64,000 nt of DNA from Pedobacter indicus (GTDB lineage: Bacteria > Bacteroidota > Bacteroidia > Sphingobacteriales > Sphingobacteriaceae). The notes below the pieces were generated by a model. That model ran no database searches. It had not been told where the DNA came from and was given only the letters and a program-made list of their open reading frames with translations. Positions 1 through 64,000 of this stretch are shown in pieces. The translations under genes and the position numbers were made by a program. Numbering within the stretch: position 1 is the stretch's first letter; each line of letters opens with the position of its first letter. Location of the stretch: assembly GCF_003449035.1 (NCBI RefSeq), contig NZ_QRGB01000001.1, positions 992,001 to 1,056,000 of the forward strand, given 5' to 3'.

Positions 1-1
1 T

Positions 2-2332
2 CCCTTGGCATACACCAAAACCTTTGCTTTGGTTTCAGCCTTTGTGTTAGGCATTATTATCTTGCCAACACTAGCTTATTATATATTTTCAATCCGTATC
101 AATGGGAGTAAAGTTCGCCGGATAGCCAACTACGTTTTGGTAGTTGCCGGTATCGCTCTTTGGATCTATACAGGTGTTTTTGTCGCGTTCGCATTGACCT
201 TGATCGGAGTCAACAACCTGTTTACACCAAAATGGAAAGGAGAAAAAATTGCCAACTACGTTAATGTAGCTATCACACTTTTTGTAGCGATGTATTACCT
301 GACGGTTGAGTGGCTGCCACTCGGCACGCAGGCAAGCACCACACTTAACTTTGTGTTCGTATTCTTTGCCATTGGTTCCATCCTGGGAATGTTATGGGCA
401 TTGGTGATCTATTATGAACAGATCCTGCGTTGGTCACTTTCCAACCGGTGGAAATTCATGGCCATCCCTATCATTACTTTATTATTCGGAATGTTAGCAT
501 GGATGGGCGTAGAGAAGAGTTTTGATTTTGTTGCAAATGGCTTCGAAAAGACAGGTTGGAAATCATTTCGGGAGACTGCCTTCTGGCAAAAATCCACCGA
601 AACATTTCCCGGTATCGGGGAGGAATTTATGCCAAGCCTCAATGAAGGTTCTTTCCTTTTGATGCCCACCAGTATGCCGCATACTGGGATTGAACAAAAC
701 CTGCAATTGATCAGAACACTTGATAAACGTATTCAAAACATACCGGAAGTCGAACTTATCGTAGGAAAATGGGGCCGTGTGAATTCTGCACTTGATCCTG
801 CGCCCACACAGATGTTTGAAAATACGATCAATTATATCCCGGAATTTTATCTGGATGAAGACGGGCACCGTGAAAGATTCAAGGTAAACAGTTCCGGAGA
901 ATTCGTGTTGAAAGGCGACAAGACCTATGCTGTTTCCAATGGTTTCCGTTCCATACCACGCGACAGTCTGATTGAAGATAAAAGCGGAAAATTTTTCCGC
1001 AGATGGCGTCCCGAAATTAAAAAAGCCGAAGATATCTGGCAAGAGATCGTCAATGTTTCCCATCTGCCCGGATTGACTTCCGCTCCTAAGCTGCAACCGA
1101 TAGAAGCGAGAATGGTGATGCTTTCTACGGGCATGAGGGCTCCGATGGGGTTAAAGGTATCAGGTCCGGATCTGGAGTCGATTGAAATCGGTGGCAAGGC
1201 CTTGGAAGAAGCGTTAAAGGATGTTCCATCTGTTATGCCATCGACCGTTTTCTACGACCGTGCTGTAGGCGCACCTTATATCGAAATTCAACTGAACCGC
1301 GATAGAATGGCCAGATACGGTATCACGGTTGCTGAACTTCAGGAAGTGATCAGCGCGGCTGTAGGCGGTATGACGCTGACCACGACGGTTGAAGGTCGGG
1401 AACGGTTTCCCGTGCGTCTACGTTATCCGCGAGAACTAAGGGACGATCCTGATGCCTTGAAGAAAATAATCGTACCTACCGCAACCGGAGCACAGATCCC
1501 ATTAGGAGAGGTAGTCACCATTGAGTATGCGAAGGGCGCGCAGATGATTCAAAGTGAAAATACCTTTTTGTTGGGTTATGTAATCTTTGATAAAAAAAGT
1601 GGCATAGCAGAAGTCGACGTAGTACACGAAGCGGATCAGTTCCTAAAGGAAAAAATAGCATCTGGAGAACTCGATTTACCCAACGGGGTGACGTATAAGT
1701 TTGCCGGAAATTATGAACAGCAGGAGCGTGCATCCCAGCGCTTAATGCTGATTATACCTTTGAGTTTGTTAGCCATTTTAGTAATTCTCTACTTTCAGTT
1801 CCGAACGGTTACAGCATCGTTAATTCATTTTTCTGGTGTTTTTGTAGCTCTTGCAGGAGGTTTTATTTTGTTGTGGCTTTACGGACAGCCTTGGTTTATG
1901 GATTTCTCTGTCGGGGGGACGAATATGAGGGATCTGTTCCAGATGCACAGCATCAATCTCAGCATCGCTGTTTGGGTAGGGTTTATCGCCCTGTTCGGGC
2001 TAGCGACAAGTGACGGGGTACTCATGGGAACGTATATTCACGACACATTTGAAGAACGTAAGCCCCAGTCAAAAGATGAAATACGGGAGGCCGTCATATA
2101 CGCAGGGCTAAAACGTGTCAGACCTGCAGCGATGACTACTGCAACGGCATTGATTGCATTGCTGCCCGTTTTGACCTCAACCGGTAAAGGAGCGGAGATC
2201 ATGGTGCCGATGGCAATCCCGACTTTCGGTGGTATGCTAATTCAGTCCATGACGATGTTTGTGGTTCCGGTATTCCAATGCTGGTGGAGGGAATCTGCCA
2301 CGAAAAAAGAAAATAGAAAAAACAATAATTAA
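2..2332 (+). CDS. cusA: Heavy-metal RND efflux pump inner-membrane subunit, CusA/CzcA type (5' end outside window)
   Basis: C-terminal 776 or so residues of a proton-driven RND transporter that exports Cu/Ag- or Co/Zn/Cd-type cations across the inner membrane. The reading frame is open to the window edge and begins with the PLAYTKT motif that ends TM6 in CusA-like pumps, so the N-terminal quarter or more is missing. The GEEFMPSLNEG motif and the C-terminal block GLATSDGVLMGTYI / RVRPAAMTTATALIALLP are typical of the HME subfamily. Between PLAYTKT and EEFMPSLNEG there are about 200 residues with several extra hydrophobic segments, where E. coli CusA has about 60. The downstream tolC-like gene starts 10 bases after the stop and cusB-like follows, forming one operon. 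The exact metal is not readable from this part. Confidence 0.93.
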   Translation, partial: PLAYTKTFALVSAFVLGIIILPTLAYYIFSIRINGSKVRRIANYVLVVAGIALWIYTGVFVAFALTLIGVNNLFTPKWKGEKIANYVNVAITLFVAMYYLTVEWLPLGTQASTTLNFVFVFFAIGSILGMLWALVIYYEQILRWSLSNRWKFMAIPIITLLFGMLAWMGVEKSFDFVANGFEKTGWKSFRETAFWQKSTETFPGIGEEFMPSLNEGSFLLMPTSMPHTGIEQNLQLIRTLDKRIQNIPEVELIVGKWGRVNSALDPAPTQMFENTINYIPEFYLDEDGHRERFKVNSSGEFVLKGDKTYAVSNGFRSIPRDSLIEDKSGKFFRRWRPEIKKAEDIWQEIVNVSHLPGLTSAPKLQPIEARMVMLSTGMRAPMGLKVSGPDLESIEIGGKALEEALKDVPSVMPSTVFYDRAVGAPYIEIQLNRDRMARYGITVAELQEVISAAVGGMTLTTTVEGRERFPVRLRYPRELRDDPDALKKIIVPTATGAQIPLGEVVTIEYAKGAQMIQSENTFLLGYVIFDKKSGIAEVDVVHEADQFLKEKIASGELDLPNGVTYKFAGNYEQQERASQRLMLIIPLSLLAILVILYFQFRTVTASLIHFSGVFVALAGGFILLWLYGQPWFMDFSVGGTNMRDLFQMHSINLSIAVWVGFIALFGLATSDGVLMGTYIHDTFEERKPQSKDEIREAVIYAGLKRVRPAAMTTATALIALLPVLTSTGKGAEIMVPMAIPTFGGMLIQSMTMFVVPVFQCWWRESATKKENRKNNN

Positions 2333-2342
2333 TTGTATACAA

Positions 2343-3635
2343 ATGAAGATGAATAAATTAAATCGATATGTCGTCGTAGCTGTATTGATGTGGTTAAGCA
2401 TCTTTTCGAAAGCTTCCGCTCAGAATACATTCACAGATTCACTGTCCTATTATATACAGGTTGCGATTGAAAATAATCCTGGCTTGAAATCACAGAAGTA
2501 TATCCATGCGGCTTTTTTGGAAAAGATCCCACAAGCGGGGGCTTATCAAGACCCGGAGTTGTCCATGGAAGCTTATACGATGCCCATGGAAGTTGTGGGT
2601 GGGCGCTCAATTGGCAATATAAGCTTAATGCAGGTGTTTCCCTGGTTTGGAACAAGGAAAGCTGCTCGTACAGAAGCAACCCACATGGCTAATGTGCAAG
2701 ATAAGCAGTATCAGGAGGTTTTAAATAGTCTAATCCTTCAGGTTAGTACAAAGTGGTACTTGCTGCAGAAATTAAGCGAACAACTAAAGAATAATCAAGA
2801 AAATAAAGTGCTTCTAGAACAATTGGAACAATTGGCAATACGGAAATTCTCTGCACCTTCAGGGGGATCAGAAGCGAGCATGTCAGAGACACTCCGGATA
2901 CAAATGGGGGTTGCAGAAATTGAAAACAATATTGAAAGCCTGCATGCTCAGATCGAAGCTGAAAAGGCAGAATTCAATGCATTGTTGAATAGGAAAGCGA
3001 GTGAAGAAGTGATGGTGGGAAAGGAGATTCGCAAGTTGAATTTCTTATATAGTGAGAAAGAAGCACTGAGAATTATTCAGATGAACAATCCCGTGCTTGG
3101 AATGATCACCGAAGAAGGTTTGGCCTATAAAGCGAAAGCGGAGGCGGATCGGAAAATGAGCTATCCGATGATTGGCATAGGTGTGGAATACATGGTTTTG
3201 GGAAAAACGAACAATGCGATGCTTGCGATGGACGGGATGAATGGGAACGACATGGTCATGCCTATGGTCTCGTTGAGCCTGCCGCTCTTCCGTAAAAAGT
3301 ATAACGCCCAGCAAAACGAAAGCAGGCTATGGCGGAAATCAAGCGAAGAGAGTTTTAAAAACACATTGAATACCTTAGAAAGTGAGTTTTATAGTTTCAA
3401 AAGCCAATTGGATGATGCTGAGCGCACCATTGAGCTGTATGAAAAGCAAACTACGCTTGCTCAAACAACCTATAACCTGATCGTAAAAGAATTCATCAGC
3501 GGAAAAAGTGACTTGACCAACGTGATTGAGGTACAGCGCCAATTGCTGGACTATCAACTTAAAAGAGCGGAAGCGCTTACTAACTATAATACATTGGTTG
3601 TGTCAATAAAAAAATTATTAGCAGATAATAGATAA
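2343..3635 (+). CDS. TolC-family outer-membrane efflux protein of the heavy-metal pump
   Basis: About 430 residues. The start is set at the ATG at 2343 (or 2349, two codons later) because a signal peptide (NRYVVVAVLMWLSIFSKASAQ) follows directly; a longer frame upstream overlaps the pump gene and has no signal. The mature part is alpha-helical with repeated long heptad-like stretches, as in the outer-membrane channel of tripartite RND systems (CusC/CzcC role). It is not a lipoprotein: no lipobox cysteine is present. It lies between the pump and adaptor genes, with 10 bases before and 24 after, so it is very likely co-transcribed and forms the outer-membrane exit duct for the same substrate. 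Confidence 0.9.
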   Translation: MKMNKLNRYVVVAVLMWLSIFSKASAQNTFTDSLSYYIQVAIENNPGLKSQKYIHAAFLEKIPQAGAYQDPELSMEAYTMPMEVVGGRSIGNISLMQVFPWFGTRKAARTEATHMANVQDKQYQEVLNSLILQVSTKWYLLQKLSEQLKNNQENKVLLEQLEQLAIRKFSAPSGGSEASMSETLRIQMGVAEIENNIESLHAQIEAEKAEFNALLNRKASEEVMVGKEIRKLNFLYSEKEALRIIQMNNPVLGMITEEGLAYKAKAEADRKMSYPMIGIGVEYMVLGKTNNAMLAMDGMNGNDMVMPMVSLSLPLFRKKYNAQQNESRLWRKSSEESFKNTLNTLESEFYSFKSQLDDAERTIELYEKQTTLAQTTYNLIVKEFISGKSDLTNVIEVQRQLLDYQLKRAEALTNYNTLVVSIKKLLADNR

Positions 3636-3659
3636 CGAGATTTTTTAAAGAATTTAGTA

Positions 3660-5246
3660 ATGAACAAACTGAAAAGCATTTTTAAAAATAAGGGGGTAAC
3701 ATACGGTATCGTCCTACTGTCCGGATTGTTGCTAGGCTGGGCTATATTTGGGGGGAGTTCATCTCATCATCACAACCATGATCTTGAAGCCGAGGAGACC
3801 GAGAATGGAGAAACTGTATGGACTTGTTCCATGCATCCACAGATTAGAATGGACAAACCGGGCAAATGTCCGATCTGTGCAATGGATTTAATTACTTTAA
3901 AATCATCGGGCGGAGGTGATGATATGATTGATGATGATGCTTTACAGATGTCAGAGGAAGCGATTGCCCTTGCGAATATCCAGACTTCGATTGTCGGTCA
4001 TCAAGATGTAGCCAAAGACCTGCAATTATATGGAACCATTCAAGTAGATGAGCGTTTGCAACGATCTCAAACATCACATGTCAACGGGCGCATTGAAACT
4101 CTCTATGTAACCTTTACCGGTGAGTCTGTGAAAGAAGGTCAATTGATCGCTAAGGTTTATTCGCCTGAGCTGCTGACAGCGCAACAGGAATTATTGGAAG
4201 CTGCAAAATTGCAAGACGCCCAACCCTTATTACTTGATGCAGCGAAAGAAAAGCTGCGTCTATGGAAAGTATCGGAAGATCAGATCAGCAAAATACTGGT
4301 ATCCAACGAAGTTTCTCCCTACGTAGATATACATGCAAATACGAGTGGGGTCGTTATGTCGAAAAATGTAAACCAAGGAGATTATATCACCCAAGGGAGC
4401 GTTTTGTACACCATTTCAAACCTTTCTAGGTTATGGGCGGTTTTTGAAGCTTATGAGTCTGATTTGCCATTTTTAAAAGTAGGTGATCAGTTGGAGTATA
4501 CATTGCAAAGTGCACCCGGAAGGGTTTATAAAGGTCGGATCGCTTTTATTAATCCCATTATTGATGCTGGTTCAAGAACGGCAAAAATCAGGGTTGAAGC
4601 CGATAACCGGGATCGGAGCCTTAAGCCTGAAATGTACGCAACGGCCAGAATTACGGCACCTGTACAGGGCTACAAGGATGGGCTGGCCATTCCCCGGTCG
4701 GCAGTATTATGGACCGGGAAGCGTTCGATTGTTTATGTAAAACAACCAAATACATCTACGCCTGCCTTTAAACTGCGGGAAATTGTATTGGGGCCTTCAA
4801 TGGAAGATCAATTTGTTGTTATTTCAGGATTGGAAAAAGGCGAGGAAATCGTAACTAACGGAACGTTCACGATTGATGCGAGCGCTCAACTGGAAGGTAA
4901 AGCCAGTATGATGAATAATGACGGAATAGCTTCTGCAACCGGTCATCAACATGGAGAGATGCAGTCGAGCAACAACAAAACACATGCTATGTTTAACGTG
5001 TCCGGGAATTGTGAAATGTGCAAAAAGCGAATCGAGAAAGCGGCGAAAAGCGTCGACGGGGTGATTTCTGCAAATTGGGATGTAAATGCTAAAGTCATGC
5101 ATTTGGATTTCGACTTAGGAGTAACCACAAAAAGTGCAATAAGTAAAGCGATCGCCAATGTTGGTCACGATACAGAGCTTGACAAGGCGCCCGAGGCAGT
5201 TTATGAAAATTTACCGGGTTGCTGTCTTTATAGACTTAAAAAATGA
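3660..5246 (+). CDS. cusB: RND periplasmic adaptor, CusB type, with N-terminal metal-binding and C-terminal HMA domains
   Basis: 528-residue membrane-fusion protein linking pump and outer-membrane channel. Residues 1-32 are a membrane anchor/signal, followed by a His cluster (HHHNH, 36-40). A small heavy-metal-binding domain follows, with C56, H59, C70 and C73 (TCSMHPQI...CPICAMDL). The barrel-sandwich, beta-barrel and membrane-proximal domains (about 95-410) have the usual adaptor features (HVNGRIETLYV, SRTAKIRVEA). The C-terminus (about 440-512) is a heavy-metal-associated fold with CEMC at 451-454, and the protein ends with a Cys pair at 521-522. E. coli CusB lacks the HMA module and relies on separate CusF, so this may be a built-in metallochaperone (inference). 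Third gene of the operon. Confidence 0.92.
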   Translation: MNKLKSIFKNKGVTYGIVLLSGLLLGWAIFGGSSSHHHNHDLEAEETENGETVWTCSMHPQIRMDKPGKCPICAMDLITLKSSGGGDDMIDDDALQMSEEAIALANIQTSIVGHQDVAKDLQLYGTIQVDERLQRSQTSHVNGRIETLYVTFTGESVKEGQLIAKVYSPELLTAQQELLEAAKLQDAQPLLLDAAKEKLRLWKVSEDQISKILVSNEVSPYVDIHANTSGVVMSKNVNQGDYITQGSVLYTISNLSRLWAVFEAYESDLPFLKVGDQLEYTLQSAPGRVYKGRIAFINPIIDAGSRTAKIRVEADNRDRSLKPEMYATARITAPVQGYKDGLAIPRSAVLWTGKRSIVYVKQPNTSTPAFKLREIVLGPSMEDQFVVISGLEKGEEIVTNGTFTIDASAQLEGKASMMNNDGIASATGHQHGEMQSSNNKTHAMFNVSGNCEMCKKRIEKAAKSVDGVISANWDVNAKVMHLDFDLGVTTKSAISKAIANVGHDTELDKAPEAVYENLPGCCLYRLKK

Positions 5247-5604
5247 TTTGTCTGTCTCTTTTTTGGGAATCTTCGTATTCTTAAAGTATATAATGAATAT
5301 GTTCAGCCAAACCCTGAAACTGAAATGGTGATAAGTTGGTGGTAACTTGGTTCACACCTTAATGGATTTATGGTGGATTCCATCCGCATTGTATCCGCAA
5401 TTTTGCGTCGAAAATGCGGTAAAGGTCAGGATGGGATCCTCTTTGTTTTTATCCACGACTGGCAGCGATTATTAAGGTCATAACATTAATGTAGCGCGCA
5501 ATAGTTGCTTCTGTTTATTGATTGCTGCTATGAGGGTTAAGCTTTTCGAACATCCAAACTCATCGGCATTCTCTAACTCAAAAGAAGCGAACCCTGTAGG
5601 GATA
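5247..5604. other. 358-base non-coding interval between efflux operon and DUF4143 ATPase
   Basis: No credible gene. It contains an imperfect nested hairpin at 5384-5419 (outer arms CCGCATT/AATGCGG, inner CGCAA/TTGCG) but no U-tract after it, so it is not a clear terminator. A single DnaA-box-like TTATCCACG lies at 5449. Composition is more mixed than in neighbouring spacers. A short minus-strand open stretch near 5500-5560 has no recognisable similarity. Confidence 0.4.
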
Positions 5605-6921
5605 TTAGGGATTTGGAGTTTCTAACATCCATTTCCAGGCGGGTACAATTTTTATATCGACGCCATCGACACTTAATTCTTCCTCTTCTTCGGCGGTGAT
5701 AATAAGTCCGTTGCTAACGCGACAGTAGTGTGCCGCCTTGAGGAGTCCCTTTATTTCCCTGTTGCGGGTGGTGGGTTCTGCTAGCGTCCAGCTCACTTGC
5801 ACAGGTAATGGGGAGGCTCCTTCACTGTATACGATAAAGTCACATTCAGATGAGGGTTCAGCATAATAGTAGATATTGTTACTATAGATATTGCCATATT
5901 TAAGATATAATTCTTTGAATATGAGATTCTCTAGCAATAAGCCTTTATTTGCCGTATACTGAGCTGTGTTGGCGTTGAGTAATCCATTATCGAGCCAATA
6001 TATTTTTTTATCAGATCTTTCTCGTTTGTTGTCAGAATAATCAAAGCGGCTGATTCGTTTGAATAAATAGGCTTGTTCTGCCATGTCCATGGCATCGTAA
6101 ACGCTGTTTACGCCTACGCTATATCCTTGAGATTTTAAGTTGTTATATAGACGACGATTGCTTACCGTTTTTCCGATGGTTGCTGCAGCTTGTCGATAGA
6201 GGCTACGTAAGTAACTGTAATTTGTTAGTTGATTATACTCTACAATGTCACGAAGCAACATTGCGTTATAGTATTCCTGTAGATAGGCGGTGCGTAACCG
6301 GATGTCGTCTAGGTTGATCGTTTCTGGGTATCCTCCATTTGTCAGGTATTGGTGGAATAGTGCGACCGTTTTGTTTCTATTTGCACCATATATACCGGGC
6401 TTTATATCCTTGAAACTGCAATATTCGATAAATGATAAGGGCAATAGTTCAATAGCTATACTGCGTCCGCGTAGTACTGATTTTAACTCGGTATGCAAAA
6501 CAGAGCTGTTGCTGCCAGTAAAAAATATACGTTTGGAATAGGTTTCGTTGATACGGTTGATGAAACGTTCCCAGCCAGGAGCCGCTTGTACTTCATCAAA
6601 AAAGAACCAGTTGTCTTCTAATGTATGGTCGGGATGGAGTTCTTGCCAGGATCGGAGTAGTAGGTCAAGATTTTTATTGTCGAATTGAATACGTTCATCT
6701 TCAAAGTTGAAATAAAAGATATGTGCAGGTGGGATATGTTTAACTTTTTTAAGCTCTTCCATGGCGAGGAGCATGGAGGAGGTCTTTCCGACCCGCCGGG
6801 GGCCGATGATCGCTTGGATCTTTTCAAGCTTCAAGGAGAGTTGCGTATTCCGTATTCTTAATCCTTTTACAGGTTTCCTCTCTTTATTCTGAATAAGTAT
6901 TTCCTTGATAATTTCTTTCAT
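5605..6921 (-). CDS. AAA_14 ATPase with C-terminal DUF4143 domain
   Basis: 438 residues. Walker A is GPRRVGKTS (40-48) and Walker B is NWFFFDE (104-110), whose final DE is the hydrolysis pair. The C-terminal 200 residues match the DUF4143 pattern (LLENLIFKELYLKYG, then a nuclease-like ECDFIVYSEG ... VQVSWTL). Proteins of this family occur in large, variable numbers in Bacteroidota and archaea; their biological role is unknown, and the C-terminal part resembles restriction-endonuclease folds (established at family level, not shown here). It is a single gene: the efflux operon is 358 bases away and metQ is separated by a strong hairpin. No toxin/antitoxin partner is adjacent. Confidence 0.88.
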   Translation of the reverse strand: MKEIIKEILIQNKERKPVKGLRIRNTQLSLKLEKIQAIIGPRRVGKTSSMLLAMEELKKVKHIPPAHIFYFNFEDERIQFDNKNLDLLLRSWQELHPDHTLEDNWFFFDEVQAAPGWERFINRINETYSKRIFFTGSNSSVLHTELKSVLRGRSIAIELLPLSFIEYCSFKDIKPGIYGANRNKTVALFHQYLTNGGYPETINLDDIRLRTAYLQEYYNAMLLRDIVEYNQLTNYSYLRSLYRQAAATIGKTVSNRRLYNNLKSQGYSVGVNSVYDAMDMAEQAYLFKRISRFDYSDNKRERSDKKIYWLDNGLLNANTAQYTANKGLLLENLIFKELYLKYGNIYSNNIYYYAEPSSECDFIVYSEGASPLPVQVSWTLAEPTTRNREIKGLLKAAHYCRVSNGLIITAEEEEELSVDGVDIKIVPAWKWMLETPNP

Positions 6922-6997
6922 TTCTTATGACGAATATAAGAAATTATCTTTATGAGAAAGATAAATGTTGTAAAATCATCTTTTAAATAAAGATTTA

Positions 6998-7038
6998 TAT
7001 CCAATAATTGTCTTTACAATAAAGACAATTATTGGATA
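6998..7038. terminator. Perfect 19-bp inverted repeat with 3-base loop downstream of metQ
   Basis: Left arm 6998-7016, loop CAA 7017-7019, right arm 7020-7038, with no mismatch. It starts 12 bases after the metQ stop (minus strand) and lies about 75 bases upstream of the DUF4143 ATPase start. The following minus-strand sequence is A/T-rich (TAAATCTTTATTT) rather than a pure U-run. Most likely it ends the metQ transcript; an operator for the ATPase gene is the alternative. Confidence 0.65.
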
Positions 7039-7049
7039 CTAGCCACTTG

Positions 7050-7868
7050 TTACCAACCCTTAATAGCACCACCCTGAAATTGTTTTTCAGCGGCAGCTTC
7101 TACTTCTGGTGATTGATAGGCTTTAACAAAGTTTTTTACTTTTTCAGTGTCTTTATTGTCTTCACGTGAAACAATCAGGTTGACATAAGGAGAGTCTTTG
7201 TCTTCTACAAAAATGCCATCCCGATAAGCGGACAAGCCAATTTGGGCTGCAAAGGTATTGTTAATAATGGCAACTGTGACGTTCTGGTCGTCTAGGGCAC
7301 GGGTTAATTGCGGAGCCTCGAGTTCAAGTATTTTAAGATTTCGAGGATTATCGACGATATCTGCAAGTGTGGGCAATAGACCCACGCCGTCTTTTAATGT
7401 AACAAGACCGACATTCTCCATCAACAAAAGAGAGCGCCCGCCATTTGTGCGATCATTCGGAATGATAACCGTACTTCCGTCTTGAAGCTCATCAAGGCTC
7501 TCGATCTTTTTTGAATAGCCTGCGAGCGGATAAACGAAGGTATTGCCAACGATAGCGAGGTTATAGCCTCGCTGTTCGGCTTGAACTTCTAAATAAGGTT
7601 TGTTTTGGAAGGCATTGGCATCGATATCTCCTTGTTGCAGGGCCTCATTTGGCATGACGTAGTCGTTGAACTGAACCAATTCTACTTCAAGGCCATATTG
7701 TTCTTTGGCAACTTCCTTGGCTACTTTGGCAATTTCATATTCAGGACCGCTCTGCACACCGACACGGATGTGGTTCGGGTCATCGGGTGTATTGTTACCG
7801 CCGCAGCTAAGCAAACTGAAAACTGCTATTGCGATGATGGTGGCTGATGTTAAAAAATGCTTTTTCAT
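7050..7868 (-). CDS. metQ: Methionine ABC transporter substrate-binding lipoprotein MetQ
   Basis: 272 residues of the NlpA/MetQ family, the periplasmic lipoprotein that binds methionine for the MetNI importer. The signal peptide has a lipobox LLSC with the acylated Cys at 22. Family motifs include RVGVQSGPEYEI, QGDIDANAFQNKPYL and IPNDRTNGGRSLLLM. It is transcribed alone; the partner genes metI and metN lie on the same strand 1.9 kb away, beyond an opposite-strand phosphoesterase. Usually all three are contiguous. A TATCTTTG box sits only 5 bases before the ATG. Confidence 0.93.
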   Translation of the reverse strand: MKKHFLTSATIIAIAVFSLLSCGGNNTPDDPNHIRVGVQSGPEYEIAKVAKEVAKEQYGLEVELVQFNDYVMPNEALQQGDIDANAFQNKPYLEVQAEQRGYNLAIVGNTFVYPLAGYSKKIESLDELQDGSTVIIPNDRTNGGRSLLLMENVGLVTLKDGVGLLPTLADIVDNPRNLKILELEAPQLTRALDDQNVTVAIINNTFAAQIGLSAYRDGIFVEDKDSPYVNLIVSREDNKDTEKVKNFVKAYQSPEVEAAAEKQFQGGAIKGW

Positions 7869-7873
7869 GGTGC

Positions 7874-7881
7874 CAAAGATA
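7874..7881 (-). promoter_or_regulatory. Candidate -7 box of metQ
   Basis: On the minus strand TATCTTTG fits the Bacteroidota -7 consensus TAnnTTTG, with 5 bases to the metQ ATG. A clear -33 TTTG is not visible. If used, the transcript would be leaderless or nearly so. Confidence 0.4.
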
Positions 7882-8013
7882 ACTATAAAATAGATAGAGA
7901 TTCAGGGATTTTACGATTCGTTAATATAGTCCTAATGGTAATGTAATATCAAAAACAAATTAAAAAAAACTATATTCGACGCCATAAAAAAACATAATAA
8001 AACTTAAAATCTA

Positions 8014-9579
8014 ATGAGAAAGCGCGTTACCATTTTAACTTTCGGTCTTTTATTGTTTCACTTCGCTTCGTTTGCTCAAGAAATAGCGAAAGGGGTCGTC
8101 TTTGAGGATATTAATAAAAATGGAGTTAAAGAAAGAAGAGAAAAGGGAATAGCCGGTGTTTCGGTGACCAATGGTGTTCAGGTAGTGCAAACTGATAACA
8201 AAGGAAGGTATGAACTGCCTGTCGGGAGTGATAATATTATCGCTGTAATTAAGCCGGGTGACTATAATGTACGCGCAAACGAAGATCAGCTGCCTCAATT
8301 TTTCTATATACATAAACCACACGGATCGCCGGAATTAGAATATGCCGGTGTGGAACCTACGGGTGATCTACCTAAATCGATTGATTTCCCGTTGGTGAAA
8401 AATGAAGTGGGTGAAAATTTCAAGATGATCTTATTCGGGGATCCACAGGTATATACGGAAGAGGAGGTTGCCTATTACAAAAAAGCCGTTGTGGAGGAAC
8501 TTCGCGGTGTCGAAGGTTATGAGTTTGGAATGAGCCTGGGCGATTTAGTGGGTAACAGACCGGACTTGTTCAATCCGTATATTGCTGCAACGAAAGAAAT
8601 TGGCACACCATGGTACAACGTGATGGGAAACCATGATATCAATTTCGATGTGGAGGTTGACTCCCTGTCAGATGAGTCATACGAAGCTCATTTTGGCCCT
8701 GCAAACTATGCTTTCAATCATGGTAAGGTGCATTTTATAGTCTTGGATGATATTATTTATCCGGATCCGCGAGATGGAAAAGGTTATTGGGGTGGATTGA
8801 ATGATCAACAGCTGGCTTTTATCGAGAATGACTTGCGCTTTGTGCCAAAAGACTATCTGGTCGTGTTAGCTTTTCATATTCCGATTTCCAACGATGCTGG
8901 CTTCCGTCCGGAAAGTCGTGCTCGTTTGTTCGAGATTTTGAAAGATTTTCCACATACTCTGTCGCTTTCTGCTCATACGCATAAGCAATCGCATTTTATG
9001 ATGGGATCAGACAAAGGGTGGTTGCAAGAAAATCCACATCATCATTTTAATTCCGGAACCACTTCGGGTAACTGGTACAGTGGTCGGATTAATGAAGTAG
9101 GAGTGCCGGTTTCGATGATGGCTGATGGCACGCCGAAGGGCTATTCGTTTATTAGTTTCGACGGGAATGACTATACGATTGATTATAAAGTTGTAGGCGA
9201 GCCCGAAGAACATCAGATCGGTATTTATGCACCGAAGGTGACGGCTGCAGGTATTAAAGGGGCGATCAGTATTTATGCTAACTTTTATATGGGGAAAGAC
9301 GGTGATGAAGTAATGGTACGGATTGGGGATGGGGAATGGAAGCCGATGAACCGGGTGGAGGAATACGATCCTACATTTGTTGCTGAGCGTGTGCTGTGGG
9401 ATTTGACGGAAGAGGTGTTGGAAGGTAGAAAGCCTGGTAACCCCGGTATTAGCAACCATTTATGGAAATTCAACCTGCCCAATAACAAACTGACAAAAGG
9501 TGTTTACCCGATTGAGGTTAGGGCCACTGATATGTTTGGACGAACCTTTACGGAGAAAAGTTTGATCCGGGTTGAGTAA
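8014..9579 (+). CDS. Secreted calcineurin-like metallophosphoesterase (MetallophosN-Metallophos-MetallophosC)
   Basis: 521 residues. Signal peptide 1-21 (ends FASFAQ), an SdrD/B-like N-terminal beta domain (about 24-125), then a binuclear-metal phosphoesterase core with D143 (FGDPQ), D177 (SLGDLVG), N206-H207 (GNHD), H288 (AFHIP) and H321/H323 (SAHTH). The C-terminal domain (about 350-520) is beta-rich. All metal ligands expected for the fold are present, so it should be an active periplasmic or surface enzyme; the substrate is unknown. It sits on the opposite strand between metQ and metIN. Confidence 0.9.
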   Translation: MRKRVTILTFGLLLFHFASFAQEIAKGVVFEDINKNGVKERREKGIAGVSVTNGVQVVQTDNKGRYELPVGSDNIIAVIKPGDYNVRANEDQLPQFFYIHKPHGSPELEYAGVEPTGDLPKSIDFPLVKNEVGENFKMILFGDPQVYTEEEVAYYKKAVVEELRGVEGYEFGMSLGDLVGNRPDLFNPYIAATKEIGTPWYNVMGNHDINFDVEVDSLSDESYEAHFGPANYAFNHGKVHFIVLDDIIYPDPRDGKGYWGGLNDQQLAFIENDLRFVPKDYLVVLAFHIPISNDAGFRPESRARLFEILKDFPHTLSLSAHTHKQSHFMMGSDKGWLQENPHHHFNSGTTSGNWYSGRINEVGVPVSMMADGTPKGYSFISFDGNDYTIDYKVVGEPEEHQIGIYAPKVTAAGIKGAISIYANFYMGKDGDEVMVRIGDGEWKPMNRVEEYDPTFVAERVLWDLTEEVLEGRKPGNPGISNHLWKFNLPNNKLTKGVYPIEVRATDMFGRTFTEKSLIRVE

Positions 9580-9602
9580 ACGGCTCATCGATCTCACTAT
9601 TT

Positions 9603-9630
9603 AAGCTCACAAGCGGGATGATTTGAGCTT
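9603..9630. terminator. Weak inverted repeat between convergent phosphoesterase and metI genes
   Basis: AAGCTCA (9603-9609) and TGAGCTT (9624-9630) form a 7-bp stem with a 14-base loop in the 150-base spacer between two convergent genes. No U-run follows, so this is only a possible terminator. Confidence 0.3.
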
Positions 9631-9729
9631 GAGCTAAGATAAGAGCTTATAATTCGTAGTCTATCAATTGGGTAATAAACTTGGGTGCTGTGATAAACCT
9701 AGCGGTGCTGAGTAGGTGGTAGGAACTTA

Positions 9730-10383
9730 TTATCGATGATCGAAGTATTTTGATAGTCTGTCTCCGATAAATTGGATAATAAACACTAAGACGACCAATG
9801 CTACAAGGACGGTGTTCATAATAAGCACGTCGTAACCCACATAGCCATATTGGTAACCGATTTGCCCGAGTCCGCCGGCACCCACTGCGCCACCCATTGC
9901 TGAGTAACCTACCAGTGCGATCAATGAGATACTGGCTGAATTGATAAGAGAAGGAAGAGCTTCAGGTAAAAGGACCTTGCGAACAATCTGTGTGGGTGTG
10001 GCACCCATGGCCCGAGCTGCTTCTACCAGTCCGTTAGGTACTTCGATCAAACTGTTTTCAACCATCCGCGCAATAAAAGGTGCGATACCGATACTTAATG
10101 GAACCAAGGCTGCCTCAACGCCAATCGAGGTGCCGACAACCATGCGGGTGAAGGGGATCATCCAGACAATGAGGATGATGAAAGGGATGGCGCGAAAGAT
10201 GTTGACTAGGGTAGAAATGGTGTTGTTGAACTTTCTGTTTTCGAGTATTTGTCCGCGACGGGTTAGAAAAAGTAGAATTCCGGTGGGCAGACCCATCAGG
10301 AAGCCGAAGAATCCTGACACAAAAGTCATGACAATGGTTTCCCAAGTGCCTTCAAGAAGTAGATAAATCATTGACTCAGACAT
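9730..10383 (-). CDS. metI: Methionine ABC transporter permease MetI
   Basis: 217-residue inner-membrane permease with about five hydrophobic segments and the BPD-transporter EAA loop ([24 protein letters not shown], about residues 120-143) that docks on Met[19 protein letters not shown] and [11 protein letters not shown] are typical of MetI. The gene overlaps the end of metN by 8 bases, so the two are translationally coupled. Together with MetN and the distant MetQ it imports methionine. Confidence 0.95.
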
Positions 10384-11407
10384 AACCTAATACCTCCACT
10401 TTAATGTGTTTGCTTTTGTAATATTCAATCGCTTGGGCAATGTTTTCTGCTGTTCCGCTTACTTCAACGACCATCGCACCGAATTGGACATCACCTGCGT
10501 ACTCGATCTGAGCAAAGATGATGTTGTTGTCAAGAAGAAACCTTCTGCTTGCTTCCGACATCGCTGGTTCGTTAACTGATTCACCTGTAAATTCAAGCTT
10601 TAGCAGGGGCTTCGTTCCATTATGTGCGGGATCATCCAGTTTTTCCTGAAATTTTATTGGGATATTGACCTTCAGCGTCGAAGCGATAAACTCTCTGGTC
10701 AGCTCAGATTTGGGATGGGCGAAGATATCACTAACACTTCCTTGTTCAATGAGCTTCCCTTGACTGATCACAGCAACCTCATCGCAAATGCTCTTCACAA
10801 CATCCATTTCGTGGGTGATAAGTAAGATGGTGATACCAAGTTGCTGGTTAATGTCCTTCAGAAGCTTGAGGATGGATTCTGTCGTTGCCGGATCAAGGGC
10901 ACTCGTAGCTTCATCACATAGAAGCACGCGCGGTTTGTTGGCTAAGGTTCGGGCGATAGCTACACGCTGCTTTTGTCCGCCCGATAGGTTGGCCGGATAT
11001 TCATGTTGCTTGTCTTCAAGACCCACCAGTTTTAAGAGATCATGGACTCGTGCCTTGATAGCTTCCCGCGGTGTTCTGCTCAGTTCTAATGGGAAGGCGA
11101 TATTGTCAAAAACCGTTCTTGAAGATAGTAAGTTAAAATGCTGAAAGATCATGCCGATCTGTCTGCGCTCTTTCGCAAGCTGCGAAGACGAAAGTTGCAT
11201 CAGATCAACACCGTTAACCTGAACCATGCCGGAATCTGGTCTTTCAAGCAGGTTTACGCAACGGATCAATGTGCTTTTGCCGGCTCCTGAGGCGCCGATT
11301 ACACCAAAGATCTTGCCCTTCGGAACTTCTAAACTGACATTGTCCAGCGCGGTAATCCTTTGACGTTTCTGTTGAAAGTGCTTGCTTATATTATTGAGCT
11401 TAATCAT
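10376..11407 (-). CDS. metN: Methionine ABC transporter ATP-binding protein MetN
   Basis: 343 residues from the ATG at 11407; a TTG four codons upstream is less likely. Walker [10 protein letters not shown] (38-46), Q-loop MIFQHFNLL, signature LSGGQKQR and Walker [12 protein letters not shown] are all present. The C-terminal NIL domain (about 260-343), known in E. coli MetN to bind methionine and inhibit transport, is intact. It is the first gene of a two-gene operon. A TACTTTTG box on the minus strand lies 9 bases before the ATG. It is divergent from rocD, with about 70 bases between starts. Confidence 0.95.
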
Positions 11408-11479
11408 ATTGCGATGCAAAAGTAAGGAAAATCAGTTACTCATTTTAAAATTTGTAAATTGCGGAAAATCAGAAATAGT

Positions 11480-12727
11480 ATGACGTTTTTTAAAGAAGTT
11501 GACTCTTCGAAAGAGTTCATTGAGTTGGAAAATAAATACGGAGCACATAATTATCACCCACTCCCGGTGGTGTTAAATAAGGGTGAAGGTGTTTTTGTGT
11601 GGGATGTAGAAGGGAAGAAATATTATGATTTTCTTTCGGCCTATTCGGCGGTTAATCAAGGGCATTGTCACCCTAAGATTATCAATGCGATGGTGGAGCA
11701 GGCGAAGACACTTACGCTGACTTCGCGTGCTTTCTTTAATGATAAGTTGGGGCCGTTTGAGAAGTTTGTGACGGAATATTTTGGTTTCGATAAGGTGCTG
11801 CCGATGAATACAGGTGCGGAAGCAGTGGAAACAGCTTTGAAGATTTGCCGGAAATGGGCTTATGAGAAAAAGAAGATAGACGAGGCTCAAGCACAGATTA
11901 TTGTGTGCGAGAATAATTTTCACGGACGAACGACTACCGTTATTTCTTTTTCGAACGACGAGAATGCCCGTAAGAACTTTGGCCCTTATACTCCTGGCTT
12001 TATTAAGATTCCATATGATGACATTCATGCATTGGAGAAGGCGCTGGAAGGGAATGCAAACGTGGCCGGTTTCTTGGTTGAACCTATACAGGGTGAAGCG
12101 GGAGTTTATGTCCCTACGCAAGGCTACCTAAAAAGAGCGAAAGAATTGTGTGAGCAACACAATGTGTTGTTTATTGCTGATGAGGTGCAAACAGGAATTG
12201 CAAGGACGGGCAAGTTACTTGCTGTTGAGCATGAAGATGTGAAACCGGATATCTTAATCTTAGGTAAAGCAATTTCAGGTGGGGTGTATCCGGTATCAGC
12301 TGTCTTAGCGAATGATCCGATCATGGAGGTTATTAAGCCTGGGCAGCATGGTTCAACCTTTGGGGGGAATCCGGTTGCCGCAGCGGTTGCTGTAGCCGCT
12401 CTACAGGTCATAGAAGAAGAAAATCTGGCCGAAAACGCCGAAAGACTGGGTCAATTGCTGAGAGAGAAACTGAATGACTATATCGTCGGAAGTAGTTTGG
12501 TGGCTATGGTTCGGGGTAAAGGCTTGTTGAACGCCATTGTAATCAATGATACAGAGGAGAGCGAAACTGCCTACAATATTTGTCTGGCTTTGCGGGATAA
12601 TGGATTGCTGGCCAAACCTACGCACGGCAATATCATCCGCTTTGCTCCGCCATTAATTATTACAGAGGAACAACTTTTGGATTGTGCAAACATTATCGTC
12701 GAAACATTGAAAACCTTCGAGAAATAG
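11480..12727 (+). CDS. rocD: Ornithine--oxo-acid transaminase RocD
   Basis: 415 residues from the ATG at 11480 ([10 protein letters not shown]); an upstream TTG would add seven non-conserved residues. Class-III PLP aminotransferase that converts ornithine and 2-oxoglutarate to glutamate semialdehyde and glutamate. PLP lysine K263 lies in LGKAISGG; D234 in IADEVQTG pairs with the pyridine nitrogen; [12 protein letters not shown] (110-121) binds phosphate. [15 protein letters not shown] is typical of ornithine rather than acetylornithine aminotransferases. Single gene, cytosolic. The sigma factor gene converges on it 41 bases downstream. Confidence 0.94.
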
Positions 12728-12737
12728 GTAACTTCGA

Positions 12738-12770
12738 GAAGCCGATAAAGAGAATTTGTGTCTCGGTTTC
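12738..12770. terminator. Possible terminator hairpin between rocD and the sigma factor gene
   Basis: GAAGCCGA (12738-12745) can pair with TCGGTTTC (12763-12770) if one G-U pair is allowed, and an inner GAGA/TCTC extends the stem. It fills the 41-base space between convergent genes and touches the sigma gene stop codon. No U-run. Confidence 0.3.
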
Positions 12771-13371
12771 AGGCCCCCGCGTTGAGGGCGATATTGAGAG
12801 ACAATTCTCTTGTGTTCATCATTTTTCGCAGGTTATTAATTGCGTAACGCATGCGACCCAAGGCTGTGTTGATGCTGACGCCGGTGATCTCTGCAATGTC
12901 GCGGAAGCTCATCTCGCAGTAATGGCGCATAATCAGTACTTCTTTTTGTGAATCCGGAAGACGGTGGATTAAGGAACGGAGATCCTTATGCGTCTGTTCT
13001 TTTAACAGGCGGTCTTCAATACTTTCATCATAAAAATGAAGGACATCAAAGATGTCAAAGCCTTCGTTATTGGTGATGATCGGCGTACGTTTCTCTTTTC
13101 GGAAATAGTCAATCACTAAGTTATGGGCAATGCGGATAACCCAAGGCAGGAACTTTCCTTCTTCATTGTATTTTCCTCTTTTAAGGGTTTTGATAACCTT
13201 GATAAAGGTATCCTGGAAAAGATCTTCTGCGAGATGCGCGTCTTTTACCAATAAAAAAATGGAGGTGTATATTTTTGCCTTATGGCGGTTTATGAGTTCC
13301 TCTAAGCCGTTTTCATTGCCACGGATATAGAGATGGATAAGTTGTTGATCAGTCTGTGTGTGTAGAACCAT
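12769..13371 (-). CDS. RNA polymerase sigma factor, RpoE-like (ECF) type
   Basis: 200 residues. Region 2 (about 20-92) has HLAEDLFQDTFIKVIKTL and FLPWVIRIAHNLVIDYFRK, the -10-recognition helices. Region 4 (about 125-185) has LPDSQKEVLIMRHYCEMSFRDIAEITGVSINTALGRM, a helix-turn-helix. Length and spacing fit the ECF/SigE-like group abundant in Sphingobacteria. No anti-sigma factor gene or FecR-SusC cluster is adjacent, so its control is not evident. The minus-strand leader contains an 8-bp inverted repeat (13372-13379 with 13409-13416) that abuts the start codon. Confidence 0.9.
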   Translation of the reverse strand: MVLHTQTDQQLIHLYIRGNENGLEELINRHKAKIYTSIFLLVKDAHLAEDLFQDTFIKVIKTLKRGKYNEEGKFLPWVIRIAHNLVIDYFRKEKRTPIITNNEGFDIFDVLHFYDESIEDRLLKEQTHKDLRSLIHRLPDSQKEVLIMRHYCEMSFRDIAEITGVSINTALGRMRYAINNLRKMMNTRELSLNIALNAGA

Positions 13372-13553
13372 ACTACTTTTTGTGCTTTTTGTTGTTAAAA
13401 AGTAAAATAAAGTAGTAGCTTGTTTCTTTATCGTATCTGCTCGTTAACGTTTTCGCATTAAATGTGCTAATTGATTAACAATTCAAAAAAAGACATTTTT
13501 TTTAATATAACAAAGAATAATCTTTAAAATAATAGGTTGTGCTACAGATTCGT

Positions 13554-13561
13554 TATTTTTG
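13554..13561 (+). promoter_or_regulatory. Candidate -7 box of uvrA
   Basis: TATTTTTG fits TAnnTTTG and lies 48 bases before the uvrA ATG. A TTG at 13537-13539 is rather close (14 bases) for a -33 element. Confidence 0.35.
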
Positions 13562-13573
13562 TAGCAATCGGTC

Positions 13574-13587
13574 GTTCAGTACTGAAC
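13574..13587. promoter_or_regulatory. Perfect 14-bp palindrome in the uvrA leader (candidate SOS-type operator)
   Basis: GTTCAGTACTGAAC is self-complementary along its full length. It lies 12 bases downstream of the candidate -7 box and 22 bases before the uvrA start, a position where a bound repressor would block transcription. uvrA is LexA-controlled in many bacteria and GTTC/GAAC half-sites occur in several LexA boxes, but the LexA site of this lineage is not known to me. No lexA gene is in the window. Confidence 0.35.
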
Positions 13588-13609
13588 TTCTGCCGAATCA
13601 AGTGATTTT

Positions 13610-16408
13610 ATGACTTTAAATACTATAGAAAGCCCAAAATCCCATGTTTTGATCAAGGGTGCAAGGGTGCATAATCTTAAGAATATTGATGTATCATTTC
13701 CGAAGAACAAGCTTGTTGTTGTAACAGGGATGTCGGGGTCTGGCAAATCGTCTTTGGCATTTGACACGCTATATGCTGAAGGGCGGCGGCGCTACATAGA
13801 GAGCCTTTCCTCGTATGCTCGACAGTTTATGGGGCGAATGAATAAACCTGAAGTTGATTATATCAAGGGAATTGCTCCGGCAATTGCGATTGAGCAAAAG
13901 GTAATTACCAGTAATCCGCGATCAACTGTTGGTACCTCTACGGAAATTTACGATTATTTAAAATTGCTTTTTGCTAGAATTGGAAAAACAATTTCTCCGA
14001 TATCGGGCGAGGAGGTCCAGAAGGATACGGTGAGTTCCGTTGTGAATTTTATGGTTTCGCAGCCTGAAGATACTGTACTGACCATTTATAGCCCGCTGAT
14101 TCCGCATAATGAGCGAACGCTGAAAGAAGAGCTTTCAGTTTTGCTTCAAAAGGGCTATGTGCGTATCAAGTGGAAAGGGGATTTGGTGAAGGTAGAGGAT
14201 TTGTTGGAGACGAAAGGTTTACCGAATAAAAAAGTGGGCCATGATGAAGTTTTTGTCGTAGTGGACCGAATCCGGGTAGATGGTGAAGAGGAAACCATGA
14301 GTCGGATGGCAGATTCGGTGCAAACAGCTTTCTTTGAGGGAAAAGGAAAGTGTATCGTCGAGTTTAATGGTGAGGAGCATACCTTCAGTGATTTATTCGA
14401 GCGTGATGGGATGATGTTTGAAGAGCCCACGCCGAATTTCTTTAGTTTTAATAACCCTTATGGAGCTTGCCCTCGCTGTGAAGGTTATGGGAAGGTGATT
14501 GGTATTGATCCTGATCTGGTGATTCCTGATAAGAGTAAATCTGTCTACGATGGTGCTATTGCTCCTTGGCGCGGTGTAAAAATGGGAGTCTGGTTAAAGA
14601 AGTTGATCGATAATGCGTTGAAGTTTGATTTTCCAATCCACCGAGCCTATGAGGATCTGAATGAAGAGCAGAAAGAATTGTTGTGGACGGGGAATAAGCA
14701 TTTTAAAGGGCTCAATGCATTTTTTAAAGATCTGGAGGAGCATACGTATAAGATACAGTACCGGGTAATGCTATCGAGATATAGGGGAAAAACAGACTGC
14801 CCCGAATGTAAGGGATCTCGGTTGAGGAAGGATGCGGCTTATGTGACAATCAATGGGATGTCGATTGTTGATTTGGTTCTTTTGCCGATTGATCGCAGTC
14901 TTGAGTTTTTTGAGAAACTGGAGCTTTCCGAAACAGAAAGTAAGATTGCGAAGCGACTGCTGACAGAAATAACCAATCGCTTACGTTTTTTGACCAATGT
15001 AGGTTTGTCGTATTTGACATTGAACCGTTTGTCAAATACGCTCTCAGGTGGAGAGTCGCAGCGTATCAACTTGGCAACTTCGTTGGGGAGTTCACTTGTA
15101 GGGTCTATCTATGTGCTGGATGAGCCCAGCATTGGTTTGCATCCGCGAGATACAAATCAGTTGATCTCTGTCCTGAGATCACTCCGTGATATTGGAAATT
15201 CAGTAGTAGTAGTCGAACACGAGCAGGAGATGATGCAGGCTGCTGACTATATTATCGATATAGGTCCTGAAGCGGGTTCACATGGGGGTGAATTGGTTTA
15301 TGCAGGTGATTACGAAGGGATTATTGAGTCGGACGAAAGTTATACAGGTCGTTATCTGAGCGGTAAGGAGGAAATTGAGATCCCTGATTATCGGAGGAAG
15401 TGGAATGCCTATGTCCAGGTTCAGGGTGCACGGCAGAATAACTTGAAGAATATCGACGTTAAATTTCCGCTTGGTGTTTTTACGGTCGTAACGGGCGTCT
15501 CTGGTTCAGGTAAGACTTCTTTGGTTAAACAAATACTGTATCCGGCTTTGCAGAAAGTGATCGGTGGATATGCTAATGAAAAAACAGGTTTGTTCAATGA
15601 GCTTGGTGGCGATTATAAGCAGGTTGAACGAGTTGAATTAATTGATCAGAATCCCATCGGTCGTTCTTCACGATCAAACCCGGTTACCTACGTGAAGGCT
15701 TGGGATGAGATTCGCGCGCTCTATGCAGGTTTGCCGGCTGCAAAAGCCATGGGGTTAAAACCGGCTTCATTTTCATTTAACGTGGACGGCGGCCGTTGCG
15801 ACGTTTGCCAGGGAGAAGGGGAGATTAAAGTAGAAATGCAATTTATCGCCGACATCTTTCTTCCTTGTGAAGCTTGTAATGGAAAACGTTTTAAGCAGCA
15901 CGTCATAGACGTGACTTATCAAGATAAATCGGTTAGTGATGTTCTTGATCTAACGGTTGACGAGGCAATCGACTTCTTCTCAGAGCAACCTAAAATTATT
16001 GCAAAATTGCAGCCATTGGCAGACGTGGGTTTGGGTTATGTCAAACTGGGACAGTCTTCAAATACCTTGTCAGGTGGTGAGGCTCAGCGAATTAAGCTGG
16101 CTTCTTTTCTGGTTAAGGGTAATCAAAGTAAGAATGCTGTGTTTATTTTCGATGAGCCGACAACCGGATTGCACTTTCATGATATCAAAAAGCTTTTGAA
16201 GTCGTTTAACGCTCTGTTAGAACAAGGTAATACCATTTTGGTTATTGAACACAATATGGATGTGATTAAATGTGCCGATTGGATCATCGATATTGGTCCG
16301 GAAGGAGGAGAGCGAGGAGGAGCGGTTGTTTTTGAGGGGGTTCCTGAAAATATTGTAAATTGCAAAGAGTCTTATACCGGGCAATACTTGGCCCCTTATT
16401 TTAAGTAA
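13610..16408 (+). CDS. uvrA: Excinuclease ABC subunit UvrA
   Basis: 932 residues, normal length for UvrA, the damage-sensing ATPase of nucleotide excision repair. It has two ABC modules: the first with Walker [11 protein letters not shown] (39-48), the second with [11 protein letters not shown] near residue 630. Each has its signature ([14 protein letters not shown] and [14 protein letters not shown]) and Walker B ([20 protein letters not shown]). Zinc-binding CxxC pairs are seen at CPRC, CPEC, CDVC and CEAC. It is not next to uvrB or uvrC. The Rrf2 gene follows 16 bases downstream, so read-through is possible. Confidence 0.97.
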
Positions 16409-16424
16409 CGAAGAAAGGAATCTG

Positions 16425-16868
16425 ATGAGTATGTTAACAAAAAAATCCAAGTACGGGATCAAAGCCCTTATCTTTCTTGGGAAGAATTATGGCAAAGAGC
16501 CTGTGCAGATTATGAAAATTGCGACGGAAGAACAGATTCCGAAGAAATTTTTGGAGCAGATTCTGATTGAACTTCGGAACGCTGGACTTCTCTATAGTAT
16601 TAAAGGGGCGAAAGGAGGGTATAGTTTGAACAAAGATCCCAAGGATATTCGGATGACGCAGGTTATCCGGCTATTGGACGGCCCTATTGCTTTATTGCCT
16701 TGTGTGAGTTTGAATTTCTATCGGAAATGTGATGAGTGTATTTCGGAGGAAATCTGTGGTATTAGGGACACTTTTGCTGAGGTCCGTGACGCGATGCTGC
16801 AGATTCTCAATGACACGAGCATTGCAGATATGATTGATCGGGAAAACTCTAGAATTCAAAACATATAA
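16425..16868 (+). CDS. Rrf2-family transcriptional regulator with Cys cluster
   Basis: 147 residues. An N-terminal winged helix (about 5-70: SKYGIKALIFLGKNYG ... LLYSIKGAKGGYSL) is followed by a dimerisation helix and four cysteines, C93, C102, C105 and C111. In IscR, NsrR and RsrR-type members such a cluster carries an Fe-S cofactor; in CymR (B. subtilis) a related protein represses sulfur genes. Its position directly upstream of the sulfite reductase operon, with a palindrome next to that operon's -7 box, suggests it controls sulfur assimilation (inference). The ligand or cluster cannot be decided from sequence. Confidence 0.9.
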   Translation: MSMLTKKSKYGIKALIFLGKNYGKEPVQIMKIATEEQIPKKFLEQILIELRNAGLLYSIKGAKGGYSLNKDPKDIRMTQVIRLLDGPIALLPCVSLNFYRKCDECISEEICGIRDTFAEVRDAMLQILNDTSIADMIDRENSRIQNI

Positions 16869-16935
16869 AATTTATTTGTCTGTAAATAAGCCTATTATAA
16901 GGGGCGTTGTTGTTTTTTTAAATAAAGTATACTAA

Positions 16936-16961
16936 ATACATAGGAATTATGTATATCTTTG
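16936..16961 (+). promoter_or_regulatory. Sulfur-operon promoter: palindromic operator overlapping -7 box
   Basis: ATACATA (16936-16942), spacer GGAAT, TATGTAT (16948-16954) form a perfect 7+5+7 inverted repeat. Its last base is the first base of TATCTTTG (16954-16961), which fits TAnnTTTG. A protein bound here would exclude RNA polymerase. The Rrf2 protein encoded just upstream is the obvious candidate. The transcript would start close to the ATG of the leader peptide at 16966. Confidence 0.5.
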
Positions 16962-16965
16962 AATT

Positions 16966-17016
16966 ATGAAAATCGTTGATATGAATTCATGGCTTAATAT
17001 GATGTGTCTTCTTTGA
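16966..17016 (+). CDS. 16-residue sulfur-amino-acid-rich leader peptide of the cys operon
   Basis: Small frame MKIVDMNSWLNMMCLL followed by TGA at 17014-17016. Five of 16 residues contain sulfur (Met 1, 6, 12, 13 and Cys 14). The ATG lies 4 bases after the TATCTTTG box, so translation may be leaderless; no Shine-Dalgarno sequence is seen. The Cys codon (17005-17007) directly precedes RNA segment 1 of the attenuator, so a ribosome waiting for Cys-tRNA would cover that segment. Real translation is inferred from this geometry, not shown. Confidence 0.55.
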   Translation: MKIVDMNSWLNMMCLL

Positions 17017-17093
17017 GTAAAGAGGCTAAGCAATGGATGCATATATTGTGAAATAATTAGTAGGGCCTCTTTCAGTCAAGGGCCTTTTTTTTT
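17008..17093 (+). promoter_or_regulatory. Candidate cysteine-responsive transcription attenuator before the sulfite reductase gene
   Basis: Four RNA segments can pair in alternative ways. Segment 1, CTTCTTT (17008-17014, last leader codons plus first base of the stop), pairs with segment 2, AAAGAGG (17019-17025), over 7 bp including one G-U, with a 4-base loop. Segment 2, AAAGAGGC (17019-17026), pairs perfectly over 8 bp with segment 3, GCCTCTTT (17065-17072). Segment 3, GGCCTCTT (17064-17071), pairs with segment 4, AAGGGCC (17078-17084), followed by nine T. Translation to the stop favours 1:2 and 3:4 (stop); stalling at the Cys codon frees segment 2 for 2:3 (read-through). This is the classical logic of amino-acid attenuators. 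Confidence 0.6.
17064..17093 (+). terminator. Intrinsic terminator of the cys leader
   Basis: GGCCTCTT / AAGGGCC stem (one bulged C and one G-U pair), loop of six bases, then a run of nine T (17085-17093). It ends 18 bases before the sulfite reductase ATG, so it must be bypassed or the gene must have its own promoter. A TAATTTTG box at 17100-17107 makes the second option possible. Confidence 0.65.
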
Positions 17094-17111
17094 GAATTAT
17101 AATTTTGCCAA

Positions 17112-19217
17112 ATGTTAAGTTTTCGAAGTGAACTAGAAAATCCTGTTGTAGAAAAGGAAATTATTGAACTAGATAAGAAAATTCGAATGTTCCGAGATGG
17201 AGAGCTCCATGAAGACAAATTTAAGAGTCTTCGTCTGGCTCGCGGAATTTACGGGCAAAGACAACCGGGGGTTCAAATGGTACGAATTAAACTTCCATTT
17301 GGACAGGCAAGTTTTAAGCAGTTGCTGAAAATTTCGGATGTCTCGGACGAATATGCGATCAAGAACCTTCATTTGACCACGCGTCAGGATATACAGATAC
17401 ACTTTGTTAGTCTTGACCGTACGCCAGAACTATGGGCAGAATTGGCTCAAGATGATATTACGCTTCGTGAGGCTTGTGGAAATACGGTGCGGAATGTGAC
17501 TGCCTCGCCCGAAGCTGGGATAGACAAAGATGAACCTTTTGATGTTTCACCGTATGCGCGGGAGATGTTTGAATACCTGGTCCGTAATCCGATTTGTCAG
17601 GAGCTTGGTAGAAAGTTTAAATTGGGTTTTTCATCCAGTGAAAAAGATTCGGCATTTGCCTATATTCACGACATCGGTTTTGTGCCACAAATAAGGACGA
17701 TAAATGGCGTGGAAGAACGTGGTTTTCGTGTTATGCTGGGTGGTGGACTTGGAGCACAGCCGATGGTGGGTTTCTTGGTTCACGATTTTCTTCATGAAGA
17801 TCAAATTATTCCTTTTGCAGAAGCGGCGATACGGGTGTTTGGTCGACTTGGAGAGCGGAATAATCGTAATAAGGCGCGTTTTAAATATGTGATTCAGAAA
17901 CTTGGCCTTGAAGCCGTTTTGGAGCTGATCGAACAGGAGTATCCGGCGCTGAAGTCAAAAACTTACAAAATAGACCGGAACAAGGTAAAAGCTCCGAACT
18001 TGCCATCTTATGAAGGTATTGCTGCCGAGGATGTTGAAGATCGATCGGCTTATGAGGTATGGCGAAAAACAAATGTTCACGAGCAGAAGCAAGAAGGATA
18101 TTTTTCGGTGTATGTGAAAGTGCCCACCGGAGATATCAGTACCGCGAAAGCGCGAACCTTGATAGCTGGTTTGGAGGGCTACGCTGCTGATGAAGTCCGC
18201 GTTACCCAAAATCAGGGTCTTCTGTTAAAGTATATCAAAGAGGAAGGTTTGCCTCATGTTTATAATCTATTATGCGAGATTGACTTGGCATCGCCGGGTT
18301 TTGATAGTGTGGCTGATATTACCACTTGTCCCGGTACAGATACCTGTAACTTAGGTATTTCGAACAGTACGGAGATGGCAAGGGTATTGGAGAATCTGAT
18401 TCTTACTGAATATTTTGATTTGGTCTATAATCGTGACCTTAAAATAAAGATCAGCGGATGTATGAACTCATGCGGTCAGCATAGTCTGGCACATATCGGT
18501 TTCCATGGAAGTTCATTGAAAGCCGGAAAGTCGGTCGTTCCCGCAGCGCAGGTGATGTTAGGGGGAGCGAAATTGGGCGGCGGATTTGGTCGGGCAGCTG
18601 ACCGGGTAATCAAGGTGCCGTCGAAGCGGGTAACTCAAGTGTTAAGGGTGCTGATTGACGATTATCAAGAGCATGCAACTGAGGCTGAACTTTATCATGA
18701 CTATTACGATCGTCAAACTAAAGATTATTTCTATCGATTATTGAAACCCTTGGCTGATCTTACTACAATTACGGAAGAAGAATTTGTGGATTGGGGCCAA
18801 AAAGAAAACTACCAGAAAGAGATTGGCATTGGTGAATGTGCGGGAGTAGTCATTGACTTGGTTGCTACGCTTCTGTTTGAGACGGAAGAGAAATTTATAT
18901 GGGCAACAGAAAGCTTTGAGAATAAGGCCTGGGCCGATTCGATTTTCCATGCGTATAGCGTATTCATCAGCGGTGCAAAGGCACTGTTATTGGACAAAGG
19001 GGTTAACGGAAATTCGCATGTGTCGATTATCGATGGTTTCGATGAGCATTTTGTGAAAACGGGAGAGTTCCCTGTACGGGATAGCTTTTCGAATATTGTT
19101 TTACAGATTAAAGCGAATGAGCCAACGCAAGAATTTGCCAATGCATATTTGGAGGAAGCGAAAGAGTTTTATCAGGCGATTTCTCGGGTTAGAGATTTGG
19201 CCAGCATTACGGATTAG
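17112..19217 (+). CDS. cysI: Siroheme/4Fe-4S sulfite (nitrite) reductase with C-terminal helical extension
   Basis: 701 residues. Two ferredoxin-like/NIR_SIR repeats (about 45-130 and 325-390) flank the siroheme domains. The cofactor ligands are C406 and C412 (TTCPGTDTC) and C450 and C454 (SGCMNSCGQH), the standard CX5C...CX3C set. It reduces sulfite to sulfide with six electrons. No cysJ flavoprotein is nearby, so ferredoxin or another donor is likely. Residues about 560-701 are an extra, mainly helical region resembling HEPN-type domains; this extension is absent from E. coli CysI. Placement with cobA, cysG, cysH and cysDN argues for sulfite rather than nitrite as substrate. Confidence 0.92.
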   Translation: MLSFRSELENPVVEKEIIELDKKIRMFRDGELHEDKFKSLRLARGIYGQRQPGVQMVRIKLPFGQASFKQLLKISDVSDEYAIKNLHLTTRQDIQIHFVSLDRTPELWAELAQDDITLREACGNTVRNVTASPEAGIDKDEPFDVSPYAREMFEYLVRNPICQELGRKFKLGFSSSEKDSAFAYIHDIGFVPQIRTINGVEERGFRVMLGGGLGAQPMVGFLVHDFLHEDQIIPFAEAAIRVFGRLGERNNRNKARFKYVIQKLGLEAVLELIEQEYPALKSKTYKIDRNKVKAPNLPSYEGIAAEDVEDRSAYEVWRKTNVHEQKQEGYFSVYVKVPTGDISTAKARTLIAGLEGYAADEVRVTQNQGLLLKYIKEEGLPHVYNLLCEIDLASPGFDSVADITTCPGTDTCNLGISNSTEMARVLENLILTEYFDLVYNRDLKIKISGCMNSCGQHSLAHIGFHGSSLKAGKSVVPAAQVMLGGAKLGGGFGRAADRVIKVPSKRVTQVLRVLIDDYQEHATEAELYHDYYDRQTKDYFYRLLKPLADLTTITEEEFVDWGQKENYQKEIGIGECAGVVIDLVATLLFETEEKFIWATESFENKAWADSIFHAYSVFISGAKALLLDKGVNGNSHVSIIDGFDEHFVKTGEFPVRDSFSNIVLQIKANEPTQEFANAYLEEAKEFYQAISRVRDLASITD

Positions 19218-19218
19218 G

Positions 19219-19983
19219 ATGACAAAGACATCAAAGATAACGCTTGTAGGTGCCGGCCCCGGAGGCACAGATTTAATAAGCTTGCGTGGATTAAAGGCTT
19301 TGGCTAAGGCAGACGTTGTATTATACGACGCGTTAGTTGATGAAGAGCTATTACAGTACTGCCCCCAAGCGGTTTGTAAAATATTTGTTGGGAAGCGAGC
19401 GAGCAATCATGCCTATAGACAGGAGGAGATCAATCAAATGCTGGTGGACTATGCATTGTCTCATGGTCATGTAGTTCGCCTAAAAGGAGGGGATCCTTTT
19501 GTTTTTGGTCGTGGTTTTGAAGAAATTGACTTTGCAAGGAAATTTGATATCCCGACGGAGGTTGTTCCTGGTATCTCGAGCGCAATCGGCGTTCCGGGCT
19601 TGTTGGGGATTCCTATTACAAATCGGGGTACGACGGAGAGTTTTTGGGTAATTACTGGGACGACGAGTAGAGGGGAGATTTCGAGAGATGTGTATGCGGC
19701 GGCTAAGACATCGGCGACTGTGGTGATTTTAATGGGGATTAAAAAGTTAGGGGAGATCGTGACTGTCTACAAAAAAGAGGGAAAAGGTGATTTGCCCATT
19801 GCTATTATACAAAATGGAGCAATGCCGGACGAGAAGATCGTGATGGGCGATATCTGCTCGATTGAAAAGAAAGCAGAAGAGTTGTATATTGGCTCGCCCG
19901 CTGTAATTGTCGTCGGAAATGTAGTCGCGTTGCATGAAGCATACAAAGAGAAAATAACAAATAATGAACTTGTTCATGTCTGA
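19219..19983 (+). CDS. cobA: Uroporphyrinogen-III C-methyltransferase
   Basis: 254 residues from the ATG at 19219, one base after the sulfite reductase stop; longer frames upstream overlap that gene. SAM-dependent tetrapyrrole methylase making precorrin-2, the first step of siroheme synthesis. Motifs: LVGAGPGGTDLISLRGLKAL (SAM-binding loop), RLKGGDPFVFGRGFEE, VVPGISSAIGVPGLLGIP and NRGTTESFWVITG. The partner dehydrogenase/chelatase domain is a separate gene immediately downstream, overlapping the end of this one; in E. coli both are fused in CysG. It supplies siroheme for the upstream reductase. Confidence 0.95.
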   Translation: MTKTSKITLVGAGPGGTDLISLRGLKALAKADVVLYDALVDEELLQYCPQAVCKIFVGKRASNHAYRQEEINQMLVDYALSHGHVVRLKGGDPFVFGRGFEEIDFARKFDIPTEVVPGISSAIGVPGLLGIPITNRGTTESFWVITGTTSRGEISRDVYAAAKTSATVVILMGIKKLGEIVTVYKKEGKGDLPIAIIQNGAMPDEKIVMGDICSIEKKAEELYIGSPAVIVVGNVVALHEAYKEKITNNELVHV

Positions 19984-20626
19984 AACAGTGAAAAATAAGA
20001 AAACGGAAGTGAAGTCGAATGATCTCTTTCCTGTGTTTTTGAAACTTCAAAACTTTCATACTTTGCTGGTTGGCGCGGGGAATGTGGGTTTGGAAAAGTT
20101 GACAGCCTTAGTGAATAATACCCCGAAGGCGCGTATAAAAGTTGTCGCTACAGCTGTTTCGTCAGAATTTCAATCGCTAGCAGATCAGCATCCTCATGTA
20201 GTAATCGTAAAAAGACCATTTATCGAAGGTGATCTGGATGGGATGACTTTTGTAGTTTTGGCAACTGATGATCATCAATTGCATCAATATATTTATGAGC
20301 TGGCGAAAGAAAGAGGAATCTTGTTGAATGTTGCTGATACACCTGACCTGTGTGATGTCTATTTGGGATCGATTGTGAAAAAAGGGAATTTAAAGGTTGG
20401 TATATCAACGAATGGAAAATCGCCAACATTGGCGAAAAGACTGAAAGAGGTATTGAACGAATGTCTGCCTGAGGAGATTGAGGAAATATTGGATAACCTA
20501 CACGCGATTCGAGAGTCGTTGAAAGGTGATTTTACTTACAAGGTTAGAAAGTTAAACGAACTGACAGCCGGATTAGTCGAGAACAAAGTTGTGAATCATG
20601 ATGGTGAGGCATCCCAAATTAAGTAG
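19976..20626 (+). CDS. Precorrin-2 dehydrogenase / sirohydrochlorin ferrochelatase (CysG N-terminal-type)
   Basis: About 216 residues. The start is either the ATG at 19976 (MSETVK, overlapping the cobA stop) or at 19964, four codons earlier. NAD-binding motif VGAGNVGLEK near residue 35 and STNGKSPTLAKRLKE in the chelatase part fit the Met8p/SirC/CysG-N family, which oxidises precorrin-2 and inserts Fe2+ to give siroheme. Translational coupling to cobA and the position in the sulfite reductase operon fit siroheme supply. Confidence 0.9.
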   Translation: MSETVKNKKTEVKSNDLFPVFLKLQNFHTLLVGAGNVGLEKLTALVNNTPKARIKVVATAVSSEFQSLADQHPHVVIVKRPFIEGDLDGMTFVVLATDDHQLHQYIYELAKERGILLNVADTPDLCDVYLGSIVKKGNLKVGISTNGKSPTLAKRLKEVLNECLPEEIEEILDNLHAIRESLKGDFTYKVRKLNELTAGLVENKVVNHDGEASQIK

Positions 20627-20628
20627 AT

Positions 20629-21339
20629 ATGAGCCAAATAGAACATGTCGAGAAATTGATTAAAGGAAAACAACCCCAAGAGGTTTTAAGGGTGTTAGGT
20701 GAAGAATTTAGAGGTGAAATAGCTTTTTCAACGAGCTTTGGTTGGGAGGATCAGGTGATAACGGATATGATATTCTCAGAGGATCTGCCGATTGATGTTT
20801 TTACTCTGGATACGGGGCGGCTCTTTAAAGAAACATATTCGGTCTGGAATCGAGTAAGAGAACGGTATAAAAAAAATATATTGGTTTATTATCCGGATCG
20901 GGTAAGACTGGAGGCGATGTTAAGCGAAAAGGGGCCAAATAGCTTTTATGAGTCTGTAGAAAATAGAAAAGAGTGTTGTGGGATTCGGAAGGTTGAACCA
21001 TTGAATCGGGCGCTGAAAGGAAAAAAAATATGGATTACAGGTATTCGGGCGGATCAGTCCGCGAATCGTGAACAGATGAATTGGGTGGAATGGGATGAAG
21101 TGCATCAGTTGATTAAGGTTCACCCAATATTCTTTTGGTCGCTGAACGATGTGAAAGATTATGTACGGGAGAATAATGTACCCTATAATGCCTTGCACGA
21201 TAAAGGATTCCCAAGTATTGGTTGTGCGCCTTGTACACGGGCGATACAGCCAGGTGAAGATTTTCGTGCCGGTCGATGGTGGTGGGAAGATCAGAGTAAA
21301 AAAGAATGTGGACTTCACATAACGAGTGCTGCCTCTTAG
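20629..21339 (+). CDS. cysH: Adenylyl-sulfate (APS) reductase, CysH family
   Basis: 236 residues of the PAPS/APS reductase family. Nucleotide loop FSTSFGWEDQV (33-43), catalytic Cys in KKECGLH (C227), and the four Fe-S cysteines C116-C117 (KECCGIRK) and C199/C202 (GCAPCTR). The CC...CxxC set marks the [4Fe-4S]-containing assimilatory APS reductases; E. coli PAPS reductase lacks it. This agrees with the absence of an APS kinase (cysC) here. It produces sulfite and AMP from APS with thioredoxin. Starts 2 bases after the siroheme gene. Confidence 0.94.
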   Translation: MSQIEHVEKLIKGKQPQEVLRVLGEEFRGEIAFSTSFGWEDQVITDMIFSEDLPIDVFTLDTGRLFKETYSVWNRVRERYKKNILVYYPDRVRLEAMLSEKGPNSFYESVENRKECCGIRKVEPLNRALKGKKIWITGIRADQSANREQMNWVEWDEVHQLIKVHPIFFWSLNDVKDYVRENNVPYNALHDKGFPSIGCAPCTRAIQPGEDFRAGRWWWEDQSKKECGLHITSAAS

Positions 21340-21382
21340 TTGGTGTTATAAAGTAATAAATAAGTAGATACAATATAGAAGA

Positions 21383-22273
21383 ATGGATTATTTAGATCAT
21401 TTAGAAGCAGAAGCGATATCGATCCTAAGGGAAGTGGCCGGACAGTTTGAGAGACCCGCTCTCTTATTTTCTGGAGGGAAAGATTCAATTACGCTGGTGC
21501 ATTTGGCAAAAAAGGCCTTTAGACCGGGTAAATTTCCTTTTCCTTTGGTACATATTGACACTGGACATAATTTCCCGGAAACAATTGAGTTTAGAGATAA
21601 ACTAATCGAAGAACTAGGGGAAAAACTGGTTGTTGGTTTAGTACAAGATGCTATTGACGAAGGTCGGGCGGTTGAGCAAAAAGGCAAGAATGCCAGCAGA
21701 AATCCGCTGCAGACAGTAACACTATTGGAAACAATAGAAAAACATCAGTTTGATGCGTGTATCGGCGGGGCACGGAGAGATGAGGAAAAGGCAAGAGCAA
21801 AGGAACGTATTTTCTCGGTGAGGGATGAGTTTGGTCAATGGGATCCTAAAAGACAGCGTCCAGAGTTATGGAGTATTTTTAACGGACGTATTCAAAAGGG
21901 TGAAAATGTACGTGTATTCCCGATAAGTAACTGGACTGAACTGGATGTGTGGAATTACATAAAAAGAGAAAATATTGAAATCCCGTCGTTGTATTTTGCG
22001 CATGAACGCGACTGTATATTACGGAATGGTCAGTGGATGACTGCGGATCCGAGCCTGAATATGGATCATGAAGACCAAATTGTCAGGAAAAACGTACGCT
22101 TCAGAACGATCGGTGACATGACCTGTACCGCTGCAGTGGAGTCCGATAGAGCTGATATTGACGGAGTGATCGAGGAAATCAGCAGTTCGCGTATTTCTGA
22201 ACGTGGTGCACGGATGGATGATAAGGTTTCAGAGGCAGCGATGGAGGACAGGAAAAAAGGTGGTTATTTTTAG
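21383..22273 (+). CDS. cysD: Sulfate adenylyltransferase subunit 2, CysD
   Basis: 296 residues, usual length. PP-loop ATP pyrophosphatase fold with FSGGKDSITLVHLA near residue 29, plus HIDTGHNFPETIEFRD, GGARRDEEKARAKER and NWTELDVWNYI. It catalyses ATP + sulfate to APS + PPi, driven by GTP hydrolysis of CysN. It lies 43 bases after cysH and 20 bases before cysN in the same operon. Confidence 0.97.
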   Translation: MDYLDHLEAEAISILREVAGQFERPALLFSGGKDSITLVHLAKKAFRPGKFPFPLVHIDTGHNFPETIEFRDKLIEELGEKLVVGLVQDAIDEGRAVEQKGKNASRNPLQTVTLLETIEKHQFDACIGGARRDEEKARAKERIFSVRDEFGQWDPKRQRPELWSIFNGRIQKGENVRVFPISNWTELDVWNYIKRENIEIPSLYFAHERDCILRNGQWMTADPSLNMDHEDQIVRKNVRFRTIGDMTCTAAVESDRADIDGVIEEISSSRISERGARMDDKVSEAAMEDRKKGGYF

Positions 22274-22293
22274 GATACGATAAAAAATTAATA

Positions 22294-23535
22294 ATGGATA
22301 TATTAAAATTCATAACGGCGGGGAGTGTTGATGATGGGAAAAGTACGTTGATTGGTCGATTGCTATATGACACAGATTCAATCTTAGAAGATCAATTGGA
22401 GGCGATTCGGAATGCTAATCGTAAGAATGATGACGGTACGGTCGATTTAGCTATTTTGACTGATGGTCTAAAAGCTGAACGCGAACAAGGAATTACGATT
22501 GACGTTGCATATAAATATTTCCAGACAGATAAGCGTAAGTTTATTATTGCTGATACACCTGGTCATATTCAGTATACCCGCAATATGGTGACTGGTGCAT
22601 CGGGGGCTGATTTAGCAATTATTTTAATTGATGCGAGAAAAGGTGTTATTGAGCAGACTATTCGACATACATTTCTTGTGTCGCTCCTTCAGATCCGGCA
22701 TGTATTGGTATGCGTAAATAAGATGGATATGGTCGATTACGATCGCCTTGCTTTTGAAAAAATTAAGGAGGATTATCTTCGTTTTTCGAAGAAGCTTTCG
22801 ATTCCTTCCATCGATTTTATCCCTGTTAGTGCATTGCGAGGAGACAATATTGTGGAGCAATCAACGAATATGGCTTGGTATGAGGGACAATCATTGCTTC
22901 ATTTCCTAGAAACAGTCGAGGTGGAAAAAGGAAAAGCCGTTGATATCGGCAGGTTTCCGGTACAATGGGTTGTGCGGCCGCAGACGGATGAATTGCATGA
23001 TTATCGAGGCTATGCTGGTCGGGTAGTTGGTGGCTCATTTAAAGTGGGTGATAAAGTGATTCTTCTGCCTTCGGGCTTCCACACCGCGATTTCTCATATT
23101 GAACTTAATAACGAACAGTTGGATGTGGCTAGTGAAGGGCAGTCAGTGATTTTGCGATTAACAGATGATTTAGATATTAGTCGCGGCGACTTGATTGTGA
23201 CGGCGAGTGGAGAAAGTCCCAACTTGACAAAAGGTATTGAGGCTTCGATCTGTTGGATGGATACACGCCCGCTTGATCTTTCACAGACTTATTTATTGCA
23301 GGTTAACAGCAAGGTGTCTAGAGTGAAGATACGAGATGTTCACCATAAAATTAATATTAATACGCTAGAGGAAGTTGCAGCAGATAGTTTTGGGCTTAAC
23401 GATATCGGCAGAATCTCTTTACGGTCTGCAGATGAACTTGCGATTGATTCTTATGCTAATAATAAAGCAACAGGAGGGGCTATATTGATCGATAGTCGGA
23501 CAAACCTTACCGTAGGTGCTTTGATGTTTGACTAA
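22294..23535 (+). CDS. cysN: Sulfate adenylyltransferase subunit 1 (GTPase), CysN
   Basis: 413 residues. EF-Tu-like GTPase with G1 GSVDDGKST (10-18), G3 DTPGH and G4 NKMD, followed by two beta-barrel domains. The length matches CysN alone: there is no fused CysC kinase domain (about 600 residues in CysNC proteins), consistent with direct APS reduction by the upstream gene. Last gene of the tight sulfur operon; 131 bases separate it from metZ. Confidence 0.96.
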   Translation: MDILKFITAGSVDDGKSTLIGRLLYDTDSILEDQLEAIRNANRKNDDGTVDLAILTDGLKAEREQGITIDVAYKYFQTDKRKFIIADTPGHIQYTRNMVTGASGADLAIILIDARKGVIEQTIRHTFLVSLLQIRHVLVCVNKMDMVDYDRLAFEKIKEDYLRFSKKLSIPSIDFIPVSALRGDNIVEQSTNMAWYEGQSLLHFLETVEVEKGKAVDIGRFPVQWVVRPQTDELHDYRGYAGRVVGGSFKVGDKVILLPSGFHTAISHIELNNEQLDVASEGQSVILRLTDDLDISRGDLIVTASGESPNLTKGIEASICWMDTRPLDLSQTYLLQVNSKVSRVKIRDVHHKININTLEEVAADSFGLNDIGRISLRSADELAIDSYANNKATGGAILIDSRTNLTVGALMFD

Positions 23536-23595
23536 ATTTTTAGACTAAAGCGCACGAAATCTTTAAAAAATCTATTCAAGATTTAATGTTTTCAT

Positions 23596-23651
23596 TAAAT
23601 TTGGACGAATACAAACAGATCGTTTGGTGATGTTGCTCGGCGGTCTGTTTG
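23596..23651 (+). promoter_or_regulatory. metZ leader: -7 box followed by strong hairpin and U-rich stretch
   Basis: TAAATTTG (23596-23603) fits TAnnTTTG. Starting 8 bases later, CAAACAGATCG (23612-23622) pairs with CGGTCTGTTTG (23641-23651) over 11 bp with one G-U; the loop is 18 bases and TTTTAATT follows. The hairpin may simply terminate the cysN transcript, or it may sit in the 5' leader of metZ and act as an attenuator. It does not match a riboswitch class I know. Confidence 0.5.
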
Positions 23652-23666
23652 TTTTAATTAACTTTA

Positions 23667-24836
23667 ATGAAAGACGAAAGCAAGCTTATCCGGGAACAGT
23701 TTCCTCGTTCTCAAAATAGGGAACATTCGGTTCCTATGTATTTAACCTCCAGTTTTATCTTTGATGATGCGGAACAGTGCCGTGCTGTTTTTGCGAATGA
23801 ACAAGACGGGATTATTTATTCCAGGTATTCCAATCCGAATACTTCTGAGTTTATCAACAAGGTTTGTGTAATGGAAGGTGCAGAAGCTGGCTTAGCATTT
23901 TCTTCAGGAATGGCAGCTGTATTTGCTTCATTCGCTGCTTTATTAAGGAGTGGCGATCACATCGTTTCTTCTAGAGCCATTTTTGGTTCAACACATCAAC
24001 TCTTTACCGAGCTATTTCCGAGATGGGGGATTACACATACCTATGTGGATGCATCAAAACCTGAGCAATGGGAGGGTGCGATCCAGGAAAATACGAAGAT
24101 GATATTCTTGGAGACGCCATCAAACCCTGGGTTGGAGCTTGTGGATTTGGAATGGCTGGGTGGATTTAAAAAGAAGTATCCCCATATTATATTGAGTATT
24201 GATAATTGTTTCGCGACACCTTATTTACAGAAGCCATTACAGTATGGGTTTGACCTGGTGAGTCATTCAGCGACAAAGTATATGGACGGACAAGGCCGTG
24301 TATTGGGTGGTGTAGTAGCCGGTAGGCAGGACTTGATTAACGAGATGATTTTCTTTATCCGCCATACCGGCCCTGCTATGTCGCCGTTTAACGCATGGAT
24401 ATTATCTAAAAGCCTAGAGACACTTCCGCTACGGATGGATCGCCATTGCAGCAATGCGCTTGCCGTTGCAGAAGCATTGGAAGCTCATGATGAAATAGAA
24501 TCTGTCCGCTACCCCTTTTTGCCCTCACACCCTCAGTATGAGCTGGCAAAAAAGCAAATGAAGCTGGGCGGCGGGGTCGTAACTTTTATTGTAAAAGGTG
24601 GATATGAACGTGCGAAGCGTTTTATGGATGCTCTGGAGATGGTTTTAATCACTTCCAATCTAGGTGATTCCCGGACTATTATTACTCATCCGGCATCGAC
24701 TACGCATTCAAAATTGAAAGAGGATGAGCGTTTGAATCTGGGTATTCTTCCCGGAACGGTAAGGATATCTGTCGGATTGGAGGATGTGGACGATATTAAA
24801 AATGATCTATTACAAGCACTTGATAGGAGTAAATAA
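23667..24836 (+). CDS. metZ: O-succinyl(acetyl)homoserine sulfhydrylase, trans-sulfuration PLP enzyme
   Basis: 389 residues of the Cys/Met-metabolism PLP family. The PLP lysine is K204 in SHSATKYMDGQGR; YSRYSNPNT (51-59) and FSSGMAAV bind cofactor phosphate and substrate. The sequence SATKYMDGQGRVLGG is typical of MetZ/MetY-type sulfhydrylases that use sulfide directly; MetB (cystathionine synthase) is the alternative. Context supports sulfhydrylation: sulfide is made by the operon just upstream. It would give homocysteine for MetH. Two bases separate it from osmC. Confidence 0.88.
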   Translation: MKDESKLIREQFPRSQNREHSVPMYLTSSFIFDDAEQCRAVFANEQDGIIYSRYSNPNTSEFINKVCVMEGAEAGLAFSSGMAAVFASFAALLRSGDHIVSSRAIFGSTHQLFTELFPRWGITHTYVDASKPEQWEGAIQENTKMIFLETPSNPGLELVDLEWLGGFKKKYPHIILSIDNCFATPYLQKPLQYGFDLVSHSATKYMDGQGRVLGGVVAGRQDLINEMIFFIRHTGPAMSPFNAWILSKSLETLPLRMDRHCSNALAVAEALEAHDEIESVRYPFLPSHPQYELAKKQMKLGGGVVTFIVKGGYERAKRFMDALEMVLITSNLGDSRTIITHPASTTHSKLKEDERLNLGILPGTVRISVGLEDVDDIKNDLLQALDRSK

Positions 24837-24838
24837 TT

Positions 24839-25255
24839 ATGGAAGTTAATATCAAAAGAGTTAATCAGGCGGTACATTTCGAGGCATCGGCGGCTAGTTC
24901 ACCGGTTACCGTCCATATCGATGGTTCACCAGATATTGGTGGTGAGGAATTAGGTGTGCGACCAATGGAGCTGGTTTTAATGGCTTTGGGTTCATGCAGT
25001 GTGTTGGATTTATTGAGTATCTTAAAGAAACAACGACAGGCAGTGGTCGACGTGAATATTAAAGTAACTGGCAACCGAAGGGAAGCCGTGCCTAATATTT
25101 TTACGGATATACATATCCAGTTTTTCCTTACGGGAGATATTGATGAGCAGAAAGCTCAGAAGGCCGCAGAGCTTGCCGTAAAAAAATATTGTTCAGTACA
25201 CGATATGCTGGTGGCAGGTGGCGTCGAAATAACCTATGGAATTCAATTAAATTAA
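24839..25255 (+). CDS. OsmC-family thiol peroxidase-like protein
   Basis: 138 residues. The two conserved redox cysteines are C53 (LGSCSVLDLL) and C118 (KKYCSVHDM), as in OsmC/Ohr proteins that reduce organic hydroperoxides; the sequence is of the shorter YhfA/OsmC-like group (RPMELVLMALGSC). Separated by only 2 bases from metZ, so co-transcribed. A link to handling reactive sulfur or thiols is plausible but inferred from position only. Confidence 0.9.
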   Translation: MEVNIKRVNQAVHFEASAASSPVTVHIDGSPDIGGEELGVRPMELVLMALGSCSVLDLLSILKKQRQAVVDVNIKVTGNRREAVPNIFTDIHIQFFLTGDIDEQKAQKAAELAVKKYCSVHDMLVAGGVEITYGIQLN

Positions 25256-25340
25256 ACAAAAATACTCTTCTTCTGTTTGTGTTTATGTCAGCAGTAACAG
25301 TGAAAAACTGATGTATTGCTGTGGATTGATATTGATAATT

Positions 25341-25348
25341 TAATTTTG
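25341..25348 (+). promoter_or_regulatory. Candidate -7 box of yceI
   Basis: TAATTTTG fits TAnnTTTG, 5 bases before the ATG at 25354. A TTG at 25316-25318 lies 22 bases upstream, within the known spacing range for a -33 element. Confidence 0.4.
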
Positions 25349-25353
25349 TTATT

Positions 25354-25884
25354 ATGGCTACCAAATGGGCGCTTGATCCCACACACTCAGAAGTTAATTT
25401 TAAAGTAAAGCACCTCGTTATCTCTACTGTCTCTGGTCATTTCCGATCGTTCGATGGTACGGTAGAAAGTAACGACGAAGCAGACTTTGAATCTGCAAAA
25501 GTTGCATTTTCGATTGATGCGGCTAGTGTGGATACGAACCAGCAACAGCGGGATGACCATCTTCGATCCGCCGATTTTTTCGATGTTGAAAATTTTCCTT
25601 CAATCAGCTTTGTTTCAACCTCTGTGAGAGCTATGGGAAATGAAGAATTTGTTCTTGAAGGAGATCTGACCGTAAAGGATATAACAAAGAAGATTGAGCT
25701 AAATGCTGAGTATGGAGGCAGTGTGACCGATGCTTATGGGAATTTTAAAGTTGGATTTGAAGTCACCGGTAAGATCAATCGAAAAGATTTTGGTCTCGTG
25801 TGGAACGCTGTTACCGAAGCGGGCTCCGTTGTGGTGGGTGACCGCATCAATATTCAGGCATCTGTACAGTTTATTAAGCAATAA
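25354..25884 (+). CDS. YceI-family lipocalin-like protein
   Basis: 176 residues, single-domain YceI fold starting directly with KWALDPTHSEVNFKVKHLVISTVSGHF, the conserved N-terminal strand pair, and ending with GDRINIQASVQF. There is no signal peptide, so this copy should be cytoplasmic, unlike E. coli YceI. Related proteins bind isoprenoid quinones or amphiphiles. Probably transcribed alone: 98 bases from osmC and its own -7 box. Confidence 0.92.
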   Translation: MATKWALDPTHSEVNFKVKHLVISTVSGHFRSFDGTVESNDEADFESAKVAFSIDAASVDTNQQQRDDHLRSADFFDVENFPSISFVSTSVRAMGNEEFVLEGDLTVKDITKKIELNAEYGGSVTDAYGNFKVGFEVTGKINRKDFGLVWNAVTEAGSVVVGDRINIQASVQFIKQ

Positions 25885-25908
25885 TTAAGTAGCTCTAGTC
25901 AATAAATT

Positions 25909-25936
25909 AGTTGCTAGGTTTCATGACCTAGCAATT
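25909..25936. terminator. Bidirectional terminator between yceI and ribF
   Basis: TTGCTAGGT (25911-25919) and ACCTAGCAA (25926-25934) are perfect complements with a 6-base loop; one G-U and one A-U pair extend the stem. It lies between two convergent genes and includes the ribF stop codon. A/T-rich flanks. Confidence 0.6.
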
Positions 25937-26902
25937 TAACATTTCCCTTATTTTTTTTTCATCCTCTGTAATTTGCTGGATCATGTCTTCTAATTGATCA
26001 AAGCGGATATCATGCCTAATGAAATGTAAAAACTTGACGCGGAGCGATTTGCCATAAAGATTGCCACTGTAGTCAAAGAGGTGTACTTCAATACTTCGCG
26101 TAATGCCATTTACGGTCGGACGAGTACCAATATAACCCATCCCTTTGAAAGTCTCAATATCCTCATGGCTTTCGAATAGACCTTCTTTCACTTGGATATT
26201 ATCAACGATGCTGACCTCTACTGCATAGATGCCATAAGCGGGAATAAGTTTATAGTTCTCTTCGATGTGAAGATTAGCAGTTGGGTAACCGATGTCTCTA
26301 CCGATTTGTTTACCCATGACTACCAATCCGGTAAGTTCATAAGGGTAACCCAAGTATTTGTTTGCAATTTCAATTTGCCCTTTAATCAAGGCCTCCCGTA
26401 TTTTTGTTGATGAAACAGTAACTTCGTTAATGTCCTGCTCTGAAATTTCCTGTACGCTGTATCCGTACATACTTGAATAAGCTAGTAAGTCGGGTAAAGA
26501 GCCGGTACGATCTTTTCCAAAGCGATGGTCGTATCCGATAACGATTTTCTTAAGTCCGATCTTGCTTACTAAAACATCGCGGATATAATCTTCCGGACTT
26601 TGTAGAGAAAATTCGCGTGTAAAAGGCGTAATAATCAGATGATCAAGTCCGCTAGCTGCAAGATTGCGAGCTTTTTCTTCGATTGTGCTAATTAAACGAA
26701 GGCTATCGTCTTCAGGATGGAGAATCATGCGTGGGTGCGGGAAAAAGGTAAGCATAACCGTTTCACCCTTGATATCTCTCGCACTTTCCACTAAACTAGC
26801 CAATATTTTTTGGTGTCCGATGTGCACGCCGTCAAAAGTTCCGATAGTAACTACTGCATTGTCGATCGGTATAAAGTCCTCTATATTCCTGTAGATCTTC
26901 AT
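25928..26902 (-). CDS. ribF: Bifunctional riboflavin kinase / FAD synthetase RibF
   Basis: 324 residues. The N-terminal FAD synthetase domain (1-190) has the HIGH-like TIGTFDGVHIGHQKIL and the SSTKIREAL motif; the C-terminal riboflavin kinase domain (200-310) has GRDIGYPTANL. It converts riboflavin to FMN and FAD. The start overlaps the truB stop by 4 bases (ATGA), so the two are translationally coupled, an order common in many bacteria. Last gene of the ftsX-DUF3098-uppP-truB-ribF operon. Confidence 0.96.
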   Translation of the reverse strand: MKIYRNIEDFIPIDNAVVTIGTFDGVHIGHQKILASLVESARDIKGETVMLTFFPHPRMILHPEDDSLRLISTIEEKARNLAASGLDHLIITPFTREFSLQSPEDYIRDVLVSKIGLKKIVIGYDHRFGKDRTGSLPDLLAYSSMYGYSVQEISEQDINEVTVSSTKIREALIKGQIEIANKYLGYPYELTGLVVMGKQIGRDIGYPTANLHIEENYKLIPAYGIYAVEVSIVDNIQVKEGLFESHEDIETFKGMGYIGTRPTVNGITRSIEVHLFDYSGNLYGKSLRVKFLHFIRHDIRFDQLEDMIQQITEDEKKIREMLNC

Positions 26903-27615
26903 ATCTCTTTCACTTTATTTTCCCTGATATGATCAACTAGCTCTTGAACCTCATATGCATCTTCAACTGAAAATTCACCACTCCTTGTTCTTCTTAAAGA
27001 ATGTAGATATGCGCCACTATGGAGTGCTCTTCCCAAATCATTAGCGAGTGAACGTATATAAGTGCCTTTACTACAGATCACTTTAAAGCTGATCAATGGG
27101 AGAGCGATGTCTGTAATTTCGAAGGAATGTATATTAACAGTCCTTGGTCTGCGCTCAACTTCTTCGCCACGTCGAGCTTTTTCGTATAGACGTTCTCCAC
27201 CAATCTTTATAGCTGAATGTGATGGCGGATATTGCTGCACTTCTCCGACAAATTGCTGTGCGGCTTCATATATTTTCGTGTCGGTAATATTGTTAATGTC
27301 AAATCTCTGATCGATTTCAGTTTCCAGATCATAGGAAGGCGTTGTGGCACCCAAATAGATCGTACCAATATACTCCTTTTCTTGAGCCTGTAGCAGATCA
27401 ATTGTTTTTGTCTTTTTTCCGGTACAGAGCACGAGGAGACCTGTTGCGAGTGGATCGAGTGTCCCTGCATGTCCAACCTTAACTTTGAGTGGCTTGATGG
27501 TGTTTCGAATCTTTCCCACCACATCGAAGCTTGTCCAACGGAGAGGCTTGTCAACCAACAATATCTCACCCGCTTGAAAATCAAACTCGGGAAAGTCTTT
27601 TTGCTTTGAATGCAT
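26899..27615 (-). CDS. truB: tRNA pseudouridine(55) synthase TruB
   Basis: 238 residues. Catalytic Asp D54 in VGHAGTLDPLATGLL; LVDKPLRWTSF near residue 20 and GTYIRSLANDLG near the C-terminus are TruB motifs. It modifies U55 in the T-loop of tRNAs. The protein is shorter than E. coli TruB (314 residues) because the C-terminal PUA domain is largely absent, as is usual in Bacteroidota. Two bases from uppP. Confidence 0.96.
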   Translation of the reverse strand: MHSKQKDFPEFDFQAGEILLVDKPLRWTSFDVVGKIRNTIKPLKVKVGHAGTLDPLATGLLVLCTGKKTKTIDLLQAQEKEYIGTIYLGATTPSYDLETEIDQRFDINNITDTKIYEAAQQFVGEVQQYPPSHSAIKIGGERLYEKARRGEEVERRPRTVNIHSFEITDIALPLISFKVICSKGTYIRSLANDLGRALHSGAYLHSLRRTRSGEFSVEDAYEVQELVDHIRENKVKEI

Positions 27616-27617
27616 CT

Positions 27618-28412
27618 TTAAACAACACTTAAGCTATGTCCGCTTAATAATAAAATGATAATCACTAATCCTACAACAATTCGATACCAACCAAAGAGTT
27701 TGAATCCATGTTTTGTCAAGAAGCCTATAAACGATCGAATCGCAATAATGGCAACAATAAAACCAACCACATTGCCTATAACAAGAACATTGATTTCGTT
27801 GGAGCTAAGCTGTCCACCATCCATGAAGTAGTCGATCAGCTTTTTTCCCGTAGCTCCGACCATCGTTGGAACAGCAAGGAAAAACGAGAATTCAGCTGCT
27901 GCTTTTCGACTTAACTTTTCGGCCATACCCCCAACGATACTTGCCCCGGAACGAGAAGTGCCGGGTATCATGGCTAAACACTGGTATAGACCGATCCTGA
28001 ATGCTTTTGCATAGGATATCTCATCAGAATCATCTATTTTGGGGTTGTTAAACCATTTGTCAACAAACAAAAGGATAACCCCACCGATAACTAATGAAAC
28101 AGCAACAGTCATAGGGCTTTCTAGCATGTTATCGATCAGGTCACTGAAAACCAGTCCCAATACAGCCGCGGGCAAGAAAGCCACAAATAGTTTATAGTAA
28201 AAATCAAGCGATTTGAAAAAACGTTTGAAGTATAAAACAACGACCGAAAGGATCGTTCCTAACTGGATGGCTACAGTAAATAACTTTACAAAAGGCGTCG
28301 ATTCCATGCCAAGTAAGGAAGTGGCAATAATCATGTGCCCGGTGGAGGAAACCGGTAAAAACTCAGTCAGCCCTTCTACAATGGCCAAGACCAAGGCTTC
28401 AAATAAACTCAT
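27618..28412 (-). CDS. uppP: Undecaprenyl-diphosphate phosphatase UppP (BacA)
   Basis: 264-residue polytopic membrane protein. Both signature loops are present: EGLTEFLPVSSTGH (13-26) and PGTSRSGASI (near 154). It dephosphorylates undecaprenyl-PP so the lipid carrier can be reused for peptidoglycan and surface glycans. It lies 3 bases after the DUF3098 gene in the cell-envelope operon. Confidence 0.96.
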   Translation of the reverse strand: MSLFEALVLAIVEGLTEFLPVSSTGHMIIATSLLGMESTPFVKLFTVAIQLGTILSVVVLYFKRFFKSLDFYYKLFVAFLPAAVLGLVFSDLIDNMLESPMTVAVSLVIGGVILLFVDKWFNNPKIDDSDEISYAKAFRIGLYQCLAMIPGTSRSGASIVGGMAEKLSRKAAAEFSFFLAVPTMVGATGKKLIDYFMDGGQLSSNEINVLVIGNVVGFIVAIIAIRSFIGFLTKHGFKLFGWYRIVVGLVIIILLLSGHSLSVV

Positions 28413-28415
28413 ATG

Positions 28416-28652
28416 TTAATCGCGTTTTGGTTTTTTTAGTATTGCTACAAATCCGAGAGCAAAACCAGCAATAACCACAATCGGAGCTAACGTGATTTTG
28501 GTAAAGCTGTAAATATCGGTTGTGCCTGACATAAGAATGAACCCGATGAAGACAACGACTACACTGGCAATCATTAGCTGATAATTGATCTTACCGAATA
28601 CCATTCCGGTAGATTTGTTTTTTGTCTGAGAATCTTTCATGTTTTGAGCCAT
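28416..28652 (-). CDS. DUF3098 small membrane protein
   Basis: 78 residues with two hydrophobic segments (about 28-43 and 52-70) and a basic C-terminus (KKPKRD). The NYQLMIASVVVVFIGFILMSG segment identifies the DUF3098 family, which in Bacteroidota sits between ftsX and uppP. Function unknown; conservation of the position suggests a role linked to division or envelope synthesis. Confidence 0.85.
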   Translation of the reverse strand: MAQNMKDSQTKNKSTGMVFGKINYQLMIASVVVVFIGFILMSGTTDIYSFTKITLAPIVVIAGFALGFVAILKKPKRD

Positions 28653-28659
28653 AATGATC

Positions 28660-29538
28660 TTATCTATATAAGTCGTTCATTCTTAAGCGTAAGTATTTTG
28701 ACACGGCAAAGTATGTACTGAGTCCGGATATAAGGATACCAAGAATGACAACTCCAACAAATATCAGTGCGAATTCAAAGTAATTTCTTAAGATTATGAG
28801 TTCAGGGATCTGTTGCTGACCAAAATACAACACCAGAAGCAACATGATGATGGCAATGATCGCACCTAATAAACCATGAACAATACCATAGCCAATAAAC
28901 GGGCTACGGATAAAACTTTTGGTTGCGCCGACCATTTGCATGCTTTTAATAAGAAAGCGTTGTGAATAGACGGCAAGACGGATTGTATTATTAATTAGAG
29001 CAACAGCAATAATCAGAAGAATACAAGCAAAACCCAATATAATTAAACCGATTATACGAATGTTTTTATTTACCATGTCAATCAATGATTCCTGATAAAC
29101 TACCTCTTGGACCATTGCTTTTTCAGATAAATTTTCAGTGAAGACATCGATACTGTCTTTGTTAGCATATTCAGCTTTTAAGTATACGTCGATCGACGAT
29201 AATAACGGATTATAACCCAGAAACTGAACAAAATCTTCACCCAAATCTTGTTGAAGGTTCCTTGCGGCAAGTTCTTTACTGATGTATTGAGTCTTGAGAA
29301 CATATTTATCCGCATTGATTTCTTTCTGCAGGTTTAGAACCTCAGCTTCTTTTGCATCACCGTTGACGATGACGTTCAAAACAATATTTTCTTTAACGTA
29401 GTTCGAAAGGTTTTTAGCATGAACCAAGATAAGCCCTAATAAACCTGTCATAAGCAGCACCAGAGCAATACTGATTACAGTAGAAATATAAACTGATTTC
29501 GTTTTTCTTGACGTGGTACTAACTTCAAATTCTTCCAT
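28660..29538 (-). CDS. ftsX: Cell-division ABC permease FtsX
   Basis: 292 residues. One N-terminal TM (about 20-42), an extracytoplasmic domain (45-165), then three TMs, the topology of FtsX. KSMQMVGATKSFIRSPF is the conserved cytoplasmic coupling segment. With FtsE (not in the window) FtsX activates peptidoglycan hydrolases at the septum. First gene of the five-gene minus-strand operon, divergent from leuS. Confidence 0.93.
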   Translation of the reverse strand: MEEFEVSTTSRKTKSVYISTVISIALVLLMTGLLGLILVHAKNLSNYVKENIVLNVIVNGDAKEAEVLNLQKEINADKYVLKTQYISKELAARNLQQDLGEDFVQFLGYNPLLSSIDVYLKAEYANKDSIDVFTENLSEKAMVQEVVYQESLIDMVNKNIRIIGLIILGFACILLIIAVALINNTIRLAVYSQRFLIKSMQMVGATKSFIRSPFIGYGIVHGLLGAIIAIIMLLLVLYFGQQQIPELIILRNYFEFALIFVGVVILGILISGLSTYFAVSKYLRLRMNDLYR

Positions 29539-29625
29539 ATCACAGATTTAAAATGCGAAATTAACTAAATGATGTGAGAAAAAGACAATCCATATTCAAA
29601 AACTATCAATGCCATAAAAAAATTC

Positions 29626-29633
29626 TATTTTTG
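29626..29633 (+). promoter_or_regulatory. Candidate -7 box of leuS
   Basis: TATTTTTG fits TAnnTTTG, 23 bases before the leuS ATG. No clear -33 element. No T-box or leader peptide was seen in the short leader. Confidence 0.4.
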
Positions 29634-29656
29634 CCAGTAAAGGAAAATATAATAGA

Positions 29657-32437
29657 ATGGATTACCAATTTAACGAAATAGAGCATAAATGGCAAAAATT
29701 TTGGGCCACCAATAACACTTTCAAAGTAGATAATACGTCTGAAAAGCCAAAATATTATGTTTTGGATATGTTTCCTTACCCTTCAGGCGCCGGGTTACAC
29801 GTGGGACATCCTTTGGGGTATATAGCTTCTGATGTGTACAGTAGATATAAGCGGTTAAAAGGATTTAATGTGCTGCACCCAATGGGTTATGATTCTTTTG
29901 GTTTACCGGCTGAGCAGTACGCGATACAAACTGGTCAGCATCCAGCGATTACCACACAGCAAAATATTGATCGTTATAGGGTTCAGTTGGACAAAATAGG
30001 GTTTTCCTATGACTGGAGCAGAGAGGTGCGTACAAGTGATCCAAGCTATTATAAGTGGACACAATGGATCTTCATGCAGCTTTTTAATTCTTGGTATGAT
30101 AAAACAACCGATAAGGCAGAGCCAATAAGTTCTTTAATCGAGCATTTTGAAAAGAACGGAAGTGAAGTGATTGATGCGGTAGCCGATGATAATACCAGGC
30201 AATTTACATCCAGCGAATGGCTTGCATTTTCTGATGAGGAAAAGCAAAAAGAGCTTTTGAAATATAGATTAGCTTATTTGAAAGAAAGCTCGGTGAATTG
30301 GTGCGCAGCTTTAGGCACTGTTTTAGCGAATGATGAAGTTGTTGGTGGAGTTTCGGAGCGAGGTGGTTATCCAGTTGAGCAAAAAAAGATGATGCAATGG
30401 AGTATGCGGATAACCGCTTATGCAGAACGTCTATTACAAGGCTTGGAAACAGTGGATTGGCCGGAACCCCTGGTTGAAATTCAACGAAATTGGATAGGGA
30501 AGAGTGTTGGTGCATCGGTGACATTTGATACAGAGACTGGTAAGGAGATCGAGGTATTCACAACCCGTGTCGATACAATCTATGGGGTAAGCTTCCTTGT
30601 ATTGGCTCCTGAACATGAGTTGGTTGAGGAGTTAACCACTGAAGAACAAAAAAATGAAATACAAGCCTATCTGACCGCGACAAAGAAAAAGTCTGAATTG
30701 GAGCGTATGGCTGATACCAAGACAGTTTCTGGTGCGTTTACGGGAAGTTATGCGATTCATCCATTGTCAGGCGAACGGGTTCCAATCTGGATAGCAGATT
30801 ATGTTTTAGCAAGCTATGGAACTGGCGCGGTTATGGCCGTTCCCTCGGGGGATCAGCGAGATTATCTTTTTGCTAAACACTTCGATTTACCAATTGTGCC
30901 CATCCACGATCAGCAAAATATTGAAGAGCAAGCTGACCCATCGAAAACAGGTAGGTATATAAATTCGGATCTTATCAATGGATTGACCTACGATGAGGCG
31001 GTGGCTTTATTGCTTGTCAAACTCGAAGAAATAGGCAAAGGGAAGAAAAAGGTAAATTATCGCATGCGAGATGCAATTTTTGGCAGACAGCGCTACTGGG
31101 GAGAGCCCGTTCCTGTATATTTTAAAAACGGCTTGCCTCAATTGATTGCGGAGGGTGATTTGCCACTTATTCTGCCTGAGGTGGATCAATATTTACCCAC
31201 TGAGACGGGTGAACCTCCGTTAGCTAGAGCAAAAGACTGGAAATATAAGTCGGAATACGATTACGAATGGAGTACGATGCCTGGTTGGGCTGGCTCTAGC
31301 TGGTACTGGTACCGTTATATGGATGCAAATAACTCAGATGAATTTGTGTCAAAAGAAGCTGTTAATTATTGGAAGGCGGTAGATTTATATATTGGAGGTT
31401 CCGAACATGGCACTGGGCATTTATTGTACAGTCGTTTTTGGAACAAGTTCTTAAAAGACCGGGGTTATGTGCCCGAGGAAGAGCCCTTTAAAAAATTGAT
31501 TAATCAAGGGATGATTCAAGGGCGTTCGAATTTCGTCTATCGCATCATAGATGATGAAGGCAAAGGGACGAACCGGTTTGTTTCGTATGGTCTTAAAGAT
31601 CAATACAAGGTTACACCTATTCATGTTGATGTCAATATTGTTGTAAACGACATTTTAAATATAGAAAAGTTTAAAGCCTCTCGAAAGGAATATCAAGACG
31701 CAGAATTTGTTTTGGAGGGAGGGAAATACCATTGTGGCCATGAAGTTGAAAAGATGTCTAAGTCTAAATTCAATGTTGTGAGCCCGGATGATATCATTGA
31801 AGCTTATGGCGCAGACACCCTGCGGATGTACGAAATGTTTTTGGGGCCTTTAGAGCAGAGTAAACCATGGAATACAAACGGCATAGAAGGAGTATTTAAA
31901 TTCCTCCGCAAATTCTGGAAGCTTTTTCATGATGCTGATTTTAATTTTACTGTTTCGGATGAAAAAGCAAGTCCGGCAGAGTTAAAGTCGCTCCATAAGA
32001 TTATCAAAAAAGTTCAGGAAGACATTGATCGTTTCTCATTCAATACCTCTATTTCTGCATTTATGATATGTGTTAATGAACTGACTGATCTTAAGTGCAA
32101 TAAACGAGAGGTTTTGCAGGATCTCTGTATTGTGCTTTCACCCTATGCTCCACACATCACCGAAGAGTTGTGGGAAAAACTTGGAAATCAGGCAGGCACC
32201 TTGAGTTATGCAAGCTATCCGGCGTTTAATCCAGAGTATTTGGTAGAAAACGAATTTGAATACCCTGTTTCTGTTAATGGTAAGGTGCGGGCGAAAATTA
32301 AATTTCCATTGGATATGGAAAACGCTGAGATCGAAAAACAGAGCCTGGACAATGAAGATGTTCAGCGGTATGTAGAAGGTAAAACCCCCAAAAAAATTAT
32401 TATTGTTAAAGGTCGGATTATCAATATTGTAGTATGA
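29657..32437 (+). CDS. leuS: Leucyl-tRNA synthetase LeuRS
   Basis: 926 residues, class-I synthetase. HIGH motif is HVGH (48-51) in [22 protein letters not shown] at 699-703. The CP1 editing domain (about 290-480) has the [12 protein letters not shown] and [15 protein letters not shown] motifs needed to remove mischarged tRNA. It is longer than E. coli LeuRS (860) because of an acidic insert at about 150-215 ([20 protein letters not shown]...) and one before KMSKS (about 630-690). Both appear in-frame and not degenerate. Single gene. Confidence 0.97.
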
Positions 32438-32548
32438 TGCTTTTATAGTAAAATGTCCGTGTAACGTAGTTGTTGCTTTGTTTTTTGACTCAGGGATGTA
32501 ACAATACGCCCATCGTGGAGACTAATTGAGCAAAGAGTAAAAACACAG

Positions 32549-34999
32549 ATGAAAAAAATACTACTATTTGCCCTGCTAGCTGTATGGGGACTTCAGGTGA
32601 ACGCACAAACCAAAGGCACTGTAACTGGTTCAGTGGTCGATTCAGCAACCAATATGCCGGTGGACTACGCTACGATTGCTTTGTTTGCAGAAGGTAAAGA
32701 TGTGAGCGTAAACGGATCCTTGGCAGATGATCAAGGGAACTTTTCAGTCAATGAAGTGCCTGCAGGAACCTATCGCGTAGTTGTTAATTTCTTAGGCTAT
32801 ATCGAAAAAACAATTCCTTCGGTTGAGGTGAAAGCAGGAACGGTAGAGCTTGGAAAAATATTCTTGTCTCCTTCTGCGACTCAACTGTCTGAAGTCTCGG
32901 TTACTGGTGAGAGACCACTTATTGAGAATAAAATTGACCGTTTAGTTTATAATGCTGAAAAGGACGTTACTTCAGCTGGTGGGAATGCTACCGATGTGTT
33001 GCGCAAGGTTCCTCTGCTATCGGTAGATATGGATGGTAATGTTTCACTCCGCGGTGATCAAAATGTCAAAATCCTGATTAATGGTAAGCCCTCTGGGGCG
33101 ATGTCAAACAGTGTAGGTGATGCATTGAAGATGATTCCGGCTGATCAGATTGCCAATGTAGAGGTGATTACCAGTCCTTCCGCTAAATACGATGCCGAAG
33201 GAACTTCTGGAATTATTAATATCGTTACAAAGAAGAAGGATATCGTTGGTGTGAATGGCTCACTTTCCGCCGGAATTGGAACCAGACAAAACAATTCGAA
33301 TGGAAACATTAATCTTCGTAAGGGGAAATTCGGAGTAACCGCTAATGCAGGTGCGCATTGGTCATGGCCACAAACGACAACCATTGGTTTTACACAAATT
33401 GATAATGATGGTACCACCACGTTGATGCAAAATGGGTCAAGTGAAGCGCAACGTCTGGGTGGTCGCGGGTCGATCGGTGTGGATTATGATTTGGATGAAA
33501 ACAATCTATTTAACACCACATTCTCGTTGAACAAATTTAGCATGGATATGGAAGGTGTTTCTACCTCGACATATCTTAATAGTCCTAACTTAGTGAGCAA
33601 TTCTGATCAGGATAGAGGTTTCAATGGTTTTGACTGGTCACTGGGCTATACGCACAAATTTGACAAGCCAAAGCAAGAGTTGGCGATCGTCGGTCAGTTC
33701 TCAAGAAATAAAAATAATACAGACTATTCAACTCTATATACAGAAGGTGATCGACTGAGTGAAATGGGGGTTAATGATGGTACAAATGACGAGCTGACAA
33801 TGCAGGTTGACTACGCGCACCCCTTTGCGGAAAAGGCAACCTTAGAGGTAGGTGCTAAGGCTATTTTGCGTGATATCAGTAGTTTGTCAGACATTCGGGA
33901 ACTTGTTGATGGGTCTTATGAGCTCAATCCCAATCGTTCTTATGATTATAGTTATGATCAGGACGTTGCTGCGGGTTATGCATCTTTAAACTATACCATT
34001 AGTGAAAAGTATCAATTGATGGCAGGTGTCAGAGCTGAATATACCAAATTAAACGGTGAGTCTGTAGCTAGCTTTGACGCTTTCGAAAATGACTATTTAA
34101 ATATTTTGCCGAGCGCCGTTATTTCCCGGAAATTAGGTGCGATGTCAAGTTTGAAGTTGAGTTATAACCAACGTATCCAACGTCCGAGTTTGTTCTACCT
34201 GAACCCATTTAGAAACACATCTGACCCGATCAATCAAAGTCAAGGTAACCCCGAACTAAAGCCGGAGTTGTCACATAACTTTGAATTAGGTTATTCAACT
34301 TTTATCAAGGGGGGGACTGTCTTAAATGCTTCCGTGTACTATCGCTTGACCAATGACGTGATTGAGAGTTTGGTGACAACGATTGATAACCCTGACAATG
34401 AAAATCAGCCAATCGTTTTACAAACATTTGATAATATTGGTCAGAACAGATCCTTCGGAACCAACCTTTTTGCTTCTGTGAACCCGATCAGAAATTTGAC
34501 ACTGAGGACAAATTTGAACCTGTATACATATAACATTGATGCTACTGGTGTGAATGGCAATTTGACTACAGAGGCTGATGAAACGCATTTTATGTATCGT
34601 GCATTTATCAGTGGGAGCTATAATATTGCGAGTAGCGGATTTATTGCCGAGACTTTCTTTATGTTAAATTCACCTCGCCGCACTTTCCAAGGTACAAATC
34701 CCTCTTTCAATATGTGGAGCCTTGGTTTCAAGAAGGAGATACTAGACAAAAAGGCGAGTATCGGTGTTAATATTATCGATCCATTTAACGAGACTAAGTT
34801 CTTCGATTCCGAGATCTTTACGCCAAACTATACCCAAAATTCGAGTGTAGGTGTACCATTCCGTTCCTTTGGGGTGACATTTAGTTGGAACTTTGGTAAA
34901 ATGGATTTCAAAGAAACGCAAAAGAGAAGACGTGGGATCAGTAATGACGACCAGAAACAAGGTGAAAGCCAGCAAGGGCAGGGTGGTATGGCCCAATAA
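32549..34999 (+). CDS. Outer-membrane beta-barrel (TonB-receptor-like) protein with carboxypeptidase-regulatory domain
   Basis: 816 residues. Signal peptide 1-20 (ends LQVNAQ), CarboxypepD_reg-like domain (about 24-110), a plug-like domain (about 125-225: [21 protein letters not shown] ... INIVTKKK) and a long OMP_b-brl_3 barrel (about 370-790) with [16 protein letters not shown]. The C-terminal 25 residues are Q/G-rich and follow the last barrel strand ([14 protein letters not shown]). No SusD partner is adjacent, so this is not a classical glycan-uptake locus. Substrate unknown. A strong terminator follows. Confidence 0.88.
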
Positions 35000-35022
35000 C
35001 TATTGATACTTACTGAACAAGT

Positions 35023-35065
35023 AATTAAAAAGGCAGAGATTTCCAATATCTCTGCCTTTTTAATT
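35023..35065. terminator. Bidirectional terminator, 18-bp perfect stem
   Basis: 35023-35040 pairs without mismatch with 35048-35065; the loop is TTCCAAT. The core is AAAAAGGCAGAGAT / ATCTCTGCCTTTTT, so both strands have a GC-rich stem followed by a U-run. It separates the convergent outer-membrane protein gene and the GreA/Rnk-like gene. Confidence 0.92.
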
Positions 35066-35091
35066 TGTGAAGAAGATGTTTTTGACCGACG

Positions 35092-35466
35092 CTAAGGATT
35101 AGTAACTTCTAATATTTTATATTTTCGAATTCCGACAGGCATTTTCCATTCTACTTCATCTCCAATTTTAAAACCAATCAGCGCCGAACCGATCGGCGTT
35201 AAAAATGAAACCTTCTGCTGTTTCATGTCGGCATTCGCCGGCTCAACAATGGTAACCGTCGTTTTAACTTTACTTTGTTGATCCTCAATAGTTACCAATG
35301 AATTGATCTTGACGCGATCGGCCGGTACTTTGTCTTTTTTGACCACCTTAGCCCGACTGAGTTCGTATGCAAGTGACATGGGGTTATCCGGATTCGGAGT
35401 AACGTGATTTCTTAAAATGTTGTAGTCTTCTTCACTTAATACTACGTTGTTATTTGATGTTTCCAT
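35092..35466 (-). CDS. GreA/GreB C-terminal-domain protein (Rnk-like)
   Basis: 124 residues. The C-terminal half (VSFLTPIGSALIGFKIGDEVEWKMPVGIRKYKILEV) is the FKBP-like GreA/GreB C-terminal domain; the N-terminus (VVLSEEDYNILRNHV) is short, without the long coiled coil of true GreA. This layout is that of Rnk, which binds RNA polymerase and competes with Gre factors. Single gene. Confidence 0.85.
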   Translation of the reverse strand: METSNNNVVLSEEDYNILRNHVTPNPDNPMSLAYELSRAKVVKKDKVPADRVKINSLVTIEDQQSKVKTTVTIVEPANADMKQQKVSFLTPIGSALIGFKIGDEVEWKMPVGIRKYKILEVTNP

Positions 35467-35729
35467 ATTACTGTTCTAATAGTTGTAAAAAAAATGACAG
35501 GAAAATTTGATAAAAATGTTTTAAGTCTATGAATACGTGCCGAGTAGCCTGTATTTACAAAATGAGGTATTTGATGAAACAGGGATACCGCAACTTCGAA
35601 CTTCGAGAGCGTTCCGTTAAACGATATGTGATATTCTGATTCATTTTCCCAAACTTAATAAATAAAAGATAAATCGGCAATAAACTTTTTTGTTTAGTTT
35701 TTCTTATCAAGAATTGAGTATTTTTAGAA
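35467..35729. other. 263-base divergent spacer, no gene
   Basis: Divergent intergenic region between the Rnk-like gene and the aminotransferase gene. A/T-rich, without a convincing reading frame, riboswitch or strong hairpin. A TATTTTTAG stretch about 10 bases before the aminotransferase ATG is a poor -7 match. Confidence 0.4.
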
Positions 35730-36806
35730 ATGATGAAAGAAATATTCCCAATCCTTACCGATTGCACCTACGTTGATACTGCCAGTTCATGTATTTTATC
35801 AACTGATTTGCATGTCTGGCGGAAGAGACATGAGCGAGATTTTTATGAAAACGGAAGTCAGTTTCGAGTAGAGCAAGGATCGTTTATTGAGTCAGTACGC
35901 GAGACCGTTAGAGGCTTTTTTAATGCGGAACATGCTTTTTTAGTGCCAAATTTCTCATTGGCATTTAATGCTTTTTTGGAAACATTTACTGCTGATGAGC
36001 ACTTCTTGTTGTTAGATGATGAATACCCGTCAATTTCGCATCCGATCATGGCACGGAACTTTCGAATCAGCGTCGTGAAGGTCGACGAAAACGTCGAAGC
36101 GCATATCTATCAGGCTATAAAAAAATACAGACCGTCCATATTTGCTTTCAGTCTGGTGCAGTATATTAACGGTCTGACGCTCAGTTTAGACTTTGTCCGG
36201 CAATTGAAAAGTGATTTCCCAGATTTATTATTGATCGCAGATGGGACACAATATTGTGGTGCAGGGAGAATGGATTTTGAAGGTAGCGGATTAGATGTTC
36301 TTGCAGGAAGTGGTTATAAATGGTTGCTAGCCGGTTATGGAAATGGATATATCTTGTTCAAAGATCAGGTTTATAACCGTATCACCGCAAGGTTTCAAAA
36401 TATAAAAATGTCGGAAGAGTTTGAAGCAAGAGGTAAGAATGCTATAGACGCTCATTTTGAGCCTGGCCATTTGGATACGCTGAATTTTGGTTCTTTGCAA
36501 CAATCACTGTTGTTCCTGGCCTCGTTTGGCATGGATAAAATAGAACAGCAATTAAAAAACCTTTCTATACAGGCAAAATGCGCGTTCAACGAACTTTCTA
36601 TATTAGACGATATTACGGCTAAACGATCGACAGTGTCTAGCATCTTTAATATAAAAGGAGATAATAAGTTGTTTGAACTTCTGAAAAACGAGAAGGTCAT
36701 TTGTATTCCAAGAGGACAGGGGATAAGAATTTCTTTCCATTTTTTTAATACGAAAGACGATTTAGATAAAATATTACAAATAATTAAGCAAAATGTTCAC
36801 ACATAG
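35730..36806 (+). CDS. Class-V aminotransferase-fold PLP enzyme
   Basis: 358 residues. Aminotransferase class-V / selenocysteine-lyase-like fold: LLIADGTQYCGAG provides the PLP-binding Asp, and GSGYKWLLAGYGNGYILF the Schiff-base Lys (near residue 202). There is no conserved catalytic Cys in the C-terminal loop as in SufS/NifS cysteine desulfurases, so a desulfurase role is not supported. Substrate unknown; kynureninase-like or isopenicillin-N-epimerase-like relatives are alternatives. Start at the first of two adjacent ATGs is uncertain by one codon. Single gene. Confidence 0.82.
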   Translation: MMKEIFPILTDCTYVDTASSCILSTDLHVWRKRHERDFYENGSQFRVEQGSFIESVRETVRGFFNAEHAFLVPNFSLAFNAFLETFTADEHFLLLDDEYPSISHPIMARNFRISVVKVDENVEAHIYQAIKKYRPSIFAFSLVQYINGLTLSLDFVRQLKSDFPDLLLIADGTQYCGAGRMDFEGSGLDVLAGSGYKWLLAGYGNGYILFKDQVYNRITARFQNIKMSEEFEARGKNAIDAHFEPGHLDTLNFGSLQQSLLFLASFGMDKIEQQLKNLSIQAKCAFNELSILDDITAKRSTVSSIFNIKGDNKLFELLKNEKVICIPRGQGIRISFHFFNTKDDLDKILQIIKQNVHT

Positions 36807-36896
36807 CGAATAATTTCCCGATATGTAACAAACCCCTTGCTCGTTGGTCTAAAAACCATATTTTGCACAGTACCGAAAACATAAAGATTACATTAA

Positions 36897-38246
36897 ATGA
36901 AGAACAAACTACTAGGTTATGCCTTAGGGATCATATTCCTTGGGACGGGATTGAGTGCCCAGGCCCAGAATGAGATTGAATTTAAGGAGTTTACGCTTGA
37001 TAATGGTTTGCGTGTTATCTTGCACCAGGACAACTCGACACCGATTGTGGCCGTATCTGTTTTGTACCATGTCGGCTCAAAAAACGAGAACCCAGAAAGG
37101 ACAGGCTTCGCGCATTTCTTCGAGCATTTATTGTTCGAAGGCACCGAAAATATAGGTAGAGGAGAGTACATGAAGAAAATTCAAGCGATTGGAGGAACTC
37201 TGAATGCTTTTACTTCCAGCGACCAGACTTATTATTATGAGGTGGTTCCGTCCAATCATCTTGAAACAGCTTTGTATATGGAGAGCGAGCGGATGTTGCA
37301 GGCAAAGATTGATACGGTAGGTGTTAACACACAACGTGAGGTGGTAAAAGAAGAGAGAAGGCAGCGCTACGAAAACCAGCCATATGGTACCATATTGCCC
37401 GAAGTCTTAAAACGGGCATATCATGAGCACCCTTACCAATGGCCTCCCATTGGTTCGATGGAGCATCTAAACGCAGCGAAATTAGGTGAGTTTATTGATT
37501 TTTATAAAACTTTTTATGTGCCAAACAACGCCGTGTTAAGTATTGCAGGCGACTTAGATTATAAACAAACAGAAGACTGGGTGAAGAAGTATTTCTCGGA
37601 AATTCCGAAAGGAACCAAAGAAATTCCTCGTCCGAATGTAACGGAACCGAGAAGGAACAAAGAGATCCGAGACATTGTGTATGATAATATTCAGCTTCCT
37701 GCCGTAATTGAAGCCTATAACTTGCCGAGAAAAGATCATCCTGATGCTTACGCACTAGACATGTTATCAACTTACTTGACTGGTGGGAAGAGTTCTTTAA
37801 TGACCAAGGAGTTGGTTGATAAACAGCAAAAGGCACTTGCAGTGATGGCTATTCCTTTAACACTCGAAGATGGAGGTGTATTTTTACTATATGGGATCGC
37901 TAATATGGGTGTTGACGTCGATTCGTTAGAAGCGAGTATTGATAATGAGATCGAGCGCGTAAAAAGAGAAGGTGTTTCTGAAAAAGATTTCCAGAAGCTG
38001 TTAGCTCAGGTGGAAAATGCGGTTGTTTCACAAAATGCATCCGTAGCAGGAATTGCACAAAACCTGGCTGAAAGTAAAGTTTATTTCGGCGACGCCGATG
38101 AGGTGAACCACCAAATGGAGAAATACAATAAGGTGAAACGGGAAGATTTGCAAAGGGTTGCTAAAGAGTATTTTGGTAAAGAAGGGCGAGTGGTTTTACA
38201 TTACTTGCCGAAATCTGCAGAACCTCAAGAGGCAGCTAACAATTAG
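36897..38246 (+). CDS. M16 zinc metallopeptidase, catalytic subunit
   Basis: 449 residues. Signal peptide 1-23 (LSAQAQ). Inverted zinc motif HFFEH (73-77) followed by the distal Glu region REVVKEERRQRYENQPYG (about 147-165) shows an active M16B peptidase, the half-size type that works as a pair of catalytic and non-catalytic chains. The next gene, 13 bases downstream, supplies the second chain. Periplasmic. Confidence 0.93.
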   Translation: MKNKLLGYALGIIFLGTGLSAQAQNEIEFKEFTLDNGLRVILHQDNSTPIVAVSVLYHVGSKNENPERTGFAHFFEHLLFEGTENIGRGEYMKKIQAIGGTLNAFTSSDQTYYYEVVPSNHLETALYMESERMLQAKIDTVGVNTQREVVKEERRQRYENQPYGTILPEVLKRAYHEHPYQWPPIGSMEHLNAAKLGEFIDFYKTFYVPNNAVLSIAGDLDYKQTEDWVKKYFSEIPKGTKEIPRPNVTEPRRNKEIRDIVYDNIQLPAVIEAYNLPRKDHPDAYALDMLSTYLTGGKSSLMTKELVDKQQKALAVMAIPLTLEDGGVFLLYGIANMGVDVDSLEASIDNEIERVKREGVSEKDFQKLLAQVENAVVSQNASVAGIAQNLAESKVYFGDADEVNHQMEKYNKVKREDLQRVAKEYFGKEGRVVLHYLPKSAEPQEAANN

Positions 38247-38259
38247 GAAATTAAAAAAT

Positions 38260-40311
38260 ATGCATACGATGAAAAAACTTAGTTTATATATATTCTTTTT
38301 TCTGGTTATTTCCGGTACTGCCTTTGCCCAGGTAGATCGCAGTCAGTACCCTGAACCAGGACCAGCACCTACGATTAATATCGGTGATGCCGAAACATTT
38401 ACTCTTCCAAATGGATTAAAGGTTTTTGTTGTTGAAAATCATAAATTGCCGCGTGTAACCTTCTCTTTGGTATTGGATAGAGATCCCGTTTTTGAAGGTG
38501 ACAAAGCTGGTTATGTTGGCATGGTCGGCGAGTTAATGATGAGCGGTACGCAAGATCTGAGTAAAGAGCAGTTGGATGAAGCAATTGACCAGATCGGTGC
38601 GCGGATCAACGTATCTTCTACGTCCGCCAGTGCCTCATCTTTGACAAAACATCAAGAGCGCTTGTTAGAGCTATTCTCGGCGGTATTGTTCAAGCCAAGT
38701 TTTCCACAGGTTGAGCTTGATAAAATCAAGAAACAAACCATTTCAGGCTTAGCAGCCGCTAAAGATGATCCAAGCGCAATCGCGTCTGTGGTGGAAAGTG
38801 CAGTAATATATGGAAAAGATCACCCTTACGGTGAAGCCGCTACCGAAGAAACCGTAGCCACCGTAGAGGTAGGAGATATTAAAGATTATTATAACACCTA
38901 TTTTAAACCAAACATAGCTTATTTGGCGATTGTAGGTGATATTACCAAACCAGAGGCTGAAAAGCTAGTTAAGAAATACTTCAGTAACTGGGAGAAAGGC
39001 GAGGTTCCAACGCACGAATGGGAGGCTGTTCAAGGACCTGCATCTAACCAGGTTATTTTAGTAGACCGTCCAAGCAGTGTCCAATCTTTGATTTCAGTTG
39101 CTTACCCTGTGGAAATGCAGCATAACAACCCAAATCGGATAGCGGCCAGCTTAATGTCTTATGTACTGGGTGGCGGTTCTTCATCGCGTTTGTTTATGAA
39201 CTTGAGAGAAGCAAAAGGCTATACGTATGGGGCGTATGCTTCATTAAGTCCGGATGAGATCATCGGATCTTTTTCAGCCGATGCCAGCGTTCGGACTGAG
39301 GTAACTGACAGTGCCGCTTACCAGTTCTTTTATGAATTAGACCGGATGACTAAAAAATCAATCACCGAAGAGGAGCTCGATGCAGCGAAAGCGTATTTAA
39401 CGGGTAGTTTCGGTCGCTCGCTCGAGAGTCCTTCGACGATCGCTAGCTTTGCGCTGAATACAGAGATATATGATTTGCCGAAAGACTACTATAAAAACTA
39501 TTTAAAGAACCTGAATGGAGTGAGTGTTTCGGAAGCGAATGAAATTGCTTTGAAATACATCAAGCCGAATAATGCTTATTTGGTTATCGTAGGCAACGTA
39601 GGGGAGTTTGAAGATCAGGTTGCTCAGTTCGGAGAAGTAAAGCGATATACCAAAGAAGGTTATCCGGAGGAGAAGAAGGCCGTAAGTGCAGATGTTACTG
39701 TAGATGGCGTTATTTCTAAATATATTGAGAGCATTGGTGGGAAGGAAAAACTTCAATCAGTTAAAACGTTGCGACAAACCGGTGAAGGCGAAATTCAAGG
39801 AATGAAAATTTCGCAAGTTGCTGTCATTGATAAAGATAAGCAGATCCTTGTGCAACGGACATTTATGGGAGGTCAGGAGGTTTCGAAGATGAAATCTACC
39901 GCGGAGAAAACAACGGCTTCAGCCATGGGGCAAGAACAAGAGATGCCAGCTGAGATGCATGAGGCTATGAAAGCCTCCAAGTTGATCTTCCCTGAGTTGA
40001 CCTACCAGGAACAAGGTGTGAAGTTGACCTTGGATGGAATAACGCAGGTTAATGGAAAGGATGCCTATAAAGTTCTTATAGAAAATGGTTCTGTTAAAAC
40101 GACTGACTACTTCGATGTAGAAAGCGGTCTTAAAGTAAAAACTGAAAGCGCAATCGCCGGTGAAATCGAATACGGAACCTATAAAGATTTTGACGGTATT
40201 AAGATGCCCTCTACGTTGAGCGTAAAAACACCGCAATTACCTACGGCAATTCAGATGAGCATGACGAGTGTGGAGGTGAACCCACAACTGACGGAAGCGG
40301 ATTTGAATTAG
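38260..40311 (+). CDS. M16 peptidase-like protein, inactive partner subunit with C-terminal extension
   Basis: 683 residues from the ATG at 38260 (or 38269, three codons later); both precede a signal peptide ending TAFAQ. The M16 fold spans about 35-460, but the zinc motif position reads YVGMVGELM, lacking the HxxEH residues, so it should be the non-catalytic half of a heterodimer. The substrate-binding GGGSSSRLFMNLREAKGYTYGAYA motif is kept. Residues about 475-683 are an additional beta-rich domain resembling lipoprotein-carrier-like folds (inference), not present in basic M16B subunits. Confidence 0.9.
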   Translation: MHTMKKLSLYIFFFLVISGTAFAQVDRSQYPEPGPAPTINIGDAETFTLPNGLKVFVVENHKLPRVTFSLVLDRDPVFEGDKAGYVGMVGELMMSGTQDLSKEQLDEAIDQIGARINVSSTSASASSLTKHQERLLELFSAVLFKPSFPQVELDKIKKQTISGLAAAKDDPSAIASVVESAVIYGKDHPYGEAATEETVATVEVGDIKDYYNTYFKPNIAYLAIVGDITKPEAEKLVKKYFSNWEKGEVPTHEWEAVQGPASNQVILVDRPSSVQSLISVAYPVEMQHNNPNRIAASLMSYVLGGGSSSRLFMNLREAKGYTYGAYASLSPDEIIGSFSADASVRTEVTDSAAYQFFYELDRMTKKSITEEELDAAKAYLTGSFGRSLESPSTIASFALNTEIYDLPKDYYKNYLKNLNGVSVSEANEIALKYIKPNNAYLVIVGNVGEFEDQVAQFGEVKRYTKEGYPEEKKAVSADVTVDGVISKYIESIGGKEKLQSVKTLRQTGEGEIQGMKISQVAVIDKDKQILVQRTFMGGQEVSKMKSTAEKTTASAMGQEQEMPAEMHEAMKASKLIFPELTYQEQGVKLTLDGITQVNGKDAYKVLIENGSVKTTDYFDVESGLKVKTESAIAGEIEYGTYKDFDGIKMPSTLSVKTPQLPTAIQMSMTSVEVNPQLTEADLN

Positions 40312-40344
40312 ACTTGGTTTACATTTTAGCCAATTGAAATGCAA

Positions 40345-40401
40345 TTGATTCCCTATTCCATCCCTATTTTCGAGCAAAAATAGGGATGGAATAGCAATCA
40401 A
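40345..40401. terminator. Long bidirectional terminator hairpin
   Basis: 40353-40370 pairs perfectly (18 bp) with 40377-40394; the loop is CGAGCA. An outer 6-bp helix (40345-40350 with 40396-40401) continues it after a small internal loop. It lies between the convergent M16 partner gene and the FMN reductase gene. Confidence 0.85.
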
Positions 40402-40455
40402 TCAGGAGGTAAATCGCCTAGAAAGTAGGACAAGATATTCCCAATGTATCTTGCT

Positions 40456-40977
40456 TTAGAAACTGGCAAAGGCTTCGATCTGCATTTGCGTAAACTTCAC
40501 CGTATCCTCTTTGAAAAGATTCCCATTCTCATCGAATTCCTGACGAATGTAAGGAATGTGGATCTTCAGCGGCATCACGTGCATCTGCATATAATGGCAG
40601 ACACCGGTAAAATGATCGACGCCACGAATATTTCCATATTTACCGCTGGAATGACCGACTAAAGCCGCCTTTTTATGGTAGAAGCTTGCGGGGAATTCGC
40701 AAGCGTCAATAAAGACTTTCAGCGCTCCCGGATAGCTTCCATTATACTCGGGAATGATAAATAGAAATTTTTCGGTCGCATTGATGATGTTGAGTATTTC
40801 TTTAAACTCGTCGCTTCTAGCGCCATAAAGATCCGAAACAAGAAGGTTAGGAGGCAGGGTTTCGAGAGATAATAGGGTGCTTTCCACTCCCCATTTTGAT
40901 AGTTGTTTTTGGTAATATCGTGCTAATTTTAACGTGTTGCTATTGGGTCTATTTGTTCCAGAAATTATCGTAATCAT
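40456..40977 (-). CDS. NAD(P)H-dependent FMN reductase family protein
   Basis: 173 residues from the ATG at 40977 (MITIISGTNRPNSNTLKLA); an upstream frame adds 10 residues without conservation. Flavodoxin-like fold with the SGTNRPNSNT phosphate loop and PEYNGSYPGALKVFIDA, the flavin-contact motif of the azoreductase/ChrR group. Cytosolic quinone, azo or metal-ion reduction is possible. Single gene. Confidence 0.9.
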   Translation of the reverse strand: MITIISGTNRPNSNTLKLARYYQKQLSKWGVESTLLSLETLPPNLLVSDLYGARSDEFKEILNIINATEKFLFIIPEYNGSYPGALKVFIDACEFPASFYHKKAALVGHSSGKYGNIRGVDHFTGVCHYMQMHVMPLKIHIPYIRQEFDENGNLFKEDTVKFTQMQIEAFASF

Positions 40978-41108
40978 ATTATCAATTGTGTATAACATAG
41001 CCGCCAAGAAAAGAAGTTAAAATTTTAATTTTTGTATCTTAGCGAAATAATAATTGCTATTAAAGCGAAGTTAATCATATTAGCTAGTTTTAAGTTATTG
41101 GAATTAAA

Positions 41109-41116
41109 TAATTTTG
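41109..41116 (+). promoter_or_regulatory. Candidate -7 box of the parA operon
   Basis: TAATTTTG fits TAnnTTTG, 40 bases before the parA ATG. No clear -33 element. Confidence 0.35.
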
Positions 41117-41156
41117 GTCTTGAACAAAAGAAGCTATAGTAGGGAAAATTACATTT

Positions 41157-41957
41157 ATGGGTAAAATAATCGCACTAGCCAATCAGAAAGGTGGAGTAGG
41201 GAAAACGACTTCTTCAATAAATTTAGCCGCTAGTTTAGCTGTTTTGGAATATCGGACTCTACTGGTCGACGCTGATCCACAGGCTAATTCTACATCTGGC
41301 ATAGGCTATGACCCCCGTACGATCAAGAATAGCATTTACGAATGTATTATTAATGATGTTCCTGCAGCCGAAGCGATTTGCTCGACCGAAACGCCTAATT
41401 TGGATCTTTTGCCGGCACATATAGACCTTGTTGGTGCGGAAATAGAAATGATCAATTTGCCGGACCGTGAGTTTAAAATGAAAGGCATCCTGGATCAGGT
41501 GAAAGAGGAGTATGATTTTATTATTATTGACTGTTCCCCTTCGTTGGGTCTGATTACCATTAATGCGCTTACGGCTGCCAATTCTGTAATTATTCCGGTA
41601 CAGTGTGAGTATTTTGCATTGGAGGGGTTGGGGAAACTGTTAAATACGATTAAAATAGTTCAAAATCGTTTGAATGTCGATCTGGAGATTGAAGGTATTT
41701 TGCTGACGATGTATGATGTGCGACTGCGGTTATCGAATCAAGTGGTTGAAGAGGTGCGCTCGCATTTTAACGATTTGGTTTTTGATACGATCATTCAGCG
41801 GAATACGCGTCTAAGTGAAGCTCCGAGTTTTGGTGTCTCGGTGATTATGCATGATGCGAACTCGAAAGGGGCGATAAACTACCTTAATTTAGCAAGGGAA
41901 GTCTTGCTCAAAAATGGCTTAAGGAAAATAGAGGATCAATCAAAGGTGGTTAATTAA
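41157..41957 (+). CDS. parA: Chromosome-partition ATPase ParA (Soj)
   Basis: 266 residues. Deviant Walker A QKGGVGKTT (9-17), switch motifs VDADPQANST and IIDCSPSLGLITINAL, no N-terminal DNA-binding domain, which is the chromosomal Soj form. It moves ParB-bound origin regions. parB starts 3 bases after its stop. No parS-like TGTTNCACGTGAAACA site was found in the window, so the origin may lie elsewhere. Confidence 0.96.
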   Translation: MGKIIALANQKGGVGKTTSSINLAASLAVLEYRTLLVDADPQANSTSGIGYDPRTIKNSIYECIINDVPAAEAICSTETPNLDLLPAHIDLVGAEIEMINLPDREFKMKGILDQVKEEYDFIIIDCSPSLGLITINALTAANSVIIPVQCEYFALEGLGKLLNTIKIVQNRLNVDLEIEGILLTMYDVRLRLSNQVVEEVRSHFNDLVFDTIIQRNTRLSEAPSFGVSVIMHDANSKGAINYLNLAREVLLKNGLRKIEDQSKVVN

Positions 41958-41960
41958 TAT

Positions 41961-42890
41961 ATGGCACAGCAAAGAAAAACAGGATTAGGAAAAGGACTTA
42001 GTGCTTTGTTGAATGATAACGATAATCGGCGACACGAACAGGATGAACAGTCGGTATCTGCGGAATATGCGTCGCAAAGCCCGACCCGTGGGTCGTCTAC
42101 GGGCTCTATCGGTCATGTTAAAATATCGGAAATTGAGATCAACCCTTTTCAGCCGCGGACAGACTTTGATGCCCAGGCATTGGAGGAACTCGCTGAGTCT
42201 ATAAAGTTGCAAGGTTTGATCCAACCTATTACGGTGCGACGGATGTCTTCAAATTCCTATCAACTCATTTCCGGTGAGCGGAGGTTGCGGGCATCAAAAA
42301 TTGCCGGGCTTAAGGAGATACCAGCTTACATTCGGACGGCGGATGATCAGCAGATGTTGGAGATGGCTCTGATCGAAAATATCCAGCGGGAGAACCTAAA
42401 TGCTATTGAGGTGGCATTAAGTTTCCAACGCATGATAGACGAATGTAACTTGCGGCAGGATGAACTGGGTGAGCGGGTTAGTAAAAACAGATCAACGGTG
42501 ACTAACTATCTGCGTCTACTAAAATTGCCACCGAGCATACAAGCATCGATCCGTGACAACCAAATCAGTATGGGACATGCGCGTGCACTGATCAGTGTGC
42601 CGGAAGTTGAGAAGCAGCTTTTTATACATCAGGAGATATTAAACAAAGGTTTGTCGGTTCGGAAAGTAGAAGAGCTTGTCCGCACGTTGCAAGAAGAGAA
42701 GCCTTCAACCAATAAGAAAAAAGCAAAAGGACATTCATTCCAGTTTCAGAAAATCGAAGATGATCTGGCGACGAAATTTGCAACGCGTGTTAAGTTGAAT
42801 GTTAATGCTGATAAAGGGAAAGGGTCAATTCAGATCCCATTTAACTCTGAAGACGACCTGAATCGTATCCTGGAACTATTAGACTGGTAA
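41961..42890 (+). CDS. parB: Chromosome-partition protein ParB (Spo0J)
   Basis: 309 residues. N-terminal RKTGLGKGLSALL, CTP-binding ParB domain (about 55-150) with NPFQPRTDFD, GERRLRASK and ENIQRENLNAIE, then the parS-binding helix-turn-helix (about 155-215: QDELGERVSKNRSTVTNYLRLLKLP) and a C-terminal dimerisation domain. Four bases separate it from the DUF5683 gene. Confidence 0.96.
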   Translation: MAQQRKTGLGKGLSALLNDNDNRRHEQDEQSVSAEYASQSPTRGSSTGSIGHVKISEIEINPFQPRTDFDAQALEELAESIKLQGLIQPITVRRMSSNSYQLISGERRLRASKIAGLKEIPAYIRTADDQQMLEMALIENIQRENLNAIEVALSFQRMIDECNLRQDELGERVSKNRSTVTNYLRLLKLPPSIQASIRDNQISMGHARALISVPEVEKQLFIHQEILNKGLSVRKVEELVRTLQEEKPSTNKKKAKGHSFQFQKIEDDLATKFATRVKLNVNADKGKGSIQIPFNSEDDLNRILELLDW

Positions 42891-42894
42891 AATA

Positions 42895-43587
42895 ATGCGG
42901 TATTGCCTTGCATTTCTATTATTGCTTGCTTGTTCGGTTGTTGATTTGCAGGCACAGACCCCTGACTCTTTGCGTCAGGAAGTAGAACGCATTTCGACTG
43001 ATAGCCTGAACATGCAGGATACCACTAATTTACCAACCGATGCAAACGTAGAAAAAACCAGACGGAAGAAAAAAAAGGAGGAAGAGCCTTCTGTGTATAA
43101 AGATTCAACACGTCTGGCGTTAGAGCGCATGACCCGGGTGGCAGTAACCCGTTCGGCGATTATACCCGGATGGGGGCAGTTAACTAATAAGCGCTGGTGG
43201 AAAGTGCCCATTATTTATGGTGGGATTGTTGGGTTGGTGCTTACCTATGACTTTAACCAAACAAATTATAAGGAGATGCTCGCGGAAGCCCAGTATCGGA
43301 TAACGCATAATGACCAGTACCTACATGAAAAGTATGCCGGGGCTAATCAGGAGTGGGTGATTCAGGCGAAAGATTTTTATCGTCGAAATAGAGATCTGAC
43401 TATTTTGGTAGGACTGGGACTGTATGCACTAAATTTGGTAGACGCTTATGTAGATGCAAAAATGTTTCGATATGATATCGATGATGACTTAAGCTTTCGT
43501 ATTGATCCATTTGTACAACAACCGCAAGGTTTTTATGCTTCGCGAACACCCACTTTCGGCTTAAAAATGGCTATTACAATTCATTGA
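42895..43587 (+). CDS. DUF5683 membrane protein
   Basis: 230 residues. Signal peptide 1-21 (VVDLQAQ), a low-complexity acidic/basic segment (TRRKKKKEEE near 55-65), then ALERMTRVAVTRSAIIPGWGQLTNKRWWKVPIIYGG, the conserved DUF5683 core, with two hydrophobic stretches. It regularly follows parB and precedes dapB/lepB in Sphingobacteria. Function unknown; likely envelope-associated. Confidence 0.87.
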   Translation: MRYCLAFLLLLACSVVDLQAQTPDSLRQEVERISTDSLNMQDTTNLPTDANVEKTRRKKKKEEEPSVYKDSTRLALERMTRVAVTRSAIIPGWGQLTNKRWWKVPIIYGGIVGLVLTYDFNQTNYKEMLAEAQYRITHNDQYLHEKYAGANQEWVIQAKDFYRRNRDLTILVGLGLYALNLVDAYVDAKMFRYDIDDDLSFRIDPFVQQPQGFYASRTPTFGLKMAITIH

Positions 43588-43651
43588 TGTTTTAATTTAA
43601 AAAAAAGGATATTATCGTATATTGCGATTATTAATCAATTCAATATAGATT

Positions 43652-44395
43652 ATGAATATTGCTTTAATCGGGTACGGGAAAATGGGGCAGATTATCGAAC
43701 GGATCGCCCACGATAGGGATCATGAAGTTACCCTTATTATCGATGAAAATAATCGCGAGAGTATTCGTGTCGACGATTTCGAGGGGGTTGACGTGGCTAT
43801 TGACTTTAGTACGCCTGACTCTGTATTAGATAATATTAAGCTGTGTTTTGACGCTCGGGTGCCAGTCGTTGTTGGGACGACTGGCTGGTATGACCGGATC
43901 GAAGAAATACGGGAAACCTGCGAGGCGGGAGAACATTCCTTGCTGTACGGTTCTAATTTTAGTGTTGGCGTTAACATTTTCTTTTATATTAATAAGCTAT
44001 TAGCAAAGGCGATCCAACCATTCAAGCAATATGATGTGCAGGTTGAAGAGATTCACCATACGCAAAAACTGGATGCTCCAAGCGGTACAGCTATTACGAT
44101 TGCAGAAGGCATCCTTGAAAACAGTGAGGTGAAAAAGAGTTGGGTAAATAATATTGTTGGTGAAGAAGGAGAAGTAATTCCAAAAAATGATCAGTTGTTG
44201 ATTGAATCACACCGATTAGAAGATGTACCTGGAACCCATACAGTGCTGTACAGCTCTGAAGTAGACCAAATTGAGTTTAAGCACACTGCTCACAGCAGGT
44301 CTGGTTTTGCTTTAGGTGCGGTAATTGCTGCGGAGTGGCTGCAGGATAAAACAGGCTTTTTCAATGTGAAAGAAATGTTTAAATTCGATCTTTAA
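43652..44395 (+). CDS. dapB: 4-hydroxy-tetrahydrodipicolinate reductase DapB
   Basis: 247 residues. N-terminal Rossmann motif GYGKMGQI (7-14) and the catalytic/substrate segment EIHHTQKLDAPSGTA (about 132-146, with the paired His and Lys). It performs the NAD(P)H step of the lysine/diaminopimelate pathway and so feeds peptidoglycan. It follows the parAB-DUF5683 genes after 64 bases and precedes lepB by 15. Confidence 0.96.
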   Translation: MNIALIGYGKMGQIIERIAHDRDHEVTLIIDENNRESIRVDDFEGVDVAIDFSTPDSVLDNIKLCFDARVPVVVGTTGWYDRIEEIRETCEAGEHSLLYGSNFSVGVNIFFYINKLLAKAIQPFKQYDVQVEEIHHTQKLDAPSGTAITIAEGILENSEVKKSWVNNIVGEEGEVIPKNDQLLIESHRLEDVPGTHTVLYSSEVDQIEFKHTAHSRSGFALGAVIAAEWLQDKTGFFNVKEMFKFDL

Positions 44396-44410
44396 AAAAC
44401 AAAAAAATAG

Positions 44411-45829
44411 ATGAGTTATGTAATTTGTATCATCCTCCTTGTTTTGGTTCATTTCGGACTATGGAAGATGTTCGTTAAAGCGGGTAGACCTGGATGGGAA
44501 TCACTTATCCCCTTTTACCGTGAATATATCATTGCGCAACTAACTGGTCGGCCTGCATGGTGGCTCATCCTGTTGCTGATACCGATTGTAAATATTTTTA
44601 TCGCTATTACGATTTATGTGGATTTTGTGAAAAGTTTTGGCAAACGTTCTTTCTTAGAACATGCCGGGACAATTTTGTTACCTTTCGTAGTATTTCCATT
44701 ATGGGGAACAGACACAAAAACAACATATTGGGGCAAATCAAACACTGCCGAGTTTAAAGAGAAATACCCTTACAAAAAGACAGTAACTAGAGAATGGGCA
44801 GATGCGATTATTTTCGCTGTGGTTGCTGCTACGCTGATTCGTGGCTTTTTGATAGAAGCATACATGATTCCGACTGGCTCCATGGAGAAAAGTCTTTTGG
44901 TCGGTGATTTTATTTTTGTTAGCAAGGTCAATTACGGTCCTCGTGTCCCAATGACGCCTGTAGCATTTCCTTTTTCACATCATACGTTACCTACTGGCGG
45001 AAAGGCTTATTGGGAGGGTATCAAATTGGATTATAAACGCCTTCCGGGATTTGAAAAAATTGAAAGAAACGATGTGGTGGTTTTTAACTACCCGCCAGAT
45101 GGACTGCCTCCATTGAGTCGTCCGGTAGATAAACGTGAAAACTATATCAAACGGTGCATTGCTATCCCGGGCGATTCACTTCGGATCATTGACTCTAAAG
45201 TATATGTGAATGGGCAAGCAGAAGTGAACCCACCAGAGAGTCAAACGAGTTATTATGTAAAAACGAATGGAACTGATTTGAACCCGCAAACATTATTTGA
45301 TATGCGGATTGAAGGCTTACGCCAATCGGAAACCGAATATGTTTTTACTATGACGGACAAGCAGGCTGAAACCATCTCTTCTTGGGCTAATGTGGAAGCC
45401 GTAAAGCCTAATATCGCTCCGTTGAACGCGTTTGATGGACAGGTTTTTCCTCATAATCCCGATTTTCCGTGGAATGTGGATAATTTTGGACCCATTGTGG
45501 TACCAGAAAAGGGATGGACCGTTGCACTGGACAGTACTACCGTCCCCTTATACGAGCAAATTATTACAGATTATGAAGGTAACACCTTTGAGCAACGTGC
45601 GGATGGCTACTATATTAACTCAGAGAAGGCCGACAGCTATACGTTCCAAATGGATTACTACTGGATGATGGGTGATAATAGACATAGCTCTGCGGACTCC
45701 CGCTTATGGGGCTTTGTTCCCGAGGACCACATTGTAGGTAAAGCTCTATTTGTTTGGCTGAGCTTAGATGAGGTGGGAAGCTTCTTTGATAAAGTTCGCT
45801 GGAATCGGATTTTTATGAAAATCGAATAG
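44411..45829 (+). CDS. lepB: Signal peptidase I LepB with N-terminal multi-TM domain
   Basis: 472 residues, much longer than E. coli LepB (324). Residues 1-100 form several membrane segments of DUF5684 type (GRPGWESLIPFYREYI ... LLIPIVNIFIAI). A further TM (about 130-148) precedes the catalytic S157 (YMIPTGSMEKSLLVGD); the Lys base is K247 (NYIKRCIAIPGDS), and box E is GDNRHSSADSR near residue 430. A large insert (about 270-415) separates the Lys box and box E. Enzyme that removes signal peptides at the outer face of the membrane. Its end overlaps the convergent Ldh gene by 17 bases. Confidence 0.95.
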   Translation: MSYVICIILLVLVHFGLWKMFVKAGRPGWESLIPFYREYIIAQLTGRPAWWLILLLIPIVNIFIAITIYVDFVKSFGKRSFLEHAGTILLPFVVFPLWGTDTKTTYWGKSNTAEFKEKYPYKKTVTREWADAIIFAVVAATLIRGFLIEAYMIPTGSMEKSLLVGDFIFVSKVNYGPRVPMTPVAFPFSHHTLPTGGKAYWEGIKLDYKRLPGFEKIERNDVVVFNYPPDGLPPLSRPVDKRENYIKRCIAIPGDSLRIIDSKVYVNGQAEVNPPESQTSYYVKTNGTDLNPQTLFDMRIEGLRQSETEYVFTMTDKQAETISSWANVEAVKPNIAPLNAFDGQVFPHNPDFPWNVDNFGPIVVPEKGWTVALDSTTVPLYEQIITDYEGNTFEQRADGYYINSEKADSYTFQMDYYWMMGDNRHSSADSRLWGFVPEDHIVGKALFVWLSLDEVGSFFDKVRWNRIFMKIE

Positions 45830-46913
45830 GTTGGAGCTTAAAACGATCTGCCAAACTATTTAGGTCATTAATAACTGCATCGACTAGTGGAATGCCTTCA
45901 CGACGGTTTGCCTGCTCAGCGAGGTTTTCCGGTTCACCGGGTATAATCACTGATTGGTTTTCGCTGATTCGTTCTGCTGCTTTAAAACGTTCAATCCACT
46001 GATCTATATTTTGCTTATAATCTTCAACCGGTCTGAATCCATCAACACGCCAAGCTCCTAAAAAATGACCGAGTCCTTGTCCGGGTTGGTCTTTAGCAGG
46101 TTCAAGGAATGCAACAAATGGGGGCGCCCACGGCCCATAGCTGGCGCCAGATAGTACTGCTGAGAAAATATCGACTGCTGAACTTAGACCAAAACCTTTA
46201 TGGCTTCCATGTTCACGGTCACCACCAAGGGGTAATAGTGAACCACCATTTTTTAGTTCGCCGGCATCAAGCGAATTTTGTCCTTCTTTTGTTTGTACCC
46301 ATCCAGAAGGAATCGGTAAATGTTTTCGTTGAGCTACTTCCAGCTTTCCGTTAGCTGCGGTAGATGTCGCCATATCGACAACAATTGGAGGATATTTACC
46401 TGCTGGGAATGTGTAGCATATCGGGTTGGTTCCAAGCATCCGTTCCTTTGAAAACGTTGGTGCTACCAGAGGGCTAGCATTGGTCATTGCCATGCCGATC
46501 ATATCCTTTTCGATAGCCATCAGGGCATGGTACCCTGCAATCCCGAAATGATTGGAATTCTTTACAGAGACCCAGCCGGAACCAACTTTGTCAGCCTTTT
46601 CCAGAGCGATATTCATAGCGTGCGGAGCAACAACGAGCCCTAATCCTGCGTCTCCATCCACCGTGGCTGTACTTGGTGTTTCATGTATAATCTTGATCTG
46701 TGGGCTTGGGTTTATGCGGCCTTTATCCCATAACCGGACGTACCCAATCAGTCGCGCTACACCATGAGAGTCTATCCCTCGCAGGTCGGCTTTTAATAGG
46801 ACATCTGCCGCTAACTGGGCATCTTGCTGCGAACAGCCCATAGATAGGAATACATCTTGCGTAAATTTTCGCAGTTTATGTTCGTCAATTCGTCTAAGTT
46901 CTTTCGTTTCCAC
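45813..46913 (-). CDS. Ldh-family (malate/L-lactate/ureidoglycolate-type) NAD(P)-dependent dehydrogenase
   Basis: 366 residues from the GTG at 46913, chosen because it lies 10 bases after the metF stop; a TTG further upstream would overlap metF, and no ATG is available. It belongs to the Ldh2/MdhL superfamily, distinct from Rossmann dehydrogenases (ADLRGIDSHGVARLIGYV, VKNSNHFGIAGYHALMAIE, GTNPICYTFPAG, GGDREHGSHKGFGL). The catalytic His is the H in NSNHFG. Substrate cannot be assigned: 2-hydroxyacids such as malate, lactate or sulfolactate are possible. It is the third gene of the riboswitch-controlled metH-metF operon, which hints at a sulfur or one-carbon link (inference). Confidence 0.88.
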   Translation of the reverse strand: METKELRRIDEHKLRKFTQDVFLSMGCSQQDAQLAADVLLKADLRGIDSHGVARLIGYVRLWDKGRINPSPQIKIIHETPSTATVDGDAGLGLVVAPHAMNIALEKADKVGSGWVSVKNSNHFGIAGYHALMAIEKDMIGMAMTNASPLVAPTFSKERMLGTNPICYTFPAGKYPPIVVDMATSTAANGKLEVAQRKHLPIPSGWVQTKEGQNSLDAGELKNGGSLLPLGGDREHGSHKGFGLSSAVDIFSAVLSGASYGPWAPPFVAFLEPAKDQPGQGLGHFLGAWRVDGFRPVEDYKQNIDQWIERFKAAERISENQSVIIPGEPENLAEQANRREGIPLVDAVINDLNSLADRFKLQPIRFS

Positions 46914-46923
46914 ACGGTTTGGT

Positions 46924-47883
46924 TTAAAATACAGCTTCCGCAACTCGTTTTGTTGGTTCTGGGTTTCCCATTGTATAGAAATGTAAAACAGGTGCCCCCA
47001 TCTTGATCAGCTCTTTGCTTTGATTAATCAGCCATTCGATTCCGAGCTCTTTCACCTCTTTCTCAGATTTGCAGGCTCTGACAGCTTCGCTCAGCTCGAG
47101 CGGGAAGTCGAGATGAAATGTTTTTGGCAAAGATATAAGTTGTTTTGAACTTGTGATGGGTTTTAAACCAGGAATGATCGGAACATTGATTTCATATTCT
47201 CTGCATTTCTCAACAAAGCATCTGTATTTCTCATTATCGAAAAACATTTGAGTGACAATAAAGTCGGCGCCCAAGTCAATTTTCTTTTTTAAATACCTGA
47301 AATCTGTTTCCATATTCGGTGATTCAAAATGTTTTTCAGGATAGCCGGCTACGCCAATACAAAATGTATTTTGATCAGTTGCAACGTCAATGTTTTCATG
47401 GAGGTACTTGCCATGGTTCATATCAACGACATGTTGTAGTAGGTCTGACGCATATTCATGTCCACCTGGCGTCGGGTAGAAGGTTTTCTCTGTTTGTCTG
47501 GGGTCACCGCGGAGTACCAAAACATTATCAATTCCTAGAAATTGCAGGTCAATCAAAGCGTTTTCAGTTTCTTCTTTCGTGAACCCCCCGCAGATCAGAT
47601 GCGGCACGGCATCTACCTTATATTTGTTCATGATGGCAGCACAGATGGCCACTGTTCCAGGGCGCTTTCTATAGGCCACCTTTTGCAGTAATCCGCCCGG
47701 TTGCTCCTTGTATATATAGTCTTCTCGATGATAGGTAACATCAATAAATGGTGGGTTGAACTCCATCAAAGGGTCAATGGTATTGTAGATGTTTTGGATG
47801 CTCTGCCCTTTAACCGGAGGGAGCAGTTCAAACGAAAATAATGTTTTCCCTTTTGCGTTTCGAATATGTTCAGTTATTTTCAT
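46924..47883 (-). CDS. metF: 5,10-methylenetetrahydrofolate reductase MetF
   Basis: 319 residues, FAD-containing TIM-barrel enzyme that makes 5-methyl-THF for MetH. N-terminal FSFELLPPVKG carries the catalytic Glu; DVTYHRED, LVLRGDPR and GADFIVTQMFFD are family motifs. It follows metH after 31 bases and should share its SAM-I control. Confidence 0.96.
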   Translation of the reverse strand: MKITEHIRNAKGKTLFSFELLPPVKGQSIQNIYNTIDPLMEFNPPFIDVTYHREDYIYKEQPGGLLQKVAYRKRPGTVAICAAIMNKYKVDAVPHLICGGFTKEETENALIDLQFLGIDNVLVLRGDPRQTEKTFYPTPGGHEYASDLLQHVVDMNHGKYLHENIDVATDQNTFCIGVAGYPEKHFESPNMETDFRYLKKKIDLGADFIVTQMFFDNEKYRCFVEKCREYEINVPIIPGLKPITSSKQLISLPKTFHLDFPLELSEAVRACKSEKEVKELGIEWLINQSKELIKMGAPVLHFYTMGNPEPTKRVAEAVF

Positions 47884-47914
47884 TAATATGTCAATTGTGT
47901 CGTGTTGATAAATT

Positions 47915-50900
47915 TTAATACGATAGGTTCGGACTGAGCCACTTCTCGGCTGTTTCTAAGTCGGCTCCTTTGCGAATAGCATAATCCTCAACTTGGTCTT
48001 TGGCTATTTTTCCTAGTCCGAAGTAGCGCGAATGAGGGTGCGAGAAGTAAAAACCACTCACAGCTGCTGTCGGGTACATTGCGAAGCTCTCTGTTAAGTG
48101 GATGCCCGCGTTTTCTTCGGCGTTAAGAAGGTCGAATAACGTCCTTTTCTCAGTATGGTCAGGACATGCAGGGTAGCCCGGTGCGGGGCGGATACCGTCG
48201 TATTTTTCCTTAATCAGTTCTTCATTTGTGAATTCCTCTTCTCTAGAATACCCCCAAAACTCTTTACGTACCATTTCGTGCATTTTCTCAGCAAAAGCTT
48301 CAGCAAAACGATCTGCTAAGGCTTTGACCATGATGGCATTGTAATCGTCATGGTTTTTTTCATATTCTTTTACCAGTTCATCACAGCCGATACCACTGGT
48401 AACGGCGAATCCTCCCCAGTAATCGGCGCGACCGCTATCTTTTGGTGCTACAAAATCCGACAAAGCATAATGTGGTTCGCCAGGAACTTTTTCAGATTGC
48501 TGTCTCAACGTATGAATCCTTGTGAGAACTTCAGTTCTTGAATCATCCGTGTAAAGCTCGATGTCGTCGCCAATATTATTAGCTGGCCAGAAACCGATTA
48601 CACCATTTGCCGTGAGGAGATTATTATCCACCAGGTTTCTTAGCATTTTTTTAGCGTCGTCGAATAATTTAGTTGCTTCTACCCCGACTACTTTGTCTGT
48701 TAATATCCTCGGATAGCGTCCTCGCAGCTCCCATGTATGGAAGAATGGAGTCCAATCTATATAAGGTTCGAGCTCTTCAAATGAAAAATTATTAAATACT
48801 TTTGTTCCAAAAAATGTCGGTTTTGGTGGCACGTAGTCCATCCAGTCCGTTTGGAACCTGTTTTTTCTTGCTTCTTCAATACTTACATAACGCTTGTCAG
48901 ATCGTTTTTGTAAATGTGCTTCGCGTGTTTTCGTATAATCTTCATGAACAGTTTTGATATACTCATCTTTAGTGGCCGCATTCAGCAGATTGGTACAAAC
49001 GCTTACACTTCTTGATGCGTCAAGTACGTGGACAGTTGGCCCAGAATAATTAGGGGCTATTTTTACGGCTGTATGAATCCGTGAGGTTGTTGCACCGCCG
49101 ATAATAAGCGGGAGCTTCAACCCATTTCGATCAGCTTCTTTTCCGAAATTGGCCATTTCATCTAGTGACGGTGTGATGAGTCCGCTAAGTCCTATAATAT
49201 CCGCATTCTGCGCAATCGCTTCATCGATTATTTTTTGTGCCGGTACCATGACTCCTAAGTCGATGACCTCAAAGTTATTGCAGGCAAGCACTACAGCCAC
49301 GATGTTTTTGCCGATATCATGGACATCACCCTTAACGGTTGCCATCACAATCTTCCCTGCATTCTTCCTTTCGGATTGATCTTCGTTTTTTAGCTTCTCA
49401 GCTTCGATAAACGGAAGTAGATAAGCTACTGCTTTCTTCATTACCCGCGCAGATTTAACTACCTGGGGTAGGAACATCTTTCCGGAGCCAAATAAGTCAC
49501 CAACGACATTCATCCCGTCCATTAGCGGCCCTTCAATAACTTCTAACGGTTTATCATATGCCAATCGTGCTTCTTCAACATCATTGTCCAGATAATCAAT
49601 AATACCCTTTACCAAAGCATGAGATAGGCGTTCTTGTACGGTGCCTTTTCTCCATTCTTCTGATTTCTCAACCGTCTTCCCCTTGCTTTTAATAGTTTCG
49701 GCGAAGTCAACCATCCTTTCTGTTGCATCATCACGACGATTCAATAGAACGTCTTCGATGTGAACGAGAAGAGTCGGATCAATTTCTTCATAAACCTCCA
49801 GCATCCCTGCATTAACGATCCCCATGTCAAGACCAGCCTTTATCGCATGGTACAAGAAAGCTGAGTGCATCGCCTCGCGTACAACATTATTGCCACGGAA
49901 AGAGAATGAGATGTTACTTACACCGCCGCTGACATGTACGAGGGGAAGGTTTTCTTTTATCCATCGTGTTGCTTTGATAAAATCAACCGCATAATTGTTA
50001 TGTTCTTCAAGACCCGTAGCAACGGTTAATATATTGGGATCAAAAATAATATCTTGGGGCGGGAAGTCAATGGATACCAATAATTTGTATGACCGCTCAC
50101 AGATTTCTATCCGGCGCTCAAAAGAATCAGCTTGGCCTGTTTCATCGAAAGCCATGACGACGACGGCAGCGCCGTAATCCATGACTTCACGTGCATGCTG
50201 GAGAAACTCTTCCTCTCCCTCTTTTAGGGATATCGAATTAACGATACCTTTTCCTTGAAGACATTGTAATCCAGCACGAATAACCGACCATCGTGATGAA
50301 TCGATCATGATCGGAAGCTTAGCAATGTCAGGTTCAGATGCTATCAAGTTGAGGAACTTGACCATCGCCTTTTCGGAGTCAAGCATTCCCTCGTCCATAT
50401 TAACGTCAATGATTTGAGCACCACCTTCAACTTGCTGACGGGCAACGGCAAGCGCTTCTTCATATTTGTCATTTAAGATGAGTTTAGAGAACTTGGGCGA
50501 ACCCGTAATATTGGTTCGTTCTCCAATGTTGATAAACAGACTTTCCGGTTGTACTGTCACAGCCTCTAAGCCACTAAGTCGTAAGTAGGCCTCAGGTTTT
50601 GGCGGTTTTCGAGGCTTCCCTTTACTGGCTCTTTCCAGAATGCAGGCTATGTGTTCGGGCGTGGTGCCACAACATCCTCCGACGATATTGACAAATCCAT
50701 TTTGAATAAAATCATCTAAAAGGTGAGCCGTATCATGAGCTTGTTCATCGTATTCACCAAATTCATTGGGTAAACCTGCGTTTGGGTAGGCGGAAACAAA
50801 AAACGGAGCCTTTTGGGCGAGTTCCGCAATATGCGGTCTCATCTCTTTAGCGCCCAAGGCACAGTTTAGGCCAATACTCAAAGGATTGGCGTGACTTAAG

Positions 50901-51610
50901 GAATTCAGAAATGCTTCTACGGTCTGACCTGATAAGGTTCTCCCGCTAGCATCTGTGATGGTTCCTGAGATCATGATTTCCAGTTGATTATCACGATTTA
51001 ACTTCCCGTTTTCATGGAGTTCTTTTTGATATTTTTTTATAGCATAGATAGCCGCTTTTGCGTTAAGCGTATCAAAAATGGTTTCGATAAGCAGTAGATC
51101 CGCACCTCCATCGACTAAGCCACGAACTTGTTCGTAGTAAGCATCCACTAGTCCGTTAAATGTGACTGCTCTGAAACCGGGATCATTTACATCAGGCGAA
51201 AGCGATGCTGTCCGGTTGGTAGGGCCGATCGCTCCGGCAACGAAACGAGGCTTGGATGGGTCTGTGGTTGTGAATTTTAATGCAGCTTCTTTTGCTATCC
51301 TGGCACCTTCGAAGTTTAGTTCGTAGACCAGTTCCTCCATCTGGTAGTCAGCCATCGATATCTTTTGAGAGCTGAATGTGTTTGTTTCGATAATATCGGC
51401 ACCCACCCTTAAGTATTCTTCGTGAATCTGGGCGATTATCTGTGGCTGCGATATGTTTAACAGATCATTGTTCCCTTGCACATCACATGGATGTTCAGCA
51501 AATCTTTCTCCGCGAAACGACTTCTCATCCAATTTATGACGTTGAATCATCGTTCCCATCGCACCGTCAATAACTAAAATTCGTTTTTTTAACGCTTCTC
51601 TTATACTCAT
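47915..51610 (-). CDS. metH: Cobalamin-dependent methionine synthase MetH
   Basis: 1231 residues, full-length. Domains in order: homocysteine-binding with Zn cysteines (GLNCALGA near 248 and [11 protein letters not shown] near 313), methyl-THF pterin-binding (about 355-620), B12 cap (about 660-740), B12-binding with DVHDIGKN (His near 764), and the SAM-dependent reactivation domain (about 900-1231, with [16 protein letters not shown]). It transfers the methyl group from methyl-THF to homocysteine. First gene of an operon with metF and an Ldh-family gene, behind a SAM-I riboswitch. No B12-independent MetE is in the window. Confidence 0.97.
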
Positions 51611-51700
51611 TTTCTGACAACAAAATCCTTAATATCAGTATTTTAAGGAAAGTAAAATAAAATGCTTTTTTATTAGAGGAAGAGCGGGAGAAGTTCCGCA

Positions 51701-51805
51701 GCTTATCTTTCCTGATATATCTAGAATCAGGTAGAATGTAGCACCTTGTAAGTACAGGTTGCCAAGACTTCTTCGGGTCTAATCCCTCCGTCTTTCTCTA
51801 TAAGC
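51701..51805 (-). promoter_or_regulatory. SAM-I (S-box) riboswitch upstream of metH
   Basis: On the minus strand the conserved elements come in the right order and spacing: P1 arm ATAAGC-complement at 51800-51805, GAGGGA (51783-51788) and GGCAACC (51757-51763) of the kink-turn/P2-P3 region, AAGGTGCTA (51739-51747) of the P3-J3/4 core, a P4 hairpin CCTGAT/ATCAGG (51711-51731), and the closing P1 arm ATAAGC (51701-51706). About 90 bases separate it from the metH ATG. A weak GCGG/CCGC hairpin follows, without a U-run, so the expression platform (terminator or translation block) is unclear. SAM binding should turn the operon off. Confidence 0.93.
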
Positions 51806-51868
51806 AAGACAAAGGTGCTAATTATTTTTGATAATTTTCAATTTTAACGGAATACTATTTCGGTATCA

Positions 51869-51892
51869 TTAACTAAATGCGGGTTTAGTTAA
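51869..51892. promoter_or_regulatory. 9-bp inverted repeat upstream of the FGE-like lipoprotein gene
   Basis: TTAACTAAA (51869-51877) and TTTAGTTAA (51884-51892) are perfect complements with a 6-base spacer, 50 bases before the ATG at 51942. Shape and place suit a dimeric regulator. The regulator is unknown. Confidence 0.35.
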
Positions 51893-51941
51893 ACAATTTT
51901 TGTTAATTTGGAAGCGTATTGAGTTAATTCCATTGAATGTT

Positions 51942-53102
51942 ATGATAAAAGTATATCTAATACCTTTCTATATACTGTTTGCTGTTACCTTGGCAGCCTG
52001 TAATCAAACGGCTGATAACAAACAAGGGGAGAATAGTCAAGACAGCTCGCACGTTGGTCATGATCATACAGCTGTTGGGCATAACCACGATCAATGTGTT
52101 GCGGATGGAATGCCGTCTCGTGGAGCTGCTATTGCGAATGCTACACCAATTGTCCAAGGCATGGGATCCGATAATGCCAATATGGTTTACATCCAAGGCG
52201 GTACTTTTACAATGGGATCTAATGAGTTTGCGGATAGCAAGCCGCTTCATGAGGTACATGTCAATGGTTTTTGGATGGATGAACATGAAGTAACCAATAG
52301 ACAATTTTCGCGCTTTGTGCAGGCAACGGGTTATCAGACAGTGGCAGAGCGACCACTCGACCCTAAAGATTTTCCCACAGTGCCACTCGATTTATTAGTT
52401 CCCGGCTCAGCTGTTTTTACCCCTCCGGCTAATCACCCCTCACTTAATGATTATACAAACTGGTGGAGCTATGTGGCAGGTGCCAGCTGGCGTCATCCCG
52501 AAGGACCTGGAAGTACACTTGAAGGGCGCGAAGATCATCCTGTCGTTCATATTGCATACGAAGATGCTGAGGCTTATGCAAAATGGGCAGGTAAGCGGTT
52601 GCCGACTGAAGCAGAATGGGAATTTGCAGCTCGGGCTATGAGGGAAAATGATAAATATTATTGGGGAAATACGATGAAACCCGGAGGGCAATGGGTAGCT
52701 AATATTTATCAGGGAAGCTTTCCAATGAAAGATACAGGCGAGGATGGTTTCGTTGGCACTGCACCTGTTAAGTCATTCCCAGCGAATGCCATTGGTATAT
52801 ACGATATGGATGGAAATGTTTGGGAATGGTGCTCAGATTTCTATCGGCCTGATTACTACGAAAACAGTCCAGCAAACAATCCGAAAGGGCCAAGCGATAG
52901 CTATGATCCTTCTGAACCCAATATGGTAAAAAGAGTTCAGCGTGGCGGATCATTCCTTTGTAATGATCAGTATTGCGAGCGTTACATTGCGGGTAGTAGA
53001 GGGAAAGGGGAGGTGAGTAGTGCAGGGAATAATTTGGGTTTTAGATGTGTAAGTGACGATCCTGCTCCGGAGCGACCTACTTCGGAGAAAAGCGGTGGGT
53101 GA
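51942..53102 (+). CDS. Formylglycine-generating enzyme (SUMF1)-family lipoprotein with His-rich N-terminus
   Basis: 386 residues from the ATG at 51942, which gives a signal peptide with lipobox LAAC (C20). A His-rich linker (H37, H40, H42, H47, H49) precedes the FGE-sulfatase domain (about 80-375: MVYIQGGTFTMGSNEF, DEHEVTNRQFSRFV, RLPTEAEWEFAAR, GNVWEWCSDFY). C340 and C345 in GGSFLCNDQYCERY reproduce the two active-site cysteines and spacing of true copper-dependent FGE, so formylglycine formation is possible. No sulfatase is in the window. Many family members of other function lack this Cys pair. The gene's end overlaps the convergent DUF4833 gene by 26 bases. Confidence 0.9.
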   Translation: MIKVYLIPFYILFAVTLAACNQTADNKQGENSQDSSHVGHDHTAVGHNHDQCVADGMPSRGAAIANATPIVQGMGSDNANMVYIQGGTFTMGSNEFADSKPLHEVHVNGFWMDEHEVTNRQFSRFVQATGYQTVAERPLDPKDFPTVPLDLLVPGSAVFTPPANHPSLNDYTNWWSYVAGASWRHPEGPGSTLEGREDHPVVHIAYEDAEAYAKWAGKRLPTEAEWEFAARAMRENDKYYWGNTMKPGGQWVANIYQGSFPMKDTGEDGFVGTAPVKSFPANAIGIYDMDGNVWEWCSDFYRPDYYENSPANNPKGPSDSYDPSEPNMVKRVQRGGSFLCNDQYCERYIAGSRGKGEVSSAGNNLGFRCVSDDPAPERPTSEKSGG

Positions 53103-53652
53103 TTTTTGACTTGTTGGTGGGGTCATAACCCAAAACTTCTATATATTGTACATTGGGTTTAAAATAGGAACCTCCATCAATGCGGACGAAAATTCTTTTA
53201 AGGACAATTTCTTTGTTGTCGACTGCCGTATAGGCTTGATATTTATTCGTTTTCGGATTAAACCTTACTGAAATTTCTAAGTCTTTGTAAGCTTGCAACC
53301 GTATATCATATTCCTGATCTCCCGTTTTGGTATGGTGAACTCCATATGCAAATTTGCGCTGGACAAAGCTAAGGCTGGTTCGCTTTCCGCCTTCTGCATA
53401 ACGGATCCAATGAGCTTTAACGGGTTGATTCTCGTCGATTTCGTCATCTTTCATATTTACGCTGTAAATAACCGTGTTGGTATTTGGGTCCCGTTGAAGA
53501 TAAAAAAGCTGTTTGCTCTCATTCGGTACAGGTAAGCTTTCTTTTTCGACTAATCGGTCGATTGCTTCATCTCCTCGATCTTGCGCATAATTGTCTTCAA
53601 CAATCACCATAGGTCCAATAAGTACGAATAAAAAAATGACGATCATTCTCAT
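53077..53652 (-). CDS. DUF4833 exported protein
   Basis: 191 residues. Signal peptide 1-23 (ends NYAQ) followed by one beta-rich domain of the DUF4833 type (LFYLQRDPNTNTVIYSVN ... PVKAHWIRYAEGG). Function unknown. It lies 16 bases after the hypothetical gene starting at 54235, so the pair probably forms an operon. The 3' end overlaps the FGE-like gene tail to tail. Confidence 0.82.
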   Translation of the reverse strand: MRMIVIFLFVLIGPMVIVEDNYAQDRGDEAIDRLVEKESLPVPNESKQLFYLQRDPNTNTVIYSVNMKDDEIDENQPVKAHWIRYAEGGKRTSLSFVQRKFAYGVHHTKTGDQEYDIRLQAYKDLEISVRFNPKTNKYQAYTAVDNKEIVLKRIFVRIDGGSYFKPNVQYIEVLGYDPTNKSKITHRFSPK

Positions 53653-53668
53653 AGGCAGTATTATTAAT

Positions 53669-54235
53669 TTAGGTTAATCTGTTCTGCATATTATTTTCAA
53701 CTGTATGAAATAGTTGAATAGGCTTTAATACTCGCCAGCTTAATTCATCAAAATTCCCGCCAAAATTTATAAAATAATCAATATCGGCTTGTCGAAATTC
53801 TTCAATAACATGTTGTCGGAAGTTAATTCCCACAATCCAACCGTCATCGACATCCTGAAACCACTCCTCGTAATAGCTATCATCTGAGCTGTGAAAGTTG
53901 AGAATATTTTCCCCTATAAGAATAAATTTCGTAATGTCGTCCGCAAGCATTAAGTCGATTACCTCGCGTTTCAATAACATGATATCATTGTCAATCGCGT
54001 CATTCCATTCGCCTATCATTTCGATAATCGCAAAGCCTTGTTCATAATCTGTGTATAGAATTTTCAAATAAAGTGTGTCTGATCCGAAATAATCCCATTG
54101 TGGGTGTAAGAGAAAATTATATACTTTTTTGTCGTATTCAAATTCGCTATATTCCTGGTTATAGAACGGTGAACGTTCGTCCTCTGATGATATATAATCA
54201 TCCCGCCAACGATAAAATGGTTCAATTTCATGCAT
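53669..54235 (-). CDS. Hypothetical acidic cytosolic protein
   Basis: 188 residues, not recognised. It has no signal peptide or membrane segment and is rich in Asp, Glu, Tyr and Trp (YYEEWFQDVDDGWIVGINFR). Codon use resembles the neighbours, and the frame is intact and precedes the DUF4833 gene by 16 bases, which supports a real gene. No function is proposed. Confidence 0.75.
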   Translation of the reverse strand: MHEIEPFYRWRDDYISSEDERSPFYNQEYSEFEYDKKVYNFLLHPQWDYFGSDTLYLKILYTDYEQGFAIIEMIGEWNDAIDNDIMLLKREVIDLMLADDITKFILIGENILNFHSSDDSYYEEWFQDVDDGWIVGINFRQHVIEEFRQADIDYFINFGGNFDELSWRVLKPIQLFHTVENNMQNRLT

Positions 54236-54359
54236 ACCTAAAGATACTAAAATTATAAATTGACTTTCTTTGTTATTCAGGAAAATATATAATAACAGGG
54301 AAACTCTTCTTTTATTTGTTGTATTGTTTGTTTTTTATTAAACTACAGGGAAGAAACCT

Positions 54360-54367
54360 TATTTTTG
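54360..54367 (+). promoter_or_regulatory. Candidate -7 box of the S41 protease gene
   Basis: TATTTTTG fits TAnnTTTG, 14 bases before the ATG at 54382. A TGTTATT/AATAACA inverted repeat (54271-54277, 54291-54297) lies further upstream. Confidence 0.4.
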
Positions 54368-54381
54368 TTTGATAGTTGTCT

Positions 54382-56001
54382 ATGCAAAACTCTACTAAAA
54401 AGAACCTTTTATTTGCGCTCGCGTACGCCGTTGTTTTGGCGATAGGAATTCTTTTGGGGCAAAATTATGCTGATGAAAATCAAACAGTAGGCAATAATAG
54501 TTTTATTCCTTTAGGTCTCACGGATAAAACAGGGAAGGTACAAAAAACATTGCAGCTGATTCAAGAAAGATATGTTGAAAAGGTTGTCCTAGACACGCTT
54601 CAGGATGCTGCAATAACAGAAATGCTTACGCGTTTGGATCCACATTCAAGTTATCTAGCTCCTCGTCAGGCCAAGGCAATTGCAGAAAATCTTTCAGGGT
54701 CTTTCGATGGTATTGGTATTGAGTATTTCTCTGTTAATGATACATTGATCGTCACGGGTATGGTTAGTGATTGTCCAGCAGAAAAGGCTGGAATACTCCG
54801 AGGTGATAAGTTGATCTGGATTAATGACTCTCTGATTGCTGGTGCTAATCGAAGTCGGCAGGAAATTTCTGACTTAGTGAGAGGCAAGCGGGGCACTACA
54901 TTGAATGTTTGGGTCAGTCGTTCAGGAAAAGAGATTGAAAGCCCTATTCAGATTAAGCGTGATAAGATTAACGTTAGCACGATAGACGCTGCTTACATGA
55001 TGCAGCCTCGCACGGCTTATATTAAAATCAAACGCTTTGGGGAGCATACCTCAGAAGAGTTTGAAGCTGCATTAAAAGCCTTAAAGAAGAATAATTTTGA
55101 CAAATTGATTTTAGACCTTCGAGAGAATGGCGGTGGATACTTTTATTCTGCTTTAGCTGTAGCGGATCAATTTTTTCCACCTGATAGTCTGTTGGTTTAT
55201 ACCGACGGAGCCAATGAAGAGCGAACCGACTATTATTCTACTCCTAATGGTTTATATGAAAAGGGTGATTTAGTTGTTTTAATCGATGAAAATTCTGCAT
55301 CATCAAGTGAGATAGTAGCTGGTGCCGTTCAAGATCTACATCGGGGAGTCATTATCGGTCGGCGATCATATGGGAAAGGTTTGGTTCAAGAGCAGTTTGA
55401 TTTTGGTGACGGATCTGCTTTAAATCTTACGGTCGCAAAATACTATACCCCTTCGGGCCGTAGTATACAGAAATCCTATAAAAGAGGAAATATTAACTAC
55501 TTTAATGAGCTTAACCAACGTTTTCTGAGTGGCGAGCTGACTAGTCAGTCGATCCAGCAAACAGATTCGATCAGTCCAGACGGTGATGTTTATGAGAACG
55601 GTTCTGGTAAGCTAATTACCATATCAGGAGGCATTATGCCTGATATTTATGTTCCCATGGATACGACAGGCCTAACGCCGTTTTATCATGTCGTTCAGGA
55701 GCAAGATTTAATAAGAAACTTTATCTACCATCGAATGATCGACTCACCACCTTCTTTTGCTGTAGAAAATTTTATAGAGGATTATGAAATTCCGAATACT
55801 GTGTATCGGGATTTCATTCGTTTTGTACGGGAAGAAAATGTTTCCGTTAGCTTAGCGGAGTCCAACTTGTCGCGTAGCATCATTGAAGGTGATATGAAGG
55901 CAATATTGGGTAAATTTTTCTTTGGTAATGAAGCATGGTTTAAAGTTCGAAACCATCAAGACCCCACTATTATGCGAAGCTTACAAGTCCTGAATAATTG
56001 A
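54382..56001 (+). CDS. C-terminal processing peptidase, S41 family (CtpA)
   Basis: 539 residues from the ATG at 54382. N-terminal TM anchor (about 5-25), N-terminal helices (LQLIQERYVEKVVLDTLQDAA), a PDZ domain (about 95-180: SGSFDGIGIEYFS ... GILRGDKLIWIND), then the S41 core with the Ser in NSASSSE (S307 by analogy with the SAS motif) and K332 in SYGKGLVQEQ, the Ser-Lys dyad. It cleaves C-terminal tails of periplasmic proteins. Convergent with der, one base between stop codons. Confidence 0.93.
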   Translation: MQNSTKKNLLFALAYAVVLAIGILLGQNYADENQTVGNNSFIPLGLTDKTGKVQKTLQLIQERYVEKVVLDTLQDAAITEMLTRLDPHSSYLAPRQAKAIAENLSGSFDGIGIEYFSVNDTLIVTGMVSDCPAEKAGILRGDKLIWINDSLIAGANRSRQEISDLVRGKRGTTLNVWVSRSGKEIESPIQIKRDKINVSTIDAAYMMQPRTAYIKIKRFGEHTSEEFEAALKALKKNNFDKLILDLRENGGGYFYSALAVADQFFPPDSLLVYTDGANEERTDYYSTPNGLYEKGDLVVLIDENSASSSEIVAGAVQDLHRGVIIGRRSYGKGLVQEQFDFGDGSALNLTVAKYYTPSGRSIQKSYKRGNINYFNELNQRFLSGELTSQSIQQTDSISPDGDVYENGSGKLITISGGIMPDIYVPMDTTGLTPFYHVVQEQDLIRNFIYHRMIDSPPSFAVENFIEDYEIPNTVYRDFIRFVREENVSVSLAESNLSRSIIEGDMKAILGKFFFGNEAWFKVRNHQDPTIMRSLQVLNN

Positions 56002-56002
56002 A

Positions 56003-57304
56003 CTATTTTTGTCTGAAGAAAATATCAATCGGAACGCCTTCAAAGCCGAAGTTATCGCGCAGTTTATTTTCAATAAAGCGTTTATAAGGATCTTTTACGT
56101 ACTGTGGCAGATTGCAGAAGAATGCAAACATAGGTGATTTTCCACTGATCTGAGTGATATACTTAATTTTGATATACTTTCCTTTGGTAGCAGGAGGGGG
56201 ATAACTTTCGATAATAGGAAGCATTACGTCATTCAGTTTCGAAGTGGAAATTTTCTTCGTTTTATTTTCGTAAACTTTTGCAGCTGTCTCCACCACCTTC
56301 ATAATCCGCTGTTTTTCGGTCACAGACGTGAATATAATAGGCACATCCGTAAATGGCGCGATCCTTTCGCGGATAAGTGCTTCAAACTCCTTCGTGCTTT
56401 TATGGGTTTTCTCAATTAAATCCCACTTGTTGACGACAATGACGATGCCTTTTTTGTTTTTCTGAGCTAAGTGGAATATGTTGATATCTTGCGACTCGAT
56501 TCCCTCGGTTGCGTCGAGCATAAGTAAGACCACATCGGCTTCCTCAAGTGCTTTAATTGTCCGCATAACGGAGTAAAATTCAATATCCTCCCGAACTTTC
56601 CCTTTTTTTCTTAATCCAGCCGTATCAATAAGTAAAAATTCATGACCGAATTGATTGTAGTGAATTGCAATAGAGTCTCGTGTAGTGCCCGCATTCGGAG
56701 TAACTATATTTCTTGTTTCGCCAACGAGCGCATTCGTCAATGAAGACTTACCCACATTCGGTCGGCCTACGATTGCGTACTTCGGTAGTGTGCTTTCTTC
56801 TTCGGGAAGATCTTCCAGATGTTTAACTACTTCGTCTAGAAGCTCACCTGTTCCCGAACCCGTCATAGAAGATATATTGTAAATCTCGCCTAAACCCAGG
56901 CTATAGAATGTAGCAGCCTCGATATGCAAATTGGTATTATCCACTTTGTTCACAACAACAAAAACTGGCTTTTTGCTTCGTCTCAATAGGTTTGCCATCT
57001 CGTCGTCCAGGTCAGTAATGCCGGTTGTTACATCAACCATAAAAAGGATTACTGAAGCTTCATCTATAGCGATAAGTACTTGCTCACGAATTGCCGATTC
57101 GTAAATATCATCCGAACCATGTACATAACCTCCGGTATCAATAACCGTAAACGTCTTACCAATCCATTCCCCTTGTCCGTAATGACGATCACGTGTAACA
57201 CCACTAAAGTTATCAACGATTGCTTTCCGGCTTTCAGTTAAACGATTGTAAAATGTGGATTTACCGACATTTGGACGGCCTACGATTGCGATAATATTTG
57301 ACAT
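56003..57304 (-). CDS. der: Ribosome-assembly GTPase Der (EngA)
   Basis: 433 residues. Two tandem GTPase domains with G1 motifs GRPNVGKST (9-17) and GRPNVGKSS (near 177), G3 DTGG and DTAGL, G4 NKVD and NKWD, followed by a KH-like domain (about 350-433: [20 protein letters not shown]). It assists 50S subunit maturation. It lies downstream of the SIMPL gene but is separated by a hairpin with U-rich tail and a TATCTTTG box, so it probably has its own promoter. Confidence 0.97.
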
Positions 57305-57319
57305 AGTACAAAATAAAAG

Positions 57320-57368
57320 AGTCTGTATCTCTATTTCTGCAAAGATACAGAAAAGTAAGATACAGACT
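57320..57368 (-). terminator. Inverted repeat between SIMPL gene and der, with alternative pairing
   Basis: On the minus strand AGTCTGTATC (57368-57359) pairs perfectly over 10 bp with GATACAGACT (57329-57320), followed by CTCTTTTATTTT. A second copy, CTGTATC (57350-57344), can pair with the same downstream arm over 7 bp, and TATCTTTG at 57347-57340 looks like a -7 box for der. Terminator of the RND operon plus der promoter is the simplest reading. Confidence 0.5.
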
Positions 57369-57392
57369 GTATATACTAAAAATTGCTTTTTG

Positions 57393-58082
57393 TTATTTTA
57401 ACAGGAAGCTTGCGTTGACTCTGGCGGTTACTTCGATTTCCCCAGTAGCGATCGGCGCCTGGCCACTATCAGCAGCTTCACTTTTATAGGCCATCATCAT
57501 TGGTCTGGGAGAACCGATATCAGAAACTGTATTATCATGAATAGCATGAACCGCTCCGATGGATTGTCCTACAGACTCAGCAAGAATGGTCGCTTTTTTC
57601 TTGGCGTCGAGCACTGCCTTAGCTCGCGCTTCATTTTGAAGTTCTTCTAAGTTCGATGTTTTAAACTCAATGTTTTGGATGTTATTAACACCGAGATCCA
57701 CTAAACCGCTTACTAATTCTGTCAGCCTATCAAGGTCAGTTATTTTTACGTTAATTGATTGTTGAGCTCTAAACATTGGGATCGGGTCTTTGTCTTTTAC
57801 ATATTCCTTATACGGATTAACATTTACACGTGTTGTTCGAATATCATTCGAAGGAACCGATTCCTTTTTTAGAAAAGATATCGCTTTAGAGACTAGCGCA
57901 TCATTATTTTTTTTTGCTTCCTGAAGATCCTTATGTTCAGTTACGATAGCGAAGTTCACTTCCGCTTCGTCGGGTTCAACTTTGATTGTATGTTCTCCGT
58001 TAACAGTAACAAGAGGTTTTTCCTGTGCAAATCCCATAGAAATAACTGTTAATAAAATTAGCGTTGTGATTATTCTTTTCAT
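57393..58082 (-). CDS. SIMPL (DUF541) domain periplasmic protein
   Basis: 229 residues from the ATG at 58082, which begins a clear signal peptide ([20 protein letters not shown]). SIMPL/DUF541 fold: [22 protein letters not shown] ... [21 protein letters not shown], ending with [12 protein letters not shown]. Family members are periplasmic, linked in other bacteria to oxidative-stress tolerance or oligomeric channel-like rings. It follows the outer-membrane efflux gene by 52 bases in the same direction. Confidence 0.9.
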
Positions 58083-58134
58083 GATTTTGTTTTTCTTGTT
58101 TTTGGCAATAATTGTGCCTAACAAGACCGTTACG

Positions 58135-59598
58135 TTAATTTGACTCTTCTTTGGTTTGCCATCCGCCCCCCAATGCTCTATAAAGGTCAACTCTTGCGAG
58201 TAATAATTGTTGTTTTAAACTGACAAGCTCGAGTTCACTTTCAATCGCTGTTTGCTGAGCATTAATAATTTCGAGATAACTTGCGCGCCCCGCTTTAAAT
58301 AATAAGTCAGATTGTTTGATCCCCAACTGTGCTACCTCGACACGCTCGACGGTTATGTCATGCTCCTCACGTAATTTTTCCAACGTGATCAACGAATTTG
58401 TAATTTCATTAATTGCCGTTAGCACATCTTCTTGAAAATCTAATTCTGCCTTATCACGCTCGAGTTTAGCAACCTCAAAATCTGTCTTTAGCTTTCTACG
58501 ATTGAAAATAGGTTGTGTTATGCTTCCAATAATATCACCAAAGAGTGAACCGGGAATACTTACCCAGTTAGACGGCAACATACTGTTAACACCCCCTTCA
58601 GCGCTAATTGTCAAACTAGGATATCGGTAAGCTTGCGCGACGCCTACTTCAGCATTGGTAGCTCTTAAAGCTAATTCAGATGCTCGTACATCGGGTCGAT
58701 TAGTCACCATATATAGTGGTACACCCGCGAAAACAGAGTTCTCAAGAAAATCCTCTAGTTGACCTGTACGGGCAACACTATCGGGCATCTGCCCAGCCAA
58801 TGCACGCAACGAGTTCTCCTGAATAGCCACTTCACGTTCAAGTTGTGGAATCAGAGATAGCGCGGATAAGCGCTGCGACTTTGTTTGTTGAATAGCGAGC
58901 GATGTAGTTTTTCCGGCATCATATTGTAACTGAATAATCCTCAGGGTACTGTCTGTCAACTGGAGATTCCGTCTTGCCACTTCTAGTTGGGCATCGAGCA
59001 TCAATAAGTTATAATATCCCTGAGCAATGTCAGCTACAAGTTGCGTCTGAATCAATTTTCGGGCCTCATGTGTTTGGAGGTAATTGGCTGCTGCACTTTC
59101 ATTCTGTCGCCTTATTTTCCCCCAAATATCAAGTTCCCAACTTAAGCTAATTCCTGAAGAATGTTGTGGAGTATAGCCGTACATGTTTTTCGGAGGCTCT
59201 TTGCCATTTTCTTCGTACCACTTAGCAGTCGGGCTTGAATAGAAATTTTCAGAACGATAGCTTCTGTCAAAAGTTGCAATATTTGCATTGATATCGGGGA
59301 GGTATTGAGCTCTTGCTTCTCGATTGATTTGATCAGCAATTTCTATATTCTTCAGAGCACGCTGTAAATCATAATTATAAATAATAGCTGTATCGATTAA
59401 CGCCAAAAGAGTGGAATCTTTAAAGAACTCATCCCATGGAATATCCCCTATGCTGGTTGTATCAGCCGTAGCCGGACCGTTTCTATAAGAATTGGGTAAA
59501 TCTAAATCAGGACGCTGATAGTCCTTTCCGACCTTACATGCATTCAGTGTAAGGAGCAAACCAATTGCCGCTAGAAATATATTGCGGAGCTTATTCAT
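58135..59598 (-). CDS. NodT/OprM-type outer-membrane efflux lipoprotein
   Basis: 487 residues. Lipobox LNAC with Cys at 21 (LLLTLNACKVGKDYQRP), then two OEP repeats (about 65-260 and 290-475) with the long helical hairpins of TolC-like channels (QLEVARRNLQLTDSTLRIIQ). GKDYQRPDLDLP and NRPDVRASELALRATNAEVGVA are typical of the NodT subfamily. The start overlaps the end of the RND pump gene by 8 bases, so it is the cognate outer-membrane component. Confidence 0.94.
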   Translation of the reverse strand: MNKLRNIFLAAIGLLLTLNACKVGKDYQRPDLDLPNSYRNGPATADTTSIGDIPWDEFFKDSTLLALIDTAIIYNYDLQRALKNIEIADQINREARAQYLPDINANIATFDRSYRSENFYSSPTAKWYEENGKEPPKNMYGYTPQHSSGISLSWELDIWGKIRRQNESAAANYLQTHEARKLIQTQLVADIAQGYYNLLMLDAQLEVARRNLQLTDSTLRIIQLQYDAGKTTSLAIQQTKSQRLSALSLIPQLEREVAIQENSLRALAGQMPDSVARTGQLEDFLENSVFAGVPLYMVTNRPDVRASELALRATNAEVGVAQAYRYPSLTISAEGGVNSMLPSNWVSIPGSLFGDIIGSITQPIFNRRKLKTDFEVAKLERDKAELDFQEDVLTAINEITNSLITLEKLREEHDITVERVEVAQLGIKQSDLLFKAGRASYLEIINAQQTAIESELELVSLKQQLLLARVDLYRALGGGWQTKEESN

Positions 59599-62500
59599 CT
59601 TCTTCCTCCTCTCTAGCCATTTTTAATTTTATCTTTTCATCCATTTGTTGGAATATTAAATACAGTACAGGGATGATGAATATCCCTAGCACAACACCAA
59701 ACAACATACCACCGGCCGCACTGACACTAATGGAATGATTACCTTGTGCAGAAGGTCCTACCGTCCACATCAACGGTATAAGACCTGCAACGAATGCCAG
59801 CGATGTCATCAAAATTGGTCGAAGTCGGAGTCTAGCTCCTTCTTTAGCAGCTTCAAAAACGCTCGCACCCATTTTCCTTTGCTGCACAGCAAATTCAACG
59901 ATCAAGATAGCGTTTTTAGCCAAAAGACCTATCAACATAATTAGTCCGACCTGTACATAAATGTTATTTTCAAGTCCGGCTATATTCACGGCAGTATATA
60001 CGCCGATGAGCCCTACCGGAACGGAAAAAATAATTGCCAGTGGTAGAATATAGCTCTCAAACTGAATTGCCAGTAAGAAATATACAAAAAGAATGCTCAG
60101 AGTAAAGATCAAAATAACTTCACCACCTGACTCTTTCTCCTCTAAGCTCATTCCTGTCCATTCATAACTATAGTTTGCTGCAAGTGATTGCTCTGCTACC
60201 TCTTCGATCGCAGCCATCGCTTGTCCTGTACTATATCCCGCAGCCGGCGTAGCATTAATGGCAATTGCATTAAACAGATTGTATCTATTTACAGTCTCCG
60301 GACCTAATACTCGTTTTAGCTTTATCAAGGTGTTTGCTGGTACCATTTCGCCAGATTTGTTTCTTACGAAAATCGATTTAAACGATTCTGGATCATTGGT
60401 AAACTGGGCGTCGGCTTGCATGTATACCCGGTATTGACGTCCAAAACGTGTAAAGTCACCAGCCTGTGAGCGACTATAATATCCTCTAATAGAAGTCATG
60501 AGATCTCTCGCTTCGACGCCTAAGGCTTGAGCCTTGACGTAATCTATCTCAAGTTCGTATTGCGGGAAATTTGCTTTAAATGGAGTAAAAGCATCTTCAA
60601 TTTCAGGTCGTTGGTTAATTTCTTCAATAAATTTATCTGCCACTCCACTGAATTCAAGGAATGGGCCACCTAAACGATCTTGAAGCACAAATTCTAATCC
60701 ACTAAAATCACCAAAACCTTGTACTGTTGGACGGCCGTACACACTAAAAGAAGCCTCATGTATTAAAGATAGTTCATTTCGTAAGGTGTCCATGAATTCA
60801 TTGATGTCTTTGATGCCTTCGCGATCTCCATAATCTTTCAGGTTAATATACCCGACAGCGAAAGCTGAACTAGCATTTGCATCAATAGCGTTATAACCCG
60901 AAATAGTAGTCATGCCCTCCACTTCATTACGTTGTTTAATCACGCTATCCGCTTTTCTTAAGATTTCAGTTGTCCGCGCCAAAGATGCTCCGGGAGGCAT
61001 GGCCATGGAAAAAGTAACGAAGCTGTCATCTTCAGCAGGAATAAAGCTTGCCGGTGTTTTCACCATTAAGAATACACCAATAAAGGTTACAATTGCGAGG
61101 CCTAAAACACTTAGACCTTTTCTAGTCATCAAAAAGTCTAGTGTCCCTACGTAGCGCTTAGTTAATTTTTCGAAAGCATCGTTAAATGCTTTGAAAAACT
61201 TAGCGATAAACTTATCAAGCTTTCGTTCTTTTCGAGCTTTCTTTTTCTTCTTTTTTAGCAAGAGCATACATAACACCGGACTGAGCGTGAGTGCTGTTAC
61301 TGCTGAAATAAGAATGGCCGTTGCTAAGGTGTATGCGAACTGTTGATAAAATATACCAGAAGGACCCGACATAAGTCCTACGGGTAGAAATACAGCTGCC
61401 ATTACCATGGTGATAGACAAGATGGCTCCGGTAATCTCACTCATTGCTGCGGCTGTCGCTTTCCGTGGTCCCATGCCATTCTCCATTTTCTGGTGAACAG
61501 CCTCCACGACGACAATAGCATCATCGACGACGATACCAATCGCCAGTACTAGTGCAAATAAAGTCAGTACGTTAATAGAGAACCCAAATAACAACAGAAA
61601 AAAGAATGTTCCAATTAAGGATACGGGGATGGCGATGGCCGGAATCAATGTCGATCTAAAATCCTGTAGGAAGATAAACACAATGAGAAATACGAGCAAG
61701 AATGCTTCAAATAAAGTATGCTGCACTTGAGACACTGATTCATCAATCTGTTCTCTAACTGAATAGGTTACATCATATTTGATTCCACTAGGAAAGGTAC
61801 TTTGTAATCGTTCAAGAACTTGGCGGACTTCCTTGTCAATTTCCACAGCATTCGATCCACTAGTCTGTACAACATTCATCGTCAGACCAGGTAAGCCATT
61901 TACCTCATTATCACTGCCGACGTTCGATGCGCCAAATTCAATTCGCGCAACATCCTTTAAATACAGAACGCTTCCATCTTCGTTCGTTCGGATCACAAGG
62001 TTTTCATAATCTTCCGGGTTACTGAATCTTCCTTGGTGTTTCAATACCGTCTCGAAAACTTCATCTGAGGATTCTCCGAATTTCCCCGGTGCAATCTCAA
62101 AGTTTTGATTTTTTATAGCTGCTGTAATATCTTGAGGTACCAGTCCATATAAGGCGAGCTTTTCGGGATTTAACCAGGTTCGCATCGAGTAGTTTCGAGC
62201 ACCAATCCTGCTTACTTCCGCCACTCCGGAAACACGTAACAGCTCGCGGATAATATTGATGGATGCGTAAGCCTGAAGAAAGGTTTCATCATAAATGCCT
62301 TCTGGGTGGTCGCTAAAGAGGTTAATTGTCATAATTACACCGCTTTGCTTTGGCATAACGGTGATACCTGATTCATTAACTTCAGCTGGAATGTTACTCG
62401 CTGCTTTGGATACGCGAGTTTGCACATTTACGGCCGCTTGATCGGGGTCCGTACCAGGTTCAAAGAAAATCGTAATATTTCCTGATCCTTTGTTACTCGC

Positions 62501-62743
62501 ACTAGACCGCATATAGGTCATATGGTTTACTCCGTTAATAGCCTCTTCGAGGGGGAGTAAAGTACTTTCTGCCACCGTTTCAGCGTTGGCACCGGGATAT
62601 GAAAGAGATACACTTACACTGGGAGGCGCTATTTCAGGGAATCTGGTTACCGGTAGTTGCAGCATCCCAACGACCCCTAATATCACCAATAATATAGATA
62701 TTACGGTAGCCATCACTGGCCTACTCATGATTGTCTTTATCAT
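59591..62743 (-). CDS. RND multidrug efflux pump, HAE1 (AcrB) family
   Basis: 1050 residues, full length. The proton-relay pair D407-D408 in TM4 (GIVVDDAIVVVEAV) has the same numbering as E. coli AcrB; N-terminal LPVTRFPEIAPPSVSVS and the C-terminal GLLAKNAILIVEFA are family hallmarks. A Lys/Arg-rich cytosolic loop (about 505-520) links the two halves. It exports drugs, dyes or detergents with the adjacent adaptor and NodT-type channel. The substrate range cannot be read from sequence. Confidence 0.97.
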   Translation of the reverse strand: MIKTIMSRPVMATVISILLVILGVVGMLQLPVTRFPEIAPPSVSVSLSYPGANAETVAESTLLPLEEAINGVNHMTYMRSSASNKGSGNITIFFEPGTDPDQAAVNVQTRVSKAASNIPAEVNESGITVMPKQSGVIMTINLFSDHPEGIYDETFLQAYASINIIRELLRVSGVAEVSRIGARNYSMRTWLNPEKLALYGLVPQDITAAIKNQNFEIAPGKFGESSDEVFETVLKHQGRFSNPEDYENLVIRTNEDGSVLYLKDVARIEFGASNVGSDNEVNGLPGLTMNVVQTSGSNAVEIDKEVRQVLERLQSTFPSGIKYDVTYSVREQIDESVSQVQHTLFEAFLLVFLIVFIFLQDFRSTLIPAIAIPVSLIGTFFFLLLFGFSINVLTLFALVLAIGIVVDDAIVVVEAVHQKMENGMGPRKATAAAMSEITGAILSITMVMAAVFLPVGLMSGPSGIFYQQFAYTLATAILISAVTALTLSPVLCMLLLKKKKKKARKERKLDKFIAKFFKAFNDAFEKLTKRYVGTLDFLMTRKGLSVLGLAIVTFIGVFLMVKTPASFIPAEDDSFVTFSMAMPPGASLARTTEILRKADSVIKQRNEVEGMTTISGYNAIDANASSAFAVGYINLKDYGDREGIKDINEFMDTLRNELSLIHEASFSVYGRPTVQGFGDFSGLEFVLQDRLGGPFLEFSGVADKFIEEINQRPEIEDAFTPFKANFPQYELEIDYVKAQALGVEARDLMTSIRGYYSRSQAGDFTRFGRQYRVYMQADAQFTNDPESFKSIFVRNKSGEMVPANTLIKLKRVLGPETVNRYNLFNAIAINATPAAGYSTGQAMAAIEEVAEQSLAANYSYEWTGMSLEEKESGGEVILIFTLSILFVYFLLAIQFESYILPLAIIFSVPVGLIGVYTAVNIAGLENNIYVQVGLIMLIGLLAKNAILIVEFAVQQRKMGASVFEAAKEGARLRLRPILMTSLAFVAGLIPLMWTVGPSAQGNHSISVSAAGGMLFGVVLGIFIIPVLYLIFQQMDEKIKLKMAREEEEDE

Positions 62744-62787
62744 TATTTTTTGCTTTTAGACCAATACGCGGTCTTTTGATGTGTCAT

Positions 62788-62804
62788 ACAAGTGCTATAC
62801 TTGT
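62788..62804. repeat. Small inverted repeat in the adaptor-pump spacer
   Basis: ACAAGT (62788-62793) and ACTTGT (62799-62804) form a 6-bp stem with a 5-base loop, and an AGACC/GGTCT repeat lies next to it (about 62759-62775). Both fill the 73-base space between adaptor and pump genes, where they may stabilise mRNA ends or tune read-through. Confidence 0.35.
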
Positions 62805-62816
62805 TTGCTTACAGAA

Positions 62817-63980
62817 TTAAACGTCTTTTGAGTTCTGAAGGTTTGGATCGATAATCATCCCTTCTTCCAATTTGTCTAAACCGGAAGTAACTACTTTATC
62901 GTTAGGTTTTAAACCTTTGGTGACGATATAGTTAGAGCCACTAGTGCCGTCAATCTCGATAGCTTGCATTTTAAGAGAATTATCGTCCTGCAAAACATAC
63001 ACGTATTGTATCGCCTGGAGTTCAAGAACTGCTACTTGAGGGACAAGTAGCGAACCCGGTTTTAGTTCCTCCATTTTAAGAGTACCCGTATTCCCGTGTC
63101 TTAGAATATTGTCTGGATTTGGGAAGGTCGCTCTTAATGAGATGGCCCCGGTTGTACTGTTTACCCGTCCATCTACTGCGTCCACAACCCCACGTTCTTT
63201 GTATTCGCTGCCATCGGCTAAGATCAGTCGTACATAGGGTATTAACGATGTATTATTCCGAATATCCGTTGAATCTCCTTCTCTTCCTTTCTTTGTGAAG
63301 TATAAAAAGTCTGATTCACTCATTGCAAAATATACATATACCTCCCGAGTATCAGAAAGTACCGTTAAAGGTTGTGAGTCGCCTTTCGTCACCAAATTAC
63401 CGATACGTTTTGGAATACGGCCGATGTAACCGCTAGTCGGGGCTTTGATGTTGGTAAAATCAAGGTTGATTTTTGCAGTTGCCACTGCGGCATCAGCCTT
63501 TGCTACCGAAGCAGATGCAACCTCTTTGTTGGATTGTGCTGTTTTTAATTGAACGTCAGAGATGACTTCATTTTCAACAAGTGGTTCAAGACTCTCAACT
63601 TCGAGTTGAGCGTTTTCCTCCTTAGCTCTTTCAACTCGCGCTTCCGCGGCGGCATTTTTCAAGGCCTCTTGGTATGGAGAAGCGTTAATCTTAAAAAGAT
63701 TCTGACCCTCCTTTACATAGGAACCCTCGTCTACATAGATCTTTTCAAGGATTCCCTCAACTTGTGGACGAATCTCCACATTTACCTTTCCTTCAATAGT
63801 TCCTAAATAGTCTTTGACAGTAACCGCTGTACCCGTGTCAATTTGATACACCGGCAAGGTCAATAATCTCTTATCTGCATCGGAAGCCTTGGAATTACAA
63901 GCTGTTAGCATAAACGTGGATAAGCCTGTAAATGCGCTGAATATCAGAGCGTTTTTTAATGCTCTCAGGTTTTTGTTCAT
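62817..63980 (-). CDS. RND periplasmic adaptor lipoprotein (AcrA/MexA type)
   Basis: 387 residues from the ATG at 63980; a start three codons upstream is possible. Lipobox LTAC (TGLSTFMLTACNSKAS) for membrane anchoring. Barrel-sandwich/lipoyl halves (VEIRPQVEGILEKIYVDEGSYVKEGQNLFKI and LDFTNIKAPTSGYIGRI) flank a coiled-coil hairpin (about 100-160); beta-barrel and membrane-proximal domains follow. First gene of the pump-channel-SIMPL operon. No regulator is visible before the window ends 20 bases upstream. Confidence 0.95.
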   Translation of the reverse strand: MNKNLRALKNALIFSAFTGLSTFMLTACNSKASDADKRLLTLPVYQIDTGTAVTVKDYLGTIEGKVNVEIRPQVEGILEKIYVDEGSYVKEGQNLFKINASPYQEALKNAAAEARVERAKEENAQLEVESLEPLVENEVISDVQLKTAQSNKEVASASVAKADAAVATAKINLDFTNIKAPTSGYIGRIPKRIGNLVTKGDSQPLTVLSDTREVYVYFAMSESDFLYFTKKGREGDSTDIRNNTSLIPYVRLILADGSEYKERGVVDAVDGRVNSTTGAISLRATFPNPDNILRHGNTGTLKMEELKPGSLLVPQVAVLELQAIQYVYVLQDDNSLKMQAIEIDGTSGSNYIVTKGLKPNDKVVTSGLDKLEEGMIIDPNLQNSKDV

Positions 63981-64000
63981 AAAAATCATATTTGTTTTAG

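Follow-up and report, generated by a model that had tools for sequence, protein, structure and literature searches.

We describe, directly upstream of a cysI-type sulfite reductase gene of Pedobacter indicus, what we consider with high confidence to be a leader-peptide transcription attenuator for sulfate assimilation that would answer to charged Cys-tRNA. Sequence comparison points to a short open frame, its enrichment in Cys and Met codons, the phasing of these codons to the RNA behind them, covarying helices, a terminator and a gene context of sulfate assimilation. A shortage of Cys or Met would very probably turn the sulfide-forming genes on. An attenuator had been proposed at this place in a first-pass annotation made from the letters alone, and that proposal is supported by the Cys enrichment of the leaders, by covariation in both helices and by a Cys-to-core distance that is fixed in half of the loci.

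Results

Layout of the putative attenuator

The window analyzed here is the whole stretch of 64,000 nucleotides, which lies in a genome of 3.47 Mb. The features surrounding the leader are given below in order of position.

16425-16868, plus strand: gene for an Rrf2-family transcriptional regulator, adjoining the operon (Pfam PF02082, E 2.9e-38)
16936-16954, plus strand: inverted repeat ATACATA-N5-TATGTAT, overlapping the promoter (sequence)
16954-16961, plus strand: promoter match TATCTTTG to the Bacteroidota -7 box TAnnTTTG (sequence; same place in relatives)
16966-17016, plus strand: leader frame MKIVDMNSWLNMMCLL with its stop, from ATG 16966 to TGA 17014-17016, 16 codons (Cys-rich counterparts in relatives)
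16999-17007, plus strand: proposed control codons ATG ATG TGT, Met-Met-Cys (sequence; Cys/Met enrichment, phasing and retention)
17008-17014, plus strand: segment 1 (7 pairs with segment 2 at -3.7 kcal/mol in the window sequence)
17019-17027, plus strand: segment 2, the proposed antiterminator strand (8 perfect pairs with segment 3; conserved GGCT core at 17024-17027)
17064-17072, plus strand: segment 3, common to antiterminator and terminator (pairing and energies)
17062-17093, plus strand: intrinsic terminator, a bulged hairpin at 17062-17086 with T9 at 17085-17093 (helix covaries in relatives)
17112-19217, plus strand: cysI-type assimilatory sulfite reductase gene, the first past the attenuator (Pfam NIR_SIR, NIR_SIR_ferr)
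19219-23535, plus strand: rest of the operon, with a tetrapyrrole methylase (siroheme; cobA-type), a siroheme dehydrogenase-type protein, APS/PAPS reductase, CysD and CysN (Pfam)

The leader frame contains one Cys codon (TGT, 17005-17007) and four Met codons including the start, with a Met-Met pair at 16999-17004. In the 1:2 helix, CTTCTTT (17008-17014) pairs with AAAGAGG (17019-17025) through 7 pairs, one of them G-U (-3.7 kcal/mol). The 2:3 helix joins AAAGAGGC (17019-17026) to GCCTCTTT (17065-17072) through 8 perfect pairs (-7.7 kcal/mol), and the 3:4 helix joins GGCCTCTT (17064-17071) to AAGGGCC (17078-17084) at -6.7 kcal/mol, with nine T (17085-17093) directly after it. Because the segments overlap, the three helices are mutually exclusive. 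On direct reading, the frame, its Cys and Met counts and the coordinates of all three helices had been given right to the base in the first-pass annotation; its perfect 8-bp 2:3 pairing was confirmed, as was its 3:4 hairpin with nine T, which carries one bulged base at 17069. Gene names in the operon were assigned from Pfam matches and order, with APS reductase and CysD told apart by order among two PAPS-reductase-domain proteins that are followed by a CysN-like GTPase; the methylase query began one codon upstream, at 19216.

Under the proposed mechanism, RNA polymerase would initiate from the TAnnTTTG promoter (16954-16961), and a ribosome would load close to the mRNA 5' end, on the leader ATG at 16966. 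With Cys-tRNA (perhaps also Met-tRNA) charged, the ribosome would reach the stop at 17014 and cover segment 2, upon which segment 3 would pair with segment 4 and transcription would terminate in the T-run before cysI. With Cys-tRNA short, the ribosome would stall at the Met-Met-Cys codons (16999-17007), segment 2 would pair with segment 3, no terminator would form, and the sulfite reductase, siroheme, APS reductase and CysDN genes would be transcribed. The transcription start, the translation of the leader, the stalling and the direction of regulation are what we infer from this arrangement. The Met-Met-Cys codons end 11 nt 5' of segment 2. Counted from the first base of the Cys codon, segment 2 starts after 14 nt and the core after 19 nt. 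The ribosome edge lies about 12-13 nt past the A-site, so a stall at Cys would keep the window's segment 2 exposed, and a ribosome that had reached the stop would cover it.

Cys-rich leaders upstream of cysI in relatives

The cysI loci comprised the best 80 of a longer list from a genome collection and 28 from family genomes (L084-L111). Together with the window and a second entry (L082) for Albibacterium bauzanense, the one other genome of the same genus that was searched, and minus ten duplicates, these gave a set of 100 regions. Frames were picked blind by their position behind a promoter match 130-200 nt 5' of cysI, with Cys content ignored. It was noted that 55 of the 60 frames obtained contained Cys, 46 contained at least two Cys and 37 contained CC. 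The 60 frames held 132 Cys in 1271 residues, whereas 2000 nucleotide shuffles averaged 31.7 and never exceeded 52. The search for Cys codons upstream of cysI orthologues that the first-pass annotation had suggested was thus positive. Examples include MEQTIMPVPCCMALV in Parapedobacter composti, MKTVNLTSMCLYMCCMYP in Pedobacter metabolipauper, MNEQLAHTTGTMCICCCYNNSKTRLL in Mucilaginibacter galii and MEKFNLYSMCMCFE in A. bauzanense. Fifty frames were retained by requiring Cys and a length of at most 30 aa, with L051, L053 and L067 dropped for length and L049 (which has CC), L068 (with Cys; both have TTG starts), L070 and L099 (both without Cys) removed by hand. A terminator was present in 49 of these loci (L109 was lost), and the start of L098 was set by hand to GTG.

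A detector was built that required an ATG or GTG frame of 8-42 codons that held at least two Cys and was followed by a terminator. It was positive in 63 of 173 non-redundant regions upstream of cysI; among the controls it accepted 2 of 1730 dinucleotide shuffles and no reverse complement (0 of 173). A cysI match was found in 29 of the 99 genomes of a class sample (26 of them outside Sphingobacteriaceae) and in 32 of the 198 genomes of a phylum sample, and the 173 regions also drew on 30 family genomes chosen for genus coverage; they include a few that are not truly upstream, with start codons that could not be placed (L169, L181, L196), and others in which cysI is not first. Sphingobacteriaceae account for 47 of the positives (of 127 regions) and other families for 16 (of 46). 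Of the latter, L291, with two scattered Cys, was rejected as a false positive that is still counted among the 63. The remaining 15 represent 11 families outside Sphingobacteriaceae, one (L292) outside the class, and leaders from outside the family include MINQNKMMCCCCKSTERWKW, MNDITFKAGTIRIAMMCCCCCMMNDSSGSDL and MKNTSKQNFSFHMCMCMCMCCCMRGDSGDLYSS. The detector failed in 110 of the 173 regions, and it fails for the window because that leader has one Cys only. No CC-type leader, the only type sought there, was found in 16 stretches upstream of operons in which cysI is not first (13 f54, 2 f15 and 1 f36).

The distribution of the leader was then compared with a CysI tree; of its 81 rows, 43 carry a leader (membership in the 49-locus set) and 38 do not. 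The label changed 7 times, compared to 27.1 changes when shuffled, and the leader therefore appears to be inherited with losses or gains. All 18 tree rows named Sphingobacterium were without a leader, which was also absent from some Mucilaginibacter and Pedobacter loci. When R1, a covariance model of the family element, was run on 121 family genomes, 85 had at least one match at E <=0.05, although unrelated terminators account for many of the weak ones (e.g. L134, L140); the 15 best matches (E <=2.7e-5), which include training sequences or near copies, all lie just 5' of cysI.

Two kinds of deviating loci were also observed. Three Mucilaginibacter loci (L007, L040, L075) keep the promoter and terminator with no Cys frame found behind the promoter; these look like relics, or may use another sensing mode. 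In L051, a frame MQICCC lies about 129 nt 5' of cysI with T8 directly after it and the usual spacing to segment 2 absent, which is perhaps a rearranged attenuator.

Composition and drift of the leader peptides

The 49 peptides contained 120 Cys compared to a shuffle mean of 26.2, and 93 internal Met compared to 19.2; Asn and Tyr were also enriched, to a lesser degree (100 compared to 54.4 and 75 compared to 45.9). Met clusters by Cys: of 143 Met, 97 lie no more than two residues from a Cys, compared to a mean of 65.3 and a maximum of 83 in shuffles. Runs were counted in 63 peptides, namely 62 from the detector requiring two Cys and the window. Internal Met occurred in 61 of them, the mean longest Cys/Met run was 3.5 compared to 1.9 when shuffled, and Cys runs of at least two were found in 52, with no run in the window, which has one Cys. 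The first-pass annotation had named Cys as the signal; the Cys enrichment bears this out, but Cys may not be the sole signal, since internal Met is equally enriched. The element may sense Met as well as Cys, and a joint sensor would explain the Met-Met-Cys of the window. Alternatively, the Met enrichment could stem from the RNA sequence itself. More tentatively, and with somewhat more doubt than belief, we propose that these elements might represent an ancient phylum-wide sensor of sulfur amino acids, in which near-leaderless Cys/Met micro-frames (e.g. MMCCCCCMM, MCMCMCMCCCM) with a 22-nt ruler to the antiterminator would read Cys-tRNA and Met-tRNA jointly and gate sulfate assimilation.

Drift was assessed in 12 pairs of relatives. 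Differences at the three codon positions numbered 50, 61 and 66, with no third-position excess, and codon changes were synonymous in 24 cases and nonsynonymous in 91. Retention was 78% for Cys (46 of 59) and 89% for Met (40 of 45), compared to 59% for other residues; Leu, Phe and Trp retention was also high on small numbers. The difference between Cys and all other residues was moderate (Fisher exact test; p 0.02), a value that is overstated because each site was counted twice. At six Cys sites a synonymous change had occurred with Cys kept. The leader peptide is thus hardly conserved, as expected of an attenuator frame, whereas a working micropeptide would show more constraint. Better retention of Cys and Met would also be predicted if the Cys/Met-rich peptide were itself functional, by binding metal, heme or a thiol or by arresting its own ribosome, and runs such as CCCC and MCMCMCMCCCM, which we take to be reminiscent of metal ligands, are in keeping with such a function. 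We nevertheless regard this as very improbable, given that 91 of the 115 changed codons are nonsynonymous, that peptide length and ends vary, that the Cys codon is phased to the RNA core (see below) and not to the end of the peptide, and that the gene context is sulfate assimilation.

Distance from the proposed control codons to the RNA core

A GGYT/GACT core was located near the stop codon in 46 of the 49 loci, including the window, and was absent in L064, L087 and L107; the core chosen was the one nearest the stop codon, blind to Cys. The distance from the last Cys codon, counted at its first base, to the start of the core is exactly 22 nt in 23 of the 46 loci (sd 3.9, median deviation 0.5), compared to a stop-to-core distance with an sd of 5.9 and a median deviation of 7.0. 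The 22-nt distance was seen with the stop codon 12, 15, 18, 21, 27 and 30 nt past that Cys. Among 37 loci in a shared frame phase, the codon at -25 nt from the core is Cys in 30, that at -22 is Cys in 26 and that at -19 is Met in 22. The last Trp and the last Leu are also partly phased to the core (9 of 14 and 19 of 39), because the core itself is read as Trp/Arg-Leu-stop in many loci. The best single reference point for the core is the Cys(-Met) codon, as required for a stalled ribosome.

Covariation of the terminator and antiterminator helices

Covariation was scored in an alignment (A2) of 47 relatives that excluded both the window and A. bauzanense, with explicit structures taken from the single rows L008, L042 and L023. 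The terminator helix had both-side changes in 6 of 9 pairs and a score of 0.265 compared to 0.207 shuffled (0 of 500 as high), with slid registers at 0.141 or below; one pair failed to form in 39 of 46 rows. When segment 2 was paired with the upper arm and loop of the terminator (GUGGCUG/CAGCCAC), the helix had both-side changes in 8 of 8 pairs and a score of 0.298 compared to 0.187 shuffled (0 of 500 as high), with slid registers at 0.103 or below. In this antiterminator 70.7% of cells are paired, the outermost pair in 11 of 44 only. Compensatory changes, the other comparative check that had been suggested, were therefore present in the terminator and in an antiterminator helix. In the window, in Parapedobacter and in some Mucilaginibacter, the best helix is the 2:3 register put forward in the first-pass annotation, in which segment 2 pairs with the base of the terminator's 5' arm; family-wide, this register showed no covariation excess (0.110 compared to 0.104).

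The segment 2 and segment 3 of a locus pair better with each other than with the partners from unlike loci (mean percentiles 0.77 and 0.73; Wilcoxon p ~1e-6), although the loci are not independent and p values overstate independence because the loci are related. With the terminator loop included, the antiterminator helix reached p <=0.05 in 13 of 49 individual loci, a modest number. Across a further 22 loci (7 in the family, 15 outside) the helix sequences differ widely, and p 0.05 was reached in 7.

Two earlier procedures were replaced. A duplex-energy test without the terminator loop (mean z -0.98; p <=10/200 in 13 of 49) gave way to the loop-inclusive version, and an RNAalifold consensus of the first alignment, which held 5 pairs only and had the Parapedobacter arm shifted, gave way to A2 with explicit structures.

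Strength of the copy in the window

Taken alone, the window's copy stands out hardly more than chance would allow; it would be unconvincing without its relatives, and the case is built on them. Its folding z is -0.81, with 39 of 200 shuffles at least as stable, and its 2:3 helix has p = 0.056 compared to shuffles. A generic terminator scan gave no match at the window hairpin, probably because of the bulge. The Cys count of one is the fewest in the 49-locus set, tied with five others. An RNA model built with the window and A. bauzanense left out ranked this copy first in the window at 14.7 bits, with an E of 0.76 that is not significant, and recovered the A. bauzanense element at 29.9 bits (E 0.001). 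When R1 was run on the genome containing the window, only the cysI copy stood out (E 0.018, for a training sequence), the next match having E 1.3.

The single Cys codon, the folding z and the leave-out E value are what one would expect if the P. indicus copy were a relic, that is, a plain terminator or leftover with a chance Cys codon, and sulfur control lay with the Rrf2 regulator alone. The Rrf2 gene does adjoin the operon, a palindrome lies over the promoter, and the three relic-like Mucilaginibacter loci with a terminator and no Cys frame found offer a parallel. We consider a relic improbable here, because the frame remains open and stops just short of segment 2, the 2:3 pairing has no mismatch and T9 is intact. 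The promoter-ATG spacing is moreover common in relatives, the Cys-to-core distance of 19 nt is near the modal 22, and A. bauzanense, of the same genus, has two Cys codons and a recognisable element.

S-box or T-box RNAs serve many sulfur operons elsewhere, and a SAM riboswitch is present elsewhere in the window, so a ligand-binding riboswitch or T-box acting through the same terminator was weighed as well. No Rfam family reached threshold at the window element, including Bacteroid-trp (RF01692), S-box and T-box, and a permissive search of 16850-17150 returned two chance-level matches only. In 15 element-bearing loci there was likewise no Rfam match at the element, with only a tRNA matched elsewhere. 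Conservation falls on the Cys/Met codons, the terminator and a short core, and we find a riboswitch or T-box the least probable of the explanations considered, at the far end of what we would entertain.

Promoter region and the Rrf2 neighbor

The Bacteroidota -7 box consensus is TAnnTTTG, as quoted in PMC7366714. The spacing from the TAnnTTTG match to the leader start is 4 nt in 19 of 49 loci, among them the window, and no more than 14 nt in 47 of 49; the L098 match is a TTTA variant. The transcription start is predicted just 5' of, or at, the leader ATG (16966). With this -7 box the 5' UTR would be a few bases long in many loci, and translation of the leader is predicted to be near-leaderless. 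Leaderless mRNAs are reported to be rare in two species of the phylum, with about 3.7% of 5' UTRs shorter than 10 nt in Bacteroides thetaiotaomicron (PMC7366714) and 5.5% in Flavobacterium psychrophilum (PMC9723704).

Over the promoter, the 49 aligned loci share a conserved block, CtActAtTTCc.TATActaTaTaTATATTTG, that ends at the -7 box (window ~16914-16961) and is a candidate Rrf2 operator. The inverted repeat at 16936-16954 is also a possible operator for this regulator. Rrf2-like frames (MLSKKTKYG...) were seen by eye 5' of cys genes in the stretches of other families too. The Rrf2 neighbor probably sets initiation on top of attenuation.

It was noted that a second TAnnTTTG-like match, TAATTTTG, lies at 17100-17107, 4 nt 5' of the cysI ATG, and that A. 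bauzanense is without one there. This promoter-like sequence could yield a leaderless cysI mRNA that bypasses the attenuator.

Discussion

The trp, his and leu operon attenuators of proteobacteria are the classical leader-peptide type. The putative element shares with them a short frame with control codons, exclusive helices and an intrinsic terminator before a biosynthetic operon. It differs in its control codons, which are Cys (with Met), in a leader start predicted to lie very near the mRNA 5' end, in its phylum, and in that segment 2 pairs in most relatives with the upper arm and loop of the terminator and not with the base. Bacteroid-trp RNA is a Trp leader, from which the element is set apart by the lack of an Rfam match here and by a different amino acid and operon. 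That RNA (Rfam RF01692) appears among candidate Bacteroidetes RNAs in a table of PMC2864571.

Closer in content are the polycysteine leader frames before cys operons in mycobacteria and other Actinobacteria, for which PMC1262725 finds no conserved terminator hairpins and suggests Rho. The mycobacterial Cys frames are described as leaderless (PMC9031893, citing Canestrari et al. 2020) and are treated as cysteine-regulatory (PMC9094748, PMC13236596, citing Canestrari et al. 2020). Runs of Cys codons before a cys operon are common to those leaders, leaderless in mycobacteria, and to the relatives studied here; unlike them, the present elements have an intrinsic terminator with a covarying antiterminator, and Met is co-enriched.

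Within the phylum, leader-peptide attenuation has been suggested before unspecified amino-acid operons of F. psychrophilum (PMC9723704), and short frames occur in long 5' UTRs of B. thetaiotaomicron (PMC7366714). Both resemble the present case in phylum and in having short 5' frames, and no cysteine operon is named in the main-text parts compared. The corresponding portions of PMC2965389 and PMC2864571 make no mention of a cysteine leader in Bacteroidota. In the open-access literature, among the matches listed and in the parts compared, no published Bacteroidota cysteine attenuator was found, which agrees with the earlier statement that none was described for this lineage, the F. psychrophilum suggestion with its unspecified operons being the exception. 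The possible Met sensing, the predicted near-leaderless translation of the leader and the upper-arm/loop pairing in most relatives may be new.

If true, the attenuator would bring an RNA switch into the regulation of sulfate assimilation in Bacteroidota. The same logic recurs in 11 families outside Sphingobacteriaceae with different helices and peptides, and this recurrence makes it directly testable in culturable Albibacterium, Parapedobacter and Mucilaginibacter. To our knowledge, the enteric activator CysB is not expected in Bacteroidota. Most genes in the phylum are without Shine-Dalgarno sites and follow a promoter code of their own (in part PMC7366714 and PMC9723704). The leader set would offer natural material on near-leaderless ribosomes stalling at single or mixed control codons.

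Related elements before other genes

Leaders were also sought before cobA and APS reductase genes in 30 genomes, mostly without a cysI leader, with a loose detector whose background was 132 hits in 1500 control windows, one or more of which overlapped a real leader. One clear leader was found among the 30 loci before cobA, and none convincing among the 27 before APS reductase. The clear case is genome G002, of another genus, in which a Cys leader MVSNKTHGKFNYMIMCNTCCSRYRL and a terminator (L137 / L211) precede cobA in the same layout. The cysI region of that genome (L176) has no leader.

In the window, a gene for a Cys/Met-metabolism PLP enzyme (Pfam) follows the operon after a 131-nt gap. Upstream of it (gene start 23667), the stretch 23596-23659 holds TAAATTTG, a 10-bp hairpin (23613-23622/23641-23650, paired by eye) and then GTTTTAATT, which is possibly a second attenuator. 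The SAM (S-box) riboswitch of the window lies at 51700-51806 on the minus strand (73.4 bits), just 5' of a 1231-aa frame at 47915-51610 (minus strand) that we take to resemble a cobalamin-dependent methionine synthase. Methionine synthesis is thus probably also under RNA control in this genome.
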